A stretch of DNA of 64,000 nt from the NCBI RefSeq assembly GCF_900172265.1, contig NZ_FWFK01000002.1:372001-436000 (forward strand). The letters are read 5' to 3'. This DNA is from Roseivivax jejudonensis. GTDB taxonomy: Bacteria; Pseudomonadota; Alphaproteobacteria; Rhodobacterales; Rhodobacteraceae. This document shows, piece after piece, positions 1 through 64,000 of the stretch. How positions within the stretch are numbered: the stretch's first letter is position 1; each line of letters opens with the position of its first letter. The notes beneath the pieces are model-generated. The model saw nothing but the letters and a program-made list of their open reading frames with translations, was not told where the DNA came from and ran no database searches. A program made the position numbers and the translations under genes.

Positions 1-2
1 TC

Positions 3-662
3 GGGATGCGCGGGGTGCGCCTCGGCGTGACGGTGCCCGAGATCTACGACATGCAAGCGCGCGCGATCTTCGAGGCCACGCTGGAGGCGAGCCGCGAGGA
101 TGCGCCCGTGGTCCCCGAGGTGATGATCCCGCTCGTGTCGACGCCGCGCGAGGTGGAGTTGGTGAAGACCCGCGTCGATGCCGTGGCCGCCGCCGTCCGG
201 ACCGAGCGGGGCCGCGATTTCGACTATCGCCTCGGCGTGATGGTCGAAACGCCGCGCGCCTGCCTTCTGGCCGATCAGGTCGCGCGCCACGCGCAGTTCC
301 TGAGCTTCGGAACCAACGACCTCACGCAGATGACCTACGGCCTGTCGCGCGACGATGCCGGGCGATTCATGTCCGACTACGTCGCGAAGGGGGTCTTCGC
401 GGAGGATCCCTTTCACGTCCTCGACGAGCACGGCGTCGGAGAGCTCCTGCGCATCGGTGTGCAGCGCGGTCGCGCCGGCCGTGACGACCTGACCATATCG
501 GTCTGTGGAGAGCATGGCGGTAACGCGGATTCGATCGCGGTATGCCGGGCGGCGGGAATCGATTACGTCAGCTGTTCGCCGTTCCGCGTTCCGGTGGCGC
601 GATTGGCGGCAGCGCAGCTTGCGCTGCGCGATCGGGCCGACGACAAGATCAGCCACCCCTGA
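3..662 (+). CDS. ppdK: pyruvate, phosphate dikinase, C-terminal part (5' end outside window)
   Basis: This is the PEP-binding TIM-barrel end of pyruvate phosphate dikinase, which interconverts pyruvate, ATP and Pi with PEP, AMP and PPi. The reading frame is open to the window edge, so the start lies upstream. Recognisable pieces are MQARAIFEA, the FGTNDLTQM segment and, near the C-terminus, CGEHGG with the catalytic cysteine (codon at 504-506). About 219 residues of an enzyme of roughly 880 are visible. Because the central and N-terminal domains are not in view, the distinction from PEP synthase rests on the C-terminal sequence, which fits PpdK well. Confidence 0.93.
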   Translation, partial: GMRGVRLGVTVPEIYDMQARAIFEATLEASREDAPVVPEVMIPLVSTPREVELVKTRVDAVAAAVRTERGRDFDYRLGVMVETPRACLLADQVARHAQFLSFGTNDLTQMTYGLSRDDAGRFMSDYVAKGVFAEDPFHVLDEHGVGELLRIGVQRGRAGRDDLTISVCGEHGGNADSIAVCRAAGIDYVSCSPFRVPVARLAAAQLALRDRADDKISHP

Positions 663-833
663 GAATTTCGCACGCGACATATTGAATGTGAATTGTGGCG
701 ATCGGCAAGACACCGCCGAAACCGAATGTCGCAAACTGGACTCGCAAGGCCGCCGTGTTTAGGCCCGCTCCCGTCTTGCCGCGCCCGGCGCAGATCGGGG
801 GCAAGCCTGGGGATAACATTCTGAGGTGTGCTT

Positions 834-1448
834 ATGTTCCGTGTCCTGCTCGCGACACTCGCTGCCCTTGTGTGCGCGCTTCCGCTTCGTGCCGATACCG
901 TCGAAGACGACATTGCCGACCTGATGCGCGTTGAAGGACGTGCCTTGAACGCCGCCAGCGCGGCGCATCTTCAGCGTCTCGTCACCACGCCCGACAACGC
1001 GGTGAAGTCGCTGCGCTACGACGCCCGCTGGCTGTCGCAGCATCCGTTCGACGCCGGCGGCCGCGATTGGCAGTGCCTGACCGAGGCGCTCTACTTCGAG
1101 GCGCGCGGCGAGAGTCTGCGCGGCCAGTTCGCGGTGGCCGAGGTCATCCTCAACCGCGTCGACAGCCCGCGCTATCCCGACAGCGTCTGCGGCGTGGTGA
1201 ACCAGACCTGCCAGTTCTCCTACACCTGCGACGGCCTGCCCGAGACGATGCACGAGGCGCGCGCCAAGACGCAGGTCGGCAAGGTGGCCGGTCTGATGCT
1301 GGAGGGCGCGCCGCGCGAGCTCACCGACGGGGCAACCCACTATCACACCGTCGCGGTCAGCCCCCGCTGGGCCAACGCGTTTCCGATGACCGCACAGATC
1401 GGCGTGCATCGCTTCTATCGTCAGCCGCTTCAGATCTCGATGCGCTGA
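834..1448 (+). CDS. exported cell-wall hydrolase, SleB family
   Basis: A 204-residue protein with an N-terminal signal peptide (MFRVLLATLAALVCALPLRA) followed by a SleB/Hydrolase_2-type domain at about residues 80-190. That domain carries the family hallmark EALYFEARGE, then AVAEVILNRV and the cysteine-containing VCGVV.QTCQFSY region. Proteins of this family cleave peptidoglycan, here presumably in the periplasm. The start ATG at 834 is chosen because GAGG lies at 823-826, seven bases upstream. A GTG at 828 is too close to that site. It stands alone between ppdK and folB. The exact bond cleaved cannot be read from the sequence. Confidence 0.85.
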   Translation: MFRVLLATLAALVCALPLRADTVEDDIADLMRVEGRALNAASAAHLQRLVTTPDNAVKSLRYDARWLSQHPFDAGGRDWQCLTEALYFEARGESLRGQFAVAEVILNRVDSPRYPDSVCGVVNQTCQFSYTCDGLPETMHEARAKTQVGKVAGLMLEGAPRELTDGATHYHTVAVSPRWANAFPMTAQIGVHRFYRQPLQISMR

Positions 1449-1633
1449 CCGCGCCGCGAGGCGGATCTCGGCTCCGGCCGCGATCCGCCTGTCCCGCCGG
1501 CCGCATCCGGCACCACGCCCAATTCGCGCGCAGGCACCGTCGCGCCCGGTCGACGCGATGCCGCAAGCGGGTGGCAGCCGGTGCCGCGGCATGGTTAAGG
1601 TCGCGCAACACGATGCAAGCGCCGAGCCCTGCC

Positions 1634-2557
1634 ATGGCCTCCGAAATCCGTCTCGCCTTCTCCCACCCTGCCGAGCGCAGCCTCGCAACCGCGGGTGATG
1701 CGCCGCGCGACAGGATCAGCCTGCGCGACCATGTCCGCGAGGTCGAGATCGGCGCCTTCCAGGCCGAGCGTGGCACCACCCAGCGCGTCAACTTCAACGT
1801 CGTGGTCGAAGTGCTGCCCTTCACCGGGCCGCTCGACGACGACGTGGACCGCATCCTGTCCTACGACCGGGTCACCGAGGCGATCAGTGCCGAACTTGCC
1901 GCGGAACGCGTGAACCTGCTCGAGACGCTGGCCGAGCGGATTGCCGAGCGCATCCTCGCCGAGCCGCAGGCGCTGCGCGCCTTCGTGCGGATCGAGAAGC
2001 TCGATCGCGGCCCGGGCGCGCTCGGAGTGGAGATCGTGCGCGGCCGGCGCGAGCTCGGCCAGCGCGGCGCCGAACGCGCGGAGGAGCGGCCGCACCCGCG
2101 GGTCGTCTACCTGTCGAACGCGGCCATCGACGCCGCCGCCCTGCCCGGCTGGATCGACACGCTCGAGGCGGCGCGTGCCCCGCTCATCCTGTGCGTCGGG
2201 CCGCATGCGCTCGCGGTACCGAGCGCCGAGCATCCGATGGTGCAGCGGCGCATCGACCTGCTGGCGATCGAGCAGAACGGGTGGCGGCTGGCCGCGCGCG
2301 ACCCGCGCGCCAAGGTCGTGGCGACCCGGACCGAGCTCGACTGGGCGATGAAGAACGGCCAGATCAGCATCTGGGCGCCGTCGAAAATGGTGCTCGATGC
2401 CACCAGCGGCCCCAAGGGCCCGGCCCGCGACGCGGTCGCGCTCGCTGCATGGTTCGCCGGCGAGATGGCGGCGCGCGAACTGATCGTGGCCGGAGCCGAC
2501 CTGCCGGAGGACGCGGAGGTGCCGCTGCGCGCGCTCGAGGTCGGCGCGCCCCTCTGA
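1634..2557 (+). CDS. folB: dihydroneopterin aldolase (FolB) with C-terminal extension
   Basis: FolB splits 7,8-dihydroneopterin to 6-hydroxymethyl-dihydropterin and glycolaldehyde in folate synthesis. The FolB fold is seen at about residues 20-135 (ISLRDHVREVEIGAFQ, later NLLETLAERIAERIL). The protein has 307 residues, more than twice the usual FolB length of about 120. The C-terminal half is a second domain of unknown role that I believe is also present in related Rhodobacterales FolB proteins. It is followed at once by folP, the next folate gene but one. The start is uncertain: ATG 1634 (MASEIRLAF) is preferred over an in-frame ATG at 1613. Confidence 0.85.
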   Translation: MASEIRLAFSHPAERSLATAGDAPRDRISLRDHVREVEIGAFQAERGTTQRVNFNVVVEVLPFTGPLDDDVDRILSYDRVTEAISAELAAERVNLLETLAERIAERILAEPQALRAFVRIEKLDRGPGALGVEIVRGRRELGQRGAERAEERPHPRVVYLSNAAIDAAALPGWIDTLEAARAPLILCVGPHALAVPSAEHPMVQRRIDLLAIEQNGWRLAARDPRAKVVATRTELDWAMKNGQISIWAPSKMVLDATSGPKGPARDAVALAAWFAGEMAARELIVAGADLPEDAEVPLRALEVGAPL

Positions 2558-2596
2558 GGGCTTGCCATGTCCGGCGTGCTCGCCCATTCGGGCCCC

Positions 2597-3619
2597 ATGA
2601 GCGACTATTTCCGACCCCTCGTCCAGCGCGGGCCAGCGCGTCCGCCCGGCGCCCATGCGCTTGCCGGCGGCGCGCACTGGTTCACCCATGCCGAACGTCT
2701 GCGCCGCGGCGCCGCGCCCGAAATCGTACCGGCCGACGCCATGCCCGCCGACTGGGCGCAGGCGCTGACCGCCGCGCGCGCTCCGGTGGCCGGCGTCGAT
2801 ATGAACGGGCCGCGGCTGATGGGCATCCTGAACGTCACCCCCGACAGCTTTTCCGATGGTGGCGCGCATGACGGGCGCGACGCGGCGGTGGCGCACGGAC
2901 GCGCGATGGCCGCGGCCGGGGCGGACCTGTTGGACATCGGCGGCGAATCCACCCGCCCCGGGTCCGATGCCGTGCCGGCAGAGGCGGAGCGCGACCGCGT
3001 CGTGCCCGTTCTCGAGGCGCTGAACGGCGACACGGACATGCCGCCGATCTCGATCGACACGCGCAAGGCGGTGGTGGCCGAGGCCGCGGTCGCAGCGGGC
3101 GCCACGCTCGTCAACGACGTCGCGGCGCTGACCCACGACCCCGCGCTCGCGGCCTTCTGCGCGCAGGCGGGCCTGCCTGTCTGCCTGATGCATGCGCAGG
3201 GCGATCCGAAGACCATGCAGGACGCGCCGGCCTACGATGACGTGCTCCTCGGTGTCTACGACTGGCTCGCCGCCCGCGTCGCGGCGGCGGAGGAAGCGGG
3301 CATTCCACGCACGGGCATCGTCGTCGACCCCGGCATCGGCTTCGGCAAGACGGTCGCGCACAACCTCGCGCTCCTGCGCGGCGCGGCGCTCTTTCACGGG
3401 CTCGGTTGCCCTGTGCTCGTGGGCGCCAGCCGCAAAGGTTTCATCGGCGTGATCTCCGGCGAGCGGGATCCCGCGCGCCGCGCGCCGGGCTCGATCGCCG
3501 TTGCGCTTGCCGCAGCGGCCGAGGGCGTGCAGATTCTGCGCATACACGACGTGGCCGAGACCAAGGCCGCGCTGAGGCTCTGGCAGGCAGTGAGCGAAGG
3601 ACAGGCAGATGGGACGTGA
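2597..3619 (+). CDS. folP: dihydropteroate synthase
   Basis: FolP condenses 6-hydroxymethyl-dihydropterin diphosphate with p-aminobenzoate, the sulfonamide-sensitive step of folate synthesis. All signature blocks are present: [35 protein letters not shown] and GASRKGFIG. The catalytic barrel starts around residue 75, after an N-terminal extension. ATG 2597 (MSDYFRPL) is preferred because it matches the usual beginning in this group. An ATG at 2567 would add ten residues. The gene follows folB by 39 bases and overlaps glmM by 11 bases, so folB-folP-glmM probably share a transcript. Confidence 0.93.
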
Positions 3620-4952
3620 GCTTTTCGGAACCGACGGCGTCCGCGGGCGCGCCAACAGCTACCCGATGACCGCCGAGACGGCGCTGGCGATCGGCGCCGC
3701 CGCGGGGCGCTATTTCAGGCGCGACACCGCCGGCGTGCACCGTGTGGTGATCGGCAAGGACACGCGACGCTCGGGCTACATGTTCGAGACCGCGCTGACC
3801 GCCGGGCTGACCTCGACCGGGATGAGCGTTCTGCTGCTCGGCCCGGTCCCGACGCCCGCGGTGGGCTCCATGACCCCGTCGATGCGCGCGGATCTCGGGA
3901 TCATGATCTCGGCCTCGCACAATCCCGCCGAGGACAACGGCATCAAGTTCTTCGGTCCCGACGGCTTCAAGCTTTCCGACGCCGCGGAGGCGGAGATCGA
4001 GGCGCTGGTGGCCTCGGGCGTCGACCTCGCCCCTGCGAGCGAGATCGGGCGGGCGCGCCGCATCGACGACGGCCGCTTCCGCTACCAGGAGCGCGTGAAG
4101 TCGACCGTGCCCTCCGGCATCCGGCTCGACGGCATGAAGGTGGTGATCGACTGCGCCAACGGCGCCGCCTACCGCACGGCGCCGGACGTCCTGTGGGAGC
4201 TCGGCGCCGAGGTGATCCCCTTGGGCGTGACACCCGACGGCTTCAACATCAACCGCGATTGCGGCTCGACGAGCCCGCGTGTCGCGCGCGAAACCGTGGT
4301 CGCGCACGGCGCCGACCTCGGCATCTGCCTCGACGGCGACGCCGACCGCGTGCTCCTGATCGACGAGACCGGCACGGTGGCCGACGGTGACCAGTTGATG
4401 GCGCTGATGGCGACCCGCTGGGCCGAGGAGGACCGGCTGCGCGGCGGCACGCTGGTCGCGACCGTCATGTCCAATCTCGGCCTCGAGCGGCATCTGACCG
4501 ACCGGGGGCTGAAGCTCGAGCGGACAGGTGTCGGCGACCGCTACGTCGTCGAAGCGATGCGGCGCGGCGGCTGGAACCTCGGCGGCGAGCAATCCGGCCA
4601 CATCGTCATGACGGACTACGCCACCACGGGCGACGGGCTGATGGCCGGGCTTCAGTTCCTGACCGAGATGGTCCGCACCGGACAGCCGGCCTCGGCACTT
4701 GCCCGGACCTTCGAACCGGTGCCCCAACTGCTCAAGAACGTCCGCTACACGCCCGGGCGCGCCCCTCTCGACGCCGCCACGGTGCAGGAGACGATCCGCG
4801 CCGCCGAGGCGCAGATGGGCGCGCGCGGCCGCGTCCTGATCCGGAAGTCCGGGACCGAGCCGCTGATCCGCGTCATGGCCGAGTGCGAAGACGAGGGCCT
4901 GTTGTCGCAGGTCGTCGACGGCATCGTGGCCGAGGTCGAGGCCGCGGCCTGA
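3609..4952 (+). CDS. glmM: phosphoglucosamine mutase
   Basis: GlmM converts glucosamine-6-phosphate to glucosamine-1-phosphate, feeding UDP-GlcNAc for peptidoglycan and lipid A. The 447-residue length is normal. Visible motifs are the N-terminal FGTDGVRG, the active-site loop ISASHNP with phospho-serine Ser103, the metal-binding loop DGDADR at residues 242-247, and the C-terminal phosphate-binding [12 protein letters not shown]. It overlaps the end of folP by 11 bases, which suggests translational coupling. It ends in a convergent gap facing proS that holds a palindromic element. Confidence 0.97.
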
Positions 4953-4980
4953 CCGCGGCGCGGGAGGCAGGCGGCGCAAG

Positions 4981-5029
4981 CGAGGGGCCGGCCCCTCGCG
5001 CTCCCCGGAGTACTTGGACCAAGAAGAAG
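4981..5029. repeat. palindromic intergenic element between convergent glmM and proS
   Basis: An 18-bp perfect palindrome (4981-4998, CGAGGGGCC and its complement) is followed by CCCCGGAGTACTTGGACC and a purine tract, AAGAAGAAG. From memory, hairpins followed by a CCGGAGTAtTT...AAGAAG block occur repeatedly between genes in Rhodobacteraceae genomes. Only this copy is seen in the window, so the family assignment is recall rather than measurement. It lies in the 124-bp gap between converging genes, where the hairpin may act as a bidirectional terminator or transcript stabiliser. Confidence 0.5.
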
Positions 5030-5076
5030 ATGCGGCGGGAGTTCGAGCGCTTTGCCGCCGGGCCTCGCCTGCGAGG

Positions 5077-6420
5077 TCAGAGCTTGCCGGCGTAGATCTG
5101 CGCGAGACGGGTCACGGCCTGGTCGGGCGGCATCTCCTCGCTTTCGCCGGTGCGGCGCGAGGTCAGTTCGACAACGCCGTTCTTCAGCCCGCGCGGCCCG
5201 ACGGTGATGCGCCACGGCAGGCCGATCAGGTCCATCGTCGCGAACTTGGCGCCCGCGCGCTCGTCGGTGTCGTCGTAGAGCGGCTCCAGCCCCGCCTCGG
5301 TCACGGCGGCGTAGAGCTGTTCGCAGGCGAGATCGGCGGCCTCGTCGCCCTGCTTGAGGTTCACGATCCCGACATGGAAGGGCGTGACCCCCTCGGGCCA
5401 GATGATGCCGCGATCGTCGTGGCTGGCCTCGATGATCGCGCCGAGGAGGCGCGAGACGCCGATCCCGTGCGAGCCCATGTGCACCGGAACGCGGTTGCCG
5501 TCGGGGTCGACCACGGTGGCGCCCATCGGCTCGGAATACTTCGTGCCGAAGTAGAAGATCTGTCCGACCTCGATGCCGCGGGCGCGCCGGCGGCGCTCCT
5601 GCGGCACCTGGGCCTCGAACTCGGCCTCGTCGTGGGTGTCGTCGGTGCGGGCATAGCGCGACGTGAACTCCTCGAGCACGGCGCGGCACTGGGCGTGGTC
5701 GTCGTAGTCGATGCGCCGCGCGCCGAAGGTCAGTTCGGTGATCTCGCTGTCGTAGAACACCTCCGATTCGCCGGTCTCGGCCAGGACCAGGAACTCGTGG
5801 GTGTCGTCGCCGCCGATCGGGCCGCTCTCGGCGCGCATCGGGATCGCCTGCAGGCCCATACGCTCGTAGGTGCGCAGGTAGCTCACGAGGTGGCGGTTGT
5901 AGGCGTGCATCGCGTCTTCGTAGGTAAGATCGAAATTGTAGCCGTCCTTCATCAGGAACTCGCGGCCGCGCATGACGCCGAAGCGCGGGCGCACCTCGTC
6001 GCGGAATTTCCACTGGATGTGGTAGAGCGTCATCGGCAGGTCGCGGTAGGACGACACGTGGCTGCGGAAGATGTCGGTGATCATCTCCTCGTTGGTGGGG
6101 CCGAACAGCATGTCCCGGTCGTGCCGGTCGCGGATGCGCAGCATCTCCGGGCCGTAGGCGTCGTAGCGACCGCTTTCGCGCCAGAGGTCGGCCGACTGGA
6201 TCGTCGGCATCAGCATGGCGATGTGACCGGCACGGGCCTGCTCCTCGTGCACGATCTGCTCGATCCGCCGCAGCACCCGGTAGCCCAGTGGCAGCCAGGA
6301 GTAGATCCCGGCCGATTGCTGCTTGATCATGCCGGCCCGCAGCATCAGGCGGTGCGAGGCGATCTGCGCCTCCGACGGCGTTTCCTTCAGGACGGGCAGG
6401 AAGTAGCGGCTGAGGCGCAT
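5077..6420 (-). CDS. proS: prolyl-tRNA synthetase, short alphaproteobacterial form
   Basis: ProS charges tRNA-Pro with proline. The 447-residue protein is the short form, in which I see no long editing insertion. It starts [10 protein letters not shown], carries the class II motif 1 region ([19 protein letters not shown]), motif 2 around [23 protein letters not shown], and motif 3 in [10 protein letters not shown]. It has a C-terminal anticodon-binding domain (about residues 340-440). The ATG at 6420 gives the canonical N-terminus. The frame stays open upstream of this point only as a high-GC artefact. It is transcribed towards glmM. Confidence 0.96.
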
Positions 6421-6594
6421 GGCGGCTCCCGGGGTGGTCTGTGGGCAGGGTGCCGCGCCGGTGTAGGCAAGCCCCGCCCGTAAGGCAATGCGGGCCTTCG
6501 GTTTGACCTTCGCGGCGGTCCGGGCGAGATGTGACACTTTCATGACACGCACCCCGCGCGGCGCCCGCGCCGCCGCAAAGAAGACGGAGCCCGC

Positions 6595-7959
6595 ATGCCG
6601 CAGACGATCGAGGAACCCGCCCGCCACACGCCGGTGATCGCCGAGACCGACGTGCTGGTGGTGGGCTCGGGGCCCGGCGGCCTGGCCGCGGCGCTGGCGG
6701 CGGCGCGCGCGGGCGTGCAGGTGATCCTGCTGGAGCGCTTCGGCTGCATGGGCGGCAACATCACGGTGGTCGGCGTCGAGGGCTTCGCCTGGTACCGGCA
6801 CGCCGCGACGATCGAGGCCGGCGGTATCGGCCGGGAGTTCGAGGACCGCGCCAAGGCGATGGGCGCCGCAGCGCCGGAGAGCCAGTCGCTGAGCTACGAA
6901 CTCGACAGCGAGGGCTTCAAGCTGGTGGCGGATCGCCTGGTGGCGGAGGCCGGCGTGCGACCGATGCTGCACCGGCAGGTCGTGGCCCCCATCCTCGAGG
7001 GCGACAGGATCGCCGGGGTGATCGTCGAATCGAAAGCCGGGCGCGAGGCGATCCGTGCCGCGCGAGTCATCGACGCGACCGGCGACGCCGACATTGCCCA
7101 CCGCGCCGGCGCGCCGACGGCGAAGACCCCGGTCGAGGAGATGCAGGCCGCGAGCGTGATGTTCCACCTTGCCGGCGTCGACAAGACGCGCTTCCTCGCC
7201 GGCGTCGCGGCGGACCCCCAGACCTACGGCGACTGGTCTTCGGGCGAGTGGCAGGTGGAGACCTCGGGCAAGGAGGACGCGATGTATTCGCCGTTCCTCG
7301 GAAAGCCGTTCGACAAGGCCCGCAAGGAGGGCCGCCTGCCGGCGCACCTGTCGACGCTGGGCGGGACATGGGGCGCGGTGCACGACACCGGCGAGATGAC
7401 CTACATGAACCTCGTCCATCTTGCCGGCTGTGACGGGACCGATCCCGACAGCCTGACCCGGTTCGAGATCGAGGGCCGCGCGCAGGCGATGGCGGCGATC
7501 GAGGTGCTGCGGCACTACACGCCCGGATGCGAGGGCGTGCGCCTTCGGAATTTCGGCATGTCGATCGGGATCCGCGACACCCGCAAGATCCGGGCCCTCT
7601 ACGACATGACCGAGGCCGACGTCCGACACGAGGGGCGCTTCGACGACTCGATCGGCATCTACCCGGAATTCATCGACGGTTACGGCGTGCTGATCCTGCC
7701 GACGACAGGTCGATACATGCAGATCCCCTACCGCGCGATGCTGCCGCGCGGGGTGCGCGACCTTCTGGTCGCGGGGCGCTGCATTGGCGGCGACCGGATC
7801 GCCCACGCCGCGACGCGCAACATGGCCTGCTGCGCGGTGACCGGCCAGGGCGCAGGCGTCGCCGCGGCGCTGTCGGTGCGGGACCGGCGCGGGTTCGAGG
7901 AGGTCGATATCGGCGCGGTGCAGGGCGTGCTCGAGCGCCAGGGCGTGCGGCTTCACTGA
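6595..7959 (+). CDS. FAD-dependent oxidoreductase, fumarate-reductase-flavoprotein-like
   Basis: A 454-residue flavoprotein. The N-terminal Rossmann loop VVGSGPGGL (glycines 24-29) binds FAD, followed by [11 protein letters not shown] second nucleotide-binding stretch appears as [18 protein letters not shown], and the C-terminal FAD segment includes [19 protein letters not shown]. This is the pattern of the FAD_oxidored (PF12831-like) family, whose substrates vary. The start ATG has GGAG at 6586-6589 ahead of it. It is divergent from proS and not obviously in an operon, so context gives no substrate. No signal peptide is seen, so a cytoplasmic location is likely. Confidence 0.8.
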
Positions 7960-8073
7960 ACCGCAGCGCCATGGCGCCGCAGGGCGCGTGCGCGACTTGC
8001 ACGGGCCCCGGCAACGCGCGACAACAGGGGCTGTCCGCACCCCCGCCCTGACCCGACCGATACCGGAGCGCCG

Positions 8074-9159
8074 ATGACCCTGCCCGTCCGCGACCAGCTC
8101 AAGTACTGGGGCATCGCCGCGCTGATCTTCGCGGTCGTGCTGTGGTTCCTCGGCGACGTCCTGTTGCCCTTCGTGGTCGGTGCGGCGATCGCCTACTTCC
8201 TCGATCCCATCGCCGACCGGTTGGAGCGGGCGGGCGCGTCGCGCACTCTGGCGACCGCGATCATCACCGTCTGCACGATCCTGATCTTCATCGTCGCAGC
8301 GCTCCTGGTGATCCCGACGCTGGTGCAGCAGACCTCGCAGCTGGTGCAGACGGCGCCGGACCTGTTCCAGAACCTGCAGAACTTCCTTGCGCAGCGCTTT
8401 CCCGAGGTTCTGGCCGAGGACGGCGTCTTCCGCCAGACGATGACCTCTCTCGGACAGACGATCCGGGATCGGGGCGGCGAGCTGATCCAGACGGCGCTGA
8501 CCAGCGCGCGATCTCTGATCTCGGTCCTGCTGCTCTTCGTCATCGTTCCGGTGGTGGCGGTGTACCTGCTGCTCGACTGGGACCGCATGGTGGCGCGGGT
8601 CGACGAGCTCTTGCCGCGCGAGCATGCGCCGACCATCCGGTCGCTGGCGCGCGAGATCGACGACACGCTGTCGTCGTTCATCCGGGGCATGGGAACCGTC
8701 TGCGTCATCCTCGGAACCTACTACGCGCTGGCGCTGATGGCGGTCGGCCTGCAGTTCGGGCTGGTGGTCGGCGTGATCGCGGGGCTTCTGACCTTCATTC
8801 CGTATGTCGGCGCCATCGTCGGCGGCGTCCTGGCGATCGGCCTGGCGCTGTTCCAGTTCTGGGGCGAATGGATCTGGATTGTCGCGGTCGCCGTGATCTT
8901 CCAGGCCGGCCAGCTCATCGAAGGCAACGTGCTGACGCCCAAGCTCGTGGGCGATTCGGTCGGTCTGCATCCGGTGTGGCTGCTGCTGTCGATGTCGGTG
9001 TTCGGCACGCTGTTCGGTTTCGTCGGACTGCTTGTCGCAGTGCCTGTCGCCGCCGCGCTCGGCGTGATCGCGCGGTTTCTCGTGGCGCAATACAAGGGGT
9101 CGCGGCTCTATCTCGGGTCGACCGATACCGCGCGGGAGGGCGGAGATGACGCCGCTTGA
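8074..9159 (+). CDS. AI-2E family (PerM-type) membrane transporter
   Basis: A 361-residue integral membrane protein of the AI-2E/UPF0118 exporter family. Two N-terminal membrane helices (about 12-45) and one near 65-85 precede a soluble stretch. A C-terminal block of helices (about 145-340) contains the family-typical [13 protein letters not shown]. Members have been linked to autoinducer-2 export or Na+/H+ antiport, but substrates are mostly unproven. Its 3' end overlaps hdaA by 14 bases. The order PerM-Hda also appears in other proteobacteria, suggesting a shared transcript rather than a shared pathway. Confidence 0.88.
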
Positions 9160-9856
9160 GCGCGATCTGCGCCAGGTCGTGATCGACCTGCCGGTCCGCG
9201 TCGCGCTGGGACGCGAGGATTTCTACGTGACCGAGGCGAACGCGCTGGCGGTGGCGCAGATCGACGGCTGGCGGCACTGGCCGGGATCGAAATTCGCCCT
9301 GACGGGCCCGCGGGGATCGGGCAAGACGCATCTCGCCAATGTCTGGCAGGCCGACAGCGGTGCGCGCATCATAGCGGCGGCGGACCTGCCGTCGGCCGAC
9401 GTGCCGGCCCTCGCGGCCGGACCCGTTTGCGTCGAGGATATCGGCGGCATCGCCGGCGACCGGACCGCGGAGGCGGCGCTGTTCCACCTGCACAACCTCG
9501 TCCTGAGCGAGGGGCACGCCCTTCTCATGACGGCGCCGGCGCCGCCGGCGCAGCTCGGGCTCGCACTGCCCGACCTTGCCAGCCGGCTGATGGGCACGCA
9601 GTTCGCGCGCCTCGCCCTGCCCGACGACGCGTTGCTGGGCGCGATCCTGCTCAAGCTGTTCGCCGATCGCCAGATACGCCCCGGCCCGACGGTGGTCCCT
9701 TACCTCGTGCCGCGCATGCGCCGGTCCTTCTCGTTCGCGCAACGTCTCGTGGACGAGATCGACCGCACCGCCCTCGCCACGCACCGCGAGGTCACGCGGG
9801 CGCTCGCGCAGGCCTGCCTGAGCCGCCTCGAGCAGGAGGTGCCGACAGATGTCTGA
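9146..9856 (+). CDS. hdaA: DnaA regulatory inactivator homologue (Hda/HdaA)
   Basis: HdaA is an AAA+ DnaA paralogue that, bound to the DNA sliding clamp, promotes hydrolysis of DnaA-ATP and limits replication initiation. In 236 residues it shows Walker A GPRGSGKT (54-61) and DnaA-like domain III features. It lacks the DnaA DNA-binding domain. The N-terminal QVVIDLP (residues 10-16) sits where the clamp-binding motif QLxLDLP is expected, but hydrophobic positions are changed from Leu to Val. GREDF follows, as in alphaproteobacterial HdaA. It overlaps the upstream permease by 14 bases and ppk1 by 8 bases. Confidence 0.85.
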
Positions 9857-12089
9857 CGTCTCCGCCGCGGGCGGTCACGAAACTGTCACTGCCAAAGACA
9901 ATAAGGCGACCATGACCAAGGCAGATTTTCTCAAGGCGCCTTTGCCCGACGCGGTCGAATTGCCCGATTTCGACCCGTCCGGCCCGGACCGCTTCTTCAA
10001 TCGCGAGCTGAGCTGGCTCGGCTTCAACTGGCGCGTCCTCGAAGAGGCGGAGAACACGCGCGTGCCGCTGCTGGAGCGGGTGCGCTTCCTGTCCATCTCG
10101 GCGTCGAACCTCGATGAATTCTACACGGTCCGTGTCGCCGGCCTGCGCGAGCTGACACAGGCGGGCAACACCTCGCCTGCGGCGGATGGTCTGACGCCTG
10201 CGCAGCAGCTGACCCAGATCGACGCCGCCGCGCGCGACCTGATGGCCGCGCAACAGCGCGTCCTCGGCGAACTGCGCTCCGAGATGGAGCGCGAGGGCAT
10301 CGTGATCGTGGCGCGATCCGACCTGTCGGACACGGACCGCGCGCACCTGCGCGAAGTCTTTCTCGAACAGGTGTTCCCGATCCTGTCGCCGCTGGCGATC
10401 GATCCGGCGCACCCGTTTCCGTTCATCGCGAACTTGGGATACTGCCTCGCGCTTCAGCTCGACCGGACACGCGGAAAGGACAGCGGGTTACAGGCGTTGC
10501 TGCCGATCCCGCAACAGATCGACCGTTTCGTGAAGCTGCCGGGCAGCGCCGGCCATCGCTTCATCCTGCTCGAGGATCTGCTGCTTCTGCACATCGACGC
10601 GCTGTTTCCCGGCTACGAGGTGAAGGATCATTTCGGCTTCCGCGTGCTGCGCGACAGCGATCTCGAACTCGAGGAAGAAGCCGAGGATCTCGTGCGCGAG
10701 TTCGAGGTCGCGCTGAAACGGCGCCGGCGCGGCGAGGTGGTGCGCCTGACGATCTCGGCCGGCGCACCGCAGAAGCTCAAGCAGATCGTCATGCGCGAGC
10801 TGCACGTGCGTGAGGAAGAAATCGTCGAGCTAGACGGCATGGTCGGGGTCGTGGACACGAAGGAGCTGGTGCTCGACGCGCGGCCCGACCTTCTGTGGCC
10901 GTCCTACACGCCGCGCGTTCCCGAGCGCGTACAGGACCACGACGGCGACATGTTCGCGGCGATCCGCCAGAAGGACATGCTGCTGCACCACCCGTACGAA
11001 ACATTCGACATGGTCATCCGCTTCCTGCGGCAGGCGGCGCAGGATCCGGACGTGGTCGCGATCAAGAACACGCTCTATCGGACCTCCAAGAACTCGCCGA
11101 TCGTCGAGGCGCTGTGCGAGGCGGCCGAGGACGGCAAGTCGGTCACCGCGCTGGTCGAGCTGAAGGCCCGCTTCGACGAGGCCGCGAACATCCGGCAGTC
11201 CCGCCGGCTGGAGCGCGCGGGCGCGCATGTCGTCTACGGTTTTCTCGAGTGGAAGACGCACGCCAAGATCGCACAGGTGGTCCGCCGCGAGGGCAACAAG
11301 CTGGTGACCTACTCGCATTGGGGCACCGGCAACTACCACCCGATCACCGCCAAGATCTACACCGACCTGTCGCTCTTCACCTGCGATGCCGCGCTCGGGC
11401 GCGACGCGGCCAAGGTGTTCAACTACCTGTCGGGCTACGCCTATCCGGAAGGTCTCGAGAACCTGTCGATCTCGCCCCACACGCTCAAGTCGTCTCTGAT
11501 CGAGATGCTGCAGCGCGAGGCCGAGCACGCGCAGGCCGGCCGGCCCGCGCAGGTCTGGGCCAAGATGAACTCGCTGATCGAGCCCGATATCATCGACGCG
11601 CTCTACGAGGCGAGCCAGGCCGGCGTGAAGATCGACCTGGTGATCCGCGGCATCTGCGGCATCCGGCCCGGCGTGAAGGGCCTGTCGGACAATATCCGGG
11701 TGAAATCAATCGTCGGGCGGTTTCTCGAGCACAGCCGCATCTGCTGCTTCGGCAACGGCCATGGCCTGCCGCATGCCAAGGCGCGGGTATTCATGTCTTC
11801 GGCGGACTGGATGGAGCGGAACCTCAACCGCCGGATCGAGCATCTCGTCGAGATCAAGAACGACACCGTGAAGGCGCAGATCGTCAGCCAGATCATGGCC
11901 GCGAACCTGGCCGACGTGGCGCAGAGCTGGGTCATGGGACCGGATGGCACCTTCGTCCGCGAAAAGGTGCCGGAGGGCGAGTTCGCCTTCAACTGTCACC
12001 GCTTCTTCATGGAGAACCCGTCGCTGTCGGGCAGAGGCTCGGCTGGCGCCGCGGATGTGCCGAGCCTGACCCACGGCTCGGACCGCTAG
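9849..12089 (+). CDS. ppk1: polyphosphate kinase 1
   Basis: PPK1 polymerises the gamma phosphate of ATP into polyphosphate. The 746-residue length is slightly above the usual 690-720. Domains run N (about 45-150), head (150-360) and two C-terminal phospholipase-D-like domains (360-725). The start of the conserved core reads RFFNRELSWLGFN. The autophosphorylated histidine lies in HWGTGNYH (His490 counted from this start). ATG 9849 overlaps hdaA. An in-frame ATG at 9912 (MTKADF) would shorten the poorly conserved N-terminus. It is followed by ppx, giving synthesis and breakdown of polyphosphate side by side. Confidence 0.95.
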   Translation: MSDVSAAGGHETVTAKDNKATMTKADFLKAPLPDAVELPDFDPSGPDRFFNRELSWLGFNWRVLEEAENTRVPLLERVRFLSISASNLDEFYTVRVAGLRELTQAGNTSPAADGLTPAQQLTQIDAAARDLMAAQQRVLGELRSEMEREGIVIVARSDLSDTDRAHLREVFLEQVFPILSPLAIDPAHPFPFIANLGYCLALQLDRTRGKDSGLQALLPIPQQIDRFVKLPGSAGHRFILLEDLLLLHIDALFPGYEVKDHFGFRVLRDSDLELEEEAEDLVREFEVALKRRRRGEVVRLTISAGAPQKLKQIVMRELHVREEEIVELDGMVGVVDTKELVLDARPDLLWPSYTPRVPERVQDHDGDMFAAIRQKDMLLHHPYETFDMVIRFLRQAAQDPDVVAIKNTLYRTSKNSPIVEALCEAAEDGKSVTALVELKARFDEAANIRQSRRLERAGAHVVYGFLEWKTHAKIAQVVRREGNKLVTYSHWGTGNYHPITAKIYTDLSLFTCDAALGRDAAKVFNYLSGYAYPEGLENLSISPHTLKSSLIEMLQREAEHAQAGRPAQVWAKMNSLIEPDIIDALYEASQAGVKIDLVIRGICGIRPGVKGLSDNIRVKSIVGRFLEHSRICCFGNGHGLPHAKARVFMSSADWMERNLNRRIEHLVEIKNDTVKAQIVSQIMAANLADVAQSWVMGPDGTFVREKVPEGEFAFNCHRFFMENPSLSGRGSAGAADVPSLTHGSDR

Positions 12090-12187
12090 CCGTTCCGGAT
12101 GACGTAGCGGTAGCACCTCGCGCGCTTGACCCCGCGGAGTGCTCTTGCCAGACACCCAGACACGGACGGAGGGCCGTCGTTTCGGGG

Positions 12188-13732
12188 ATGAGCGGAATGG
12201 ATGCAGAGGCGGAGCACGCCGAGTGGGGACTGTTCGGCCGGCCCCTCTTCGCCGATAAGGAGGCACGCGCCCTGTCACGCGTGGGCGTGGTCGACATCGG
12301 GTCGAACTCGGTTCGCCTGGTGGTGTTCGACGGGGCCGCGCGGTCGCCCGCGTATTTCTACAACGAAAAGATCATGTGCGAGCTTGGCGCCGGCATGTCC
12401 GAAACCGGGCGGCTCAACCCCGAGGGGCGGGTCCGCGCGCTGGCCGCGCTGCGCCGCTTCGCGCTTCTGTCCGAGGGCATGAACGCGCCGCTGACGCTGG
12501 TCGCGACGGCCGCGGTCCGCGATGCCGCCGACGGCGACTCGTTCCGCGAAGAGGTGTTCGACGAAACCGGCCTGACCATCTGGGTCATCGACGGCGAGGA
12601 AGAGGCCCGTCTGTCGGCCCAGGGCGTGCTGCTCGGGTGGCCCGGCAGCTACGGACTTGTCTGCGATATCGGCGGATCGTCGATGGAACTGGCCGAGATC
12701 TCCGGCGGTCGCGTCGGACGGCGGGTGACCTCGCCGCTCGGTCCGCTCAAGATGCGCGACGTCTCCGGCGGGCGGAAGGCGCGGGATAAGCACATCAAGG
12801 AAGTGATAAGCGGGCTGGCCAAGACGATGGGCACGCAACGCGACCGGCTGTTCCTCGTGGGGGGCTCGTGGCGGGCGATCGCGCGCATCGACATGGAACG
12901 GCGCGCCTATCCGCTGCACGTGCTCCACGAATACCGGATGGACGCGACGGCCGTTGCCGAGACCGCAAAGTTCATCGAGAAGTCCGACATGGAGGAGCTC
13001 CGCGGACGCTGCGGTCTGTCCTCCTCGCGGGCGTCTCTCGTGCCCTATGCCGCCGAGGTGCTCAAGCAACTGGTCCAGAAGTTCAAGCCGGCCGACATCG
13101 CGATATCGAGTTACGGGATCCGCGAAGGCCTGCTCTACGAACAGATGCCGCAGAAGCTGCGCGACCGCGATCCGTTGATCGAGGCATGTTACTCCGCCGA
13201 GGCGAAGGACGCGCGGTTGCCGGGCTTCGGCCGCCGCCTCTTCGATTTCGTGCGTCCGCTCTTCGCCGATGCGACGCCGGCCAAGCTCCGCCTCGTGAAG
13301 GCGGCCTGCCTGCTCCACGACGTGAGCTGGCGCGCGCATCCCGACTACCGCGCCGAGACCTGCTTCGACAACGCGACGCGCGCAAACCTCGGCGGGCTCA
13401 AGCACTGGGAACGCGTCTTTCTCGGGCTCGCTTTGCTGCACCGCTACCGCAACAAGCGCGAAGGCACTCGGTTCGAGAACCTCAACGGTCTGATCGACGC
13501 CGAAGAGACGCAGCAGGCCGAGATCCTCGGGAAGGCACTGCGCTTCGGCGCCATGCTCTGGATGTCGGAACGCAGCACCGCCGGTGCACGCCTCGAATGG
13601 GATCCGGTCGAGCGCTTCCTGCGCCTGTCCCTGACCGAGGAGGCATCCGACCTGTTCGGCGAAGTGGCCGAGGCGCGCTTCAAGTCGCTGGCGAACTCGC
13701 TCGGAGCCGAAACAGAGGTCGCCATCGGCTGA
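12188..13732 (+). CDS. ppx: exopolyphosphatase, Ppx/GppA family
   Basis: Ppx removes terminal phosphates from polyphosphate, and relatives hydrolyse pppGpp. The ASKHA-fold ATPase core begins with VGVVDIGSNSVRLVV (about residues 32-46). CDIGGSSMELAEI marks the second phosphate loop. A C-terminal HD-like helical region (LLHDVSWRAHPDY) follows after about residue 330. Total length is 514 residues. ATG 12188 is used, and ATG 12197 with GGGG at 12184-12187 is an equally possible start. It lies 98 bases after ppk1 on the same strand. The next gene is convergent with only 6 bases between stop codons. Confidence 0.92.
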   Translation: MSGMDAEAEHAEWGLFGRPLFADKEARALSRVGVVDIGSNSVRLVVFDGAARSPAYFYNEKIMCELGAGMSETGRLNPEGRVRALAALRRFALLSEGMNAPLTLVATAAVRDAADGDSFREEVFDETGLTIWVIDGEEEARLSAQGVLLGWPGSYGLVCDIGGSSMELAEISGGRVGRRVTSPLGPLKMRDVSGGRKARDKHIKEVISGLAKTMGTQRDRLFLVGGSWRAIARIDMERRAYPLHVLHEYRMDATAVAETAKFIEKSDMEELRGRCGLSSSRASLVPYAAEVLKQLVQKFKPADIAISSYGIREGLLYEQMPQKLRDRDPLIEACYSAEAKDARLPGFGRRLFDFVRPLFADATPAKLRLVKAACLLHDVSWRAHPDYRAETCFDNATRANLGGLKHWERVFLGLALLHRYRNKREGTRFENLNGLIDAEETQQAEILGKALRFGAMLWMSERSTAGARLEWDPVERFLRLSLTEEASDLFGEVAEARFKSLANSLGAETEVAIG

Positions 13733-13738
13733 GGTCTC

Positions 13739-14137
13739 TCAGAGCTCAATGCTGTCCTGCGGATCGGGCTCGGTCGTGTCGAGCGGCGGCGCATCGGGCT
13801 TGCGGCGAATGATGATGTCGCCATTGTCGAGGATCTCGGGCGCTTCGTAGGCCGACCAGTCCTCGACCTCCTCCAGCAGGTCGCGCAACGCCGGCCCCAT
13901 CGCCGAGACGAAGTCGCGCAGCTCGGGCCCCAGATCCTCGGCCAACGCGCGCAATTCGCGCAAAGCCGGCTGCATCTCGTCGATCACGCCGCGAAAGAAC
14001 AGCTCCGCGCCGCGCTCCATGAGCGACAGGCCGTCCTCCTCGGATCCTGGTTCGGTCGCCTGAGCCAGTGCCGGGCCGGAGACCGGTACCGCGGCCGTCG
14101 CCCAGGCGGCGAATAGAAGGGGAAACGTGCGTTTCAT
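13739..14137 (-). CDS. exported acidic protein of unknown function
   Basis: A 132-residue protein with a clear signal peptide (MKRTFPLLFAAWATAAVPVSG, cleavage near PALAQA). The acidic helical body contains two similar stretches, LREL..LAEDLGPELRDFVSAMGPALRDLLEEV. The tail ends with EILDNGDIIIRRK and a Pro/Asp-rich segment. I recognise the EIL.NGDIIIRR tail from Rhodobacterales proteins that databases often mislabel as AAA+ ATPases. No Walker motif is present, so that label is not supported. A periplasmic location is likely and the function is unknown. Confidence 0.75.
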   Translation of the reverse strand: MKRTFPLLFAAWATAAVPVSGPALAQATEPGSEEDGLSLMERGAELFFRGVIDEMQPALRELRALAEDLGPELRDFVSAMGPALRDLLEEVEDWSAYEAPEILDNGDIIIRRKPDAPPLDTTEPDPQDSIEL

Positions 14138-14176
14138 GAGAGAAACATAGGCGCGCGCGGACGACGGAAACAGGGG

Positions 14177-14860
14177 TTAGGCCGCATGGCGGTCCGAGAT
14201 TTCCTCCCACGCGCGGTTGATCGCCACGAGCCGTTTCTCGGACATCTTCACCGCCTCTTCCGGGAGCCCGCGCGCGACCATGCGATCGGGATGGCTGTCG
14301 CGCACGAGCCCGCGCCAGACCTTGCGGATCTCGCCGATCGGGGTGCCGGGATCGACCCCGAGCACGGTATAGGGATCGGGTTCGGCGTCGTGCACGTAGC
14401 GCGCGCGCAGGGAGCGGAAGCGCGTGTCACCGAGATCGAAGATTTCGGCCACCTTGGACAGGAACGCATCCTCGGCCGGGTGATAATTGCCGTCGGCGAT
14501 CGCGATGTGGAACAGCCCCTCCATCAGATCGCACAGCGTGCCCGTATCCTCGCCGAACATCGCCTTGATGCGCCGGGCGTAATCCTCGAACCCCGCCACG
14601 TCCTGCCGGGCGAGGTTGAACACCCGCGCGGCGCCGGCCTCGTCCTCGGGAGCGATATGGAAGACGTCCCGGAAGGCGGTCACCTCGGATCGCGTCACCA
14701 GCCCGTCGGCTTTTGCCATCTTGGCCGACAACGCGATCACCGCGATGGCAAACGCCACCGACCGCTCCGGCGGGGCGCGGAGACGGTCGAAGACGGTGGC
14801 GAGGCTTTCGCCGCTCGCAAGCGCGGAGACAGCCTCGGAGATGCGCGACCAGATCGACAT
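14177..14860 (-). CDS. TerB-like plus J-domain protein (DjlA-like co-chaperone)
   Basis: A 227-residue protein. A TerB-like helical domain (about 25-150, with FAIAVIALSAKMAKADG and FHIAIADGNYHPAEDAFL) is followed by a C-terminal J domain (about 163-227). The J domain has the essential HPD in VRDSHPDRM, so it should stimulate a DnaK-type chaperone. This is the DjlA arrangement. DjlA of enterobacteria is anchored by an N-terminal helix, but I see no strong membrane helix here. It is followed downstream on the same strand by the small exported protein at 13739-14137. Confidence 0.86.
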   Translation of the reverse strand: MSIWSRISEAVSALASGESLATVFDRLRAPPERSVAFAIAVIALSAKMAKADGLVTRSEVTAFRDVFHIAPEDEAGAARVFNLARQDVAGFEDYARRIKAMFGEDTGTLCDLMEGLFHIAIADGNYHPAEDAFLSKVAEIFDLGDTRFRSLRARYVHDAEPDPYTVLGVDPGTPIGEIRKVWRGLVRDSHPDRMVARGLPEEAVKMSEKRLVAINRAWEEISDRHAA

Positions 14861-14893
14861 GATACCGCAGTGTAGGGCAGCGCCCCATCATTG

Positions 14894-15412
14894 TCAGGCG
14901 GAGGTGCCCAGCATTTTCTGCATCAGCACCAAATCGATCCAGCGCGAGAACTTCCAGCCGGCCTGAGGGATGCGGCCGACCTCTTGAAATCCGAGGGAGG
15001 CGTGAAAGCGCAGCGCCGGGTCGTTCTCCGCGCTGACGGCCGCGATGAAGGACTGGACGTCGGTCGCGACGGCCTCCTGCGACAGCGCCGCCATCAGCGC
15101 ACGGCCGAGCCCGTCGCCCCGGGCGCCGGGCGCCAGAGCGATGGTCGTCTCCATCGTCCGGGCGTAGCCTGTCCCGCCGCGGAACGGGGCGAACGTGGCG
15201 TATCCGGCAATGCGCCCTGCCCGCTCGGCGACGATGAACGCACGGCCCCTTGCGGCGATGTCGTTCCGGACCGACTCGAGCGTGCGCGGCGTCGACGAGA
15301 AGGTGATGGCGGTGTCGGTGATGATCGGATTGACGATCGCCAGCACCGCCTCCGAATCCTCGATCCGGGCAGGCCGGAGCTGGGCTCCGGCCACCGCGAC
15401 CGGATTGCTCAC
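14894..15412 (-). CDS. GNAT family N-acetyltransferase (phosphinothricin-acetyltransferase-like)
   Basis: A 172-residue GNAT acetyltransferase. The acetyl-CoA loop appears as LAPGARGDGLGRALMAAL, preceded by IAGYATFAPFR.GTGYARTME and followed by VSAENDPALRFHASLGFQEVG. This resembles the Pat/YncA branch, which acetylates amino-group substrates such as methionine derivatives. The actual substrate is not known. The start is a GTG at 15412 that overlaps the stop codon of the upstream VOC gene as GTGA. No separate Shine-Dalgarno sequence is seen, so translation is probably coupled. Confidence 0.85.
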   Translation of the reverse strand: MSNPVAVAGAQLRPARIEDSEAVLAIVNPIITDTAITFSSTPRTLESVRNDIAARGRAFIVAERAGRIAGYATFAPFRGGTGYARTMETTIALAPGARGDGLGRALMAALSQEAVATDVQSFIAAVSAENDPALRFHASLGFQEVGRIPQAGWKFSRWIDLVLMQKMLGTSA

Positions 15413-16041
15413 TGGAGGACGCGCCGGTGGTCCGGCGCCTCCAGCGTCGCGCGCAGGCTTGGCACGTCGTCCGTTTCGAACACCGCCTGCGGCACGTCGA
15501 GATGCGGGCCGAGCAACGCAGCCAGCGCCTCGGCCTCGGGATGCGCGATCTGGAGCCGGGTCACCCGGCGCCCGGTCGAAGCGAGCGCGGTGCCGGCGGG
15601 CACCGGGCTGCGCCACTCGATCAGCGCCGGAAACAGTCCATCGAACGGAAGCGCGCCGTCCTCTGGCACGGCCATGCGCCAGCGCAGAGCGCCACGCGCC
15701 ATGTCGACCGCCTCGCCCGCCATCGGCAGCACCGCCAGCGCTGCATCGAGATCCTCGACCCGCACGACCCAGGTCGACAGCCGGGCCGGCCCGCGGAAGC
15801 GATCCAGCCCGAACCAGCGCGGCATCGGCGGCGGCGGGACTGCCGGATCGATCGCGATGGCTTCGAGGTAGAGATCGTCGGCCAGGCCCGCGACACAGTT
15901 ATGCGTCCCGAACCGTACGTGCTTTCCTCCCGGGACGAGCGGCTGACCAAGTGCAGCCTCGGCATGGGCCGTCGCCTCTTCGAGAGTTTCGGCGGCGACG
16001 ACCAGATGGTCGAGGGTCAGTCGGATCGGATCGGCATTCAT
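15409..16041 (-). CDS. VOC/glyoxalase-like domain protein
   Basis: A 210-residue protein of the Glyoxalase_3 type. It starts with LTLDHLVVAAETLEEATAHAEAALG, and later has RFGTHNCVAGL and LYLEAIAID, typical of single-chain VOC proteins with two beta-alpha repeats. These proteins are metal-binding enzymes or binding proteins with varied substrates, and no specific reaction can be assigned. ATG 16041 is chosen over an in-frame TTG at 16059. Its TGA overlaps the GTG of the downstream acetyltransferase, so the two are co-translated. Confidence 0.75.
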   Translation of the reverse strand: MNADPIRLTLDHLVVAAETLEEATAHAEAALGQPLVPGGKHVRFGTHNCVAGLADDLYLEAIAIDPAVPPPPMPRWFGLDRFRGPARLSTWVVRVEDLDAALAVLPMAGEAVDMARGALRWRMAVPEDGALPFDGLFPALIEWRSPVPAGTALASTGRRVTRLQIAHPEAEALAALLGPHLDVPQAVFETDDVPSLRATLEAPDHRRVLQ

Positions 16042-16119
16042 TCCGACATGAATGCTCAATCCCGGAAAAATTGCACGAAAAAAGGCAGTTGGCGCTCTTT
16101 CGCGCCAGTTCGTGCCGAT

Positions 16120-17664
16120 TCAGCGTGCCTTGAAGAGACCGCCGAGAACGCCGCGCACCAGACGCCGGCCCGTGGTGCCGCCCAGTTCCTTGACCACGGC
16201 GCGGGTCAGCGCCGCACCGAGCGTGTCGCTGCGTCCGCGGGAGGACCGCGTGCCCTGCCGGTCGACACGGCTGCCGGAGTAGCGGCGCGCGGCGCTGTAT
16301 TCGCGCGCCTGCGCCTCGGCGAGGTCCTCCTCGCGTTCCGCGGCCTCGGCCGCAGCGGCCGCAGCCTCGGCCCGCGCACGCAACGCCTCGTAGGCCGAAG
16401 GACGGTCCAGCGCGCGATCGTAGCGCGCGCCGAGCGGCGAAGCGTCGATGACGGCACGCCGCTCGGCAGCCGACAGCGGGCCGAGCCGCGACGAGGGCGG
16501 CCGGATCAGCGTCCGTTCGACAATTCCGGGCACGCCCTTCTTTTGCAGAAACGACGTCACTGCCTCGCCCACGCCGACCTCGAGGATCGCGGCCTCGGTA
16601 TCGAAGGCCGGGTTTTCGCGGTAGGTTTCGGCGGCCAGCTTCAGCGCGCGCTTGTCGCGCGCGGTGAACGCGCGCAGCGCGTGCTGAACCCGGTTTCCCA
16701 GCTGGCCGAGCACGTCCTCCGGCACGTCGTCGGGATTCTGCGTCACGAAGTACACCCCCACGCCCTTGGACCGGATCAGGCGCGCCACCTGCTCCACCTT
16801 CTCCACCAGCGCACGAGGCGCATCCTCGAACAGCAGGTGCGCCTCGTCGAAGAACAACACGAGCCGCGGCTTCTCGGGGTCGCCGACCTCGGGCAGATCC
16901 TCGAATAGCTCGGACATGAGCCACAGAAGGAAGGTCGCGTAGAGCCGCGGCGCCGACATCAGCCTGTTGGCCGCAAGCACGTTGACCATGCCGCGCCCGG
17001 TCGTGTCCGTGCGCATCAGGTCCGCGAGATCGAGCGCGGGTTCTCCGAAGAGCTGCGCGCCGCCCTGCCCCTCGAGGACAAGAAGCCGGCGCTGTATCGC
17101 GCCGACCGACTGCACCGCGATGTTCCCGTAGCGCAGCGACAACTCCGCGCGGTTCTCGCCCACGAAGGTCAGCATTGCCTGCAGATCCTTCAGGTCGAGC
17201 AGCGGCAAGCCCTCCTCGTCGGCGACGCGGAAGGCGACGTTCACGATGCCCTCCTGCGCTTCGGTCAGTTCGAGCATCCGGCTGACGAGAAGCGGGCCCA
17301 TCTCGGCAACTGTCGTGCGGATGGGGTGCCCCTGTTCGCCAAAGAGATCCCAGAACGTGACCGGACACGCGCTGTAGGCATAATCGTCGAATCCGATGGT
17401 GGCCGCCCGCTCCGAGAACGCGCCGTGAAGCTTGTGATCCGCGCTGCCCGGCGCGGCCAGGCCCGACAGGTCGCCCTTCACGTCCGCCAGCACGACCGGC
17501 ACCCCCGCGGCGGAAAAGCCTTCGGTCATGATCTGCAGGGTCACCGTCTTGCCGGTGCCGGTCGCGCCGGCGATCAGCCCGTGCCGGTTTGCGTAGCCGA
17601 GCGCGAGCCGCTGCGGCGTGCCGTATCCGGGGCCGCCGCCACCGATGAAGATCGAGTTGTCCAT
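16120..17664 (-). CDS. HerA-like ATPase, DUF853 family
   Basis: A 514-residue P-loop ATPase of the DUF853 (HerA/YjgR-like) family. It begins MDNSIFIGGGG, has Walker A GATGTGKT at residues 33-40, LADVKGDLSGLA just after, and Walker B in RLVLFFDEAHLLF. The mid part QNPDDVPEDVLGQLGNR is typical. An Ala/Glu/Arg-rich coiled segment near 410-460 leads to a basic, Gly/Arg-rich tail. The family is related to DNA-translocating HerA/FtsK ATPases, but its job is not established. ATG 17664 has GGAG upstream, and a more distal ATG at 17700 is less likely. Confidence 0.87.
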   Translation of the reverse strand: MDNSIFIGGGGPGYGTPQRLALGYANRHGLIAGATGTGKTVTLQIMTEGFSAAGVPVVLADVKGDLSGLAAPGSADHKLHGAFSERAATIGFDDYAYSACPVTFWDLFGEQGHPIRTTVAEMGPLLVSRMLELTEAQEGIVNVAFRVADEEGLPLLDLKDLQAMLTFVGENRAELSLRYGNIAVQSVGAIQRRLLVLEGQGGAQLFGEPALDLADLMRTDTTGRGMVNVLAANRLMSAPRLYATFLLWLMSELFEDLPEVGDPEKPRLVLFFDEAHLLFEDAPRALVEKVEQVARLIRSKGVGVYFVTQNPDDVPEDVLGQLGNRVQHALRAFTARDKRALKLAAETYRENPAFDTEAAILEVGVGEAVTSFLQKKGVPGIVERTLIRPPSSRLGPLSAAERRAVIDASPLGARYDRALDRPSAYEALRARAEAAAAAAEAAEREEDLAEAQAREYSAARRYSGSRVDRQGTRSSRGRSDTLGAALTRAVVKELGGTTGRRLVRGVLGGLFKAR

Positions 17665-17701
17665 GCGTCCGTCTCCGCCGAAAAGTCCAAGATCGACCAT
17701 A

Positions 17702-17727
17702 CTTGCTTAACGAGTCCGCGCCATAAT
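17702..17727 (+). promoter_or_regulatory. possible heat-shock-type promoter for sRNA candidate 1
   Basis: CTTGCTT at 17702-17708 and CCATAAT at 17721-17727 resemble the CTTGaaa / CCCCATnT elements of RpoH promoters. The spacing (15 bases between TTG and CCAT) is about two short of the E. coli ideal. A start about six bases after the -10 falls at 17731-17734, the first base pairs of a 9-bp stem. The match is suggestive only. Confidence 0.3.
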
Positions 17728-17730
17728 CAT

Positions 17731-17811
17731 GTTGTCCGGGCCGCATGTCCTCTTCGGGTCCGGACGACTTCCTCCCTGTCGACTGGCCGCGCCTTCGGGC
17801 GCGGTCTTTTT
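17731..17811 (+). ncRNA. candidate small RNA 1, about 80 nt, ending in an intrinsic terminator
   Basis: Seen directly: a 9-bp stem (17731-17739 with 17760-17768, one G-U pair), an unpaired pyrimidine stretch with TTCCTCCCT (17769-17777), then a perfect 7-bp GC stem capped by TTCG (17787-17793 with 17798-17804) and TCTTTTT. The element lies between divergent herA-like and ialB genes, so no plus-strand protein gene precedes this terminator. The CCTCC segment could pair with Shine-Dalgarno sequences. The 49-codon reading frame through it has no convincing protein character. The interpretation as an sRNA is inference. Confidence 0.5.
17787..17811 (+). terminator. intrinsic terminator of sRNA candidate 1
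   Basis: CCGCGCC, loop TTCG, GGCGCGG, then TCTTTTT. The UUCG tetraloop and U-tract make this a strong rho-independent terminator in the plus direction. Confidence 0.85.
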
Positions 17812-17852
17812 CGTCTGCGCAAGGCGGTCCGGGATCGGCATGATATTGCCTG

Positions 17853-17881
17853 TTGACCGAAAGAAATCACCGTCGTAGCGT
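17853..17881 (+). promoter_or_regulatory. housekeeping-type promoter for sRNA candidate 2
   Basis: TTGACC at 17853-17858 and TAGCGT at 17876-17881 are separated by 17 bases. The -35 matches five of six consensus positions. The -10 is weak, as is common in Rhodobacterales. Initiation would fall near 17888, 90 bases before an intrinsic terminator. Confidence 0.5.
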
Positions 17882-17887
17882 CTGCAC

Positions 17888-17980
17888 CAATGACAAAGTC
17901 GGCCGGTCCGACAGGGAGACAGCGGCCCGGGAAACGGTGCCGCGAGAATGAGAAAAGGAGCCGATACCGGCTCCTTTTTT
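17888..17980 (+). ncRNA. candidate small RNA 2, about 93 nt, ending in an intrinsic terminator
   Basis: The predicted transcript folds into three modules: GTCGG/CCGAC (17898-17902 with 17908-17912), GCGGC/GCCGC (17922-17926 with 17939-17943, with an inner CCG/CGG), and the terminator stem at 17957-17974 with TTTTTT. A TTGAC-type promoter is correctly placed upstream. It follows sRNA candidate 1 in tandem and precedes ialB. A short reading frame from ATG 17891 runs straight through the terminator and is very basic, so coding is unlikely. Confidence 0.52.
17957..17980 (+). terminator. intrinsic terminator of sRNA candidate 2
   Basis: GGAGCCG, loop ATAC, CGGCTCC, followed by TTTTTT and preceded by AAAA. 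The stem is perfect and the U-tract is on the plus strand. In the minus direction it would have only four Ts. Confidence 0.9.
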
Positions 17981-18099
17981 CGTTGTCGGACACCCTCGGC
18001 CGCGCGCGGTCGCAGCACTGTGCAACCGCCCCCTGACACTCCCGTGCGGCCGTGCTATGCGGCTTTCGACCGAAGTGACGACAGAGCTCGGAGGAGCCC

Positions 18100-18756
18100 A
18101 TGACGATCAGACTGACCCATCTTTCCCTCATCGCCGCACTGGCCGCCGCGCCTGCGTTCGCCCAGGACGAGCCGGACGCCGATGCCGGGCAGGACGCGCC
18201 TGCCGCAGAGGGCGCCGAGAACGCGCCCGGCGCAGATCCGGATGTGGGTCTTCAGGGGATGCAGCAGGCCCGCCCCGAAGCCTTCGTGCGCTCGGAAAAC
18301 GGCGACTGGGAGATCCAGTGCATCCGTTTTCCCGACGGGACCGAGGCACAATGCCAGATGTTCCAGCTTCTGACTGCGCAGGACGACAATCCGCTTGCCG
18401 AGGCGTATTTCTTCAAGCCGCCGGAAGGCTCGCAATTCGCGGCCGGGCTCAACCTCGTGGTGCCGCTGCGCACGCTGCTGACCCAGCCGCTGGGTATCGC
18501 CATCGACGGCGGCGCGACGCAGCAGATCCCGTACATGACCTGCTCTGCCGAGGGGTGCGTGGCGCGCGCGGGCATCTCGGAGCAGCAGCTCAACCAGTTC
18601 CGCGCCGGCGCCGCGGCGCGGATCACCATTGTCCCCGCCGATGCTCCGTCCGAGCAGGTGACGACCGACATGTCGCTCTCGGGGTTCACTGCGAGCTTCG
18701 ACGAGCTCGAACCGGCTCAGCTGCCCACACAGCCGAGCCAGGGCACAGGTCAGTAA
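18100..18756 (+). CDS. invasion-associated locus B (IalB) family exported protein
   Basis: A 218-residue exported protein with signal peptide MTIRLTHLSLIAALAAAPAFA. An acidic Ala/Asp/Glu-rich linker (to about residue 55) precedes an IalB-type beta domain (about 60-195), visible in ENGDWEIQCI, QCQMFQLL, LNLVVPLRTLLTQPLGIAIDGG, MTC..EGCVARAGIS and FTASFDEL. In Bartonella IalB is tied to erythrocyte entry. In free-living relatives the role is unknown, probably periplasmic or outer-membrane-linked. A strong GGAGGAG at 18090-18096 sets the start. It is followed by an intrinsic terminator. Confidence 0.88.
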   Translation: MTIRLTHLSLIAALAAAPAFAQDEPDADAGQDAPAAEGAENAPGADPDVGLQGMQQARPEAFVRSENGDWEIQCIRFPDGTEAQCQMFQLLTAQDDNPLAEAYFFKPPEGSQFAAGLNLVVPLRTLLTQPLGIAIDGGATQQIPYMTCSAEGCVARAGISEQQLNQFRAGAAARITIVPADAPSEQVTTDMSLSGFTASFDELEPAQLPTQPSQGTGQ

Positions 18757-18781
18757 ACGACGACAGGACACCGATTGTCAG

Positions 18782-18809
18782 GGGCCGGACGCCGCGTCCG
18801 GCCCTTTTT
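18782..18809 (+). terminator. intrinsic terminator after ialB-family gene
   Basis: GGGCCGGACG (18782-18791) pairs perfectly with CGTCCGGCCC (18795-18804) around a 3-base loop and is followed by TTTTT. It ends the transcript of the gene at 18100-18756 and also faces the convergent lipoprotein gene. Confidence 0.9.
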
Positions 18810-18834
18810 GCATGCGCGGCCCGTCCCGCGTTTC

Positions 18835-19134
18835 TCAGCACAGGTACGCGTCGGCGCTGCTGACGGTGCCGTCGTCGGCCGACAGCGTCTGCGTCAGCAC
18901 GAAGGCGTTGCCGCCCCGCGCCGCAACGGCGTTGCGCACCTTGTTGAGGGCGCTTCTGGCATCCTGCGCTGCGGTCAGGCCGAAATAGTTCACGCCCTCC
19001 ACCGGACCGACGAACGTACATCGCTCCGACGCGGCGAGCGAGATCTGGCGGACGCCGCGTGCGTCATCGCTCAGCTCGGTGCCGCAGGCCGCAAGCGCGG
19101 TGCCTGCCATGATCATGATGTGCAGCGGTTTCAT
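18835..19134 (-). CDS. small lipoprotein, DUF4156-like
   Basis: A 99-residue protein whose signal sequence ends in a lipobox (AGTALAAC, Cys near residue 18), so it should be a lipid-anchored envelope protein. The mature part has ERCTFVGPVEGVNYFGLTA, then DARSALNKVRNAVAARGGNAFVLTQ. This resembles small DUF4156-type lipoproteins, and the assignment is tentative. GGAG sits seven bases before ATG 19134. A longer frame to 19284 has no signal sequence and is rejected. Confidence 0.75.
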   Translation of the reverse strand: MKPLHIMIMAGTALAACGTELSDDARGVRQISLAASERCTFVGPVEGVNYFGLTAAQDARSALNKVRNAVAARGGNAFVLTQTLSADDGTVSSADAYLC

Positions 19135-19298
19135 CCCGCGTCTCCCCTCGTGCTTGGGCTCGACAGATCCCGAAACCCGGTCTGGGTCGGTCCCATCATA
19201 GCCGAAGGGCTCGCATCGGACGACCCGATCGCCCATGGTCGTCCGGCGCGGCGACCGCGCGCGCCTCGAAGTCCATCGCCTCAAGCCGGGAACCCTGC

Positions 19299-19742
19299 AT
19301 GACCGACGTCACTCTTCGCCCCCTCGCCGACACCGACGAAGCGCAATGGCGCGCACTCTGGACGGGGTATCTCGACTTCTACGGGGCCACGGTGTCGGAG
19401 GCAGTCTACAGCGCCACGTTCGCGCGGCTGTGCGACCCCGATCGCCCGCAGCAGCGCGCGCTGGTTGCGGAGACCGATGGCCGGTTGCTCGGCCTCGTGC
19501 ACGTCGTCTTCCACCCCCACAACTGGCGGGTGGAAGACGTATGCTACCTGCAGGATCTCTTCGTGATGCCCGAGGCGCGCGGCACCGGGCTCGGGCGCGC
19601 GCTGATCGAGGCCGTTTACGGCATGGCCGACGCGGCCGGCGCGCCGTCCGTCTACTGGCTGACGCAGGACTTCAACCACGAGGCGCGCCAACTCTACGAC
19701 CGCATCGCGACGCTGACACCGTTCATCAAGTATCAGCGCTGA
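19299..19742 (+). CDS. GNAT family N-acetyltransferase
   Basis: A 147-residue acetyltransferase. It begins VTLRPLADTDEAQWRALWTGYLDFYG. The acetyl-CoA binding loop is VMPEARGTGLGRALIEAV, preceded by YLQDLFV, and the end is DFNHEARQLYDRI...FIKYQR. This is the compact small-molecule GNAT type. The substrate is unknown. It is divergent from the lipoprotein gene and converges on minE. Confidence 0.86.
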   Translation: MTDVTLRPLADTDEAQWRALWTGYLDFYGATVSEAVYSATFARLCDPDRPQQRALVAETDGRLLGLVHVVFHPHNWRVEDVCYLQDLFVMPEARGTGLGRALIEAVYGMADAAGAPSVYWLTQDFNHEARQLYDRIATLTPFIKYQR

Positions 19743-19771
19743 GCGGCGCGCAGATCGACTCCGCGTGGCGC

Positions 19772-20035
19772 TCAGCCGCGCGCCGCGGGAAGCTCGATAT
19801 TGATCTCGAGGCTCGACTGCCCCTCGCCGCGTTCCATCTGGATATCAACCGCATCGTCGTCGATCTTCATGTGACGCTTTATGACCGCGAGGATGTCACG
19901 CTGCAGCTCGGGAAAGACGTCCGGCCCCGGACCGCCGGCGCGCTCGTGCGCCAGAAGCACCTGGAGCCGTTCCTTGGCCGCTCGGGCCGAGGGATCCTGC
20001 TTGCGGGTCCAGCGGGGAAAACCGAAGCGCATCAT
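19772..20035 (-). CDS. minE: cell division topological specificity factor MinE
   Basis: MinE stimulates MinD ATPase activity at the membrane and drives the pole-to-pole oscillation that keeps the Z-ring at midcell. The 87-residue protein shows the MinD-interacting region AKERLQVLLAHER (about 19-31) and the topological domain with LQRDILAVIKRHMKID (about 44-59). Its ATG overlaps the TGA of minD as ATGA (20032-20035), so translation is coupled. It is the last gene of minC-minD-minE. Confidence 0.95.
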   Translation of the reverse strand: MMRFGFPRWTRKQDPSARAAKERLQVLLAHERAGGPGPDVFPELQRDILAVIKRHMKIDDDAVDIQMERGEGQSSLEINIELPAARG

Positions 20036-20862
20036 GCCGTCCGCCCGAAGAGCCGCTGCATGAAGCCGCGCGGGCGGTCGGATTCCAGCCGGACCTCGAG
20101 ATCCTCGCCATCGAGCCGCGCGGCCGCGGCTTCGTAGGCGCGGCTCGCAGCCGACGGCTCGTCGAGCACGACCGGCATCCCGAGGTTCGACGCACGCAGC
20201 ACGGCCTTGCTTTCTGGAACAATGCCCAGAAGCGGCACCGCGAGGATCTCTAGCACATCCTCGACCGTCATCATTTCGCCCGTGTCGATCCGCGCCTGAT
20301 CGTGACGCGTAAGCAGGACCTGCGCCTTCACCGCCTCGCCCTTCTCGGCGCGATCGGTCTTGGCCTGCAGGAGGCCCAGCACACGGTCGCTGTCGCGGAC
20401 CGACGACACCTCGGGGTTCGTCACCACGACCGCCTCGTCGGCAAAGTGCATGGCAAGCTGCGCGCCACGCTCGATGCCCGCCGGGCTGTCGCAGATGATG
20501 TAGTCGAAGCTCTCGCGCAGCTCCGACAGGACCGACTCGACGCCTTCCTTGGTCAGGGCGTCCTTGTCGCGGGTCTGCGATGTCGGCAGCACCGACAGCG
20601 TCTCGATCCGCTTGTCGCGGATCAGGGCCTGCGACAGCTTGGCGTCGCCCTGGATGACGTTGATGAAGTCGAACACGACCCGGCGCTCCACGCCCATGAT
20701 CATGTCGAGGTTGCGCAGGCCGACGTCGAAGTCGATCACCACCGTCTTGTGACCGCGCTGCGCCAGCGCGGCGCCGATCGCGGCAGCCGATGTGGTCTTG
20801 CCCACGCCGCCCTTGCCGGAGGTCACCACGATGACCTTGCCCGCCTTCCTGTCCTGTTCCAC
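20032..20862 (-). CDS. minD: septum site-determining ATPase MinD
   Basis: MinD is the membrane-cycling ParA/MinD ATPase that recruits MinC and responds to MinE. The deviant Walker A SGKGGVGKTT (about 15-24) follows KVIVVT, and DFDVGLRNLDMIMG and CDSPAGIERGA are the switch regions. The C-terminal RGFMQRLFGRTA forms the amphipathic membrane-targeting helix. The start is taken as GTG 20862 because AAGGAG lies six bases upstream. The upstream in-frame ATG at 20889 has no comparable site. The 276-residue length matches the family. Confidence 0.95.
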   Translation of the reverse strand: MEQDRKAGKVIVVTSGKGGVGKTTSAAAIGAALAQRGHKTVVIDFDVGLRNLDMIMGVERRVVFDFINVIQGDAKLSQALIRDKRIETLSVLPTSQTRDKDALTKEGVESVLSELRESFDYIICDSPAGIERGAQLAMHFADEAVVVTNPEVSSVRDSDRVLGLLQAKTDRAEKGEAVKAQVLLTRHDQARIDTGEMMTVEDVLEILAVPLLGIVPESKAVLRASNLGMPVVLDEPSAASRAYEAAAARLDGEDLEVRLESDRPRGFMQRLFGRTA

Positions 20863-20868
20863 GGCGCT

Positions 20869-20874
20869 CTCCTT
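20869..20874 (-). promoter_or_regulatory. ribosome binding site deciding the minD GTG start
   Basis: AAGGAG on the minus strand ends six bases before the GTG at 20862. This placement, together with the expected MinD length, favours GTG over the upstream ATG at 20889. Confidence 0.8.
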
Positions 20875-20897
20875 TCCGTTCGGTCTCATCAATTGCG

Positions 20898-21641
20898 TCA
20901 GTCCAGCAGGTGCATCTGCAGACTGTCGTCCTCGAGCGCGACCATGACCTGCTGGCCGCGCACCGCGTCGTCGAAATTGTCGGGCGTGCGGTAGCGCCCG
21001 GCGATCGCCACCAGCTCGGCATCGAGCCGGCGGCAGAAGATCCGCGCGCTTTCGTCGCCGTGGACACCGGCCATCGCCCGACCGCGCATCCGGCCGTAGA
21101 CGTGGATATGCCCCGCGGCGATCAGCTCGGCGCCCGAACTCACGGGGCCGACCACGGTGAGGTCGCCGCCATCGGCGACGACCACCTGCCCCGACCGCAC
21201 CGGTGTCGTCACCAGCCGGTTCGCCGGCGCGAGCGGAGCGCGTTTGCCGCCGCGGCGCGGCCCCGGCTTGCCGAGCGGCCCGTCCTGGCCGGCGTCGATG
21301 CTCAGAAGCCCTTCTTCCGCGGCAAGCTCGGCCAGCCGCCCGTGCGCGTGCAGCACGCCGAACGGCATCATCCGCCGCGCGCGCAACTCGCGCAGAAGCC
21401 GCGAGAGATCGGCATCCCCGAGCCGCGCGCCCGCGTCCTCGAGGTCGATCAGCATCGGCGCCTTTTCGAAGAATTGCGGCGTCTGCCGCAGATGCTCGTC
21501 GAGCGCCTCGAGAAAGGCCGCGTCGACGGGGCCGTTGCCCGGGCGCAGCGTCACCGCGGTAAAGTATCGCCCGCGGAACTGGAAAGGCGCGACGCGCGTC
21601 GTCGCCGGGCGACCGGCGGTCGCCTGTGGGGTGTCGGGCAC
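20898..21641 (-). CDS. minC: septum site-determining protein MinC
   Basis: MinC inhibits FtsZ polymerisation when brought to the membrane by MinD. The N-terminal FtsZ-inhibitory domain spans about residues 18-115. After a basic linker near 125-145, the C-terminal beta-helix (150-247) has the characteristic RSGQVVVADGGDLTVVGPV and AAGHIHVYGRMRGRAMAG. The start GTG at 21641 is preceded by AAGGAC. It leads the minCDE operon. The gap to minD is 35 bases. Confidence 0.93.
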   Translation of the reverse strand: MPDTPQATAGRPATTRVAPFQFRGRYFTAVTLRPGNGPVDAAFLEALDEHLRQTPQFFEKAPMLIDLEDAGARLGDADLSRLLRELRARRMMPFGVLHAHGRLAELAAEEGLLSIDAGQDGPLGKPGPRRGGKRAPLAPANRLVTTPVRSGQVVVADGGDLTVVGPVSSGAELIAAGHIHVYGRMRGRAMAGVHGDESARIFCRRLDAELVAIAGRYRTPDNFDDAVRGQQVMVALEDDSLQMHLLD

Positions 21642-21796
21642 GGGGGCTCGGTCCTTGCTGCTCGTGTGCCGGCGACTCGCGCAATCGGTCGCCGTTACGC
21701 GCGGGCGTAGCGTCTCGCGCGCGCGATGGCCACCCCGTCCGCGACGGCACGCCGCATCTCGGCAGGATGCTGCTTTCGGTTGAGCGGCAGGGCGCC

Positions 21797-22972
21797 TCAG
21801 TCCCGCCGGTTTGCGCGTGCGAGTCCGCGAAGGATCGCATCGGCGGCGCGGCGCCCCTGCGGAGGACCGTCGCGACCGAGGCGCTGCATCGTCGTTTCCA
21901 TCGCTCGGGCCTGCGCCTGCGGCGCGTCGAGCACCTTCAACAGCGCGGGCGCGATCCGGTCCGGGCGGCAGGCCTTGCCGATGAACTCGGGCACCGCGCG
22001 GGTCTCCGACACGAGGTTTACGAGCGTCACGGTGTCGGTGCGGAGCATCCGGCCGATGATCTGCCGCGACAGCCAGTTCATGTCGTAGGCGATCACCATC
22101 GGTGTCGCCGCCGCCGCGAGCTCCAGCGACACCGTGCCGGAGGCCGCGAGCGCGACATCCGCGGCAGCAAAGGCCGCCCGCTTCTCGGGTTGTGCCGCCG
22201 GGCCCAGACCGCGCGGATCGAGCACGACCGGCGCGCCGGGCCAGTCCGCGGCCTGCGCCTCGACCGCGGCCGCGACGGCCGGTGCCGCCGGCACCACGAA
22301 GCGCAGGTCCGGCCGCGCCGCATGTACCTGCTCCAGCACCTCGCCGAAGACGGGACCCAGCCGGGCGACCTCGGAGCGGCGCGAGCCCGGCAGGATCAGC
22401 GCCAGCGGCGCCTCGCCGAGCCCATGCGTCAGGCGGAAGCGCGCCACGTCTGCGGCCCCGGCCACCGGCTCGCTGACCACGGGATGACCCACGAAATCGC
22501 ATTCCATCCCGGCGGCTTCCATGAACGGCGGCTCGAACGGCAGGAGCGCGAGCACCTGGTCCACGTGTGGCGCCATCTTTGCCGCGCGACCCGGCCGCCA
22601 GGCCCAGACCGTCGGCGCGACATAGTGCACCGTCCGCAGGTTCGGCGACCGCTCGCGCACGATCTTCAGGACCCGGAGCGAGAATTCCGGCAGGTCCACG
22701 GTGATGACGACATCGGGCTGCGCGGCAATCGCGGCTTCCGCGGTCTCGCGGATACGCCGCTTGAGCGCGCGATACTCCGACAGGATCTCGACGATCCCCA
22801 TGATCGAGATCTCGTCCATCGGAAAGAGCGACACGAGCCCCTGCTCTTCCATCAGCGGACCGCCGACACCGGTGAAGGTGACGCCGTCGCCCACGGCATC
22901 GCGCAGGCCCGCCATCAGCGCGGCGCCAAGGCGGTCGCCCGAAGGTTCGCCGGCAGTGATGAAAACCCGCAT
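21797..22972 (-). CDS. lpxB: lipid-A-disaccharide synthase
   Basis: LpxB joins UDP-2,3-diacylglucosamine and lipid X to form the lipid A disaccharide. The 391-residue protein starts MRVFITAGEPSGDRLGA. It has the family features GVGGPLM, IMGIVEIL, DLPEFSLRV, YVAPTVWAWRPGR, FVGHPV, LPGSRRSEV and the C-terminal ASGTVSLELA. Its ATG overlaps the TGA of lpxI by one base (TGATG). It is the last gene of the fabZ-lpxA-lpxI-lpxB group. LpxD is not encoded in this run. Confidence 0.96.
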   Translation of the reverse strand: MRVFITAGEPSGDRLGAALMAGLRDAVGDGVTFTGVGGPLMEEQGLVSLFPMDEISIMGIVEILSEYRALKRRIRETAEAAIAAQPDVVITVDLPEFSLRVLKIVRERSPNLRTVHYVAPTVWAWRPGRAAKMAPHVDQVLALLPFEPPFMEAAGMECDFVGHPVVSEPVAGAADVARFRLTHGLGEAPLALILPGSRRSEVARLGPVFGEVLEQVHAARPDLRFVVPAAPAVAAAVEAQAADWPGAPVVLDPRGLGPAAQPEKRAAFAAADVALAASGTVSLELAAAATPMVIAYDMNWLSRQIIGRMLRTDTVTLVNLVSETRAVPEFIGKACRPDRIAPALLKVLDAPQAQARAMETTMQRLGRDGPPQGRRAADAILRGLARANRRD

Positions 22973-23742
22973 CAGCGCACCCAGAGCCACAGACCGGCGG
23001 CGTCGAGCCGCCCGACGACCTCGGTGCGGTCGAGAACGATGACGCCGCCCGCCTCGACGACGATGCCGCGCAGGCCGGCGCGGATGGCGCCGTCGGCCGT
23101 CCCCGGCCCGATCGTCGGCAGATCCGCGCGGCGGTCCTGCATCGGCTTGGGCGCCTTGTAGAGCACGGCACCCGCAGCTTCCGAGCCAAGCCCGCGCAGC
23201 ATCGCGTCGGTGCCGCTGTCGGTCTCGCGCGCGATCACGCGGTTGCCGCGGATCACGGCCGCTTGCCCGAGATCGGCGCGCCCCATCTCGGCGATCACCT
23301 CGTCACCGGTCCGCGCCTCGGCCTCGCCGTCCGGCGCGGCGCGGCTCGCAACGCCAAGTGGCGGGAGCAGGTCGGGCGCAGCTTCGTGCGCGGCCACGAC
23401 GGCGAAGCCCTGGGCCTCGAACAGTGCGATCGCGCCGCGGAGCGCGCCATCGTCGCCACGGGCGAGCGCGCGGCGCATCGCCGGGAGCATCGCCAGCGTC
23501 GCCAGATCGAACGACAGCGGACGGATGCGCGGACGGTCCACCCCGCCGCACAGGCAGATCCGCTCGACCCCGCGTGCGCGCAGGCGTTTCATCAGGCCGC
23601 CCAGCCTCTCGATCCGAAAGGTGATGTCGGGCGTCAGCCCCTCGGGCGCGTGCCCCTCAAGCGCACAGACCAAAGGACGTTCGGCCTGCGCGGCGGCGAC
23701 CGCGGCCGGCAATCGGCCCCGCCCGGCGATCAGGGCCAGCAT
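22972..23742 (-). CDS. lpxI: UDP-2,3-diacylglucosamine diphosphatase LpxI
   Basis: LpxI (formerly DUF1009) hydrolyses UDP-2,3-diacylglucosamine to lipid X and replaces LpxH in alphaproteobacteria. The 256-residue protein begins MLALIAGRGRLP. It carries GGVDRP, the EMGRADLGQAAVIRG segment, ETDSGTDAMLRG, LYKAPKPMQDRRADLPTIGP and the C-terminal GIVVEAGGVIVLD. Its position between lpxA and lpxB fits the pathway order. The gap from lpxA is 7 bases. Confidence 0.94.
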   Translation of the reverse strand: MLALIAGRGRLPAAVAAAQAERPLVCALEGHAPEGLTPDITFRIERLGGLMKRLRARGVERICLCGGVDRPRIRPLSFDLATLAMLPAMRRALARGDDGALRGAIALFEAQGFAVVAAHEAAPDLLPPLGVASRAAPDGEAEARTGDEVIAEMGRADLGQAAVIRGNRVIARETDSGTDAMLRGLGSEAAGAVLYKAPKPMQDRRADLPTIGPGTADGAIRAGLRGIVVEAGGVIVLDRTEVVGRLDAAGLWLWVR

Positions 23743-23749
23743 CGGCGGC

Positions 23750-24538
23750 TCATCCGGGAGTCAGGAAGTGACGATCGGTATCGGCGAGGACGAAGGACAC
23801 GATTTCGCGCACGTACGCGCTCTGCGTTTCCTCGCCGAGGCGCCGCGCGCGGTCGGCGAACGCGCCTTCGCCCTGCGCCAGCATCTGGAACGCCGCGCGA
23901 AGCGCGGTGATGTCGGATCGCGCGACGCCGCGGCGTTTCAGCCCGACGAGGTTCAGCCCGTCGAGCCGCCCGCGCGGGCCCTGCACCAGACCGTGCGGAA
24001 TCACGTCGTTCGTGACCATGCTGACGGCGCCGATAATGGCGCCGCGCCCGATGCGGACGAACTGGTGCACACCCGACAGGCCGCCGACGATGACCTCGTC
24101 CTCGATGATGCAGTGCCCGGCAATGGCGGCATTATTGACCAGGATCACGTGGTTGCCGATCTGAACGTCGTGCGCAACGTGGCAGCCCGCCATGAACAGC
24201 CCGTCATCGCCGATCCGCGTGAGGCCGCCACCGCCCTCGGTGCCCGCGTTCATGGTGACGTGCTCGCGGATCCGGTTGCGCGCGCCGACCCTGAGCCGGG
24301 TCTTCTCGCCTCGGAATTTCAGATCCTGAGGGACCTCGCCGATCACCGCGAAGGAAAAGATCGTCGTGTCTTCGCCGATCTCGGTTTCGCCGGTCACGAC
24401 CACATGGCTCTTCAGAACGCAGCGTGCGCCGAGCGTCACGTCGGGCCCGACATGACAAAACGGGCCGATCTCGCAGTCCGGCCCGATCCGCGCGCCGTCC
24501 TCGACCACGGCACTCGGGTGGATCACCGGATCGCTCAC
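23750..24538 (-). CDS. lpxA: UDP-N-acetylglucosamine acyltransferase
   Basis: LpxA adds the first 3-hydroxyacyl chain to UDP-GlcNAc from acyl-ACP, committing it to lipid A. The 262-residue protein is a left-handed beta helix of hexapeptide repeats ([20 protein letters not shown] onward). The catalytic histidine is in [10 protein letters not shown], and a C-terminal helical part follows. The start is GTG 24538, overlapping the fabZ stop as GTGA, which implies coupled translation and balanced dosing of two enzymes that compete for 3-hydroxyacyl-ACP. Confidence 0.96.
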
Positions 24539-24996
24539 GCCTGCAGATCCATCATCGCCGTGAACTCGGCTTCGCAGGCCATCTCGCCCTCGACCTCGGC
24601 ATGGCCACGGAACTTCCAGACCTTGCCGCCGGGCTTGCCGCGTAGCGTCTCGAGCGTCATGCGAAGCTGGTCGCCCGGGATCACCTTGCGCCGAAATTTG
24701 CAGCCGTCGATCCCCATGAAATAGATCAGCAACTGCTTGTCCGCGAGTTCCATCGTCACGCCGACCATCACCGCCGCGGTCTGCGCCATCGCCTCCACGA
24801 TCGTCACGCCCGGCATGATCGGGGTGCCCGGGAAGTGGCCCTGGAAATACGGCTCGTTCATCGTGACATTCTTGATCCCGACCGCGCGCGCGGTGCCGCC
24901 GATATCCTCCACCCGGTCCACCAGCAGGAACGGGTAGCGATGCGGCAGGATCCGCTGGATCATCTGGATGTCGGCGCGGGCGAGCGTATCGGTCAT
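24535..24996 (-). CDS. fabZ: 3-hydroxyacyl-ACP dehydratase FabZ
   Basis: FabZ dehydrates 3-hydroxyacyl-ACP in fatty acid elongation. In 153 residues it shows the hot-dog fold with [14 protein letters not shown] and the active-site helix region [12 protein letters not shown], with His and Glu on the usual scaffold (VEAMAQTAA). A strong AAGGAG lies five bases before ATG 24996. Its stop overlaps lpxA. In many proteobacteria lpxD precedes fabZ, but here the preceding gene is the OmpH/Skp homologue. Confidence 0.96.
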
Positions 24997-25066
24997 GGCG
25001 GCTCCTTCGGGCGGCGTTCGGGGCAAAGCCGTAGCAATGCCGGGCCCGGGCAGCAAGCGCGGGGCG

Positions 25067-25750
25067 TCAGTCGCGCGGCCCTGCCCCGGGCAGGATCGGA
25101 ACGGTCGGCGCCGAATCTGCGCCGAAGTCGCCGTCCGACGGCACCGGTGCGACGGGTTCCTCGAGGTCGCTGCCGTCACCGATGCGCGCGTCGAGCCGTT
25201 CGATCGCGAGCGCGGTGATGTCCGCGCTCTCGGACGAGACATAGACCTGCCGCCGCTCGATCAGCGCCGCCGCGCCGGCCTCCTGCATGATCTGGAGGAG
25301 CACAGGGCGCGCGGCGGCGACGATGCGCCGGCGCACCTGTTCGGTTCGCTGGCTGAATTCCTGCGCCTTCGCGTCCTGCTGCTGGCGCAGGCGCTCGACC
25401 TTGTCGTTGAACGCCTCGGCCGCGGCGCGGAACTCCTGCGGCTCCATCGAGTCCCGCCGATCGGTCAGCTCCTGCTCTTCGGCGCGCAACTCTTCGGCAA
25501 TGCGCTCGCTCTCGGCAGCGATCGCCCGGCCCTCGTCCTCGATCTCGCGCAGGACCCGCTGGCCGTAAGCGCTCTCCTGAAGAAGCCGTTCGGTCTCGAT
25601 GGTCAGAAGCGCGCCAGGCTGCGGTGCGGGCGGCTCGGCATCCTCGGTTTGAGGACGCATGGGTGGCAACGCGCCGGTGTCCTGCGCGCCAGCGGGCGCC
25701 GCGCAGGCCAGAGCCAGGATCCACAAACATGCGCCGACGCGCGCGGCCAT
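25067..25750 (-). CDS. OmpH/Skp-family periplasmic chaperone
   Basis: Skp-type proteins hold unfolded outer-membrane proteins in the periplasm for delivery to BamA. This 227-residue protein has a signal peptide ([22 protein letters not shown]). A long charged coiled-coil (about residues 55-150, many Glu/Arg/Gln) is flanked by [11 protein letters not shown] and [19 protein letters not shown], the beta-strand pieces of the OmpH domain. The Pro-rich extra C-terminus is not part of the core. Its ATG overlaps the bamA stop as TGATG, so both should be translated from one mRNA. Confidence 0.88.
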
Positions 25751-28107
25751 CAGAAGTCCGTCGAGATGGTAAACTCGAAGTTCTGCTCCTCGTCGCGCTC
25801 TTCCTTCATCAGCGCTTCGGAGAAGTTGAAGCGCAGCGGTCCGAGCGGCGTGGTCCAGAACAGCGACACACCGACGACGTGACGGAACGAGCCATCTTCG
25901 TAGAGCACGTCGGAATTGGTCTCGTCGAGGCCCCAGAGATTGCCGACATCATAGAAGACGCCGCCGGAGATGCCGTATTCCTCGGGCAGACCGAGCGGGA
26001 ACTCCGCTTCGAACCGGGCGACGGCGTAGTAGTTGCCGCCGAGAGGGTCGTCGATGTCATTGGCGCCGTTGAATTCGCGCGGCCCGATGCCGCCGGGTTC
26101 GAACCCGCGCATCCGCGACGACCCGAGGAAGAAGCGGTCGGTCACGCGGCTGCCGTCGCCGTCGTAGGCTAGCGCTCCGCCCTCGACCGTCGCGCGGAGC
26201 GTCACTTCCTCGTTCCAGACGAGCCGCTGCGCCACGGCGCGCGCGGTCGTCTTGATGAAGCTGGTGTCGCCGCCCAGACCGCCGAAATCCTGCCCGAAGG
26301 ACAGCAGAACGCCCGCCGTCGGATCGAGCCCGGTGCGCCGCGTGTCGTAGGACAGCGTATAGCCGACGGAGCTTTCGAAGATCTCGCCGCGCTCGGCCTC
26401 CTCGCGCACGAGGTTGCCCACCTCGCTTTCGTCGGGGATCGTCAGGTTGGTGTAGCCGAGCGTGTAGCGCACCTGCAGGTCCGTGTTCTCGCTGATCGGG
26501 AAGGTCAGCGAGGGCGACAGCGTCCCCGTCGTGGTGTTGTACTCGGCGTTGTCGCGTTCGGTTTCGTAGAAGTCGAGGTTGAGCCCGAAAGCCAGATCAC
26601 GGCCGAGCAGCGCCGGTTCGGTGAAGCTCAGCGCGTAGCGCTGGTTGTCGGTGCCCGTCGTGAAGGTGAACGACAGCTGCTGTCCGCGGCCGAGGAAGTT
26701 GCGCTCGGAGAAGCCGAGGTTGAGGCCGAAACCGTTCGAGGTCGAATAGGATCCGCCGAAGCTGATGGAGCCGGTCGGCTGCTCTTCGACGTCCACGTCG
26801 ATGATGACCTGCTCGGGCGTCGAGCCCTCGCGGGCGTTGACCTCGGCATCGGCGAAGAAGCCGAGCGCGCGGATGCGCTCCGCGCTTTCGCGGATCGCGC
26901 GCGGATTGAACGGATCACCCTCGACCGTGTCGAACTGGCGCCGCACCACGCGGTCGAGCGTGGTGGTGTTGCCCTCGATGTCGATGCGCTCGACGAAGAT
27001 GCGCTCGCCCCGGGTCAGAACGTAGTTGACGTCGAGCGCCAGGTTGCGCTCGTCGCGGCGGATCTGCGGTTCGACGCGAATGAAGTCGAGACCTTCGCGG
27101 ATCGCCAGACGCTCGAGACGGGCGATGTCACGCTCGACCAGAGCGGGATTGTAGATCTGCCCTGTGCGCAGGCGGACGGCGTCGCGGAACAGCGCGGTGT
27201 TCACCTCGCGCAGATCGGACGACACAGTGATGCGTCCGGCCCGGAATTGCTGCCCTTCGTCCACGTTGAAGGTCAGGAAGTAGGCGTCGCGCTCGTCCGA
27301 CAGCTCGGCGTTCACGCCCGTGATCCGGAAATCGACATAGCCGCGCGAGGCGTAGAAATCCTGCAGCGCGCGGCGGTCGAAGGCGACGCGCTCCTCGATG
27401 AAGGTGTCAGCGCCGATGAGCGCCCGCAGGAGGCCCGCCTGCTTGGTCTGGATCGCCCGGCGAAGCCGACCGTCGGAGTACTCGTCGTTGCCGACGAAGC
27501 CAATGCGCTCGATCTCCGCAACGCCACCCTCGAAGACCTCGAACACGAGGTCGACGCGGTTCTCGGACCGTCGGATCACCCGCGGATTGACGCGCGCGGC
27601 GACACGACCCTGCTGGGTATAGGCGCCGGCGATCGCGTCGGCGTCCGCCTCGGCCTGGCTGGGCGAGAAGACCCGGCGGGGCGTGGACCCCAGCAGCGGC
27701 GACAGATCCTCGTCGCTGATGCGTCGGTTGCCCTCGATCGCGATGTTGTTGATCGTCGGGAACTCGACCACGCGGATGACCAGCGTGTTGCCCTGAGGAA
27801 CGATCTCGACCTCTTCGAAGAGCCCGGTTTCCTGGATCCGCTGGTAGGCGGCGTTGAGCTCGCCGCCGCTGACCGTCTCGCCGCGCGCGATCCCGGCATA
27901 GCTCAGGATCGTGCCGGCCTCGATGCGCTCGTTGCCCTGGATCGACACGTTGGTGAAGCTGTAGCTCTGCGCGCCGACGATCGTCGGAACCACCGACGCC
28001 GACACGGCAAGGCCGATGGCCAGTGCCCCCACCGTCGATTTCAGAATACGGTTCGCAGTGCCCCTGCTCGCGCGGCCTGCGTTGTCGTTGTGGGTCATGC
28101 CGCCCAT
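25750..28107 (-). CDS. bamA: outer membrane protein assembly factor BamA
   Basis: BamA is the central Omp85 protein of the BAM complex and inserts beta-barrel proteins into the outer membrane. A signal sequence (to about residue 46, ending VGAQ) is followed by five POTRA domains, for example FTNVSIQGNERIEAGTI, INNIAIEGNRRISDEDL and VERIDIEGNTTTLDRVV. A 16-strand barrel follows from about residue 420, with the lid-lock-type RMRGFEPGGIGPR and C-terminal FTISTDF ending in aromatic Phe. The start is uncertain between ATG 28107 and ATG 28098. It is followed by the OmpH gene with one-base overlap. Confidence 0.96.
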   Translation of the reverse strand: MGGMTHNDNAGRASRGTANRILKSTVGALAIGLAVSASVVPTIVGAQSYSFTNVSIQGNERIEAGTILSYAGIARGETVSGGELNAAYQRIQETGLFEEVEIVPQGNTLVIRVVEFPTINNIAIEGNRRISDEDLSPLLGSTPRRVFSPSQAEADADAIAGAYTQQGRVAARVNPRVIRRSENRVDLVFEVFEGGVAEIERIGFVGNDEYSDGRLRRAIQTKQAGLLRALIGADTFIEERVAFDRRALQDFYASRGYVDFRITGVNAELSDERDAYFLTFNVDEGQQFRAGRITVSSDLREVNTALFRDAVRLRTGQIYNPALVERDIARLERLAIREGLDFIRVEPQIRRDERNLALDVNYVLTRGERIFVERIDIEGNTTTLDRVVRRQFDTVEGDPFNPRAIRESAERIRALGFFADAEVNAREGSTPEQVIIDVDVEEQPTGSISFGGSYSTSNGFGLNLGFSERNFLGRGQQLSFTFTTGTDNQRYALSFTEPALLGRDLAFGLNLDFYETERDNAEYNTTTGTLSPSLTFPISENTDLQVRYTLGYTNLTIPDESEVGNLVREEAERGEIFESSVGYTLSYDTRRTGLDPTAGVLLSFGQDFGGLGGDTSFIKTTARAVAQRLVWNEEVTLRATVEGGALAYDGDGSRVTDRFFLGSSRMRGFEPGGIGPREFNGANDIDDPLGGNYYAVARFEAEFPLGLPEEYGISGGVFYDVGNLWGLDETNSDVLYEDGSFRHVVGVSLFWTTPLGPLRFNFSEALMKEERDEEQNFEFTISTDF

Positions 28108-28194
28108 CCCGTCATACCATCCCTCAATCGAGGTCAGTATCGGGATCACCGCACCTTGTCAAAAGCGCAAGCGACAGGGAACGGCGGCATTTTC

Positions 28195-28236
28195 AAGGCT
28201 GTGTTGCCGGCGCGTCGACGCCGGCCCGACAGCCTT
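28195..28236. repeat. nested inverted repeat between small membrane ORF and bamA
   Basis: AAGGCTGT (28195-28202) pairs with ACAGCCTT (28229-28236), and inside it CCGGCG (28207-28212) pairs with CGCCGG (28219-28224). The whole 42-bp dyad begins exactly at the stop codon of the 41-residue ORF. There is no U-tract, so it is not a standard intrinsic terminator. It could attenuate or process the mRNA before bamA. Confidence 0.6.
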
Positions 28237-28361
28237 CAGCTGCCCGCGACCCAGGCGCCGAACGCAAGCGCGCCGGCGATGATCGAGACGGTCAGCATCC
28301 AGTCCCCGTTCAGCGTCCAGACGAGACGCAGTCCGCGGACCCCTTGTGCGATCGTTTGCAT
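28236..28361 (-). CDS. small membrane protein, 41 residues
   Basis: An ORF too short for most ORF callers. It begins MQTIAQGVRGLRLVW and continues into a hydrophobic helix (about residues 21-40, LTVSIIAGALAFGAWVAG) ending Ser-stop. AAAGGACGGGGACC precedes the ATG, so a ribosome site is available. A basic N-terminus before one helix predicts an inner-membrane peptide with the N-terminus inside. It sits between rseP and bamA on the same strand. I do not recognise the family. Function might relate to envelope assembly or stress by position only. Confidence 0.5.
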   Translation of the reverse strand: MQTIAQGVRGLRLVWTLNGDWMLTVSIIAGALAFGAWVAGS

Positions 28362-28476
28362 GGTCCCCGTCCTTTCTTGGTCGGTCACGCCGGACCATGG
28401 CGTGCGAACGGGGCGAAAATTGGGCGCGCCGCGGGCATCCCCGCGGCATTCGCTCAGAGCGCAGGTCGGGCTGCGG

Positions 28477-29820
28477 TCAGGGGCAGAAGATGTCGTTTGT
28501 CAGCGCGAACACCATCAGCCCCAGAACGAGGGTCAGGCCGATCGACATCAGAACGCGCAGCGCGCGGTCCGAGGGCGGGCGACCGGACACGGCCTCGTAG
28601 GCGTGGAAGCACAGATGCCCGCCGTCGAGCACCGGCACTGGAAACAGGTTCAGAAGGCCCACCGCCGTCGACAGCACCGCGATGAACCAGATGAAGCTCT
28701 GAGTGCCCTGGCTCGCCATGGCGCCGGAGGTTTCGGCGATGCCGATGGGACCGGACAGGTTGCAGGTCGAGATCGCGCCGGTGATCATGTGCCACAGGCC
28801 CGACAGCGACCCACGGATGATTTCCCCTGTCTGCCCGACGCCCGACATGAACGCCTCGCCGACGCCCGGCGTCTCGGTCGCCGCCTCGAAGAACATGCCG
28901 CCGGCGATGCCGATGCGATAGACGGTCTGGAACGACCCGTCGGCCTGTGGCTCGTCGATGCGACGCGGCTCCAGCGTGATGTCGAGCGTCTCACCGTTGC
29001 GCCAGACGGTCAGGTCGAGCGCCGCCCCGTCGGAGCCCTCGACCCTCTCGCGGAGATCCTCGAATGCGACGATCGGCTCGCCGTTGATCGCTTGGATCAC
29101 GTCGCCGTCCTCGAGCCCGGCCTCGGACGCCGCAGTAAGCGGCAGTACCTGCGACGCCAGCGGCAGGTAGACGTAAGGCCCCGCGACCGTCATCTCCTGC
29201 CCGTCGCGGCGGATCGTGTAGTCGAGCACCTCCTCCTCGGGCAGCGAGTCGAGAAGATCGTCGAAGGCGCCCTCGTTGTCGAAGGGCGGAAGCGCCTCCC
29301 CTTCGATCGCGAGGATTTCGTCGCCGACCTGCAACTCCTGCACCGTCGGCAGCGGCTTCAGCTCGCCTACGGTCAGCGGCTCGGACGTCACGCCGCGCAC
29401 CATGAAGATCGAGGTGAAGATGATGATCGAGAGAACGAAGTTGAACGCAGGCCCCGCCGCCACCGTCGCGGCGCGCGCCCAGAGCGGCGCGCCCGTCATG
29501 GTGCGCCGGCGCTCGCTTTCGCTGAGACCTTCCATCGCGGACTCGTCGGTGCCGCCCGACGGGTTGGCATCGCCGCGGAACTTCACGTAGCCGCCGAGCG
29601 GAAACAGCGCGAACTGCCACTTGGTCCCGCGCTTGTCGGTGCGCGAGAGCAGGACCGGCCCGAACCCGAGCGAGAAGACGTCGGCATCGATGCCGGACCA
29701 CCGTCCCACGATATAGTGCCCGTATTCATGGATCGCGACGATCACCGAGAGCGCGACCACGAAGGCCAGCAGCGTCCACAGCAATCCGCCGAACTGCGGC
29801 ACCAGCGTGACGATGTCCAA
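28477..29820 (-). CDS. rseP: site-2 protease RseP (M50 family)
   Basis: RseP is an intramembrane zinc metalloprotease that cleaves anti-sigma factors or signal-peptide remnants. In 447 residues it shows HEYGH (zinc ligands His31 and His35, Glu32 catalytic) in the first helix and LGFGPVLLSR, GGYVKFRGD and two PDZ-like regions (about 130-300). Near the C-terminus is the third zinc ligand motif LFPVPVLDGGH. The start is a TTG at 29820 with AAGGGG eight bases before it, and no nearer ATG gives the conserved N-terminus. It lies 15 bases after dxr. Confidence 0.95.
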   Translation of the reverse strand: MDIVTLVPQFGGLLWTLLAFVVALSVIVAIHEYGHYIVGRWSGIDADVFSLGFGPVLLSRTDKRGTKWQFALFPLGGYVKFRGDANPSGGTDESAMEGLSESERRRTMTGAPLWARAATVAAGPAFNFVLSIIIFTSIFMVRGVTSEPLTVGELKPLPTVQELQVGDEILAIEGEALPPFDNEGAFDDLLDSLPEEEVLDYTIRRDGQEMTVAGPYVYLPLASQVLPLTAASEAGLEDGDVIQAINGEPIVAFEDLRERVEGSDGAALDLTVWRNGETLDITLEPRRIDEPQADGSFQTVYRIGIAGGMFFEAATETPGVGEAFMSGVGQTGEIIRGSLSGLWHMITGAISTCNLSGPIGIAETSGAMASQGTQSFIWFIAVLSTAVGLLNLFPVPVLDGGHLCFHAYEAVSGRPPSDRALRVLMSIGLTLVLGLMVFALTNDIFCP

Positions 29821-29835
29821 AACCTCTGCCCCTTA

Positions 29836-31008
29836 TCAGCCCTGCGCGATGACCTCGCGCGCCGTTACCCGGGCGACGTGGTCGGCCGAGAGCACCTTAT
29901 CAAGATCGATCACGGCATCATCAAGACCGTCCCGTGCGGAAAGCCTGTCGAGCGTCTCCGCGACCACATCGGTCATCCGGGTAAAGCCGATCTGCCGCGC
30001 GATGAATGCGTCGAGCGCCTGCTCCTTCGCGGCGTTGAAGACCGCCCCGGCGAGGCCGCGCGCTTCCATTACCTCGCGGGCGAGGCGAAGCGCCGGCCAC
30101 CGCGTCTCGTCGGCGGGTCGGAATGTCATCTGGCCGAGCGCCGCGAGGTCGAGCCGCTGCACAGGCAACGTCCGCCGTTCGGGCCAGTGAAGGGCAAAGC
30201 CGATGGCGTGGCGCATGTCGGGCGGCCCCACATGCGCCATCAGCGCCCCGTCGGCAAATCCGACCAGAGCGTGGATCAGGCTCTCGGGATGCACGAGCGC
30301 CTCGATCTGGTTCGGCGCGAGACCGAAGAACTCGCGCGTCTCGATCAGTTCCAGCGCCTTGTTGAACATCGAGGCACTGTCGATGGTGATGCGCTGGCCC
30401 ATCGCCCAGTTCGGATGCGTCGCGGCCTCCTCCGGCGTCGCGCTGGCGAGCCGCTCGACCGGCCAGTCGCGGAACGCACCGCCGGAGGCCGTAACGATCA
30501 CACGCTCGACGGCGGCGATGTCCTCTCCGATCAGTGCCTGGAACACGGCCGAGTGCTCGCTGTCGACGGGCAGGATGCGCGCGCCGTGCGCCCGAGCGGT
30601 CTCGAGCATCAGGGGCCCGGCGCAGACCATGCTCTCCTTGTTGGCGAGCGCGAGCGTCGCGCCCGAGCGCAGCGCCGCAAGTCCCGGCGCAAGCCCCGCA
30701 GATCCAACGATCGCAGACATCACCCAGTCCGCCGGGCGACTGGCCGCCTCGATCAGGGCGCCCTGCCCGGCCGCAGCCTCCACGCCCGAGCCCGCGAGCG
30801 CCGCGCGCAGCGCCGGCAACTCGCTCTCGTGGCAGGTCACCGCGACCTCCGCGCCGAGTTCGGCCGCATCCGCGGCCAACTGGCCGACATTGCGACCGCC
30901 GGTCAGGGCGACGACCCGGTAGGCATCGGGATCGCGACGGATGAGGTCGATGGTGTTCTGTCCGATCGATCCGGTCGCGCCGAGGATCGTCACCCGCCGC
31001 AGGGTCAC
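29836..31008 (-). CDS. dxr: 1-deoxy-D-xylulose 5-phosphate reductoisomerase
   Basis: Dxr (IspC) makes 2-C-methyl-erythritol 4-phosphate from DXP with NADPH, the fosmidomycin-sensitive step of isoprenoid synthesis. The NADPH loop is GATGSIGQNTIDLI (about 9-22). LANKESMVCAG, PVDSEHSAVFQ and TASGGAFRDWP follow, with the C-terminal FNAAKEQALDAFI. The start GTG at 31008 overlaps the cdsA stop as GTGA, giving MTLRRVTILG and 390 residues. It supplies precursors used by uppS in the same run. Confidence 0.96.
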   Translation of the reverse strand: MTLRRVTILGATGSIGQNTIDLIRRDPDAYRVVALTGGRNVGQLAADAAELGAEVAVTCHESELPALRAALAGSGVEAAAGQGALIEAASRPADWVMSAIVGSAGLAPGLAALRSGATLALANKESMVCAGPLMLETARAHGARILPVDSEHSAVFQALIGEDIAAVERVIVTASGGAFRDWPVERLASATPEEAATHPNWAMGQRITIDSASMFNKALELIETREFFGLAPNQIEALVHPESLIHALVGFADGALMAHVGPPDMRHAIGFALHWPERRTLPVQRLDLAALGQMTFRPADETRWPALRLAREVMEARGLAGAVFNAAKEQALDAFIARQIGFTRMTDVVAETLDRLSARDGLDDAVIDLDKVLSADHVARVTAREVIAQG

Positions 31009-31808
31009 GGAAACACCCCGGGCAGTCCTGGGGGGAAGCCGACGAGCTGGGCCGCGATCAGCATGAAGACCGATGCGCCGAGCATGCCGTCGAACCGGTC
31101 GAAGAGGCCGCCGTGCCCGGGGATCAGGGTCGAGCTGTCCTTCACCCCGGCCCGGCGCTTGATGGCGCTTTCGGCGATATCGCCGATCTGGCTGGCCATC
31201 GAGGCCGCCACGGACAGACCGAGAAGCCCGGCATCCGCCCGTGTCAGGAGAACGTAGCCGATCCCGACCAGAAGCGCCGCCACCCAGCCGCCGATCGCGC
31301 CCGCCCACGTTTTCTTGGGGCTGACGCGCGGCCACAGGAGTTTGCCACCGAAGAACCGGCCGGCAAAATATCCGGCGATGTCGGTCGCCACCACGACGAG
31401 GATGAGCCACATCAGCCACTCGATCCCGTAGCGGTCCCGGAGCACGATCATACCGAATCCCGCGAGCAGGATCAGCGCCGCGAAACTGGCATAGGTCACG
31501 CCGCCCCGCTCCATCTGGCCGAGCCCCAGCATCGAGGGCGCCAGGACCAGCGGCAGGGCGAAGGCCGGCGGCACCTCGGAGGCGACCATCATCGCCACCC
31601 CCGCGGTCAGGCCGAGCACGTAGGGAGAGCGGTCGCGCTTGGCGTCGAGCATCGACACCAGCTCCCACACCATAACGCCGCAGACGAGCGCGACGAAGAC
31701 GTGAAACACGATGCCGCCGGCCCAGACCGCGGCGACGCCGACGGCCACCATGACCGCGGCCGATAGAAGCCGTTCGCCCAGATCGTCCCACTTCGAGCGC
31801 AGGCTCAT
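31005..31808 (-). CDS. cdsA: phosphatidate cytidylyltransferase
   Basis: CdsA forms CDP-diacylglycerol from phosphatidic acid and CTP, the branch point of phospholipid synthesis. The 267-residue protein has about eight hydrophobic segments. The C-terminal signature reads SAIKRRAGVKDSSTLIPGHGGLFDRFDG, covering the S-x-x-K-R and GHGG..DR.D elements (about 220-245). The ATG overlaps the uppS stop as ATGA, and the stop overlaps the dxr GTG. Confidence 0.95.
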   Translation of the reverse strand: MSLRSKWDDLGERLLSAAVMVAVGVAAVWAGGIVFHVFVALVCGVMVWELVSMLDAKRDRSPYVLGLTAGVAMMVASEVPPAFALPLVLAPSMLGLGQMERGGVTYASFAALILLAGFGMIVLRDRYGIEWLMWLILVVVATDIAGYFAGRFFGGKLLWPRVSPKKTWAGAIGGWVAALLVGIGYVLLTRADAGLLGLSVAASMASQIGDIAESAIKRRAGVKDSSTLIPGHGGLFDRFDGMLGASVFMLIAAQLVGFPPGLPGVFP

Positions 31809-32530
31809 GCGGGAACGGCACCGTAGCGGCGTTCGCGGCCACCGAATCTTTCGGTCAGCCGCGCGAATTCGGCGGCGGTGAAATCGGGCCAGAGGGTGTC
31901 GACGAACTCGTACTCCGCGTAGGCGGACTGCCACAGCAGGAAGTTCGAGATCCGAGCCTCGCCGCTCGTGCGGATGACGAGATCGGGATCGGGAAGAAGG
32001 CAGGTGTCGAGGTAGCGCGGAAGCGTTTCCTCGCCGATATCGGCAGGGTCGAGCCGGCCGGCCGCGACGTCCTCGGCGAGCCTGCGGGTGGCGCGCGCCA
32101 CCTCGTCCCGGCCGCCGTAATTGAGCGCGATAGTCAGATTGACGCCGGTGCAATGGGCTGTCAGCGCCTCGAGCTCGTCCATCATCGTGCTCAGCTTCTT
32201 GTCGAGACGGTCGCGGTCACCGATGAAGCGCACGCGCACGTTCCGTTCGCGCAACGCCCGCGCCTCCTGCACGATGTAGCGGCGAAACAGGCTCATGAGC
32301 CCCGCCACCTCGGATTGCGTCCGCTTCCAGTTCTCGGTCGAGAAGGCGAAGATCGTCAGGTAGCTGACGCCCGCGTCGGGACAGGCCTCCACGATCTCGC
32401 GCACCCGTCGGGCGCCGGCCTGGTGGCCGAACAGGCGCGGACGGCCGCGACGCTGTGCCCAGCGGCCATTGCCGTCCATGATGATCGCCACGTGGCGCGG
32501 CCCTGCGCAGTCGCGGATCGGTTTGACCAT
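31805..32530 (-). CDS. uppS: isoprenyl transferase (undecaprenyl diphosphate synthase)
   Basis: UppS extends farnesyl diphosphate with cis isoprene units to undecaprenyl diphosphate, the carrier lipid for cell-wall glycan units. The 241-residue protein shows HVAIIMDGNGRWA (catalytic Asp in DGNGRWA), GHQAGARRVREIV, FAFSTENWKR, ALNYGGRDE and the dimer motif RTSGEARISNFLLWQSAYAEY. The ATG is at 32530. It is followed by cdsA through a 4-base overlap. The gap from frr is 64 bases. Confidence 0.96.
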   Translation of the reverse strand: MVKPIRDCAGPRHVAIIMDGNGRWAQRRGRPRLFGHQAGARRVREIVEACPDAGVSYLTIFAFSTENWKRTQSEVAGLMSLFRRYIVQEARALRERNVRVRFIGDRDRLDKKLSTMMDELEALTAHCTGVNLTIALNYGGRDEVARATRRLAEDVAAGRLDPADIGEETLPRYLDTCLLPDPDLVIRTSGEARISNFLLWQSAYAEYEFVDTLWPDFTAAEFARLTERFGGRERRYGAVPA

Positions 32531-32594
32531 GTGCGGTCTCTCCTTCGGTGCCCTTGCGGGTGGCTGTCTCGTGCTGGCGGTGCCGCGTGCGGGC

Positions 32595-33155
32595 TCAGAC
32601 CTGCATGATTTCCTCTTGCTTGGTCTCGAGCGCCTTGTCGACCTTGCCGATGTAGGTGTCGGTCAGCGACTGGACTTCGCCCTCCCAGAACTTCTGATCG
32701 TCCTCGGAGACGGAATCCTTGTTCTTCTTGATCTGTTCCATCCCGTCGCGCCGGACGTTGCGGATCGAGACCCGAGCGCCCTCGGCGTATTGCCCGGCGA
32801 CCTTGGTCAGCTCGCGGCGGCGCTCCTCGTTCAGCTCGGGGATCGGCAGCATGATGATCGTGCCGTTGAGCTGGGGATTGATGCCGAGGCCGGACTCGCG
32901 GATCGCCTTTTCGACCTTGCCGACCATCGACTTGTCCCAGACGTTGATGGTGACCATGCGCGGCTCGGGGACGTTGACCGTTCCGACCTGGTTGATCGGC
33001 GTCATCTGTCCGTAGGCCTCGACCTGCACCGGTTCGAGCATCGAGGCCGATGCGCGGCCCGTGCGAAGCGAGGCGAACTCGGTGCGCAGGTTGCTCATGG
33101 CGCCTTCCATGCGGCGCTGCAGGTCGTCCAAGTCCAGTTCGTAGTCGTCTGCCAT
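32595..33155 (-). CDS. frr: ribosome recycling factor
   Basis: Frr splits the post-termination ribosome together with EF-G. The 186-residue protein is the normal length. It begins [20 protein letters not shown], contains [35 protein letters not shown] and [14 protein letters not shown], and ends with the long helix [23 protein letters not shown]. In many relatives pyrH lies directly upstream, but here frr opens the run and faces miaA across a 331-bp gap. The promoter for the envelope operon probably lies in that gap. Confidence 0.96.
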
Positions 33156-33486
33156 GTCCTGTCGTCTTCTCCGCTTCGGATTGCGCGGCCCGCACCCGGC
33201 GCGCGCGTCGCGCCGACCATATGCCCAAGGTGCGGGCAATGTATAGGGCCGCCACCACCACCCGGGCAGATCGGTGCCACGTCGGCGCAGTGCAGCGCAA
33301 TCGCGTGAGGACGTGTTGCGCCCGGGTCGGCGCAGGGTCTACGGTTCGACCCGACGGCGTCCGGGAGGGGCGATCGCGTCCGGCGCTCGGCCGGCGGATC
33401 GATGGGAAGCCGGCCCGGCGCCATCCGTGCCGGAACCGCGCCACCGGCGGCGGCATGGACCGTTTGCCGACAGGATCGAGGGACGC
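33156..33486. other. divergent intergenic region frr/miaA (331 bp, no gene)
   Basis: No supported gene is seen. On the minus strand TATACA (33240-33245) could be a -10 element for frr, about 85 bases from its start, with no good -35. An inverted repeat CGGGTCG (33323-33329) / CGACCCG (33347-33353) lies nearer miaA. The remainder is GC-rich with chance reading frames. Confidence 0.5.
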
Positions 33487-34374
33487 ATGCGACCGCTTCG
33501 CGACATCCTCCCCGACCGCCCGGTCCTCATCGCCGGGCCGACCGCCAGCGGCAAGTCGGCGCTCGCGCTCGACATCGCGACCCGGCAAGGCGGCGTGATC
33601 GTCAACGCCGACGCGATCCAGGTGTTCTCGGACTGGCGCGTGCTGACCGCGCGCCCCGGACCGGCGGACCTCGCCGCCGCGCCGCACGCGCTTTACGGTC
33701 ATGTCCCGGGCGACACGCCCTACTCCGCCGGACGCTGGATGCGCGACGTGGCGCCGCTTCTGGACCGTCCCGAGCGCCCGATCATCGTTGGCGGCACCGG
33801 GCTCTACTTTGCCGCGCTGACCGAGGGACTGGCCGACATCCCCGAGACGGACACGGCCACCCGCGCCCTTGCCGATGCGCGCCTTGCCGAAGATGGTCGC
33901 GACGCGTTGCTGGCCGAACTCGACCCCGAAACGCGCGACCGCATCGACCCTCTCAACCCGATGCGCGTGCAGCGCGCATGGGAAGTCCAGCACATGACCG
34001 GGCGCGGGATGGCCGCCTGGCAGGACGACACGCCGCCCCCGCGCCTGCCGCCTGAGGAGGCGCACACGATCGTCGTCGATGCCCCGCGCGACTGGCTCGC
34101 TGCGCGCATCGCCCGACGCTTCGACGCGATGATCGCCGGCGGCGCGCTCGACGAGGCGCGCGCCAACGCGCCGGACTTCTCTCCTGCACGCCCGTCGGCC
34201 AAGGCGATCGGCGCGCGCGAACTCGTGGCCCATGTCCGGGGCGAGATGACACTGGTCGCGGCGCGCACCGGCGCCGTGACCCAGACCCGACAATATGCCA
34301 AGCGCCAACGCACCTGGTTCCGCGCACGGATGCGCGATTGGGAGCCCTGGCGCCCGGCCGAGGAGGCCGCCTGA
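33487..34374 (+). CDS. miaA: tRNA dimethylallyltransferase
   Basis: MiaA transfers a dimethylallyl group to N6 of A37 in tRNAs reading codons that begin with U. The P-loop [12 protein letters not shown] (about residues 19-30) comes first, followed by [11 protein letters not shown] (the usual NADSxQVY region), [14 protein letters not shown], and the zinc-free C-terminal half. It ends with [13 protein letters not shown]. At 295 residues it is of usual length. GAGG lies five bases before the ATG. The AraC-type gene begins one base after its stop. Confidence 0.95.
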
Positions 34375-34375
34375 C

Positions 34376-35254
34376 ATGACCGGACCCGCATTCCTTCGAA
34401 AGCCTTCCCGGATTCAGGAATCCGCGCCCGTGCAGCGGCGCATCCGCTGCCAGCCGTTCGCGCAGGTCGTCGGCCAGTCGGCATGGCGGATGACCCTCTT
34501 GCACGATCGGCCCGACGACCTTGTGCTGTGGGTCACCCGGGGTCAGGGCCGCATCGTGGTCAACGGGGTCCGACGCGGGCTCGGCGTCAACAACGCCGTG
34601 GTCCTGCCGGCCGGGACGCTGATGTCTGTGGAATTGGGCGCGCAGGCGCTGGCGCAGGTGATCCAGAGCCCTCCCGGCACCGCCCCGCGGATGCCCACCA
34701 CGCCGATGCACCTGCGCCCGCGCGATACCTTCGCGCAGGCCGAGCTGACCGGCGAGATCGAGGCCATGCAGCGCGAGATCGCGCGTGACCGGCCGCACGT
34801 CCAGGACGCGCTCGGCGCGCACCTCACGCTGGTCGCGGTCTGGCTGGAACGGCAGCGCAGCGACGGCCTTCTCGATTCCCCGCCAGAAAACGCCGGCGAC
34901 AGGCTGGTCCGCCGCTATGCCGAGCTACTGGTGCAGCACCATCGCTCGGAGCGGGTGATGGCGGATTACGCCGACATGCTCGACGTGACGCCGACGCACC
35001 TGACCCGGGTCTGCAAGGCCGCATGCGGACGCAGCGCCGCCGAGATACTGACCGAACGGGTGATCCACGCCGCCCGCGAGATGCTGGCCGAACCCGAGCC
35101 GCCGATCGGCGCGGTCGCCGACGCGCTCGGCTTTTCGAGCGCGGCCTATTTCAGCCGGTTCGTGCAGATGCACACGGGCGCCACGCCGAGCGCGCTGCGT
35201 TTGAGATCCGGGCGCGACGCGCCCGCCGCACCGCTCGGGGTCCGGCGCGCATGA
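34376..35254 (+). CDS. AraC family transcriptional regulator
   Basis: A 292-residue regulator. The N-terminal cupin-like sensor part (about 20-110, LVLWVTRGQGRIVVNGVRRGLG, then PAGTLMSVEL) is followed by two helix-turn-helix motifs in the C-terminal AraC domain (about 190-275). Visible HTH pieces are VMADYADMLDVTPTHLTRVCK and IGAVADALGFSSAAYFSRFVQMHTGATPSALR. AGGAGG at 34361-34366 lies inside the end of miaA. Its stop overlaps the start of the binding-protein gene as ATGA, so that gene is a likely target or partner. Confidence 0.88.
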   Translation: MTGPAFLRKPSRIQESAPVQRRIRCQPFAQVVGQSAWRMTLLHDRPDDLVLWVTRGQGRIVVNGVRRGLGVNNAVVLPAGTLMSVELGAQALAQVIQSPPGTAPRMPTTPMHLRPRDTFAQAELTGEIEAMQREIARDRPHVQDALGAHLTLVAVWLERQRSDGLLDSPPENAGDRLVRRYAELLVQHHRSERVMADYADMLDVTPTHLTRVCKAACGRSAAEILTERVIHAAREMLAEPEPPIGAVADALGFSSAAYFSRFVQMHTGATPSALRLRSGRDAPAAPLGVRRA

Positions 35255-36912
35255 GCCTGCGCCGCGGCCATCGGGCCCTGCCCGGTCTCGTGCGTGCACT
35301 CGGTTCGGGCACGCTGTCGCGTCGCGAGTTCATGACGCATGCCACCGCGCTCGGCGTCACCGCGTCGGTGGCGAACGCGGTTGCCGGGCGGCCCGCCGAC
35401 GCGCAGGAAACCGCGCGTCCGGCACGGCGCGCCGGCGGCACCCTGAGGATTCAGCAGGACGTGCGACCGCTCAAGGATCCGCGCACCTTCGACTGGTCCG
35501 AGATCGCCAACGTCACGCGCGGCTGGCTCGAATACCTTGTCGAGTATCGCAATGACGGCTCGCTGCGCGGCATGCTTCTGTCGGACTGGGAAGCCAACGA
35601 CGACGCGACCGGCTACACGCTTTGGGTCCGCGAGGGCGTCACGTGGTCGGACGGCACGACCTTCACCGCCGATGACGTCGCGCGGATGTTCGAATACTGG
35701 TGCGATGCCTCGGTCGAGGGCAACGTGATGGCCGCCAGCCTTTCGGCGCTCGTCGATCCGGTGACCAATAAGCTTCGCGCCGGGTCGGTCGTCGTCGAGG
35801 ACGGCGCCGTGCGCCTGATCCTGCCCCGGCCGGACGCAACGCTGATCGTGTCGCTGGCGGATTATCCGGCGGCCGTCGTGCCGCCCGGTTTCGACGCCGC
35901 GACGATGCTCGAGGATCCCGTGGGCACCGGCCCGTTCCGGCCCGAACACGTGACCCCGGGCGAAAGCGCCGCACTCGTGCGCGCCGAGGACCACCGCTGG
36001 TGGGGCGAGGATCTGCCCGAGTGGGGGCCCGCGACGCTCGACAGGATCGAGTTCGTCGACCTCGGCACCGACCCCTCGACCTGGATCGACGCGATCGAGA
36101 ACGAGCGCGTCGACATGCTGTACGAGAATGTCGGGCGCTTCGTCGAAGCCGCGGATGCCCTCGGCTGGGAGCGCTACGAGACCCCCACAGCGGCCACGGT
36201 CGTTCTGCGCGGAAACCAGCAGGCCGAGGTCGGGGGCGCCACGCCCTATGCCGACATACGCGTCCGCGAGGCCCTCACCCTGGCCACCGACAACGCGATC
36301 TGTCTCGAACTCGGCTACGGCGGACGCGGCGAGGTCGCCGCGAACGATCACGTCGCGCCGATCCAGCCCGACCACGCGGATCTGGGCCCGGCACGGTTCG
36401 ATCCCGATGCCGCCCGTCAGCGGGTGATTCAGGCCGGCCTGCAGGATTTCGAGCACCGCATCGTCACCCTCGACGACGGGGTCGCGCGGCGTACAGGTGC
36501 CGCCATCGAGGCGCTGCTGCTCGACGCGGGGATACCGGCCACGCAGGAGGTTCTGCCCGGGTCACGGTTCTGGGCGGAATGGAAGAGTTTTCCGCTCTCG
36601 ATCACCGAGTGGAATCACCGCCCGCTCGGGGTGCAGACGCTGGCGCTCGGGTACCGCACCGGCGCGGTCTGGAACGAAAGCGGCTACGCCAACCCCGATT
36701 TCGACGCCGCGCTGGACCGCGCGCTCGCGATCGCCGAGCCCGAGGCGCGCGCGGAGGTGATGGCCGAATTGCAGGGCATGTTGCGGGCCAACGCTGTGAT
36801 CGTGCAGCCCTATTGGCGCTCGCTGATCCGGCACGCCCGCCCCGACGTCGTCGGCGCCGAGATGCATCCCGCCTTCGAGATCCATCTCTACAGGCTCGGC
36901 TTTTCGGCCTGA
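35251..36912 (+). CDS. Tat-exported extracellular solute-binding protein, family 5
   Basis: A 553-residue periplasmic binding protein of the dipeptide/oligopeptide/nickel type (SBP_bac_5). The leader holds a twin-arginine motif SRREFM (about residues 24-29), a moderately hydrophobic stretch and an ADAQ cleavage site, so export by Tat is predicted. The family signature is seen in YTLWVREGVTWSDGTTFTADDV, EDPVGTGPFR and ATDNAICLELGYGG. No permease or ATPase genes adjoin it. Coupling to an AraC regulator suggests a sensory or orphan binding role, or transport with a distant permease. Confidence 0.85.
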   Translation: MSLRRGHRALPGLVRALGSGTLSRREFMTHATALGVTASVANAVAGRPADAQETARPARRAGGTLRIQQDVRPLKDPRTFDWSEIANVTRGWLEYLVEYRNDGSLRGMLLSDWEANDDATGYTLWVREGVTWSDGTTFTADDVARMFEYWCDASVEGNVMAASLSALVDPVTNKLRAGSVVVEDGAVRLILPRPDATLIVSLADYPAAVVPPGFDAATMLEDPVGTGPFRPEHVTPGESAALVRAEDHRWWGEDLPEWGPATLDRIEFVDLGTDPSTWIDAIENERVDMLYENVGRFVEAADALGWERYETPTAATVVLRGNQQAEVGGATPYADIRVREALTLATDNAICLELGYGGRGEVAANDHVAPIQPDHADLGPARFDPDAARQRVIQAGLQDFEHRIVTLDDGVARRTGAAIEALLLDAGIPATQEVLPGSRFWAEWKSFPLSITEWNHRPLGVQTLALGYRTGAVWNESGYANPDFDAALDRALAIAEPEARAEVMAELQGMLRANAVIVQPYWRSLIRHARPDVVGAEMHPAFEIHLYRLGFSA

Positions 36913-36933
36913 GGCCGTGGCCGGTCCGGGGCC

Positions 36934-37551
36934 TCAGCGGCCCCAGATGATCTTCACGTAGTTCTGCGTTTCCTTGTACGGCGGCACGCCGTCATAGCGT
37001 TCCACCGCGCCGGGGCCCGCGTTGTAGGCCGCCAGCGCCAGCGGCCACGAGCGAAACTTGTCGAACTGCGCCTTGAGGTAGCGGGCACCGCCGTCGAGAT
37101 TCTGGTTCGGATCGTGTGGATCGACGCCCATCCGCGCCGCGGTCTGCGGCATCAGCTGCGCGAGCCCGAGTGCGCCCTTGTGCGACTTCGCATTCGGGTT
37201 CCAGCCCGATTCCTGCTGCACAAGCCGAAGAAAAAGATCCTCAGGGATGCCGTGCCGTCGCGCGGCCGTGCGCGCAACGGTCAGAAATTCGCCGCGGTAT
37301 CGCCCGCGCCACTCGGGCGTGGTGCCGGCGGCGCCGGGCTCGGGTCCCCACTTCGTGGGCGTGACCACTTCGGGCGGCTGCAGCCGGACCGAATTGTTGT
37401 ATTGCTGGGCGGCGCGACCGTCGAGCACGCGGGTCTGCGACGAGAAGAGGCGCGCACGGTTCTGCGACGACAGGATGTCGGCCGCCACCGAAACCGGCAG
37501 AAGCGCGCATAGCGCCGCCACTCCGCCTGCGAAGCGCATTGTGGTGAGCAT
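36934..37551 (-). CDS. exported lytic transglycosylase (SLT domain)
   Basis: A 205-residue protein with a signal peptide ([24 protein letters not shown]). A C-terminal SLT domain (about 95-205) contains [39 protein letters not shown], where the Glu of QQESGW is catalytic, followed by [10 protein letters not shown]. Such enzymes cleave the MurNAc-GlcNAc bond with 1,6-anhydro product. GAGGA lies just before ATG 37551. A longer frame from 37620 lacks a signal at its start. It is divergent from ssb and convergent with the binding-protein gene. Confidence 0.92.
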
Positions 37552-37818
37552 TGTTCCTCGCTGTCCCTGGCCGGGTGACCCCGGCACGTGCGCGGGACTA
37601 TACGCGAATGCCGCAGCCACGCCACCCCGCGTCCATTGCCGCGCCGCGGCATGCGGCGCGACGGACTGCCGCGACCGGCCGGAGCGCGCTCAACACCTCC
37701 TTAAGGTTAATCGGTTCCGATGGCCGGAGGGCTGGTGTAGGCTCCTCCGAACCTCGGCGCAGCCGGGCAGAATCGGCAGGTGCCGAGAGCGAGACACGAG
37801 ACGCAGAAGAGAGGTCAC

Positions 37819-38334
37819 ATGGCCGGATCCGTGAACAAGGTCATCATCGTCGGAAATCTCGGGCGCGACCCCGAGACGCGGACGTTTCAGAACGGCGGCA
37901 AGGTGTGCAACCTGCGCATCGCGACCTCGGAGACCTGGAAGGACCGCAATACCGGCGAGCGACGCGAGAAGACCGAATGGCACTCCGTCGCGATCTTTTC
38001 CGAACCGCTGGCGCGGATCGCGGAGCAGTATCTGAAAAAGGGCTCCAAGGTCTACATCGAGGGCCAGCTGGAGACGCGCAAGTGGCAAGACCAATCCGGC
38101 CAGGACCGCTATTCGACCGAAGTCGTGCTGCGCCCCTACCGGGGCGAACTGACGCTTCTCGACAGCCGCGGCGGCGGTGACGGCGGCGGCTTTGGTGGTG
38201 GTGGCGGCGGCTACCAGGACGATTACGGCGGGGGCGGCGGCTACGGCGGCGGATCGGACCGCGACTATTCCGGCGGCGGCTCCGGCCCCTCGCGGGCGCC
38301 GTCTCGGGATATCGACGACGAGATTCCGTTCTGA
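37819..38334 (+). CDS. ssb: single-stranded DNA-binding protein
   Basis: SSB coats single-stranded DNA in replication and repair and recruits partner proteins. The OB fold occupies about residues 4-112 ([48 protein letters not shown]). A Gly-rich low-complexity linker (about 118-158) ends in the acidic interaction tip DDEIPF. AGAGAGG lies four bases before ATG 37819. I see no alphaproteobacterial LexA box upstream. Confidence 0.97.
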
Positions 38335-38563
38335 GCGACTCGCGCCCGGATGCGATGCGCCCGCGTTTCGCATCCGCGCGACCTTTCAGGCCCCGACGGA
38401 TCCGGGATTCCGACTGGGTCGGGGCGATCATCTCTCTCCGCGAACGGGACTGGCAGACCGACGAACGCCGGGCGCCGCGCTGCGACGCGTCGACACGACG
38501 CCCCTACGCACTGCGCCCGCGCGGACCTATGTCCTATGAAACCGCTCTTTTCCGGGACATCTC

Positions 38564-39235
38564 ATGACTTGGTCCTTTCCCATCGGTCGCCTGCTCGGAT
38601 CGCAGCTTCGCGTCCATATCACGTTCTTCCTGCTGCTCGCATGGATCGCGTTCAGCGCCTGGGGCACCGGTGGCGCTCCCGCCGCGACGATCAACGTGAT
38701 CTTCGTCCTCGCGCTGTTCGCCTGCGTCGTCGCGCACGAATACGGCCACGCGCTGATGGCGCGCCGCTTCGGCATCCCGACACCCGACATCACGCTTCTG
38801 CCGATCGGCGGTGTGGCGCGGCTGGCGCGCATGCCCCAGCGGCCGGGACAGGAAATCGCCGTGGCGCTGGCCGGTCCGGCGGTGAACCTCGTAATCGCGG
38901 GCGTCATCTACCTCGCGCTCGGGCGGCTGGAGATGGCCAACGTGCTGGCCAGCGACGGCACGGCGGCGGGCTTCTTTGGGCCGCTGGCGACGATCAACGT
39001 CTGGCTGGTTCTCTTCAACATGATCCCGGCCTTCCCGATGGATGGCGGGCGGGTCCTGCGGGCGACGATCGCGATCTTCGCCGGGCGCGCACGCGCGACG
39101 CGCATCGCCTCTTACGTGGGTCAGACGATCGCCGTCGGCTTCGCGATCTGGGGCGCGGTCTCGGGTTCGCCGCTGCTGGTGCTGATCGCCGCCTTCGTTT
39201 TCCTTGCGGCGCGGGCCGAGCGCGCGGCGGGCTGA
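38564..39235 (+). CDS. site-2 protease family membrane protein (M50)
   Basis: A 223-residue polytopic protein with zinc-protease motif HEYGH (His58, Glu59, His62) in the second membrane helix. The distal ligand motif is FNMIPAFPMDGGRVLR. It begins with FPIGRLLGSQLRVHITF, as in the SpoIVFB/slr1821 class of S2P. That class often has C-terminal CBS domains, which are absent here, so this is a minimal form. The substrate is unknown. It is convergent with aroB with four bases between the stops. The 229 bp after ssb contain no clear gene. Confidence 0.87.
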   Translation: MTWSFPIGRLLGSQLRVHITFFLLLAWIAFSAWGTGGAPAATINVIFVLALFACVVAHEYGHALMARRFGIPTPDITLLPIGGVARLARMPQRPGQEIAVALAGPAVNLVIAGVIYLALGRLEMANVLASDGTAAGFFGPLATINVWLVLFNMIPAFPMDGGRVLRATIAIFAGRARATRIASYVGQTIAVGFAIWGAVSGSPLLVLIAAFVFLAARAERAAG

Positions 39236-39239
39236 GCGG

Positions 39240-40382
39240 TCAGCCGCGCGCGGCGAGCGCCTCGGTCAGCAACGCATGCACGGCCTCGCGCGGCACATCC
39301 GCGGTCACGAAAGCATCTCCGATCCCGCGTGCCAGGACGAAGCGCAAACGACCGTCCACGACCTTCTTGTCCTGGCCCATCAGATCGAGAAGCGCGTCGG
39401 CATCGGGCAGATCGCCGGGGATGTCGGCCAATGTGGCGCGCATGCCCATCGCCGAGAGGTGCGCCGCGACCCGGCTCGGGTCTTCCTGCGGGCAGAGCCC
39501 CAGCCGCGCGGACAACGCGAAAGCCAGCGCGCAGCCAATGCCGACGCCCTCACCGTGCAGCAGGCGATCGGAATAGCCGGTCGCGGCCTCCAGCGCGTGG
39601 CAGAACGTGTGGCCGAGGTTGAGCAGCGCGCGATCACCCTGCTCCGTTTCGTCGCGGACCACGATCTCGGCCTTCATCTCGACCGACCGGCGGACGGCCT
39701 GCGCGCGCAGCGCGGTATCGCCTTCGGCGAGCGCCGGGCCCTGCCGCTCGAGCCATTCGAAGAACGCCGCGTCGCCCAGCAACCCGTACTTCATCACCTC
39801 GCCGTAGCCCGCGCGGAAATCTCGCGCCGGCAACGTCTCGAGCGCCGCGATGTCGGCCAGCACCCGCGCGGGTTGGTGAAACGCGCCGACGAGGTTCTTG
39901 CCGTGGCGCGTGTTGATGCCGGTCTTGCCGCCGACCGAGCTGTCGACCTGCGCGAGAAGCGTCGTGGGCACCTGCACGAAGCGTACGCCGCGGCGCAGGA
40001 TCGCCGCCGCGAAACCCACCAGATCGCCGATTACCCCGCCGCCGAGCGCAACGACAACGTCGCGGCGCTCCACCTTGCGGTCGAGCAACCATTCCACCGT
40101 CCGCGTCAGCTCGGCCCAGCCCTTGGTCGCCTCGCCCGCCGGCAGAACCAGCGCCTCGCTGTCAATCCCGGCCGCCGCGAGCCCCGTCTCCAGCGCCGGC
40201 AGTTGCGCCTCGGCCACTGTCGCGTCGGTCACGACCACCACGCGAGGGCGCGGCAGCAGGTCTGCGATCTCGGCGCCCGCACGGTCGATCAGGCCGGTCC
40301 CGATGCGGACATCGTAGGCGCGCGCACCAAGCGGCACGTGAACGGTATCGGCCGCCGGATCGATCGCGGTCGCTTGGGTCAT
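39240..40382 (-). CDS. aroB: 3-dehydroquinate synthase
   Basis: AroB converts DAHP to 3-dehydroquinate, step two of the shikimate pathway, with NAD+ and a divalent metal. The 380-residue protein shows LPAGEATKGW, VVALGGGVIGDLVGFAAA, QVPTTLLAQVDSSVGGKTGIN and YGEVMKYG. The metal-binding LNLGHTFCHALE (His) and HGEGVGIGCALA follow. The ATG overlaps the stop of aroK as ATGA, so the two pathway enzymes are coupled. Confidence 0.96.
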   Translation of the reverse strand: MTQATAIDPAADTVHVPLGARAYDVRIGTGLIDRAGAEIADLLPRPRVVVVTDATVAEAQLPALETGLAAAGIDSEALVLPAGEATKGWAELTRTVEWLLDRKVERRDVVVALGGGVIGDLVGFAAAILRRGVRFVQVPTTLLAQVDSSVGGKTGINTRHGKNLVGAFHQPARVLADIAALETLPARDFRAGYGEVMKYGLLGDAAFFEWLERQGPALAEGDTALRAQAVRRSVEMKAEIVVRDETEQGDRALLNLGHTFCHALEAATGYSDRLLHGEGVGIGCALAFALSARLGLCPQEDPSRVAAHLSAMGMRATLADIPGDLPDADALLDLMGQDKKVVDGRLRFVLARGIGDAFVTADVPREAVHALLTEALAARG

Positions 40383-40948
40383 CGAGGGGGCTCCATCACG
40401 TCTGGGCGGGTGGCAAGCGCGGCGAGCACCCGCCGCGAAGTGTCGTCGATCGTGTATCCGGGGCGCGTCGTAACCCTGAGATCCGCCTGCGCGTAGACCG
40501 GATTGCGCCGTGCGAGCAGGTCCGACAGCGTGCCGAACGGATCGGCCGTCTTCAAAAGCGGTCGCGTCGGCTTCATCTTCACACGCGCCCAGAGCAGGTC
40601 GAGATCGGCCTCGAGCCACACCGACACGCCGCGGCGCGCGATCGCCTCACGGTTTTCGGGTTGCAGGAAGGCGCCGCCGCCGGTCGACAGGATCCCGGGG
40701 GGCCCGGACAACAGCCGCGCGATGACCTGCGCTTCCTTCTGCCGGAAGAACGGCTCGCCGTCGCGCTCGAAGATCTCGGCGATGGTCATGTTGGCGGCTG
40801 CTTCGATCTCGGCATCCGAATCGACGAACGGCACCCGCAGGGCCTGCGCGACCGCGCGGCCCACCGCCGTCTTGCCGGCGCCCATCATGCCCACGAGCAC
40901 GACGGGCTTGCGCAAGCGCAGATCGGTCGCTGCCAGTCTCTCGGCCAT
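40379..40948 (-). CDS. aroK: shikimate kinase
   Basis: AroK phosphorylates shikimate at the 3-hydroxyl with ATP. The P-loop GMMGAGKTAVG lies at about residues 20-30. FVDSDAEIE gives the shikimate-binding Asp, FERDGEPFFRQKEAQVI holds the Arg region, and STGGGAF the Walker B substitute. KMKPTRPLL is the lid, with the second conserved Arg. ATG 40948 gives 189 residues. A longer frame to 41050 is not needed. It is followed by aroB and is divergent from a small membrane protein gene. Confidence 0.94.
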   Translation of the reverse strand: MAERLAATDLRLRKPVVLVGMMGAGKTAVGRAVAQALRVPFVDSDAEIEAAANMTIAEIFERDGEPFFRQKEAQVIARLLSGPPGILSTGGGAFLQPENREAIARRGVSVWLEADLDLLWARVKMKPTRPLLKTADPFGTLSDLLARRNPVYAQADLRVTTRPGYTIDDTSRRVLAALATRPDVMEPPR

Positions 40949-41048
40949 CCCTTGCCCAATTTCGGAATTTCCGGCGTGAATGACGTGAACTCGCCTAAAA
41001 GGCCAGTTATAAGTGCGAAAAAATGCCGAGGCGACAACGGGCGGACAC

Positions 41049-41198
41049 ATGGGACGTATCCTGAAATGGCTTTTCTACCTGGTCGTGCTGGGGGCCGTCC
41101 TGTTGACGGGCTACGCCTATGTCGGCCCGTTCTTCGGCGCCAATTTCGCGCCCCCGCAAACAGAGATGCGTCAGCCGGTCGAACTGGATGTGGACTAG
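41049..41198 (+). CDS. small membrane protein, 49 residues
   Basis: A short protein, MGRILKWLFYLVVLGAVLLT and onward, with one N-terminal membrane helix (about 7-27) and a periplasmic tail ending EMRQPVELDVD. I recall near-identical small proteins upstream of xerD in other Rhodobacterales, so it appears conserved. Function is unknown. Its stop overlaps the start of the next gene by 11 bases, so it belongs to the transcript leading to xerD. Confidence 0.65.
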   Translation: MGRILKWLFYLVVLGAVLLTGYAYVGPFFGANFAPPQTEMRQPVELDVD

Positions 41199-42741
41199 GC
41201 CGCTCGCCGTCCTGATCGCGCTGGCGGGACCGGCGGCGGCGCAGGAACCGCTGTCGGCCATCGACTGGCTCGGCCGCGACAGGTCGGAGCCCGCGATCGC
41301 GCCGCGTGCCGGCACCGCGACCGGATCGTCGTCGACCCTGCCCGAGCGCGAGGAGCCGCCGGCAGTGCGCGACGCCCGCGCCCCCGAGGTCGAGACCGGC
41401 CCGATCGGCGCACCCGAGGCCGGAGCCGCGGGCCTCTTGCCGATGGCGGTGACGGGCCTGCCCCGCACGCTCTGGGAGGGCAGCGACCCGGCGCGGCTCC
41501 AGTCGCTGATCTCGCAGGCAGATCCGGCCGTCCCGGCCCTTGCCGCCCTGCTCAACACGCTGATGCTGGCCGAAGCCGATCCGCCGCCCGGCGCGAACAA
41601 CTTCCTTGCCGTCCGGGTCGCGCGCCTGGTGGAGACCGGCGCGCTCGACGCCGCGGAGGCGCTGCTCGAACGCGCCGGACCGGCGCGGCCGGGCCTGTTC
41701 CCGCTCTGGTTCGACGTGGCGCTTCTGACCGGCGACGCCAGCGCGCCCTGCGCGGCGCTGAACGACAATCCGGTGCTGGCACGCGATGTCGGTCCGCGCG
41801 TCTTCTGCGCGGCGCGTGACGGCGACTGGCCCCGCGCGGCGCTGACCTTCGAGACCGCGCGGGCGCTGGGAGAGCTTTCGGGACGGGACGCCGACCTGAT
41901 CGAGCGCTTCCTGTCGCCGGAAATGGCCGAAGAGACGCCGCCTCTGCCACCACCTCCTGCGCCGACAGCCCTGCAATTCGCCCTGGCCGAAGCGGTCGGA
42001 GAGCCGCTGCCCGCCGGCGCGCTGCCGCGCGCGTTCGCCGTGGCAGCCCTCTCCGGCGATCGCGGCTGGAAGGCGCAGCTCGACGCCGCGGAGCGGTTGG
42101 TCCGGGCCGGTGCTCTGTCGGAAAACCGCCTGCTCGGCATCTACACGCTGCGCGAGCCCGCGGCATCGGGCGGTGTCTGGGATCGTGTCGAGGCGGTTCA
42201 GGCGCTCGATCGCGCGCTTGCCGGTTCCGATCCCGATGCGCTGGCCGGGGCCCTGTCGACCGCGTGGCGGGAAATGCGCGCGAGCGGCCTCGCCGTGCCG
42301 TTTTCGCGGCTCTTCGGGCCCGATCTCGCCCGTCGCGACCTGTCCGGTGCGGCGGGGCGCATCGCGGCGCAGGCGGCGCTTCTGTCGGACAGCTACGAGG
42401 ACGCTGCTGCAACGATCACGACGGACACGCCGGAGCTGAGGTTCCTGATGGCAGTGGCGCGCGGCTCCGATCCCTCCCCCTCGCCGGACCTGCCCCACGC
42501 CCGTGCGATCGCCGCGGCCTTCGCCGAGAATCGTGCGCCGGCCGGGCCCCTCATCGCCATCGCGCAGGAGGACCGGCTGGGCGAGGCGATCCTGCGCACC
42601 ATGGCGCTCTTTTCCTCGGGCGCGGCAGGCAACGCGGGCGATCTGACCGACGCGCTCGCAACGCTGCGGGCGCTCGGGCTCGAGGACACGGCACGCCGCG
42701 CGGCGCTGCAACTCGCGATCCTGTCGGAGGACGTACGATGA
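41188..42741 (+). CDS. exported alpha-helical protein of unknown function
   Basis: A 517-residue protein with a signal peptide (MWTRPLAVLIALAGPAAAQ). A Pro/Arg-rich linker (to about residue 90) precedes a long alanine-rich helical body with repeat-like helix pairs. Examples are FLAVRVARLVETGALDAAEA and WKAQLDAAERLVRAGALSE, which suggest TPR-like solenoid structure. No catalytic motif is seen. It overlaps the small membrane protein gene by 11 bases, and its stop overlaps the xerD start as ATGA. The tight linkage hints at an envelope role or only co-transcription. Confidence 0.75.
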   Translation: MWTRPLAVLIALAGPAAAQEPLSAIDWLGRDRSEPAIAPRAGTATGSSSTLPEREEPPAVRDARAPEVETGPIGAPEAGAAGLLPMAVTGLPRTLWEGSDPARLQSLISQADPAVPALAALLNTLMLAEADPPPGANNFLAVRVARLVETGALDAAEALLERAGPARPGLFPLWFDVALLTGDASAPCAALNDNPVLARDVGPRVFCAARDGDWPRAALTFETARALGELSGRDADLIERFLSPEMAEETPPLPPPPAPTALQFALAEAVGEPLPAGALPRAFAVAALSGDRGWKAQLDAAERLVRAGALSENRLLGIYTLREPAASGGVWDRVEAVQALDRALAGSDPDALAGALSTAWREMRASGLAVPFSRLFGPDLARRDLSGAAGRIAAQAALLSDSYEDAAATITTDTPELRFLMAVARGSDPSPSPDLPHARAIAAAFAENRAPAGPLIAIAQEDRLGEAILRTMALFSSGAAGNAGDLTDALATLRALGLEDTARRAALQLAILSEDVR

Positions 42742-43667
42742 CTGATGCACGCTGGATCTCGTCGTTCCTCGAGGCCGCCGCGGCCGAACGCGGCGCGGCG
42801 ACCAACACGCAGCTGGCCTACGGACGCGACCTGCAGGACTTCTCGGAATGGCTGGCCGGGCGCGGATCGGACTTCATCCGTGCCGAACGCGCAGACGTGG
42901 AGGGCTATCTCGTCCATTGCGACGCCCAAGGCTTTGCCAAGTCGACGCGGGCGCGCCGTCTTTCCGCGATCAAGCAGATCTACCGGTTCGCCTTCGAGGA
43001 AGGCCTGCGCGGCGACAACCCGGCGCTGCAGATCGCCGGGCCCGGTCGCGACAAGCGCTTGCCGAAGACACTCTCGACCGACGAGGTGGACCGCCTTCTG
43101 GCCGCGGCGGAAACGCTGGGCCGCACCCCGGCGGACCGACTGCGCAATGCCTGCCTGATGCAAGTGCTCTACGCGACCGGGATGCGCGTGACCGAACTCG
43201 TGTCGTTGCCCATGTCGGCCGCCAAGGGGGATCCACGGCTTTTGCTGGTGCGGGGCAAGGGCGGCAAGGAACGGCTCGTGCCACTCAGCCCGCCGGCCCG
43301 CGCGGCGCTCGCCGCCTGGGTGGAGGAACGCGACAGGCAGGACGGCGTCGCGCGCGCCGAGGGCCGCCCCGTCTCTGCGTTCCTGTTCGCCTCGCGCGGA
43401 GCCTCGGGACATCTGACGCGACACGCGTTCTACGCGTTCATCAAGGATCTTGCCGTGGCGGCGGGCGTGTCGCCGGCCAAGGTCACGCCGCATACGATGC
43501 GCCACGCCTTCGCGACGCACCTCCTCGAGAACGGCGCCGACCTGCGCGCGATCCAGACATTTCTCGGCCATGCAGACGTCGCGACGACCGAGATCTACAC
43601 CCACGTGCTCGAGGAACGACTGCGCGAACTGGTCTTCGACCATCATCCGCTCGCGCGCAGCCCTTGA
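42738..43667 (+). CDS. xerD: tyrosine recombinase XerD
   Basis: XerD acts with XerC at the dif site to resolve chromosome dimers. The 309-residue protein has the N-terminal SAM-like DNA-binding domain (about 5-95, NTQLAYGRDLQDFSEWL). The catalytic domain has Arg150 (GMRVTEL), Lys in RGKGGKERLVPL, His252 and Arg255 (HTMRHAFATHLLENGADLR), His278 (LGHADVATTEIYTH) and nucleophile Tyr287. All catalytic residues are intact. Lack of attachment sites and conserved neighbours argue for the housekeeping recombinase rather than a phage integrase. Confidence 0.93.
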   Translation: MTDARWISSFLEAAAAERGAATNTQLAYGRDLQDFSEWLAGRGSDFIRAERADVEGYLVHCDAQGFAKSTRARRLSAIKQIYRFAFEEGLRGDNPALQIAGPGRDKRLPKTLSTDEVDRLLAAAETLGRTPADRLRNACLMQVLYATGMRVTELVSLPMSAAKGDPRLLLVRGKGGKERLVPLSPPARAALAAWVEERDRQDGVARAEGRPVSAFLFASRGASGHLTRHAFYAFIKDLAVAAGVSPAKVTPHTMRHAFATHLLENGADLRAIQTFLGHADVATTEIYTHVLEERLRELVFDHHPLARSP

Positions 43668-43723
43668 ATGCGCCGCCGACGCAGCACATAACCGGCTGAA
43701 CCTTTCCTGACTTTCCGGACATC

Positions 43724-45055
43724 ATGGACGCCGCCGCTTTCGACGCCGCCTTCTGGATCACCACCGCCGCCATTCTCGGACTGCTTGTCCTGTCGGGCTT
43801 CTTCTCGGGGTCCGAGACGGCCCTGACTGCTGCCTCGCGCGGCAAACTGCGCGCGGCCACCGACAAGGGATCCAAGGGTGCGGAACGCGCGCTGAAGATC
43901 ACCGAGGACAACGAGAGCCTGATCGGCTCGGTGCTTCTGGGCAACAACCTCGTCAATATCCTCGCAACGTCGCTGGCGACCGCGCTGTTCACCCGGCTTC
44001 TGGGCGAGTCGGGCGTTGCGCTGGCGACGCTGATCATGACGCTTCTGGTTCTGATCTTCGCCGAGGTGCTGCCGAAGACCTACGCCATCACCAATCCCGA
44101 AACGGCCGCGACGCGCGTCGCGCCGGTGATCCAGGTCGTAATCCTCGTCTTCGCGCCGGTCGTGGGCGCGGTGCGCGTCTTCGTGCGCTGGGTGCTCGGC
44201 CTGTTCGGGGTCAAGACCGACCCCGACAGCCAGATCCTTGCCGTGCGCGAGGAGATCGCCGGCGCATTGAACCTCGGCCATTCCGAGGGCGTGGTCGAAA
44301 AGGAGGACCGCGACCGGATCCTGGGCGCGCTGGACCTCGCCGACCGCACGGTCGAGGAGGTGATGCTGCACCGCTCCGGAATCGAGATGATCAACGCGGA
44401 TGCCGACCCGTCCGAGATCCTGCAGCAATGCCTCGAATCGAGCCACACGCGGCTGCCGGTCTTCAAGGACGATCCCGAGAACATCGTCGGGCTGATCCAC
44501 GCCAAGGACCTGCTGCGTGCGATGTACCGGCTGATGGAAGGGGCCGAAAGCTCGATGGAGGCGCTCAAGAGCTTCAAGATCGCGGATATCGCGATGCCGC
44601 CCTACTTCGTGCCGGACACCACGTCGCTGGACGACCAGATGCGGCAGTTCCTGCGCCGGCGCACGCACTTCGCGCTGGTGGTGGACGAATACGGCGCGCT
44701 ACAGGGCCTGATTACGCTCGAGGACATCCTCGAAGAGATTGTCGGCGAGATCACCGACGAGTTCGACCCCGACGCCGATCACACGATCACCGTGGCCGAA
44801 GACGGGCACTACTGGATCGACGGGCAGATGACGATCCGCGACTTCAACCGCGCGACGGACTACCAACTGCCCGACGACGAGGCCAACACCGTCGCGGGCC
44901 TCGTGATCCACGAGGCGCAGATGATCCCGACTGTGGGACAGGCTTTCAGCTTCCACGGCTTCCGCTTCGAAGTCGTGGCGCGCGAGAACAACCGCCTCAC
45001 TCGGCTGAAAATAAGACCTCTCGAGGCCCAGCTTCGGCCACGTTCGGAGGCGTGA
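43724..45055 (+). CDS. HlyC/CorC family protein (CNNM plus CBS domains)
   Basis: A 443-residue membrane protein. The N-terminal CNNM/DUF21 domain has four helices (about 10-150, SGFFSGSETALTAASRGKL, FAEVLPKTYAI). A CBS pair (about 210-335, MLHRSGIEMINAD and VVDEYGALQGLITLEDILEEIVGEI) and a C-terminal CorC_HlyC domain (about 350-435) follow. Family members are linked to Mg2+/Co2+ efflux, and the haemolysin name is historical. The 3' end overlaps the convergent histidine kinase gene by 59 bases. Confidence 0.9.
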   Translation: MDAAAFDAAFWITTAAILGLLVLSGFFSGSETALTAASRGKLRAATDKGSKGAERALKITEDNESLIGSVLLGNNLVNILATSLATALFTRLLGESGVALATLIMTLLVLIFAEVLPKTYAITNPETAATRVAPVIQVVILVFAPVVGAVRVFVRWVLGLFGVKTDPDSQILAVREEIAGALNLGHSEGVVEKEDRDRILGALDLADRTVEEVMLHRSGIEMINADADPSEILQQCLESSHTRLPVFKDDPENIVGLIHAKDLLRAMYRLMEGAESSMEALKSFKIADIAMPPYFVPDTTSLDDQMRQFLRRRTHFALVVDEYGALQGLITLEDILEEIVGEITDEFDPDADHTITVAEDGHYWIDGQMTIRDFNRATDYQLPDDEANTVAGLVIHEAQMIPTVGQAFSFHGFRFEVVARENNRLTRLKIRPLEAQLRPRSEA

Positions 45056-46142
45056 CGAGCTCGAGCCGGTAACCATCGGCGCCCGCCACGAGCGACAACT
45101 CGCCACCGATCTGTTCCGCCGCGCTTTCCATCAGGCGCATGCCGATGGAGGTGATCTCGCTGTCGGCGGTCGGCAGATGGGTCGCCTGGTCGCCGATACC
45201 GTCGTCGGCACAGATGAGGCGGATCGCCTCGTCCTCTTCCTGAGTGAGCGTGATCTCGACCGTGCCGCGGCGGTTGTCCGGGAACGCGTGCTTGGTCGCG
45301 TTTGCTGCGAACTCGCTCACGATCATCGCCAGTGTGGCAGCCTTGCGCGAGTCGACGCGCGCCGGCGCGATCGACGCGCGGATGGACACGTTCTTGGACA
45401 TCGGTCCGCGCAGCAGGTCGCAGACCCGCCCGAGATACGTGTCGAGCCGGATCATGTCGAATTCGGAGGTCCGGTAAAGCTCGTTGTGGAGTTGAGCGAT
45501 GGCGGTCACGCGGCGCGAGATCGCGTTCAACGCTTCCTTGGTCTCTTCGTTGCGCGCCCGTGCGGTGTAGAGCCGGATGAACGACGCGACCGTCTGCAGA
45601 GAATTCTTCACCCGGTGGTCGATCTCGTTGCGCAAAATCGCCTCGTTGCGCAGCGCGCGCCGCAGATCGAGCTGGCGCATGACCTGCCGCGCCATCGTCT
45701 CGAGCGCGCTGCGCTGCGCGTCGGTAAGGATGCGCGGCTTGACGTCCAGAACGCAAAGCGAGCCCAGCGCATAGCCCGACCGCGAAATCAGCGGGGCCCC
45801 GGCGTAGAAGCGGACCGGCTCGGCCCCGGTCTTGCAGATCGGGTTGTCCGCCGTGCGCGGATCCGCCAGCGTGTCGGGAATCTCGAGCACCTCTTCCTGC
45901 AGGATCGTGTGCGAGCAGATCGACATGTCGAGCGGCGTCTCCGGCATCGCGAAGCCGGCACGCGCCTTGAACCACTGGCGGTCGCTGTCCACGAGGCTGA
46001 TCAGCGCGACGGGCACGTCGCAGAACTGCTTCACAAGCTCTGCAACCTCGTCGAAGCTGTCCTCCGGCGCGGTGTCGAGAATGCCGTAGCTTTCGAGTTC
46101 TTCCAGACGCTCGGCCTGGTCGTCCGGGGTCGGTGCGCGCAT
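44997..46142 (-). CDS. cytosolic sensor histidine kinase, GAF plus HisKA_2 type
   Basis: A 381-residue kinase with no membrane helix. The GAF domain (about 20-160) shows VPVALISLVDSDRQWFKAR, SICSHTIL and FYAGAPLISRSGYALGSLCVLD. The HisKA_2-type dimerisation region carries phospho-His176 in EIDHRVKNSLQTVASF. The ATPase domain has VSEFAANATKHAF and ADDGIG. In alphaproteobacteria such kinases often feed general-stress or light responses, but no response regulator is adjacent. Its coding end overlaps the convergent corC-like gene by 59 bases. Confidence 0.88.
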   Translation of the reverse strand: MRAPTPDDQAERLEELESYGILDTAPEDSFDEVAELVKQFCDVPVALISLVDSDRQWFKARAGFAMPETPLDMSICSHTILQEEVLEIPDTLADPRTADNPICKTGAEPVRFYAGAPLISRSGYALGSLCVLDVKPRILTDAQRSALETMARQVMRQLDLRRALRNEAILRNEIDHRVKNSLQTVASFIRLYTARARNEETKEALNAISRRVTAIAQLHNELYRTSEFDMIRLDTYLGRVCDLLRGPMSKNVSIRASIAPARVDSRKAATLAMIVSEFAANATKHAFPDNRRGTVEITLTQEEDEAIRLICADDGIGDQATHLPTADSEITSIGMRLMESAAEQIGGELSLVAGADGYRLELVTPPNVAEAGPREVLFSAE

Positions 46143-46349
46143 GATCGGGGGTTCTGTCTTCGTCGGAGAGAGTGTGTCGTGTAAGGCGGGGCGCCTTTCT
46201 GGCGCTGCATCTCGCAGATGCTCGGAACTGATTGGTTGCACTCGAAGTGTCAACCTAGAACACCATAGCGCGCTGTCAGGGGGAGATGGAAGAGATTGCA
46301 GAAGCGCCTTCACATGCGCGCCGAACAAAAAACGAGATGAGACGCTCAA

Positions 46350-46949
46350 GTGACCGCTATTTCGGTTCTTTTGCTGGCGGCCGGACGCGCGCGCCGGATG
46401 CGCGGCGCCGACAAGCTGCTCGAACTCGTCGACGGCGTGCCGCTGATCCGACGGCAGGCCCGGGTCGCCCTGGCGGTCACGGACGACGTCGCGGTGACAG
46501 TGCCGGTGCCCGGCGATGGGCGCACCGAGGCGCTGTCGGGTCTGCCGGTGCGCGAGGTTCCGGTGCCCGACGCAGACGACGGCATGGCGGCGTCGATCCG
46601 GGCGGGCGTCGCGGCACGTCGGCCGGGAACGCAGGCGCTGATGATCGTTCCGGGCGACATGCCCGAACTGACGGCGGATGACCTCGGCGCGATCGTACAG
46701 GCCTTCGACCCGGCGCGTCCCGACATCCTGCGCGGCGCGGCCGCCGACGGGCGGCCCGGCCATCCCGTGCTGTTTCCCGCAGATTGCTTCGCAGAGCTCG
46801 CGGCGCTCGACGGAGATACCGGGGCGCGGCCGGTTCTGGACGCGAATGCCGCGCGGGTTCGTCTTGTTTCCCTGCCGGAGATGCACGCGATCACGGATCT
46901 GGACACGCCCGAGGAATGGTCCGACTGGCGCGCGCGAACCGGCCATTGA
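46350..46949 (+). CDS. MobA/MocA-like nucleotidyltransferase
   Basis: A 199-residue NTP transferase. The nucleotide loop LLLAAGRARRMRGADKLL lies at about residues 7-24. VPGDMPELTADDLGAI holds the metal-binding Asp, and GRPGHPVLFP and ITDLDTPEEW close the fold. This matches MocA/CoxC-type molybdenum cofactor cytidylyl- or guanylyltransferases. No molybdoenzyme gene is adjacent, so the specific nucleotide is not assigned. The start is GTG 46350, preceded by GAGACG. It is divergent from the histidine kinase across 207 bp. Confidence 0.82.
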   Translation: MTAISVLLLAAGRARRMRGADKLLELVDGVPLIRRQARVALAVTDDVAVTVPVPGDGRTEALSGLPVREVPVPDADDGMAASIRAGVAARRPGTQALMIVPGDMPELTADDLGAIVQAFDPARPDILRGAAADGRPGHPVLFPADCFAELAALDGDTGARPVLDANAARVRLVSLPEMHAITDLDTPEEWSDWRARTGH

Positions 46950-46976
46950 GGCCTCTCGTGTGTCCGAAACGGGAAA

Positions 46977-46999
46977 CAGGGGCGGCTGAGCCGCCCCTG
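46977..46999. terminator. perfect GC hairpin between convergent genes
   Basis: CAGGGGCGGC (46977-46986) pairs with GCCGCCCCTG (46990-46999) around TGA. In the minus direction it is followed by TTTCCCGTTT, a weak U-tract, and lies downstream of the Hint gene. In the plus direction there is no U-tract. It is likely a terminator for the minus-strand gene and a barrier for the plus-strand one. Confidence 0.6.
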
Positions 47000-47050
47000 C
47001 CCCGGGTGCGCCGAACCGGTTTCCCGATCCGGCATGCTGCATAACTGTTG

Positions 47051-48790
47051 TTACTTCGTCAGGAGCTCCGCCTCGTGCCGCTTGAGTGACCGGCGGGCCG
47101 ATGCATAGGCGCGGATCCCGCGATCCTCCTCGAGCTCCGGGAAGAGCTCCAAAATCTCTTGGCGCTGCGCGTTGCCGATACCCTTCAGGCTGTAGTCGCC
47201 CGGCTGGAAGCTCTCGGTCCAGGTCCCGTTCGACAGCACGACCTCGTGGGCGTCGAACATGAAATGGATGTACGACACGCCGAGCGACGTCACCTCGTCC
47301 ACGCCCTCGATCCCGGTCAGGTGCTTGGCCGCCGCCAGAACCTCACGCTCTTCGAAATAGAGGGCGGTCTTGTCGTTCGATACCAGCATCCGGTGGTTCG
47401 GCGACACGAGCATGTCGTGGGTCGGCAGGCCGGTCCCAAGCGCGCCCTTCTGGATCAGGATCGGCTTCAGATGCGGTTTTCGCGCGAGCTCGAACGGAAC
47501 CAGGTCCTTGCGGCCGAGCCAGCGGATTTCCTGGATCCCGTTGTCGCGGGTGATGATCCTGTCGCCCTCGCGCAGATCCTCAACCAGGCGTTCGCCCTGC
47601 GGCGTCGCGATCAGTGTGCCGGGCGTGAAGCAGGGAATGACCTCCTCGATGTTGAAGAAATCCATCCGGCCCGTAACGGACCCGTCGCCATCGAGGAACT
47701 CCACCGTCCCGTCGATGCCGTTGGGCTCGCGGTCCGGGCCGTCATCGTCGGGCCGAACGTCGGTCAGGCGGAAATTGCCCGCGCCCACGCCGGTAAGGTC
47801 GAGCACGTCGCGATCCTCACCCTCGGCCCCACCGAACACGGTGTCCCCGCTGCCCTGATCGGCCGAGCCGACGACGATCCTGTCTGCATCGGCGCCGCCG
47901 CGGATCACGTCGGCCCCATCGCCGCCATCGAGCGTGTCGGCCCCCTGTCCGCCGATGAGCGAGTCCGCGCCGCCGTCCCCCGACACGAGGTCGTCACCGT
48001 CACCGCCCTCGACGGTGTCCGAACCGCGGCCGGCATTGACGGTGTCGTCGCCATCGCCGGCAAGCACGCGATCGTCGTTCGGCGCGTCGCCGTCGAGCAG
48101 AGCGTCCTCGTTGTCGATCCGGTCGGGCGGCGTATCGGGGTCGCCAAGATAGTCGATGTCAATCAGGTCGTCTTCCGGCGTGCCTTCGACGATACCATCG
48201 CGCGCGGGCTCCACCGTCACAGTGACGGTCGCCGTGTCGCGGCCGCCCTGCCCGTCGTCGGCGACATAGCTGAACGTGTCGTTCCCGACGAACCCGGGCT
48301 CGGGCGAGTAGAGGATCGGCCCGAGCGGATCCTCCTGCGTGACGGTGCCGTGATCGGGTTGCGTGAAGTCGAGAACGCCAAGGATGTCGCCGTCGCCATC
48401 CGTGTCATTGGCAAGGATATCGGCCGAGACTGCGACGCCGGCGACCGTCTGGATCGTGTCGTCGACGGCGTGGGGCGGCACGTTGCCATCCCCGTCATTC
48501 GACACGGTGACTGTCACCGTCGCGGTGTCTTGCCCGCCTTCGCCGTCGTCGACCTCGTAGGTGAATTGATCGACGCCTTTGAACCCCGGAACCGGCGTGT
48601 ACGTGATCGTGCCGTCACCGTTGAGCGTGACCGAGCCGTTGGACGGCGTGCCGACCGCGCTCACGCCGAGAGGGTGGCCCTCGGGGTCGCTGTCGTTGGC
48701 GAGGACGGAGATCGTGACCGGCGTTCCCGTCGCGGTGTTCGCGGCATCGTCCTGCGCGTTCGGGTCGAGATTCCCGGGTTTTCCGACCAT
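47051..48790 (-). CDS. secreted cadherin-like/RTX protein with C-terminal Hint domain
   Basis: A 579-residue acidic protein without an N-terminal signal peptide. Two cadherin/VCBS-like repeats of about 95 residues come first (each with ILAND or VLANDSD near the start and DTATVTVTV at the end). Glycine-aspartate calcium-binding RTX repeats (about 235-320, SDTVEGGDGDDLVSGDGGAD) follow. A Hint (hedgehog/intein) domain starts at Cys387 (CFTPGTLIATPQGERLVEDL) and includes THDMLVSPNHRMLV. RTX repeats suggest calcium-dependent folding after type I secretion. The Hint domain may self-cleave or form thioesters. No type I secretion genes adjoin it. Confidence 0.88.
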   Translation of the reverse strand: MVGKPGNLDPNAQDDAANTATGTPVTISVLANDSDPEGHPLGVSAVGTPSNGSVTLNGDGTITYTPVPGFKGVDQFTYEVDDGEGGQDTATVTVTVSNDGDGNVPPHAVDDTIQTVAGVAVSADILANDTDGDGDILGVLDFTQPDHGTVTQEDPLGPILYSPEPGFVGNDTFSYVADDGQGGRDTATVTVTVEPARDGIVEGTPEDDLIDIDYLGDPDTPPDRIDNEDALLDGDAPNDDRVLAGDGDDTVNAGRGSDTVEGGDGDDLVSGDGGADSLIGGQGADTLDGGDGADVIRGGADADRIVVGSADQGSGDTVFGGAEGEDRDVLDLTGVGAGNFRLTDVRPDDDGPDREPNGIDGTVEFLDGDGSVTGRMDFFNIEEVIPCFTPGTLIATPQGERLVEDLREGDRIITRDNGIQEIRWLGRKDLVPFELARKPHLKPILIQKGALGTGLPTHDMLVSPNHRMLVSNDKTALYFEEREVLAAAKHLTGIEGVDEVTSLGVSYIHFMFDAHEVVLSNGTWTESFQPGDYSLKGIGNAQRQEILELFPELEEDRGIRAYASARRSLKRHEAELLTK

Positions 48791-49534
48791 GTCTTTGCCC
48801 TTTCCGGTTTGGGCCGGGAGGCCTCTGCCCACCCCCACCCATCGGCAGCCCGTGGCGAAGCACGGCGCTCGGTTGCACTCGTCTCCCACGCGGCGGAAGG
48901 ACGGTCGCGCCCGTCAGGGCATCCGGACGACAGGCACAGCCCCGTCGTCGGCGAAAGCCGGGCCTTTGCCCGGTCACCGGACCGTCGCGTCCCGCAAGAG
49001 GGATCTGTTTTTCGGTGCGGCCGCCCCCGTGGCCGGCAGTCATCGCCCCCCAGTTGGGCGTAGTTCTGTGATAGCGCCGGGCCCGACCGGCACAAAGATA
49101 AAAATGGCGCAAACGCGGCGGATTCACCCGGATCATGGCGAAGTTCGGGCCCCCATTCGCTCTCTAGACAGCCCCGAGCCGGATTTATTGTTTCCCAATG
49201 GATGACGGCTGAAGAGAATAAAGCAATAAATATGGAAAAAACTCTAATGAGCTATCCGGATTGTCGCCTCGCGCGAAACGATTCCGGGGCGCCGCATCTC
49301 CGCCGCAATTTGATCCAGGCCGCACCGGCCGCGGGGTCGCGCTGTGTCACGTGCCGAACCAATCCGGCCGCACAACCCGAATTTGCATCGCTTTGGTCTG
49401 CAAAATCGGCGCGTTCCGCGATTCGCAGCGTGTGGTGGCCAGATTTATGCCGAATTCCCGATTGCGGCGGTCGCGAGACGACCGGAACGGCCCGGCCGCG
49501 ATGGGTCGCGACGCCGACGTCTCGGTCCTTGGCG
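48791..49534. other. 744-bp region without a supported gene
   Basis: It lies between the 3' end of the chemotaxis operon and the 5' end of the Hint gene, both on the minus strand, so it should contain the Hint promoter. The stretch 49182-49258 is strikingly AT-rich for this genome (ATTTATTGTTTCC, AATAAAGCAATAAATATGG, AAAAAACTCTAATGAG). A plus-strand reading frame from 49202 runs on into the antisense of the next gene and is not credible. No terminator for the chemotaxis operon is obvious. Confidence 0.55.
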
Positions 49535-49903
49535 TCAGAAAAGATCGACTTCGCCAACCGATGGTGCCGGGACTGCCGTGCGCTCGCCTCTCAGCGCCTG
49601 CACGAGATCGCGCAGCCGGACCTGCGACAGCGCGCGGTCGAGGTCGAGGTCGGGCGGCGCGTCGATCTCGCGCGCGAGGCCGTCGAACAGCATTCCGAGT
49701 TCGCTCAGCGTCTGCAGCAGCCGATCGAGGTTCTGCAGTGCCGCGGAGACTGGCGGAATGGCCTCCTCCCGTTCCTGCAACGCACCGCTGATCCACCCTT
49801 CGAGCCGCAAGCCGTCCTGCTCGAGCTGGCGCATTTCGCCGGCCAGCCGCGAGAACAGTACGTCGAGAGGGACGCCGGACGACGTGTTGTCTCGCTCGGT
49901 CAC
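49535..49903 (-). CDS. candidate CheT/CheZ-like CheY phosphatase
   Basis: A 122-residue, mostly helical protein and last gene of the chemotaxis operon. The predicted hairpin (about 15-105) carries D60-R-L-L-Q64, a DxxxQ motif of the kind used by CheZ and CheX phosphatases and reported for rhizobial CheT. The C-terminus ends VGEVDLF, nearly the same as the end of CheD in this operon (VGDVDLF). It resembles in character the CheY-binding C-terminal peptide of E. coli CheZ. It begins with GTG overlapping the cheY stop as GTGA. Function is inferred from motif and position. Confidence 0.55.
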   Translation of the reverse strand: MTERDNTSSGVPLDVLFSRLAGEMRQLEQDGLRLEGWISGALQEREEAIPPVSAALQNLDRLLQTLSELGMLFDGLAREIDAPPDLDLDRALSQVRLRDLVQALRGERTAVPAPSVGEVDLF

Positions 49904-50286
49904 AAGGGCCCCACGACCGCCTGCAGACAGGTCTTCATCTGCGGGGTGTCGAATGGCTTGGTGATGAAGTTGTTGAGGCCGAGCTTCTTGCCGGTGCTCA
50001 AAATCTCCTTGTCCAGCTTGCCGCTGACAAGGATGAAGCCGATCCGGCTCGTCTGCTTGTTCTCGCGCAGTGCCTTGAGAAGCTGAAGCCCGTTGAGGCC
50101 CGGCATGTTGTAGTCCGAAATCACGAGGTGGACGGGCCTTGCCGCAATCTTCTGCAAAGCGGTCTGTCCGTCTTTGCAGAAATCGATCTGGCGGATGCCG
50201 ATCTGTTCCAGCGCCATTAATATGAGTGAACGACTGGTGCTCATGTCGTCCACGACCATGACCGACAATGATTGCTTGAGTGACAT
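49900..50286 (-). CDS. CheY-like response regulator (second copy)
   Basis: A 128-residue single-domain receiver. Acidic pocket Asp14-Asp15, phospho-acceptor Asp58 (LVISDYNMPGLNG), Ser in FILVSGK in place of the switch Thr, and Lys in FITKPFD are present. It lies one base after cheR and overlaps the DxxxQ protein gene. In alphaproteobacteria with two CheYs, one usually binds the flagellar motor and the other drains phosphate. Sequence alone does not tell which this is, but pairing with the putative phosphatase gene suggests this copy is its partner. Confidence 0.88.
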   Translation of the reverse strand: MSLKQSLSVMVVDDMSTSRSLILMALEQIGIRQIDFCKDGQTALQKIAARPVHLVISDYNMPGLNGLQLLKALRENKQTSRIGFILVSGKLDKEILSTGKKLGLNNFITKPFDTPQMKTCLQAVVGPL

Positions 50287-50287
50287 G

Positions 50288-51184
50288 TCATTGCATCCTG
50301 CGTGCAGAGGAAAGCCTGGGATCGGTGGAGCGGCAGAACGTCGTCCGACCGCACAGGTCCAGCCGATCGCGAAACTCCGGGCCGAGCCGCTCGGAATGGC
50401 CGATGAATAGGGTGCCTTCGGGCCCGAGGACGGCTTCGAGCCCGGCCCAGACATGGGCCTGCGTGTCGTCGGCCATGTAGATCGCCACGTTGCGGCAGAA
50501 GATGGCGTCGAACGGGCCGCTCAGCGGCCACGGCTCCATAAAGTTCAGATAGCGGAACGTGACCAAATTGCGGACCGCCGCGGTGACGACGACGTGGTCC
50601 GGCTCGGGATCCGGTTCGAACATCACGGCGCGCAGCGCGTCCGGCACGGCTGTCGGCCCGGGATCGCGATAGCGCCCTTCTTGCGCGGTGGCCAGCGCCT
50701 CGACGCTGATATCCGTGCCAAGTACGCGCACGTCGTGCCGGGCTGCCTCTGGAAAGGCACCGAGCACGGTCGCGGCGATCGAATACGCCTCTTCGCCTGT
50801 CGAACAGCCCGCCGACCACAGGCGGACGCGCCCGCCGGACCTTGCCTGCGCCGAGAGGCGCGGCATCACCTCCGTCGCCAGGTAGTCGAAGTGCTCACCC
50901 TCGCGAAAGAACCGCGTCGTATGCGTGCAGAGCGCGATGACCATGCGGTAGCGCTCGGCCTCCTGCCCCGGCGCGCGGATCCGGTCGAGATAGTCGCGGA
51001 ACCGGACAAGACCGAGACCACGCACATGCCGGTTCAGCCGCGAGTAAACGAGTTGCCGGTTTTCGGGGCCGAGGCTGATGCCGGCATCGACGCGCAGCAG
51101 CTCAGCCACCGCATCGAAGTCGGCATCGGTGAACTCGACGCCCGCGCTCGCCGTCACGGGGACCGGATCGGAGACGTCGGCCAT
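50288..51184 (-). CDS. cheR: chemotaxis protein methyltransferase CheR
   Basis: CheR methylates glutamates of chemoreceptors with S-adenosylmethionine. The 298-residue protein has the N-terminal CheR_N helical domain (about 18-75). Thereafter come THTTRFFREGEHFDYL, the SAM-binding WSAGCSTGEEAYSIA, LGTDISVEAL, and FDAIFCRNVAIYM. The ATG overlaps the cheW stop as TGATG. The partner methylesterase gene cheB is not in this operon, so adaptation by demethylation must rely on a gene elsewhere or on CheD. Confidence 0.93.
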   Translation of the reverse strand: MADVSDPVPVTASAGVEFTDADFDAVAELLRVDAGISLGPENRQLVYSRLNRHVRGLGLVRFRDYLDRIRAPGQEAERYRMVIALCTHTTRFFREGEHFDYLATEVMPRLSAQARSGGRVRLWSAGCSTGEEAYSIAATVLGAFPEAARHDVRVLGTDISVEALATAQEGRYRDPGPTAVPDALRAVMFEPDPEPDHVVVTAAVRNLVTFRYLNFMEPWPLSGPFDAIFCRNVAIYMADDTQAHVWAGLEAVLGPEGTLFIGHSERLGPEFRDRLDLCGRTTFCRSTDPRLSSARRMQ

Positions 51185-51657
51185 CAGGCTTCCTCGGGAA
51201 GCCGAATGCGCGGAAGGACCGTCGCAATGTCGAGGATACGCAGCATGCGGTCGTCGCTGGCAATCACGCCCTCGATGAACCCGGCCGTGGCATCCGAGCC
51301 CATGCGCGGCGGCGGCTTGATCTCCGACGGGGCGATGCCGAGGATGTCGGACACGGCGCTCACGAGAAACCCCACCGTCTGGTCCCCGAGCACGGCGATT
51401 ATGATCACGTGTCGCGGGGTCGGCTCGAGCGGGATCAGACCGAGTCGCGACGCGAGATCCACGATCGGAACCACCGCGCCACGCAGGTTGATCACGCCGA
51501 GAATATACGACGGCGCGTGCGGCAGCATGGTCACGTTCGTCCAGCCGCGGATCTCGCGCACAAGCATGATATCCATGCAGAAATCCTGCTCGCCGATGGC
51601 GAAGGACACCAGTTCGCGGGTTCCGGTGGCGCTCTGGTCGTCTCGGGGCTCGGCCAT
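51184..51657 (-). CDS. cheW: chemotaxis coupling protein CheW
   Basis: CheW links chemoreceptors to CheA. The 157-residue protein is a single CheW domain (about 14-150): [22 protein letters not shown], then [24 protein letters not shown] with the conserved NLRG, and [12 protein letters not shown]. It lies two bases after the stop of cheA and overlaps cheR by one base. Only one stand-alone CheW is present in the cluster. Confidence 0.95.
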
Positions 51658-51659
51658 GC

Positions 51660-53975
51660 TCAGTCTCCGTTGGCAGTCACAAGCGGCGAAAGCGGCGCGA
51701 GTTCGCGTTCCGCGATGCGCGCGGTCTCTTCGGGATCGATGATGAGGGCGATCTTGCCGTCGCCGAGGATGGTGGCCGCGGCCACCCCGGGAACATGCCC
51801 GTAATTGCCTTCCAGGCTCTTGATGACGACCTGCCGCTGGTCGATGATCCGGTCAACCGCGAGCGCCCAGCGCTCTCCCTGCTCCGTCTCCACGAGGAGA
51901 AGCACGAGATCGGTGAGGCCGAGCCCTGTCGCCCTGTAACGGAAGGCCCGACCCAGATCGACGATCGGCACCAGGCTGTCTCTCACGTTGAGGACCTCGG
52001 CACTCGCGCCCATCCGATGGACATGCTCGCCGTCCGGACGGATCGTCTCCACCACGGACGTGATCGGCACCACCATCGTCTGTCCCGCGACATCGACGAC
52101 CATGCCGTCGAGAACGGCGAGCGTCAGAGGAAGCGAGATCGCGAACGTCGTGCCGCGTCCGGGCGTCGAGGTGATCGAAACGCGGCCTCCAAGCTTTCGG
52201 ATCGCGCTTTGGACCACATCCATGCCGACCCCGCGCCCCGAGAGATCGGTCACCTGGTCCTTCGTCGAAAACCCCGGGAGGAACAGCAACCGATCGATCT
52301 CACCATCCGAAAGCTGTGCATCCCGCGCCACGAGCCCCTTGCCCGCCGCAATGTCGAACACCCTCCGGCGGTCGATCCCCGCGCCGTCATCGGCGACCTC
52401 GATCAGCACCCGACCCGACCGGTGCGAAGCGCTGAGGCGCACCGTGCCTGTCGGGCTCTTCCCGGCGCCGCGACGCGCCTCTGTCGCCTCCAGACCGTGA
52501 TCGATCGCGTTCCGGAGGATATGCGTGAGCGGTTCTATCAGGCGCTCGATCACCGTCTTGTCGATCTCGGTGTCCTCGCCTTCGGTCTCGAAGTCCACGT
52601 CCTTTCCGGCGACCTCCGACGTCTCGCGCACGATACGCGCCATTCGCTGAAAGAGCTGCTTCACCGATTGGGCTCGCAGCGACATGACGTTTTCCTGGAT
52701 CTGAAGCGCGAGGGACTTGTACTCGTCGAGCGACGCACCGAGGTCTGCGCGGTTCGCGACATGCGACTCGCTTACGCTCTGCGTCAGGACCGACTGATTG
52801 ATGACCAGTTCACCGACGATGTTGATGAGCGAGTCGACGAGGTCCAGATCGACGCGCACCGTCGATTTCGGGCTTTTGGCGCCACCCTTTGCGTCACCCA
52901 ACGCGCCGACGGCCGGTGTCTCTTGCGCCCGATACGCTGTGTCCGCCAAGGCGGATTGCGGCCGGCTGGTCGATCCGAGTGTCTCATCGTTCGCGATCGC
53001 GACGGGCGGGACGGCTGTGGTGGACTCTTGGTCCGAGCCAATGTCACCCCTCGACGCCTGCGCGGCTGAGCATTCGTCGATCTCGGGCCCCTCCGGACGA
53101 GGACCACCTGGACCGGCTTCAGGCTCGGACGTCGATTCCGCCGGGTCGGCTTCAATCCGGATCTCCGCCAAGGTCTCAACGAACTCGAAAATCTCGCGGA
53201 TGTCATCTTCGGAGCGTTCGGTAAGCAGATCGAGACGCCAGCCAAGATATGGCCGCTTCGCGGAGAGATCGGCGAACGCAGGGAGTGCGCCAGCATCGGC
53301 CGTCACCACGAGATCGCCGAGTGCGGCCAGTTCCCTGAACAGATACAGCGGTTCGTGACCGTTCGCAAAGAGCTCGGCCGTGGGACGCAGCTCAATGCTG
53401 AAGCGCGTGCGCGATGGGGATGGCAAATCGAGCGGGTCAGTCGAGAGTGCCAGGGGTGCAAAGGTCAGATCTTCGGCGTCCGCGTGTTGGAGCAGCTCAT
53501 CCGCGCCGATGGGCGCGTCCTCGCCTGCATCGGACGCTCCGGGATGATCGATGCGGCCGCTATCCGCCGGACCTTGCCCCTCGGCGAGGCGAGCCAATTG
53601 CGCCACAAGCGCGTCGTTCAGCGGCCCCTCGCTCCCGTCGCCCGCGCGGCCCGCCGCGACCAGGTCCGCGAGGTGATCCGCAGACCGTTGCAACACGCGC
53701 ATACTTTCCGCGTCCGGTGCCAGCTGGCCCGAGCGCATCTTGTCCAGAACGGTTTCGAAGCTGTGCGAAAACCGGACAATTGCGTCGAGACCGAAGGACG
53801 CCGCACCGCCCTTTATGGAGTGAACGTTGCGGAAGACCGCGTTGACGATCTCGCTGTCGTAACCTTGCGTCGTCGGCAAGTGCGCCTCGATGTCGGCCAG
53901 CCCATCGTTCAGTGCCTCGAGCAGTTCGTCGCATTCGAGGAAGAACATCTGCTTGATTTCGTCGAGCGAAGACAT
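51660..53975 (-). CDS. cheA: chemotaxis histidine kinase CheA
   Basis: CheA autophosphorylates in response to receptors and passes phosphate to CheY and CheB. The 771-residue protein has the P1 Hpt domain with phospho-His52 ([13 protein letters not shown]), and a middle region with P2-like segments (about 190-290) and acidic linkers. P3 dimerisation helices follow (about 370-440, [19 protein letters not shown]). The P4 kinase domain has the N box [20 protein letters not shown] and GRGVGMDVV, and P5 is CheW-like. ATG 53975 is used. An in-frame GTG at 53987 overlapping the cheY stop as GTGA is an equally good start. Confidence 0.95.
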
Positions 53976-53983
53976 GGTGCGGC

Positions 53984-54352
53984 TCACGTGGCTGCGATGC
54001 GGCGGATGGCGGCGATCAGCTTGACGTCGTCGAACGGCTTGACGACCCAGCCGGTAGCGCCGCTGTCGCGTGCGCGGGCCTTGAGATCCTGAGCGCTCTC
54101 CGTGGTCAGAACGAGGATCGGCAGCGCCGCGCGCGCAGCGTCTTCGCGGATGGCCGAGATCACTCCGAAACCATCGAGGCGCGGCATGTTGATATCGGTG
54201 ATCACGACATCCGGCTCGACCTCTGTGAGGGTCTCGAGCCCAGCCACCCCATCCTCCGCGGTATGAACGTCGAAGCCCGCGCGCGCGAGGCACATGCGCA
54301 GCATCTCGCGTATGGTCCGCGAATCGTCGATTGCGAGTATTTTCAGGGTCAT
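53984..54352 (-). CDS. cheY: CheY response regulator (first copy)
   Basis: A 122-residue single receiver domain. Asp9-Asp10, phospho-acceptor Asp53 (VVITDINMPRLDG), the switch Thr in LVLTTES and Lys in WVVKPFDD are all present. It lies between the STAS gene, which it overlaps as ATGA, and cheA. Single-domain CheY binds the flagellar switch when phosphorylated. The position next to cheA makes this copy a good candidate for motor control or a phosphate sink. Confidence 0.92.
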   Translation of the reverse strand: MTLKILAIDDSRTIREMLRMCLARAGFDVHTAEDGVAGLETLTEVEPDVVITDINMPRLDGFGVISAIREDAARAALPILVLTTESAQDLKARARDSGATGWVVKPFDDVKLIAAIRRIAAT

Positions 54353-54624
54353 GCATCGCTCCCCTCGGACAGCAGCTCGGCACCGAGGCCAAGCAGGCGG
54401 AGATCGTCCTCCATCGCGGCCGACGGACGAAGCGTGAAGCCGGCGCTGCGCGCGTCCGCGTCCCGGCGCGCCGCGAGCAGGACTTGCGCACACAGCGCGC
54501 CGCAGCTGCGCACTTGCGCGCCATCGAGAGAGACCTGGCCTAACGATTGCGCGGCAAGAGCGTCGTGGAGCGATGCCGCAGCGGCTGTGTCGAGCTTGTC
54601 CGGAAGCATGAATGGCGTGGACAT
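54349..54624 (-). CDS. STAS domain protein in chemotaxis operon
   Basis: A 91-residue protein consisting only of a STAS domain (VSLDGAQVRSCGALCAQVLLAA). At the usual D-S-S-G site the sequence reads R-S-C-G. The phosphorylatable Ser (Ser40) is kept but the preceding Asp is Arg. STAS proteins act as anti-anti-sigma factors or lipid-transport partners. In chemotaxis operons their role is unclear. AGGAG lies six bases before ATG 54624, and it overlaps the downstream cheY. No anti-sigma kinase gene is nearby. Confidence 0.75.
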   Translation of the reverse strand: MSTPFMLPDKLDTAAAASLHDALAAQSLGQVSLDGAQVRSCGALCAQVLLAARRDADARSAGFTLRPSAAMEDDLRLLGLGAELLSEGSDA

Positions 54625-54633
54625 GGTGGTCTC

Positions 54634-55173
54634 CTAGAACAGATCGACATCGCCGACGGCGACACGCGGGGGAGCGGTCTCGGCCGGGATCGCATCGGTG
54701 ACGAAAAGCATCTGGGCCTGTCCGGTGGAAGGGCGGTAGCGAAGACGCCGGGCCCGCTCACCACCCAGGCTTGACGAGACGAGGGGTATCTTTTCGGTGT
54801 TCAGGTAGTCACGCGCGAAGACGCAATTCGCCGCGCCGATCCGGCCGATGCCCCCTCCCATCGTGGCACCGCCGAAAAGCTTGGCTTCGAGCCGTGACTT
54901 TCGCGCGCCGAGCTTGAGCAAGGCGTTGATGAGAACCTCCATCGCATAGGATCCGTAGCGTTCTGAGTTGCCCATTTCGCCGTCGCGTCCGGCGAGCAGG
55001 AAATGGTTCATTCCGCCCACGCCCGCGATGGGGTCGCAAAGGCAGGTCGCCACGCAGGATCCGAGCAGTGTCGTGAAAACGATTCGGCCATCGTCGCTCA
55101 CGTCGTATTCGCCCTGAACCACAAGGCGGGTCGCGGCGGGCGCCTCGCGGGGATGAGAGCTCTGGTCGCTCAT
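54634..55173 (-). CDS. cheD: chemoreceptor glutamine deamidase CheD
   Basis: CheD deamidates glutamines of receptors and in some bacteria modulates CheC-type CheY phosphatases. The 179-residue protein has the catalytic triad in order: Thr34, Cys40 in LLGSCVATCL and His57 in GGMNHFLL. LFGGATMGGG and FVTDAIPAE come later. It ends in a C-terminal tail VGDVDLF, almost the same as the tail of the DxxxQ protein at the other end of the operon. This tail is an addition that suggests a shared binding partner. Confidence 0.93.
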   Translation of the reverse strand: MSDQSSHPREAPAATRLVVQGEYDVSDDGRIVFTTLLGSCVATCLCDPIAGVGGMNHFLLAGRDGEMGNSERYGSYAMEVLINALLKLGARKSRLEAKLFGGATMGGGIGRIGAANCVFARDYLNTEKIPLVSSSLGGERARRLRYRPSTGQAQMLFVTDAIPAETAPPRVAVGDVDLF

Positions 55174-55219
55174 GATCTCGTATCCGGCTCGATGTCAGGA
55201 CGGCGGCTAAAGGAACGGC

Positions 55220-57769
55220 TTAGAAGTCTGCCCACTTCTCGATGCCGCCGGCGGCTACGGGTTTCGGGAGCGGTCGCGCCCCGTCGGTCCCCGTGGTCGG
55301 GGCGGATGAGGCCGCGCGACCCGTGGCGGCGTTGCTTGTGGGCAGCCCGGTTTCGGCGACGCGGAAGCGCGCCAGAGTATCGACGAGAGACACGGCGTCG
55401 TTGCGCAGGGCCTCCGAAGCGGCGGTCGTCTCCTCCAGCCGAGCCGCCACCTGCTGTGTCGATTGGTCGAGCTGGGTCACCGACCCGTTGATTTCCTCGA
55501 GGTTGTTCGACTGCTGCTGCGCCGAACCGGCGATGTCCGAGACCAGGCCGGCAATCTCGGTGACGGACGTGGCAATGTGCTGGAGCGCCTGCCCCGTGCG
55601 CCCGACCAGATCGACGCCTTTCTGCACCTGCGAACCGCTTTCGGCGATCAGGTCCTTGATTTCGCGCGCGGCGTCCGAGGATCGCTGGGCGAGCGCGCGG
55701 ACCTCGGATGCGACGACCGCGAATCCGCGGCCCGCATCGCCGGCGCGAGCGGCCTCGACCCCGGCGTTGAGCGCGAGGAGGTTGGTCTGGAAGGCGATGT
55801 CGTCGATGACCTTGATGATCGAGGTGATCTTGTCGGAAGACGAGGCGATCTGGTCCATGGCGGCGACTGTTTCGACCACGACGTCGCTGCTTTCCTCGGC
55901 ATTGTCGCGCGCCGCCGCGGCCGCCGCGTCGGCTTGCGCGGCGCCCTCGGCAGCATGTTTTACCGAGGTCGTCAGCATGTCGAGTGCCGCGGCAGTCTGC
56001 TCCAGCGTCGCTGCGGTGCTTTCCGTTCGCTTCGACAGGCTGTCGGCGGTATTGCTGATATCGCCGGTTTCGTTGCGGATGTTGGCCGCCCGCTCGAGGA
56101 TCTCGACCAACGCGGTCTCGAGTTTTTCCATCGCCCCGTTGAAATCGAGACGCAGGTCTTCGTATTCGCTGGCGAACGGTTCGCGGATCCGTGTCGTCAG
56201 ATCGCCGTCGCTGACAGCGCTCAGCCCGACTCGAATGGCATCGACAACGGTGACGCGTTCGGCCTCTGCGCGCTTGCGCGCGTCGCGAGCGGTGGCGATC
56301 GCCTCGTGCGCTTCGGTGACGTCCTTGCCGAGCAGGATAACCCGGTCGAACTTTCCATTCCGGTCGGACACGGCGGTCAGGCTCCCGTCGACGACGACCT
56401 CGCGACCGTCGCGCGTCTTGAGATGCATGTTGCCGTCGAAAGGGGTCCCCCCGGCCGCCGCCGCCAGGCTGGCGGAGAGCGAGGCGTGATCCTGGCCGAA
56501 ACCGACGGCGAACGCAGAGAGATCGGTGCCTCGGAGACTGTCCGGCGAGACGTTGAGCGTCTTCGCGAAGAGCGCGTTGCCTCGGATGATCCGTCCGTCG
56601 CGATCGATCTGACAGAGCAATTGCGAAGACTCGATCGCGTCGGCCATCGCGTTCTTGAACCAGATGTCGCTGACATCCATCCATTCCAGGACGAAGCCGA
56701 TCGTGGAGCCGTCCGCATCGGTCGCGCGGTTCACGCGCAGTTCGATCCTGCGATTTCCGAGACGGAAATGGCTGGTCATCGTATCGCTGCCGAGCCGGGC
56801 GAGCCGCTCGCGGATTGGATCCGAGGTCGGATGGAACCGTTCGATGCTCTGGCCGACGAGCGTGTCGGGGTCGAAGTCGATGCGGCCGCTTTCCTTGAGC
56901 GCTGCACGCGCGGCCTGGAAGATCGCGACCATCGGGCCGTTCACCGCCATGATGTTCAGATCGGTATCGACGAGCATGATCGCCGCCGACGAGTTGCGGA
57001 AGGCCGCCCCCTGAAAACGCCGGTCACGTTCGGCCTCGCGACCCTCGTCGAGATCGACGCGCAGATCCTCCAGCGCGCGGGCAATGTCACCGATCTCGTC
57101 CGCGCGGTCGTTCATGGGAACCTCGACCTCGCGGTTGCCGAGGCGGAGCCCGTCGATGACATCACGCGCGGTGCGGATCGGATCGACGAGCACGCGCTTG
57201 TAGAGCGCGATCGTGACACCGAGCACGATCAGCGTGACCAGGGCAGAGACTGCGATCGCCTGCAGGGCAAGCGCGCGCGACCGCGCCTCGAGCGCGTCGT
57301 CGTTCCAGAATGAAACGAGGACCCCGACCGGATCCGGAATCGCGCCGTAGTGGATCGGCGCAGCGAAGCCGAGTTGCCCGTCCGCGACCACTGCGCCCTC
57401 CGCGAGCGCGCGGGCCGCGAGGTCTTCAACCGCCCCCTCCGAAAAGGCGCCCCGGCTGGCGATCGGCGCGCCGTCCGCGCTCAGGATCATGGCGCCGGAC
57501 ACATCGTTCTGTTCCATGGACATCAGGCGATCGATGAACTCCTCGGCGTGCTCGGCATTGCCGAAGCGCACGGCAGCGGCCGACATGTCTCCGACAAGGG
57601 CGGTGAGGTTGCGCGCCTCTTCGGTCAGTCCGGAGCGGGCGCTTTCGAGAATCCCGCGGCCATAGACGACCGATATGGCCGTGGCGACGATGACGCAGGA
57701 CAGAACGCAGAGGCACGCGATCTTCACGAAGACCGAGCGAAGACGGAAGGATGACGTGGAACCGGGCAT
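55220..57769 (-). CDS. methyl-accepting chemotaxis protein with PAS domains
   Basis: An 849-residue transmembrane receptor. It has helix TM1 (about 14-36), a periplasmic domain (37-170), TM2 (about 171-192), and HAMP (about 193-245). Two PAS-like domains follow (about 258-370, [19 protein letters not shown], and 378-490, [20 protein letters not shown]), then a second HAMP-like segment and the MA signalling hairpin with [27 protein letters not shown]. The C-terminus EKWADF fits the xWxxF tether peptide that binds CheR or CheD. It is the only receptor in the window. Confidence 0.93.
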
Positions 57770-57814
57770 GGATCAGACCTGCGATGAGTGGAGTGTGCGG
57801 GTGGAGCGGCCGGT

Positions 57815-58384
57815 TCAGAACGCGTCGATGTTGAGACCGACGGTGACGGCGCCCAGGAGCGCGCCGGTCGCGGCAGTCAGCGGCATCGAGATCTGAAGCT
57901 GGTAGGTCTGCGTCGACTCATCGAACTCGACCTCGCTGGTGTGCACCGCACCGGCGCCTGCCGCGTACGTCTCGAGAAATTTCGCCTCGTCTCCCTGCCA
58001 GAAGTCGGAAGTGATGCCGCTGATCGCGGCGTTGAGACCGCGCCGATCCATGACGATGATTTCGGTCACCCGGCCCTGCGATTGCGCGATCGCGTCGCGC
58101 AGGCGCTGGCTCGCCTCATGATCGGCGACCGCGGCGATCGTCGGCGCGTCGGCTGCGCCGATCTCGCCGCGCCACCGGGCATCGAGGGCGATGATCTCTT
58201 CCTCCGTCAGATCGGCATGACGCGCATTGCTGTACGCGATCGCGGATAGGATTTCCGGTTCGGCCATCCAGTCGTGCACCAGGTCGCGCACGTAGTCGGT
58301 CATTGCCAACGTACCCTCGGCAGCATGAAGCGGACCCGCGAGGCACAGCATCGCGGCGCCGAGGCGGAGGGAGGTGAACAGCAT
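57815..58384 (-). CDS. soluble periplasmic PDC-type sensor-domain protein
   Basis: A 189-residue protein with a signal peptide (MLFTSLRLGAAMLCLAGPLHA) and no further membrane helix. The body looks like a single PDC/Cache-type sensor: a long N-terminal helix (YVRDLVHDWMAEPEILSAI), then VTEIIVMDRRGLNAAISGITSDFW, a ligand-pocket region, and QISMPLTAATGALLGAVTVGLNI at the end. It is the first gene of the chemotaxis operon, 45 bases before the MCP. A free periplasmic sensor domain next to an MCP could present ligand to the receptor. AGGAG precedes ATG 58384. Confidence 0.7.
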   Translation of the reverse strand: MLFTSLRLGAAMLCLAGPLHAAEGTLAMTDYVRDLVHDWMAEPEILSAIAYSNARHADLTEEEIIALDARWRGEIGAADAPTIAAVADHEASQRLRDAIAQSQGRVTEIIVMDRRGLNAAISGITSDFWQGDEAKFLETYAAGAGAVHTSEVEFDESTQTYQLQISMPLTAATGALLGAVTVGLNIDAF

Positions 58385-58446
58385 GGCGAATCTCCTGAGC
58401 ACGCCGGCAACCGGAGCCGGCGAACGAGACCATGCGCACGCACGCT

Positions 58447-58464
58447 TAAATCGCGGTAAATCGC
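58447..58464. promoter_or_regulatory. helically phased direct repeat upstream of the chemotaxis operon
   Basis: TAAATCGC occurs at 58447-58454 and again at 58457-58464, and the ten-base units TAAATCGCGG and TAAATCGCCG differ in one base. The period of ten places both on one face of the helix, about 62-80 bases before the first gene. It could be a regulator or sigma-factor contact site. No known regulator is matched. Confidence 0.35.
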
Positions 58465-58497
58465 CGTCGCGTCTTCGTTCGCGCGGCGCCTAAATTT

Positions 58498-58516
58498 GCT
58501 CCCAATACATGGGAGC
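58498..58516. repeat. perfect inverted repeat between xylB and chemotaxis operon
   Basis: GCTCCCA (58498-58504) pairs with TGGGAGC (58510-58516) around ATACA. On the plus strand a run of six Ts starts seven bases later, which is too far for a good intrinsic terminator. On the minus strand it follows xylB and is flanked by A-rich sequence. It is either a weak terminator for xylB or an operator. Confidence 0.45.
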
Positions 58517-58567
58517 GAGTTGGTTTTTTATTTCCAGACAGCAGCTTGCCGCAAGAACTTCAGGTCG

Positions 58568-60016
58568 TTACTGCGCCGCGCGGATATGCGGATAGGCGGA
58601 CCGGAAGGCCGCGTGCGCCTCGTCCATCGCCTCTCGCAGGTCGGGATGCGGCAGGATTTCCGCTCCGGAAGACGGCGGCTGCATCACCTCTTGCGACGCC
58701 GCACCGGTGGCGGCGCACAGACCGAGCCGTGCCGCGCCAAGCGCGGCTCCGAACTCGCCGCCCTCCGGCACGTCCAGCGGAACGTCCAGCACGGTCGAAA
58801 CGAGATCCAGCCAGTATCGTGACCGCGTGCCGCCGCCGATTGCCCAAAGCCGCTCGATGCGGGCGCCGGTGTCACGCAACGCGTCGAAACTGTCGCGCAG
58901 GCCGAACGCCACGCCTTCGAGCACCGCGCGGGTGAGGTCGTCGCGCCCGGTCTCGGCGCCGAGCCCGGTGAAACTGCCGCGGATGGCGGCATCGTTGTGC
59001 GGTGTGCGTTCGCCGGAGAGGTAGGGCAGAAATCGCACGCGCCCCGGCGCCTCGAGATCGCGCAGTCCTGCGGTCAGGTCCGCGGGCGTCGCCCCGGTCA
59101 CCTGTGCCAGCCAGTTGAGACTGTCGGTCGCCGCGAGCATCACCCCCATCTGGTACCAGCGGCCCGGCACCGCGTGACAGAACGTATGAACCGCCGTCTC
59201 GGGCGCCGGTGCGTAGCCATCGCGCGCGGCCAGCAGCACCCCAGACGTCCCGAGCGAGACGAAGCCCTGCCCTTCGGCCATCGCCCCGATTCCGCAGGCG
59301 GCGGCAGCGTTGTCGCCGGCGCCGCCCGCGACGGCGACATCCGGTCCGACGCCCCAGCGGCGCGCGATGTCCGCGCGCAGGGTGCCGGCGCGCTCCGACC
59401 CTTCGACCAGTGCCGGCATCTGGCTGCGCGTCACGGTGCCGGCCGCGAGAAGTGCGTCGGACCAGTCGCGCGCACCTGTGTCCAGCCAGGACGTGCCGGC
59501 CGCGTCGGACATGTCGCCGACCGCGTCACCGGTCAGGTGGTAGTTGAGATAGGCCGCCGGCAGCAGCACGCGCGCTGTCCGGGCAAAGATCTCGGGCTCT
59601 TGCGCCGCGACCCACAGCAGCTTGGGCGCCGTGAACCCCGGAAAGACGATGTTGCCCGACAGACGCCGCACCTCGGGATCGGCATCGAGCGCTGCCGCCT
59701 CGGCGTGCGCGCGGGTGTCGTTCCACAGGATGCAGGGGCGGAGCACCGCCCCCGCCTCGTCGAGAAGCGTGGCGCCGTGCATGTGCCCCGCGACGCCGAT
59801 CCCGGCGAGATCGGCGAAGGCCGGATGCGCCGCCGACAATTCGGCGACGGCGGCATCGAGCGCGGCAATCCACGCGGCCGGATCCTGCTCGCTCCAGCCG
59901 GGATGCGGATGGGACACGTCGTAGGCGCGCTCGGAGGCGCCCACCGGCACGCCGTCTCCGTCGACCAGCAGAGCGCGCAGACCAGACGTGCCCAGATCGA
60001 TGCCCAGAAAGCTCAT
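58568..60016 (-). CDS. xylB: xylulokinase
   Basis: XylB phosphorylates D-xylulose to xylulose-5-phosphate. The 482-residue FGGY kinase begins MSFLGIDLGTSGLRALLVDG (first ATP loop). Substrate-binding elements include AGHMHGATLLD and CILWNDTRA. Catalytic Asp235 lies in GGAGDNAAAACG, and a second ATP region follows in GVAFGLRDSFDAL..IGGGTRS. GGAGGAG lies before ATG 60016. No xylA or sugar transporter adjoins it, and the divergent neighbour encodes an amine-type ABC system. Specificity is therefore from sequence similarity only. Confidence 0.88.
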   Translation of the reverse strand: MSFLGIDLGTSGLRALLVDGDGVPVGASERAYDVSHPHPGWSEQDPAAWIAALDAAVAELSAAHPAFADLAGIGVAGHMHGATLLDEAGAVLRPCILWNDTRAHAEAAALDADPEVRRLSGNIVFPGFTAPKLLWVAAQEPEIFARTARVLLPAAYLNYHLTGDAVGDMSDAAGTSWLDTGARDWSDALLAAGTVTRSQMPALVEGSERAGTLRADIARRWGVGPDVAVAGGAGDNAAAACGIGAMAEGQGFVSLGTSGVLLAARDGYAPAPETAVHTFCHAVPGRWYQMGVMLAATDSLNWLAQVTGATPADLTAGLRDLEAPGRVRFLPYLSGERTPHNDAAIRGSFTGLGAETGRDDLTRAVLEGVAFGLRDSFDALRDTGARIERLWAIGGGTRSRYWLDLVSTVLDVPLDVPEGGEFGAALGAARLGLCAATGAASQEVMQPPSSGAEILPHPDLREAMDEAHAAFRSAYPHIRAAQ

Positions 60017-60365
60017 GTCCCTCTCCTCCGGTGCGAGTGTCCCGCCCGAACCTGACGGGCGCGCGCGACATGGGCAACCGGTTGACGATCGGACCCGAGT
60101 CGCCTCGGGCCGAGGCATCGGACGGTCCGAAAACGCGACGCCATTCCGCGTCAATTTGCGACATTTCTTTAAACTTTTGCGGCAAATCGCCGGAAATTCG
60201 GATACATCGGGTTTTCTCGGCAAGGATCCGCCGCTATGTCGCCTTCCACGAACGCCGGACCAATGTCACGACGGTCGATCCGCGGCCCAGGCTGGGCCGC
60301 CCTTGCCTGCGACGCGGCGCACCGCCGCCCTCGGTCCGGCAGTGCAACCAATTCAAGGGGACACC
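60017..60365. other. divergent intergenic region xylB / ABC operon (349 bp)
   Basis: No gene is supported. The centre (about 60145-60235) is relatively AT-rich. It holds an inverted repeat ATTTGC (60154-60159) / GCAAAT (60182-60187), and a GC hairpin CCCGAG (60094-60099) / CTCGGG (60104-60109) lies closer to xylB. Promoters for both divergent transcripts must lie here, and the ATTTGC dyad is the best operator candidate. Confidence 0.5.
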
Positions 60366-61340
60366 ATGCGAAAGCTGACACTGACGACAGCGCTTACCCT
60401 TCTGGCCGCGCCGGCCCTCGCGCAGGACGGCGAGAGCTGCGGCGAGGTTTCGATCACCGAGATGAACTGGGCGTCCGCGTCCGTCGTGACCAATGTCGCG
60501 AACTTCATCATGGAACAGGGCTATGGCTGCGACGTCTCGATCGTGCCGTCCGACACCGTCCCGGCCGTGACCTCGGTGTCCGAGAACGGCGAGCCCGACA
60601 TCGTCACCGAGCTCTGGACCAACTCCACGGGCGAGGTCTATCAGCGCCTGAAGGACGAAGGCCGCGTCGAGGAGCTCGGCGCCGTGCTCGAGCCCGGGGG
60701 CGTCGAAGGCTGGTGGATCCCCTCATACCTCGCGGAAGAGCATCCTGAACTGACATCGATCGAAAGTATCCTCGAGAACCCCGATCTCGTCGGCGGCCGG
60801 TTCCACAACTGCCCGGAAGGCTGGGGCTGCCGCGTCGTGAACGACAACATCCTGCCCGCGTTCGGCGTTGCCGATGCCGGCATCGAGGTGTTCGACCACG
60901 GCTCGGGCGAAACGCTGGCCACGTCGATGGCATCGGCCTACGAGAGCGAGGAGCCCTGGTTCGGCTACTACTGGGCGCCGACCGCGCCGCTCGGCCGGTA
61001 CGACATGGTGAAGGTCGATCTCGGCGGCTATGACGAGGAGGCGCACAACGCCGCGCAGAACCCGGACGCGACCGATGTCGGCCGCACGGGCTTCCCGGCC
61101 GCGCCGGTGAACACCGCTGTGACGACGACCTTCTCCGAAGAGCACCCGGACCTGACCGAGTTCCTGTCGAAAATGACCTTCGACGTGGACACGATGAACG
61201 CCATCGTCGCGTGGATGGAGGAAAATTCCGCCTCGGGCGAGGAAGGTGCCGTCTACTTCCTGACCAACTATCAGGACACCTGGACCAACTGGATCGACGA
61301 TGCCGCACGCGAGAACCTCGCATCGGTGCTCGAGCAGTAA
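60366..61340 (+). CDS. ABC transporter substrate-binding protein, glycine-betaine/proline (OpuAC) type
   Basis: A 324-residue periplasmic protein with signal peptide MRKLTLTTALTLLAAPALAQ. The mature part begins with ESCGEVSITEMNWASASVV, then GYGCDVSIV and DIVTELWTN, and includes FHNCPEGWGCRVVNDNI with a cysteine pair and EPWFGYYWAPTAPLGRYDMVKVDL. This is the OpuAC-like fold used for glycine betaine, choline or related compatible solutes. AAGGGG precedes the ATG. It is the first gene of the operon and is closely similar to the next gene. Confidence 0.88.
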   Translation: MRKLTLTTALTLLAAPALAQDGESCGEVSITEMNWASASVVTNVANFIMEQGYGCDVSIVPSDTVPAVTSVSENGEPDIVTELWTNSTGEVYQRLKDEGRVEELGAVLEPGGVEGWWIPSYLAEEHPELTSIESILENPDLVGGRFHNCPEGWGCRVVNDNILPAFGVADAGIEVFDHGSGETLATSMASAYESEEPWFGYYWAPTAPLGRYDMVKVDLGGYDEEAHNAAQNPDATDVGRTGFPAAPVNTAVTTTFSEEHPDLTEFLSKMTFDVDTMNAIVAWMEENSASGEEGAVYFLTNYQDTWTNWIDDAARENLASVLEQ

Positions 61341-61348
61341 GTCCTCAT

Positions 61349-61380
61349 GCGGCCGGCGCGCAAAACACTGCGCCGGCCGC
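61349..61380 (+). repeat. intercistronic hairpin after first binding-protein gene
   Basis: GCGGCCGGCGC (61349-61359) pairs perfectly with GCGCCGGCCGC (61370-61380) around a ten-base loop, eight bases after the stop codon. No U-tract follows, so it should block 3' exonucleases or reduce read-through rather than fully terminate. Confidence 0.7.
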
Positions 61381-61399
61381 CCGGATTCCGGAGCCTTGC

Positions 61400-61457
61400 G
61401 GGTGGCAAATCCGCCGCCGCGATGCAGTTGGTAGGTCTCGGACCCAATCTGCCACCC
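61400..61457 (+). promoter_or_regulatory. structured leader before second binding-protein gene
   Basis: GGGTGGCA (61400-61407) pairs with TGCCACCC (61450-61457), enclosing a small GGTC-TCG-GACC stem. The outer stem ends just before the ribosome site GCGAGGAC of the second binding-protein gene. It could hold the RNA in a form that sets translation of this gene apart from the first. Confidence 0.45.
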
Positions 61458-61474
61458 ACCGCGAGGACAGACAC

Positions 61475-62458
61475 ATGAGACGTCTCCTTCTGATTTCCGC
61501 AGCCACCACCGCCTTCTTCGCTCCGCCGGCCCTCGCCCAGGACGCGTCGGAGGACGGATCGTGCGGCGAAGTCTCGATCACCGAGATGAGCTGGGCGTCC
61601 GCATCGGTCGTGACCGGTGTCGCGACCTTCCTGATGCGACAGGGTTACGGGTGCGACGTGACCGTCGTTCCCTCCTCGATCACGCCCGCGCTCGCCTCGG
61701 TCGCGGAGACGGACGAGCCGGACGTGCTCACCGAGTTGTGGGTGAACTCCGCCCCGGTCTACGACCGCCTCGTCGAAGAAGGAAAGCTGTCGCCGCTGAC
61801 CGAAGTCCTGTCCGACGGCAGCATCCAGGGGTGGTACGTGCCCGACTACCTGATCGAAGAGCATCCCGAACTCGCGACGCTCGAGGGCGTTCTGGCCAAT
61901 CCCGACCTTCTGGACAGCCGGTTCCACAACTGCCCCGAGGGGTGGGACTGCCGCACGGTCAACGACAACCTGCTGCGCGCGGCCGGCTTCGAGGAGGCCG
62001 GATTCGAGATCTTCAACCACGGCTCGGGCGAGACGCTCGCCTCGTCGATCGCATCCGCGCATTCCAGCGAGGAGCCGTGGATCGGCTACTACTGGTCGCC
62101 CACCGCGGTGCTTGGGCGCTACCCGATGACGCGCGTCGACCTCGGCGGCTTCGACGCCGAGGCGCATGAATGCAATGCCACCGTCGACTGCCCGGACCCG
62201 GAGGTCTCCGCCTATCCGAACGCTGATGTCTACACCGTCGTGACGCAGAGCTTTGCGGAGCGCGAGCCGGAAGTGACGGATTTCCTCAGCAAGATGCAGT
62301 TCACCAACGACCAGATGAACGAGCTCCTGGCGTGGCGCGAGGAGAACACCGCGTCGACCGAGGAAACCGCGGTGCGCTTCCTGACGACGCAGCAGGATCT
62401 GTGGCGTGACTGGATCGACGAGGACGCGCAGGCGCGTCTCTCGGCGATCCTCGAATGA
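61475..62458 (+). CDS. second ABC substrate-binding protein, paralogue of its neighbour
   Basis: A 327-residue paralogue of the preceding protein, with signal peptide MRRLLLISAATTAFFAPPALAQ. Shared blocks include SCGEVSITEMSWASASVVTGV, GYGCDVTVV, FHNCPEGWDCRTVNDN, NHGSGETLASSIASA and YYWSPTAVLGRYPM. Both cysteine pairs are kept. It has an insertion with an extra cysteine pair (HECNATVDCPD). Two different binding proteins on one permease imply two ligands or two affinity ranges. Confidence 0.88.
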   Translation: MRRLLLISAATTAFFAPPALAQDASEDGSCGEVSITEMSWASASVVTGVATFLMRQGYGCDVTVVPSSITPALASVAETDEPDVLTELWVNSAPVYDRLVEEGKLSPLTEVLSDGSIQGWYVPDYLIEEHPELATLEGVLANPDLLDSRFHNCPEGWDCRTVNDNLLRAAGFEEAGFEIFNHGSGETLASSIASAHSSEEPWIGYYWSPTAVLGRYPMTRVDLGGFDAEAHECNATVDCPDPEVSAYPNADVYTVVTQSFAEREPEVTDFLSKMQFTNDQMNELLAWREENTASTEETAVRFLTTQQDLWRDWIDEDAQARLSAILE

Positions 62459-62461
62459 CAC

Positions 62462-62513
62462 GCGGCCGGGCGCGCGCGCACAGGCGCGCGCCTGCCCTTC
62501 GCGGGCCGGCCGC
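62462..62513 (+). repeat. nested hairpin between second binding-protein gene and permease gene
   Basis: GGCGCGCGC (62469-62477) pairs with GCGCGCGCC (62484-62492). An outer pair, GCGGCC (62462-62467) with GGCCGC (62508-62513), closes around it. It starts three bases after the stop. Such stems often protect upstream mRNA so that binding proteins are made in excess over the permease. Confidence 0.65.
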
Positions 62514-62539
62514 CTAGAACAAAAGGACCATCAGGGACC

Positions 62540-63574
62540 ATGGCGACATACGACTGGATCTTCGACGGCCTCGGGCTGCGGCAATGGTGTGACGGAGACG
62601 GCTCCGGGGGGTCGGCGCCGATGTCGATGGCGGACCTGATGAACCAGACCGGGAACGCGCCCGAGCGGACGATCTGGGACACGCCGTTCCCGTCGATGGA
62701 CGCGCTCAATGATGCCTGCGCGTCGTTTCCGCAGTCGCGCGAGCTGACCCGCGGGCTCGAACGCGGCTTTCTCGACATCAAGGACGCGCTGTCCTACGTG
62801 CTCGATCCGCTGACCCAGCCGCTGAGCTGGGCGCTGCAGAACGCGCTCTGGCTGTTCCAGGAGACGCCGTGGTGGATCATGATCCCGGTCCTGGCGCTGG
62901 TCGTCCTAGCGATCTCGAAATCGTGGAAGCTCGTGGCCTTCGTCGCCGGGTCCTTCGCCGCGCTGGCCTTCATCGACTACTACGACTACGCCATGCAGAC
63001 GCTGGCGATCATCTTCGTCTGCGCGGTCATATGCGTCGCGCTCGGCGTGCCCATCGGCATCGCCATGTCGCGCTCCGACAGGTTCCAGGGCGGCATGATC
63101 CCCGTCCTCGACATGCTGCAGACGCTGCCGCCCTTCGTCTACCTGATCCCGCTGATCTTCCTGTTCTCGGTGACCGAGCCCAAGCTCTACGGCATCGCCA
63201 TCATCCTCTACGCCATCGTGCCGGTGATCCGCCTGACCAATCTCGGCATCCGGCTCGTCGACAAGGAGGTGATCGAGGCCGCCGACGCCTTCGGCATGAC
63301 CAAGCGCCAGAAGCTCTACGGGGTGCAGATCCCGCTGGCGCTGCCGAACATCATGGCCGGCGTGAACCAGACGATCATGATGTCGCTCGCCATGGTGGTG
63401 ATCGCGTCGCTCGTCTCGGCCCCGGGCCTCGGCGTGCTGGTCCTGCGCGGCATCCGCAACCTCGAGCTCGGCGTCGGCCTGATCTCGGGGCTCGGCATCG
63501 TGCTGCTCGCGGTCATCCTCGACCGCTCCACCAAGGCGGCGCTCGCGCGCGTCAACGCCGCCCAGAAGCACTGA
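62540..63574 (+). CDS. ABC transporter permease, ProW/OpuAB type
   Basis: A 344-residue inner-membrane permease. A long hydrophilic N-terminus (about 1-100), as in ProW, precedes six or seven helices (about 105-335). The binding-protein-dependent permease loop reads EAADAFGMTKRQKLYGVQIPLALPNIMAGVNQ, the EAA motif that contacts the ATPase. LQTLPPFVYLIPLIFLF is typical of betaine/proline permeases. AAAAGGACC lies upstream of the ATG. It is followed 14 bases later by the ATPase gene. Confidence 0.92.
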   Translation: MATYDWIFDGLGLRQWCDGDGSGGSAPMSMADLMNQTGNAPERTIWDTPFPSMDALNDACASFPQSRELTRGLERGFLDIKDALSYVLDPLTQPLSWALQNALWLFQETPWWIMIPVLALVVLAISKSWKLVAFVAGSFAALAFIDYYDYAMQTLAIIFVCAVICVALGVPIGIAMSRSDRFQGGMIPVLDMLQTLPPFVYLIPLIFLFSVTEPKLYGIAIILYAIVPVIRLTNLGIRLVDKEVIEAADAFGMTKRQKLYGVQIPLALPNIMAGVNQTIMMSLAMVVIASLVSAPGLGVLVLRGIRNLELGVGLISGLGIVLLAVILDRSTKAALARVNAAQKH

Positions 63575-63588
63575 GAGGAGCGACGGAC

Positions 63589-64000
63589 ATGGCCGATCCC
63601 AAGATTTCGATCCGCAATCTCTACAAGATCTTCGGCGACGACCCGCAGGCGGCGCTGACCCATGCCAAGGCCGGCATGCACAAGGACGAGCTGCTCGAGG
63701 CGCACCGCCACGTGCTCGGCCTGCGCGACATCAACGTCGACATGCAGGCCGGCGAGATCACCGTGGTCATGGGGCTCTCGGGCTCGGGCAAGTCGACGCT
63801 GATCCGCCACCTCAACCGGCTGATCGAGCCGACCGACGGCGAGGTCGTCATCGCCGGCGAGAACATCATGGACTATTCCGACGCACAGCTGCGCGCGCTG
63901 CGCCGCAAGCAGATGTCGATGGTGTTCCAGAAGTTCGCGCTCCTGCCGCACCGCACCGTGCTCGAGAACGCCGCCACGCCGATGATCGTCGACGGCGAAA
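63589..64000 (+). CDS. ABC transporter ATPase, ProV/OpuAA type (3' end outside window)
   Basis: The first 137 residues of the ATPase partner. It begins MADPKISIRNLYKIFGDDPQ, has the ProV-like insertion with KDELLEAHRHVLGLRD, Walker A GLSGSGKST (62-70) and the Q loop MVFQKFALLPHRTV (Gln114). A C-terminal CBS pair, common in osmoregulated ProV/OpuAA, would lie beyond the window. GAGAGGAG precedes the ATG. With the permease and two binding proteins it completes an import system for compatible-solute-type ligands. Confidence 0.92.
   Translation, partial: MADPKISIRNLYKIFGDDPQAALTHAKAGMHKDELLEAHRHVLGLRDINVDMQAGEITVVMGLSGSGKSTLIRHLNRLIEPTDGEVVIAGENIMDYSDAQLRALRRKQMSMVFQKFALLPHRTVLENAATPMIVDGE

Follow-up and report, generated by a model that had tools for sequence, protein, structure and literature searches.

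A conserved tandem pair of small RNA genes between herA and ialB of Rhodobacteraceae, with a putative sponge for anti-Shine-Dalgarno sRNAs of the SorX/SorY type

In Roseivivax jejudonensis, the divergent genes for a herA-like ATPase and for an ialB relative are separated by a gap that carries two intrinsic terminators on the plus strand, and no plus-strand protein gene lies upstream of either, which raises the question of what is transcribed and terminated there. Direct reading of the gap within the window, i.e., the whole stretch of 64,000 nt analyzed here (GCF_900172265.1, contig NZ_FWFK01000002.1, 372,001-436,000 of the forward strand), bore out this arrangement, to which a sequence-only reading had drawn attention, and confirmed that the plus strand carries two transcription units with separate promoters and terminators (Table 1). 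The suggestion of the same reading that these units encode a pair of regulatory RNAs, here called RNA1 and RNA2, is supported, since both units, promoter, terminator and tandem order are kept across the Rhodobacteraceae. We regard it as probable, at roughly 0.6, that RNA1 is an anti-Shine-Dalgarno sRNA and that RNA2 is a sponge for RNA1 and its siblings SorX and SorY. Rfam, used at its cut-offs, gave no matches in the window or in eight related loci. Downstream of the pair, the list of open reading frames contains MinC/MinD/MinE-like frames on the minus strand (19772-21840).

Table 1. Features of the herA-ialB region, in window coordinates
Feature	Position	Strand	Evidence
herA-like ATPase gene	16120..17700	-	PF05872, E 2.9e-219
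Putative RNA1 promoter region	17702..17733	+	position counts over 65 loci
RNA1, putative anti-Shine-Dalgarno sRNA, SorX/alphaR8 type	17733..17812 (approx.)	+	fold, SorX model, conservation
RNA1 segment CTCCCTGTCGACTGGCCG, complementary to RNA2	17772..17789	+	duplex energies, 120 loci
RNA1 intrinsic terminator	17785..17811	+	terminator scan, fold, conserved stem
RNA2 promoter TTGACC-N17-TAGCGT, housekeeping sigma-70 type	17853..17881	+	conserved spacing and boxes
RNA2, putative sponge RNA	17888..17983 (approx.)	+	covariance model, fold z -5.0
RNA2 pairing element CGGCCGGTCCGACAGGGAG	17900..17918	+	complementary to RNA1, SorX, SorY
RNA2 intrinsic terminator, U6 tail	17948..17983	+	fold; paired positions changed on both sides
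Separate ialB promoter CTGACA-N17-TATGCG, TGC before -10	18033..18061	+	downstream of RNA2 terminator
ialB gene	18100..18756	+	PF06776, E 3.7e-30

The fold of RNA1, whose start site is a predicted one, consists of a 12-bp 5' hairpin, the single-stranded stretch CUUCCUCCCUGU (17768-17779) and a terminator in which the scan recognized a stem of 9 pairs (17785-17806) with a UUCG loop and a T tail. None of 200 shuffled sequences folded as well as positions 17730-17814 (z = -4.4). Of 120 loci, 113 have a predicted 5' hairpin with 6 bp or more, and over all of them the region around CCUCCC was mostly unpaired (mean probability 0.86); together with the resemblance to SorX and alphaR8, this unpaired stretch supports the anti-Shine-Dalgarno role that had been proposed for RNA1 from the window. 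A DNA search with one genome per genus of the family matched RNA1 in 100 of 149 genomes. Relatives of herA and ialB flank RNA1 in 28 of the 30 loci whose flanks were checked (L003-L032); within reach, one locus (L011) had no ialB match and another (L013) no herA match. The loop of the 5' hairpin (17744-17753) often reads CAUGUCCUCU in relatives and might be a second pairing site. At the locus of Rhodobacter sphaeroides (L038, G051:C4:1424000-1429500), RNA1 does not adjoin herA; read by eye, the reading frame upstream of it is catalase-like, with an OxyR-like LysR gene further away. The RNA1 core differs there (CUCCCUGAACUGGACUGGCC), and the pairing with RNA2 is nonetheless kept.

In the putative promoter region of RNA1, CTTAAC(G) (17706-17712) and GCCA (17720-17723) are conserved, and the conserved element, CTTAACC-N6-TGCCA, overlaps the promoter of the divergent herA, which is of the type CTGGCA-N17-TATGTT and on the minus strand. 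TTAA(CC) in this element (17706-17727 region) is nearly invariant in the aligned loci, more so than the -35 and -10 elements, and in its position between the herA and RNA1 promoters we take it to resemble a CtrA half-site. The boxes previously named as the RNA1 promoter, CTTG (17702-17705) and CCATAAT (17721-17727), are both present, but CTTG as a -35 element was found in one of 114 loci, namely in this window itself. The idea that RNA1 is under heat-shock control is therefore not supported and was set aside.

Several known sRNAs resemble RNA1. SorX (RF02784) and SorY (RF02651) of R. sphaeroides share its architecture and the core CUCCCUGU-NGAC, but they are encoded at different loci, and the SorX model recognizes RNA1 only weakly, with 32.0 bits over positions 1-73 against a gathering cut-off of 46.6 bits; the RNA1 loci of other genera score about 25-41 bits. 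All 31 genomes searched contain matches to the SorX model, which exceed the cut-off in 29. In this genome, the true SorX scores 76 bits at C16:242958, whereas RNA1 adjoins the divergent herA, and a SorY-type gene lies at C14:472121. The alphaR8/MmgR family (RF00519, 'suhB') likewise combines a hairpin with an unpaired (U)UUCCUCCCU core before the terminator; RNA1 differs from it by its strong 5' hairpin and by its neighbors, herA and ialB in place of the FGase gene. With a cut-off of 41 bits, the alphaR8/MmgR model gave 19.5 bits in the window and at best 33.4 bits in a relative, and it stayed below the cut-off in 16 of 16 genomes searched. The unpaired alphaR8 10-mer UUUCCUCCCU is represented in the window by CUUCCUCCCU (9 of 10 positions) and is exact in several relatives (e.g., L098, L139, and L112). 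Since SorX is located elsewhere in the genome and the scores of RNA1 with the SorX and alphaR8 models are below the cut-offs, RNA1 is taken as a further sibling of the SorX/alphaR8 class; it is a separate gene and not SorX itself. Contig 4 of genome G051, on which PuhA matches at 100%, is presumably chromosome 1 of R. sphaeroides. The published positions of SorX and SorY, 2,598,224 and 1,632,642 (PMC6238624), coincide with SorX- and SorY-type matches on this contig. Two SorX copies stand in tandem in another genome (G148:C3:795407-795620), and a fourth site with the sibling motif was seen in a further one (G070:C8:22654).

The genome of R. jejudonensis contains 20 ribosome-binding sites that match GACAGGGAGGAA with at most one mismatch, compared with 12 for the control. 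They include sites of DctP-type, SBP_bac_8-type and TctC-like binding proteins, the TctC-like one being below Pfam's cut-off, and of a globin. Since the number exceeds the control only modestly, these sites may serve as a lead to RNA1 targets, not as proof.

The fold of RNA2 in the window comprises, in order, a hairpin of 5 bp, a middle hairpin and a terminator whose tail has six Us (17887-17983, z = -5.0; 0 of 200 shuffles as good). The terminator, a near-perfect hairpin by folding, is missing from the simple terminator scan. The sequence-only reading had described this unit as 93 nt with three hairpins, and the terminator and the hairpins are indeed there, but the middle hairpin turned out to be an insertion of this genome; the RNA2 of relatives has two hairpins and about 68 nt. 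The promoter claimed for RNA2 is present as described and conserved: over 120 loci, the spacing is 17 in 118, the -35 box is TTGACC or TTGACG in 117 and the -10 box is TAGCGT or TAACGT in 94. RNA1 and RNA2 stand in tandem, in the same order and orientation, in 120 distinct aligned loci from different genera, with a median of 134.5 nt between CCTCCC and the GTCGG of RNA2, and RNA2 lies downstream of RNA1 in all of L003-L032 but L011. Ruegeria, Leisingera, Tritonibacter, Marivita, and Sagittula are among the genera that have the RNA2 core downstream of an RNA1 model match. The expected conservation among relatives was also seen with the covariance model of RNA2, which matched in 370 of 395 Rhodobacteraceae genomes; among 289 genomes of the class, strong matches were confined to 4 that belong to the Rhodobacteraceae, and none in the other 285 was credible. 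Weak matches outside the family (L206-L208) were rejected, being without the core motif, and pattern matches in Actinomadura and Ancylobacter (L287, L312) are taken as chance because they reach 19 and 30 bits over only 38-39 nt. A search of IMG/VR with one exact 22-nt form gave no match. In R. sphaeroides, RNA2 occupies about 1,426,530-1,426,606, and the transcript of either RNA may already stand in earlier sRNA catalogs of this species.

Almost all of the first loci have RNA2 upstream of ialB and oriented like it, as would be expected if RNA2 were an attenuator-bearing 5' leader of ialB instead of a free sRNA, with RNA1 controlling ialB through this leader; UpsM of R. sphaeroides is such a leader-derived sRNA (PMC5089854). 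We consider this quite unlikely, given the strong terminators and a promoter-like motif, CTGACA...TGNTA, which precedes ialB downstream of the RNA2 terminator in 101 of 120 loci. Either reading, leader or sponge, would leave room for the other.

The main point beyond the earlier reading is the complementarity of RNA2 to RNA1, SorX, and SorY, which extends over 17-19 nt. The RNA2 sequence CGGCCRGUCCGACAGGGAG is the reverse complement of CUCCCUGUC(N)GACUGGCCG in RNA1, with one bulged or mismatched position. The median energy of the RNA1-RNA2 core duplex over 120 loci was -36.8 kcal/mol, compared with about -15.7 for shuffled segments; for SorX and RNA2 it was -38.2 kcal/mol in 28 genomes, and SorY and RNA2 gave -39.7 kcal/mol in this genome and -38.9 in R. 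sphaeroides. When the cost of unfolding was included, the whole RNAs of this genome bound RNA2 with -20.7 (RNA1), -22.3 (SorX), and -22.4 kcal/mol (SorY); with RNA2 shuffled, the means were -7.8 to -10.0 kcal/mol. The margin was smaller in R. sphaeroides, where some shuffled controls bound as well as the real pairs. The pairing element of RNA2 is partly enclosed in the 5-bp hairpin (17898-17902 with 17908-17912), which is kept in 30 of 30 aligned sequences, and the GGGA stretch is only partly accessible when RNA2 is alone (mean unpaired 0.58). Cognate RNA1 and RNA2 paired better on average than in 5000 of 5000 re-pairings between genera, an effect that is small (0.33 kcal/mol) and comes from a permutation that ignores shared ancestry. 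Compensatory changes are clear in three loci (L009, L031, and L177) and partial in L138, compared with one-sided departures from the pairing consensus in 29 of 120. The motif CCTCCCTGTYN(0-1)GAC occurred at 32 sites in 10 genomes, against one for the reversed control, and at exactly three sites in this genome, i.e., in RNA1, SorY, and SorX (control 0). The antisense strand of the SorY-type gene gave a match to the RNA2 model as well, with 22 bits (L085:313-385, corresponding to G000:C14:472112-472184, minus strand), which may be read as a further sign of complementarity.

As CUCCCU and AGGGAG are generic and occur in many anti-Shine-Dalgarno sRNAs and mRNAs, RNA1 and RNA2 might share nothing but a Shine-Dalgarno/anti-Shine-Dalgarno motif and not act on each other. 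This is improbable in our view, since the pairing runs through GACUGGCC/GGCCAGUC, past any Shine-Dalgarno sequence, and is kept across 120 loci, with some compensatory changes and a sibling motif that is near-exclusive in this genome. The pairing of RNA1 with RNA2 across the Rhodobacteraceae looks real.

One sRNA pairing with another is also the situation of StsR and UpsM in R. sphaeroides. StsR, an RpoHI/RpoHII-dependent sRNA, has 72 nt, is stress-induced and binds another sRNA (PMC8307010), properties that would suit RNA1, with RNA2 in the role of UpsM. The RNA1 of R. sphaeroides is, however, found at 1.4267 Mb. The RSs numbering seems to be positional, with UpsM (RSs0682, about 0.695 Mb) and SorX (2.598 Mb, which we take to be RSs2461) as anchors, and it would place StsR (RSs0827) near 0.84-0.88 Mb, far from RNA1; no RNA1-like match was detected in the 828-888 kb region. 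UpsM is an mraZ leader, and none of the mraZ leaders of 30 genomes contained the RNA2 motif, so RNA2 was rejected as UpsM. RNA1 was set aside as StsR on position only, with the place of StsR deduced from the numbering. Identity of the two pairs is very improbable.

In the sponge mechanism that we propose, RNA1, a sibling of the SorX and SorY encoded elsewhere in the genome, would act in trans, its unpaired CUUCCUCCCUGU blocking ACAGGGAGGAA-type ribosome-binding sites. RNA2 would be made from its own housekeeping-type promoter directly downstream of RNA1 and would offer the ribosome-binding-site mimic GACAGGGAG, lengthened by GGCCRGUC as a second pairing arm. RNA1, SorX, and SorY would be sequestered, or decay faster, once paired with RNA2 along about 17-19 nt, and RNA2 would in this way set a threshold below which the siblings would not repress their mRNAs, those of transporters among them. 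Both RNAs are presumed to be expressed and to depend on Hfq, and in this mechanism RNA2 would be the inhibitor of the siblings and not a target under their control.

Pairing alone gives no direction, and the siblings could be sponges that titrate RNA2, which would then be the principal regulator, with RNAs that contain CUCCCU, or others, as its targets. The strong, constitutive-type promoter of RNA2 would suit this role, as would its wider spread compared with the adjacent RNA1: about eight RNA2 loci (L125, L136, L155, L159, L161, L168, L169, and L179) have no credible RNA1 within about 500 nt upstream. The retention of RNA2 where RNA1 is absent nearby fits a sponge of several siblings as well. 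Such a reversal of roles appears unlikely, if worth bearing in mind, since SorX and SorY have known mRNA targets, namely potA (PMC9438474) and takP (PMC6238624), so that the siblings act on mRNAs, and since the conserved part of RNA2 looks like a ribosome-binding site, i.e., the target of the siblings.

A sponge of comparable design was described in 2025 in Caulobacter crescentus, where CrfA, induced by carbon starvation, pairs through its second stem-loop (nt 49-63) with the alphaR8 siblings SisA-D and lowers SisA (PMC12559287). QrrX, too, has a family of sibling sRNAs as its target (PMC12559287); by their description in the literature, QrrX, SroC, AsxR, and AgvB of other organisms are antagonists of sRNAs, the role proposed here for RNA2. 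CrfA and RNA2 have in common a G/A-rich segment complementary to the anti-Shine-Dalgarno core UUUCCUCCCU of a sibling family, and SisA-D, like RNA1, SorX, and SorY, are siblings at different loci with unrelated promoters. RNA2 shows the feature by which the CrfA-type class is recognized, a long complementarity that takes in the core of every member of a sibling family. It departs from CrfA in its housekeeping-type promoter, in a longer pairing stretch situated close to the 5' end and in its tandem arrangement with one sibling; the likeness is one of description, and the RNA2 model has no credible match outside the Rhodobacteraceae. It is possible, with chances slightly below even, that RNA2 is a near-universal hub sponge of the Rhodobacteraceae which is constitutive, stands in tandem with one client, jointly buffers at least three anti-Shine-Dalgarno sRNAs and arose independently of CrfA.

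SorX and SorY are established sRNAs of the singlet-oxygen and oxidative stress responses of R. sphaeroides. RNA2, with its complementarity to both and to the adjoining RNA1, would offer a single missing control point for this stress network, in a large family that comprises phototrophs and marine bacteria. It also allows a direct check on how general the CrfA/Sis design of Caulobacter is and, if the sponge reading is true, sponge control of alphaR8-like siblings would be a recurrent design in Alphaproteobacteria.

Follow-up and report, generated by a model that had tools for sequence, protein, structure and literature searches.

The chemotaxis gene cluster in the window, by which we mean the whole stretch of 64,000 nucleotides analysed here, ends with a gene that, judged by profile comparison, encodes a divergent homologue of CheT and most likely a CheT orthologue. 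CheT was reportedly described for Sinorhizobium meliloti by Agbekudzi et al. in 2024 (doi 10.1111/mmi.15303). We consider it quite probable that the window protein is a divergent CheT and that it acts as a phosphatase of CheY-P with a mechanism like that of CheZ.

Gene and cluster context

The cheT-like gene is a genuine gene with an intact reading frame of 122 aa, starting with GTG (Table 1). A GTGA overlap joins this start to the stop codon of cheY2 (..CTTGTGACC..). The gene is the last in a same-strand run with the order MCP-cheD-cheS(STAS)-cheY1-cheA-cheW-cheR-cheY2-cheT-like. The initial annotation had proposed a 122-residue frame closing a chemotaxis gene run and coupled by a GTGA overlap to a cheY. 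Both the frame and the same-strand order confirm this, and the overlapped gene is cheY2. The setting is that of CheT, whose gene shares the main che cluster with cheD, cheS and a pair of cheY genes. The cluster (49535-57769) lacks cheB; CheB domains are encoded twice elsewhere in the genome, on other contigs and beside other cheR genes. The nearest solved relative of the window CheR is Salmonella CheR (1af7/1bc5).

On the same strand, 645 bases separate the cheT-like gene from the start of the next gene. The product of this neighbour, just past the che cluster (47051-48889, minus strand), carries repeats of the cadherin-like, Ig-like and RTX calcium-binding kinds and, at its C-terminus, a Hint domain. 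A promoter and terminator scan at the end of the cheT-like gene gave nothing usable, and a comparison with phage families gave no match. A tblastn search of plasmids with the window protein returned three partial Tritonibacter matches, which were not used.

Table 1. Positions of the cheT-like gene, its motifs and the other genes of the chemotaxis cluster in the window.
Feature	Position	Strand	Basis
cheT-like gene, 122 aa	49535..49903	-	GTG start on cheY2 stop; homologues in other genomes
Codons of Q57..D60..Q64 (QxxDxxxQ), the only invariant residues of the family	49712..49735	-	26/26 and 79/79 sequences; helix face
C-terminal tail GEVDLF of the CheT-like protein	49538..49555	-	Conservation of G117 and F122; genome-wide pattern search
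cheY2, likely substrate, receiver domain	49900..50280	-	PF00072, E 4.1e-22
cheR, possible docking partner	50288..51184	-	PF01739, E 3.3e-54
cheW	51184..51657	-	PF01584
cheA	51660..54017	-	Hpt, dimerisation, ATPase and CheW domains
cheY1, coordinates as scanned, start approximate	53984..54409	-	PF00072, E 5.2e-27
cheS-like STAS protein	54349..54624	-	PF13466, E 1.8e-09
cheD	54634..55173	-	PF03975, E 1.6e-25
C-terminal tail GDVDLF of CheD, same pattern as the CheT tail	54637..54654	-	Second of two genome-wide matches
Chemoreceptor (MCP)	55220..57769	-	PF00015
KWADF, receptor-type pentapeptide ending the chemoreceptor	55223-55237	-	The only one of the genome's three MCPs with such an end

Kinship with CheT

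Homology to S. meliloti CheT is clear at the level of profiles. A profile of 26 sequences from the same family matches S. meliloti CheT with an E value of 2.9e-15 and places its LQGIDLAVQ on the motif of the window protein. By hhalign, a Rhodobacterales-only profile and a profile from other orders align at 99.3% and E 1.4e-20 over 120 columns. Profiles of this kind also pick up coiled coils, the best PDB match being a designed coiled coil at E 1.4e-6. The reading of the gene product as a CheT-type protein in the initial annotation, together with the alignment to rhizobial CheT that it had called for, is borne out by these profile results.

The window protein itself finds no match in NCBIfam, including the CheT model NF047973 with its cut-off of 200 bits, and nothing above cut-off in Pfam, where the best hit is a DUF at E 0.14. 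Pairwise BLAST against Sinorhizobium CheT is not significant (E 0.022) and misaligned. Because both the curated model and BLAST fail to recognise it, we would place the window protein as a divergent CheT homologue outside the curated equivalog. S. meliloti CheT passes NF047973 with 225.5 bits, and among 20 homologues scanned singly only the Sinorhizobium one lies above the cut-off. A same-family homologue with 33% identity to the window protein (L005) aligns with this model along almost its whole length at E 1.9e-9. CheT of the window type is invisible to current annotation models.

Gene position was compared in 80 named loci, which were fetched through their CheY2 and hence independently of CheT. 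The same-family profile detects CheT in 78 of them (E <= 8e-6). The two loci without a match are contigs of 6380 and 6856 bases that end at or before the expected site, and CheT is found in all 78 loci whose contigs are long enough. Among them are loci of Sinorhizobium, Rhizobium, Agrobacterium vitis, Caulobacter, Brevundimonas, Gluconobacter, Rhodoblastus and many Rhodobacteraceae. The pattern Q..D...Q is present in every one (78/78). The cheT gene follows straight after cheY2 in 47 loci, after cheD in 30 and stands elsewhere in one; cheY2 adjoins cheT or is one gene away in 77 of the 78. In the single deviating locus, from a Rhodobacteraceae MAG (L074:1029-1466), cheT occupies the upstream edge of the cluster, ahead of the STAS gene and not behind cheY2.

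S. meliloti CheT resembles the window protein in size, in the motif LQxxDxxxQ and in its cluster with cheS, cheY1, cheA, cheR, cheY2 and cheD. Its tail GDFEAF also fits the pattern of the window tail, with G, an acidic, a hydrophobic and an acidic residue, any residue and F. The two differ in gene order, as cheT in the window stands straight after cheY2 and in a cluster without cheB, whereas in S. meliloti it stands directly after cheD. They differ further in that the window protein goes unrecognised by NF047973 and has a pairwise identity too low for BLAST. In the record analysed (CP090106.1), S. meliloti cheT is annotated as 'hypothetical protein'. This 3.7-Mb record is named plasmid pSymB of S. 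meliloti Ak57; it carries the main che and flagellar genes and is probably a mislabelled chromosome. In the accessible part of PMC12654446, which treats CheT in detail, S. meliloti CheT is described as a DxxxQ protein that speeds up dephosphorylation of one of two CheY proteins and forms a complex with CheR. An excerpt of PMC8429497 mentions CheT as uncharacterised.

The QxxDxxxQ motif and the predicted fold

The translated reading frame contains D60-x-x-x-Q64, as claimed in the initial annotation, within the local sequence ALQNLDRLLQ. Taken alone, D...Q is no evidence of function, because it is found in 9690 of 20000 shuffles of the window protein (48%). The weight rests on conservation. A single-sequence search matched 27 of 198 same-family genomes, the own genome counted. 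One match was dropped (L019), since it has an internal stop and no che gene nearby; the true copy lies elsewhere in that genome. The remaining 26 loci have at least one che gene within 1.5 kb, and in their alignment Q57, D60 and Q64 are the only invariant residues. The profile built from these 26 sequences matches in 78 of the 198 genomes, 74 of them at E <= 1.9e-8, while four (G008, G131, G177 and G180) are weaker than E 1e-7 and may be false. Extending the alignment to 79 homologues across Alphaproteobacteria, with about 20% identity per column, again leaves only Q57, D60 and Q64 invariant. With D60 and Q64 kept in 26/26 and 79/79 homologues, we reject a chance motif. The family alignment narrows the presumed catalysis to three residues.

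The AlphaFold model of the window protein (pLDDT 85.2, pTM 0.74) is a helical hairpin of residues 13-44 and 50-79. Behind the hairpin come two short helices and a linker rich in Pro and Ala, and confidence is low beyond roughly residue 111. The angular offset from the hydrophobic face of helix 2 is -160 degrees for Q57, 140 degrees for D60 and 180 degrees for Q64. All three residues are within 40 degrees of the pole opposite this face and would therefore share one exposed polar face of helix 2. The helical character expected in the initial annotation is reproduced by the model. Its proposal was to fall if D60 and Q64 were unconserved in orthologues or did not share a helix face near a CheY pocket; they are invariant in 79 of 79 sequences and lie together on the polar face of helix 2. 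Foldseek with the window model gives no match at E <= 0.001. Its best rows are helical proteins of unrelated kinds, as a helical hairpin is a common fold with generic matches. CheZ is not among the rows listed, which speaks neither for nor against kinship with it.

Relation to CheZ and CheX

The likeness to CheZ is one of presumed mechanism. An excerpt of PMC3510030 describes how DxxxQ of CheZ places a water on the phospho-aspartate of CheY. According to the available part of PMC7750401, CheZ forms a dimer of hairpins, has a linker, binds CheY through a C-terminal helix and carries AxxFQ just ahead of DxxxQ. CheZ proteins (PF04344; E. coli and alphaproteobacterial) and CheT share DxxxQ halfway along one helix of a helical hairpin, an acidic-hydrophobic C-terminal peptide behind a linker, and the same presumed reaction. 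Unlike CheZ, CheT has a Q at position D-3, about half the length and a different tail. AxxFQ is missing beside DxxxQ in the window protein. The window monomer is modelled as a hairpin, and the CheZ type is a four-helix bundle of two hairpins.

Sequence kinship with CheZ is unsupported. The window protein does not match PF04344, and hhalign of the CheT profile against 20 alphaproteobacterial CheZ rows, one of which (L159) is a wrong 28-residue fragment left in the set, gives 0.7%. Since we see only generic fold matches and no sequence relation, kinship with CheZ, as opposed to mechanistic likeness, would not be supported. Kinship with CheX or CheC was likewise considered and rejected. The accessible text of PMC3510030 gives the catalytic pattern of CheX as ExxN, no CheC or CheX family of Pfam matches the window protein, and the invariant pair is that of DxxxQ. 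The statement in the initial annotation that DxxxQ is the pattern of both CheZ and CheX holds for CheZ and fails for CheX.

CheZ (PF04344) was found in none of the 198 same-family genomes, the same sample in which CheT is found in 78. The earlier claim that CheZ is absent from most alphaproteobacteria is loose as worded, because PF04344 matches in 70 of 190 sampled Alphaproteobacteria genomes; for the family it holds. The contrast between CheZ and CheT applies at the family level only, as the first round of the CheT search across the class was limited to few candidates in each genome and gave few true matches. Its matches L039, L041, L042 and L043 have no che neighbours and were taken as false.

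A C-terminal tail common to CheT and CheD

The window protein ends with ..SVGEVDLF. In the 79 aligned rows, conservation within this tail is 0.72 for G117 and 0.84 for F122. To compare the ends of the che products in the 80 named loci, terminal residues were counted for those genes that a window query recognised and whose 3' end is complete. A terminal F is found in 56 of 78 CheT, 55 of 60 CheD and 35 of 44 receptors. The corresponding counts are 0/78 for CheR, 0/79 for CheW, 0/79 for CheA, 0/76 for CheY1 and 1/79 for CheY2. In these loci CheT and CheD have G-[DE]-[VIL]-[ED]-L-F in common, and the receptors end with [GD]-W-E-[ED]-F. Across the 4.3-Mb genome of the window, the pattern [DE][VILM][DE][LF]F-stop has two matches, which are CheT and CheD, and the reversed control also has 2. 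A stricter pattern including the G gives 20 matches in the 198 family genomes, compared to 3 for the control. Three of the 20 read TGG for the stop codon; the other 17 are 8 CheT, 3 CheD and 6 that match neither.

Roughly one in four of the 78 loci lacks the CheT tail or has it in changed form, and the states of this tail follow phylogeny. The tail is lost in CheT of some Leisingera, Pararhodobacter and Paracoccus (L103, L105, L106, L091, L095, L100, L107 and L113). In L091, L095, L100, L107 and L113, CheD encoded at the same locus keeps its tail. A CheD tail of the form DVELF or close to it is also present in Vibrio (L217), Azospirillum (L215 and L216, the latter with three additional residues) and Novosphingobium (L218); from the Vibrio and Azospirillum records CheD alone was examined. 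As the CheD tail reaches these further groups, Vibrio among them, it may be older than the CheT tail.

The C-terminal pentapeptide of chemoreceptors, NWETF or GWEEF, binds CheR and CheB. The CheT tail resembles it in a hydrophobic residue at position 2, acidic residues at positions 1 and 3, a final F and a flexible linker ahead of it. According to an excerpt of PMC7390727, the receptor pentapeptide binds CheR at its beta-subdomain; W occupies position 2 of the peptide, F occupies position 5, and the other positions are acidic. EVDLF of the window protein does not satisfy this consensus because of its V at position 2, while F at position 5 and the acidic residues at 1 and 3 fit. More generally, the CheT/CheD tail has V/I/L (F in rhizobial CheT) in place of the receptor W and L/F/W in place of the receptor E/D, and its carriers are soluble proteins, not receptors. 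The rhizobial CheT tails (..DFEAF and ..DFDFF) come closest to the receptor pentapeptide. A literature search by title or abstract returned nothing on CheT or CheD tails, and the original 2024 CheT paper may discuss the tail; the tail shared by the two proteins is possibly new.

The CheT tail is probably a docking peptide and not a part of the active site. Tentatively, and with some doubt, we suggest that G-[DE]-[VIL]-[ED]-[LF]-F is one and the same docking element at the C-termini of CheT and CheD, and a variant of the receptor pentapeptide. It would compete with chemoreceptors for one surface, for which the beta-subdomain of CheR (or CheB) is the likeliest candidate, and occupancy of CheR would couple adaptation to signal shut-off. 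Docking of this kind on CheR, if true, would explain the reported CheT:CheR complex. Signal termination by CheT and receptor deamidation by CheD would then compete with the receptors for the same surface, and a common tail could explain how both proteins are tied to the adaptation enzymes.

The main rival to a common docking site, perhaps on CheR, is that the CheT tail binds CheY as in CheZ and FliM and tethers CheY-P to the phosphatase. This reading bears on the tail alone and does not conflict with the phosphatase function proposed for the body of the protein. The alphaproteobacterial CheZ tail ..SQ[DE][DE]IDALL.. and GEVDLF indeed share the order acidic, hydrophobic, acidic, any residue, hydrophobic. 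Yet the same tail is present in CheD, which in this setting is not known to act as a CheY phosphatase, and it occurs in CheD of Vibrio and Azospirillum as well; the CheT tail stops exactly at its C-terminal F in those 56 of 78 loci, without the SQ of CheZ. We regard CheY binding by the tail as rather unlikely. Of the earlier comparison of this peptide with that of CheZ, the hydrophobic-acidic character stands, but the tail is closer to that of CheD and loosely to the receptor pentapeptide.

Proposed function in signal termination

For the window protein we infer phosphatase activity and substrate, as well as dimer state and docking role. By homology, it would dephosphorylate CheY-P, most likely that of CheY2, the product of the overlapped gene. 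In analogy to CheZ, Q64 would enter the active site of phosphorylated CheY and orient the attacking water, and D60 would hold a CheY residue. Q57, on the same helix face, probably helps to hold the complex.

A CheT homologue could also have mainly an adaptation role by recruiting or regulating CheR as its partner, and DxxxQ would then serve more for CheY recognition than for catalysis. The CheT:CheR complex from S. meliloti (excerpt of PMC12654446), the resemblance of the tail to receptor pentapeptides as a known CheR ligand, and the position of cheR two genes upstream of cheT are in line with such a role. However, D60 and Q64 are among the only residues invariant in 79/79 sequences and exceed the tail in conservation, where the terminal F is found in 56/78, and we judge an adaptation role improbable as the main function. 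A coiled-coil protein, degenerate or unrelated, in which D...Q arose by chance is hardly credible as the gene product. The frequency of D...Q in shuffles and the generic hairpin fold would fit it, but it is contradicted by three invariant residues in 79 sequences, a conserved gene position and homology to S. meliloti CheT.

As a CheY-P phosphatase, CheT would end the chemotaxis signal in bacteria without CheZ, beside the CheS/CheY1 phosphate sink of the same cluster. For rhizobia, an excerpt of PMC8429497 describes this sink. Given the absence of CheZ from 198/198 family genomes, CheT and the CheS/CheY1 sink would be the termination routes visible in the window cluster. CheT is a direct candidate for ending the signal in Rhodobacter- and Roseobacter-type bacteria, where CheZ would not be available for this step. 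A further CheY-P phosphatase in Rhodobacter, a group without CheZ in this sample, is the phosphatase domain of Rhodobacter sphaeroides CheA3, which, according to an excerpt of PMC6829392, acts on CheY6-P and no other CheY-P. It differs from CheT as part of a split CheA and is another kind of protein.
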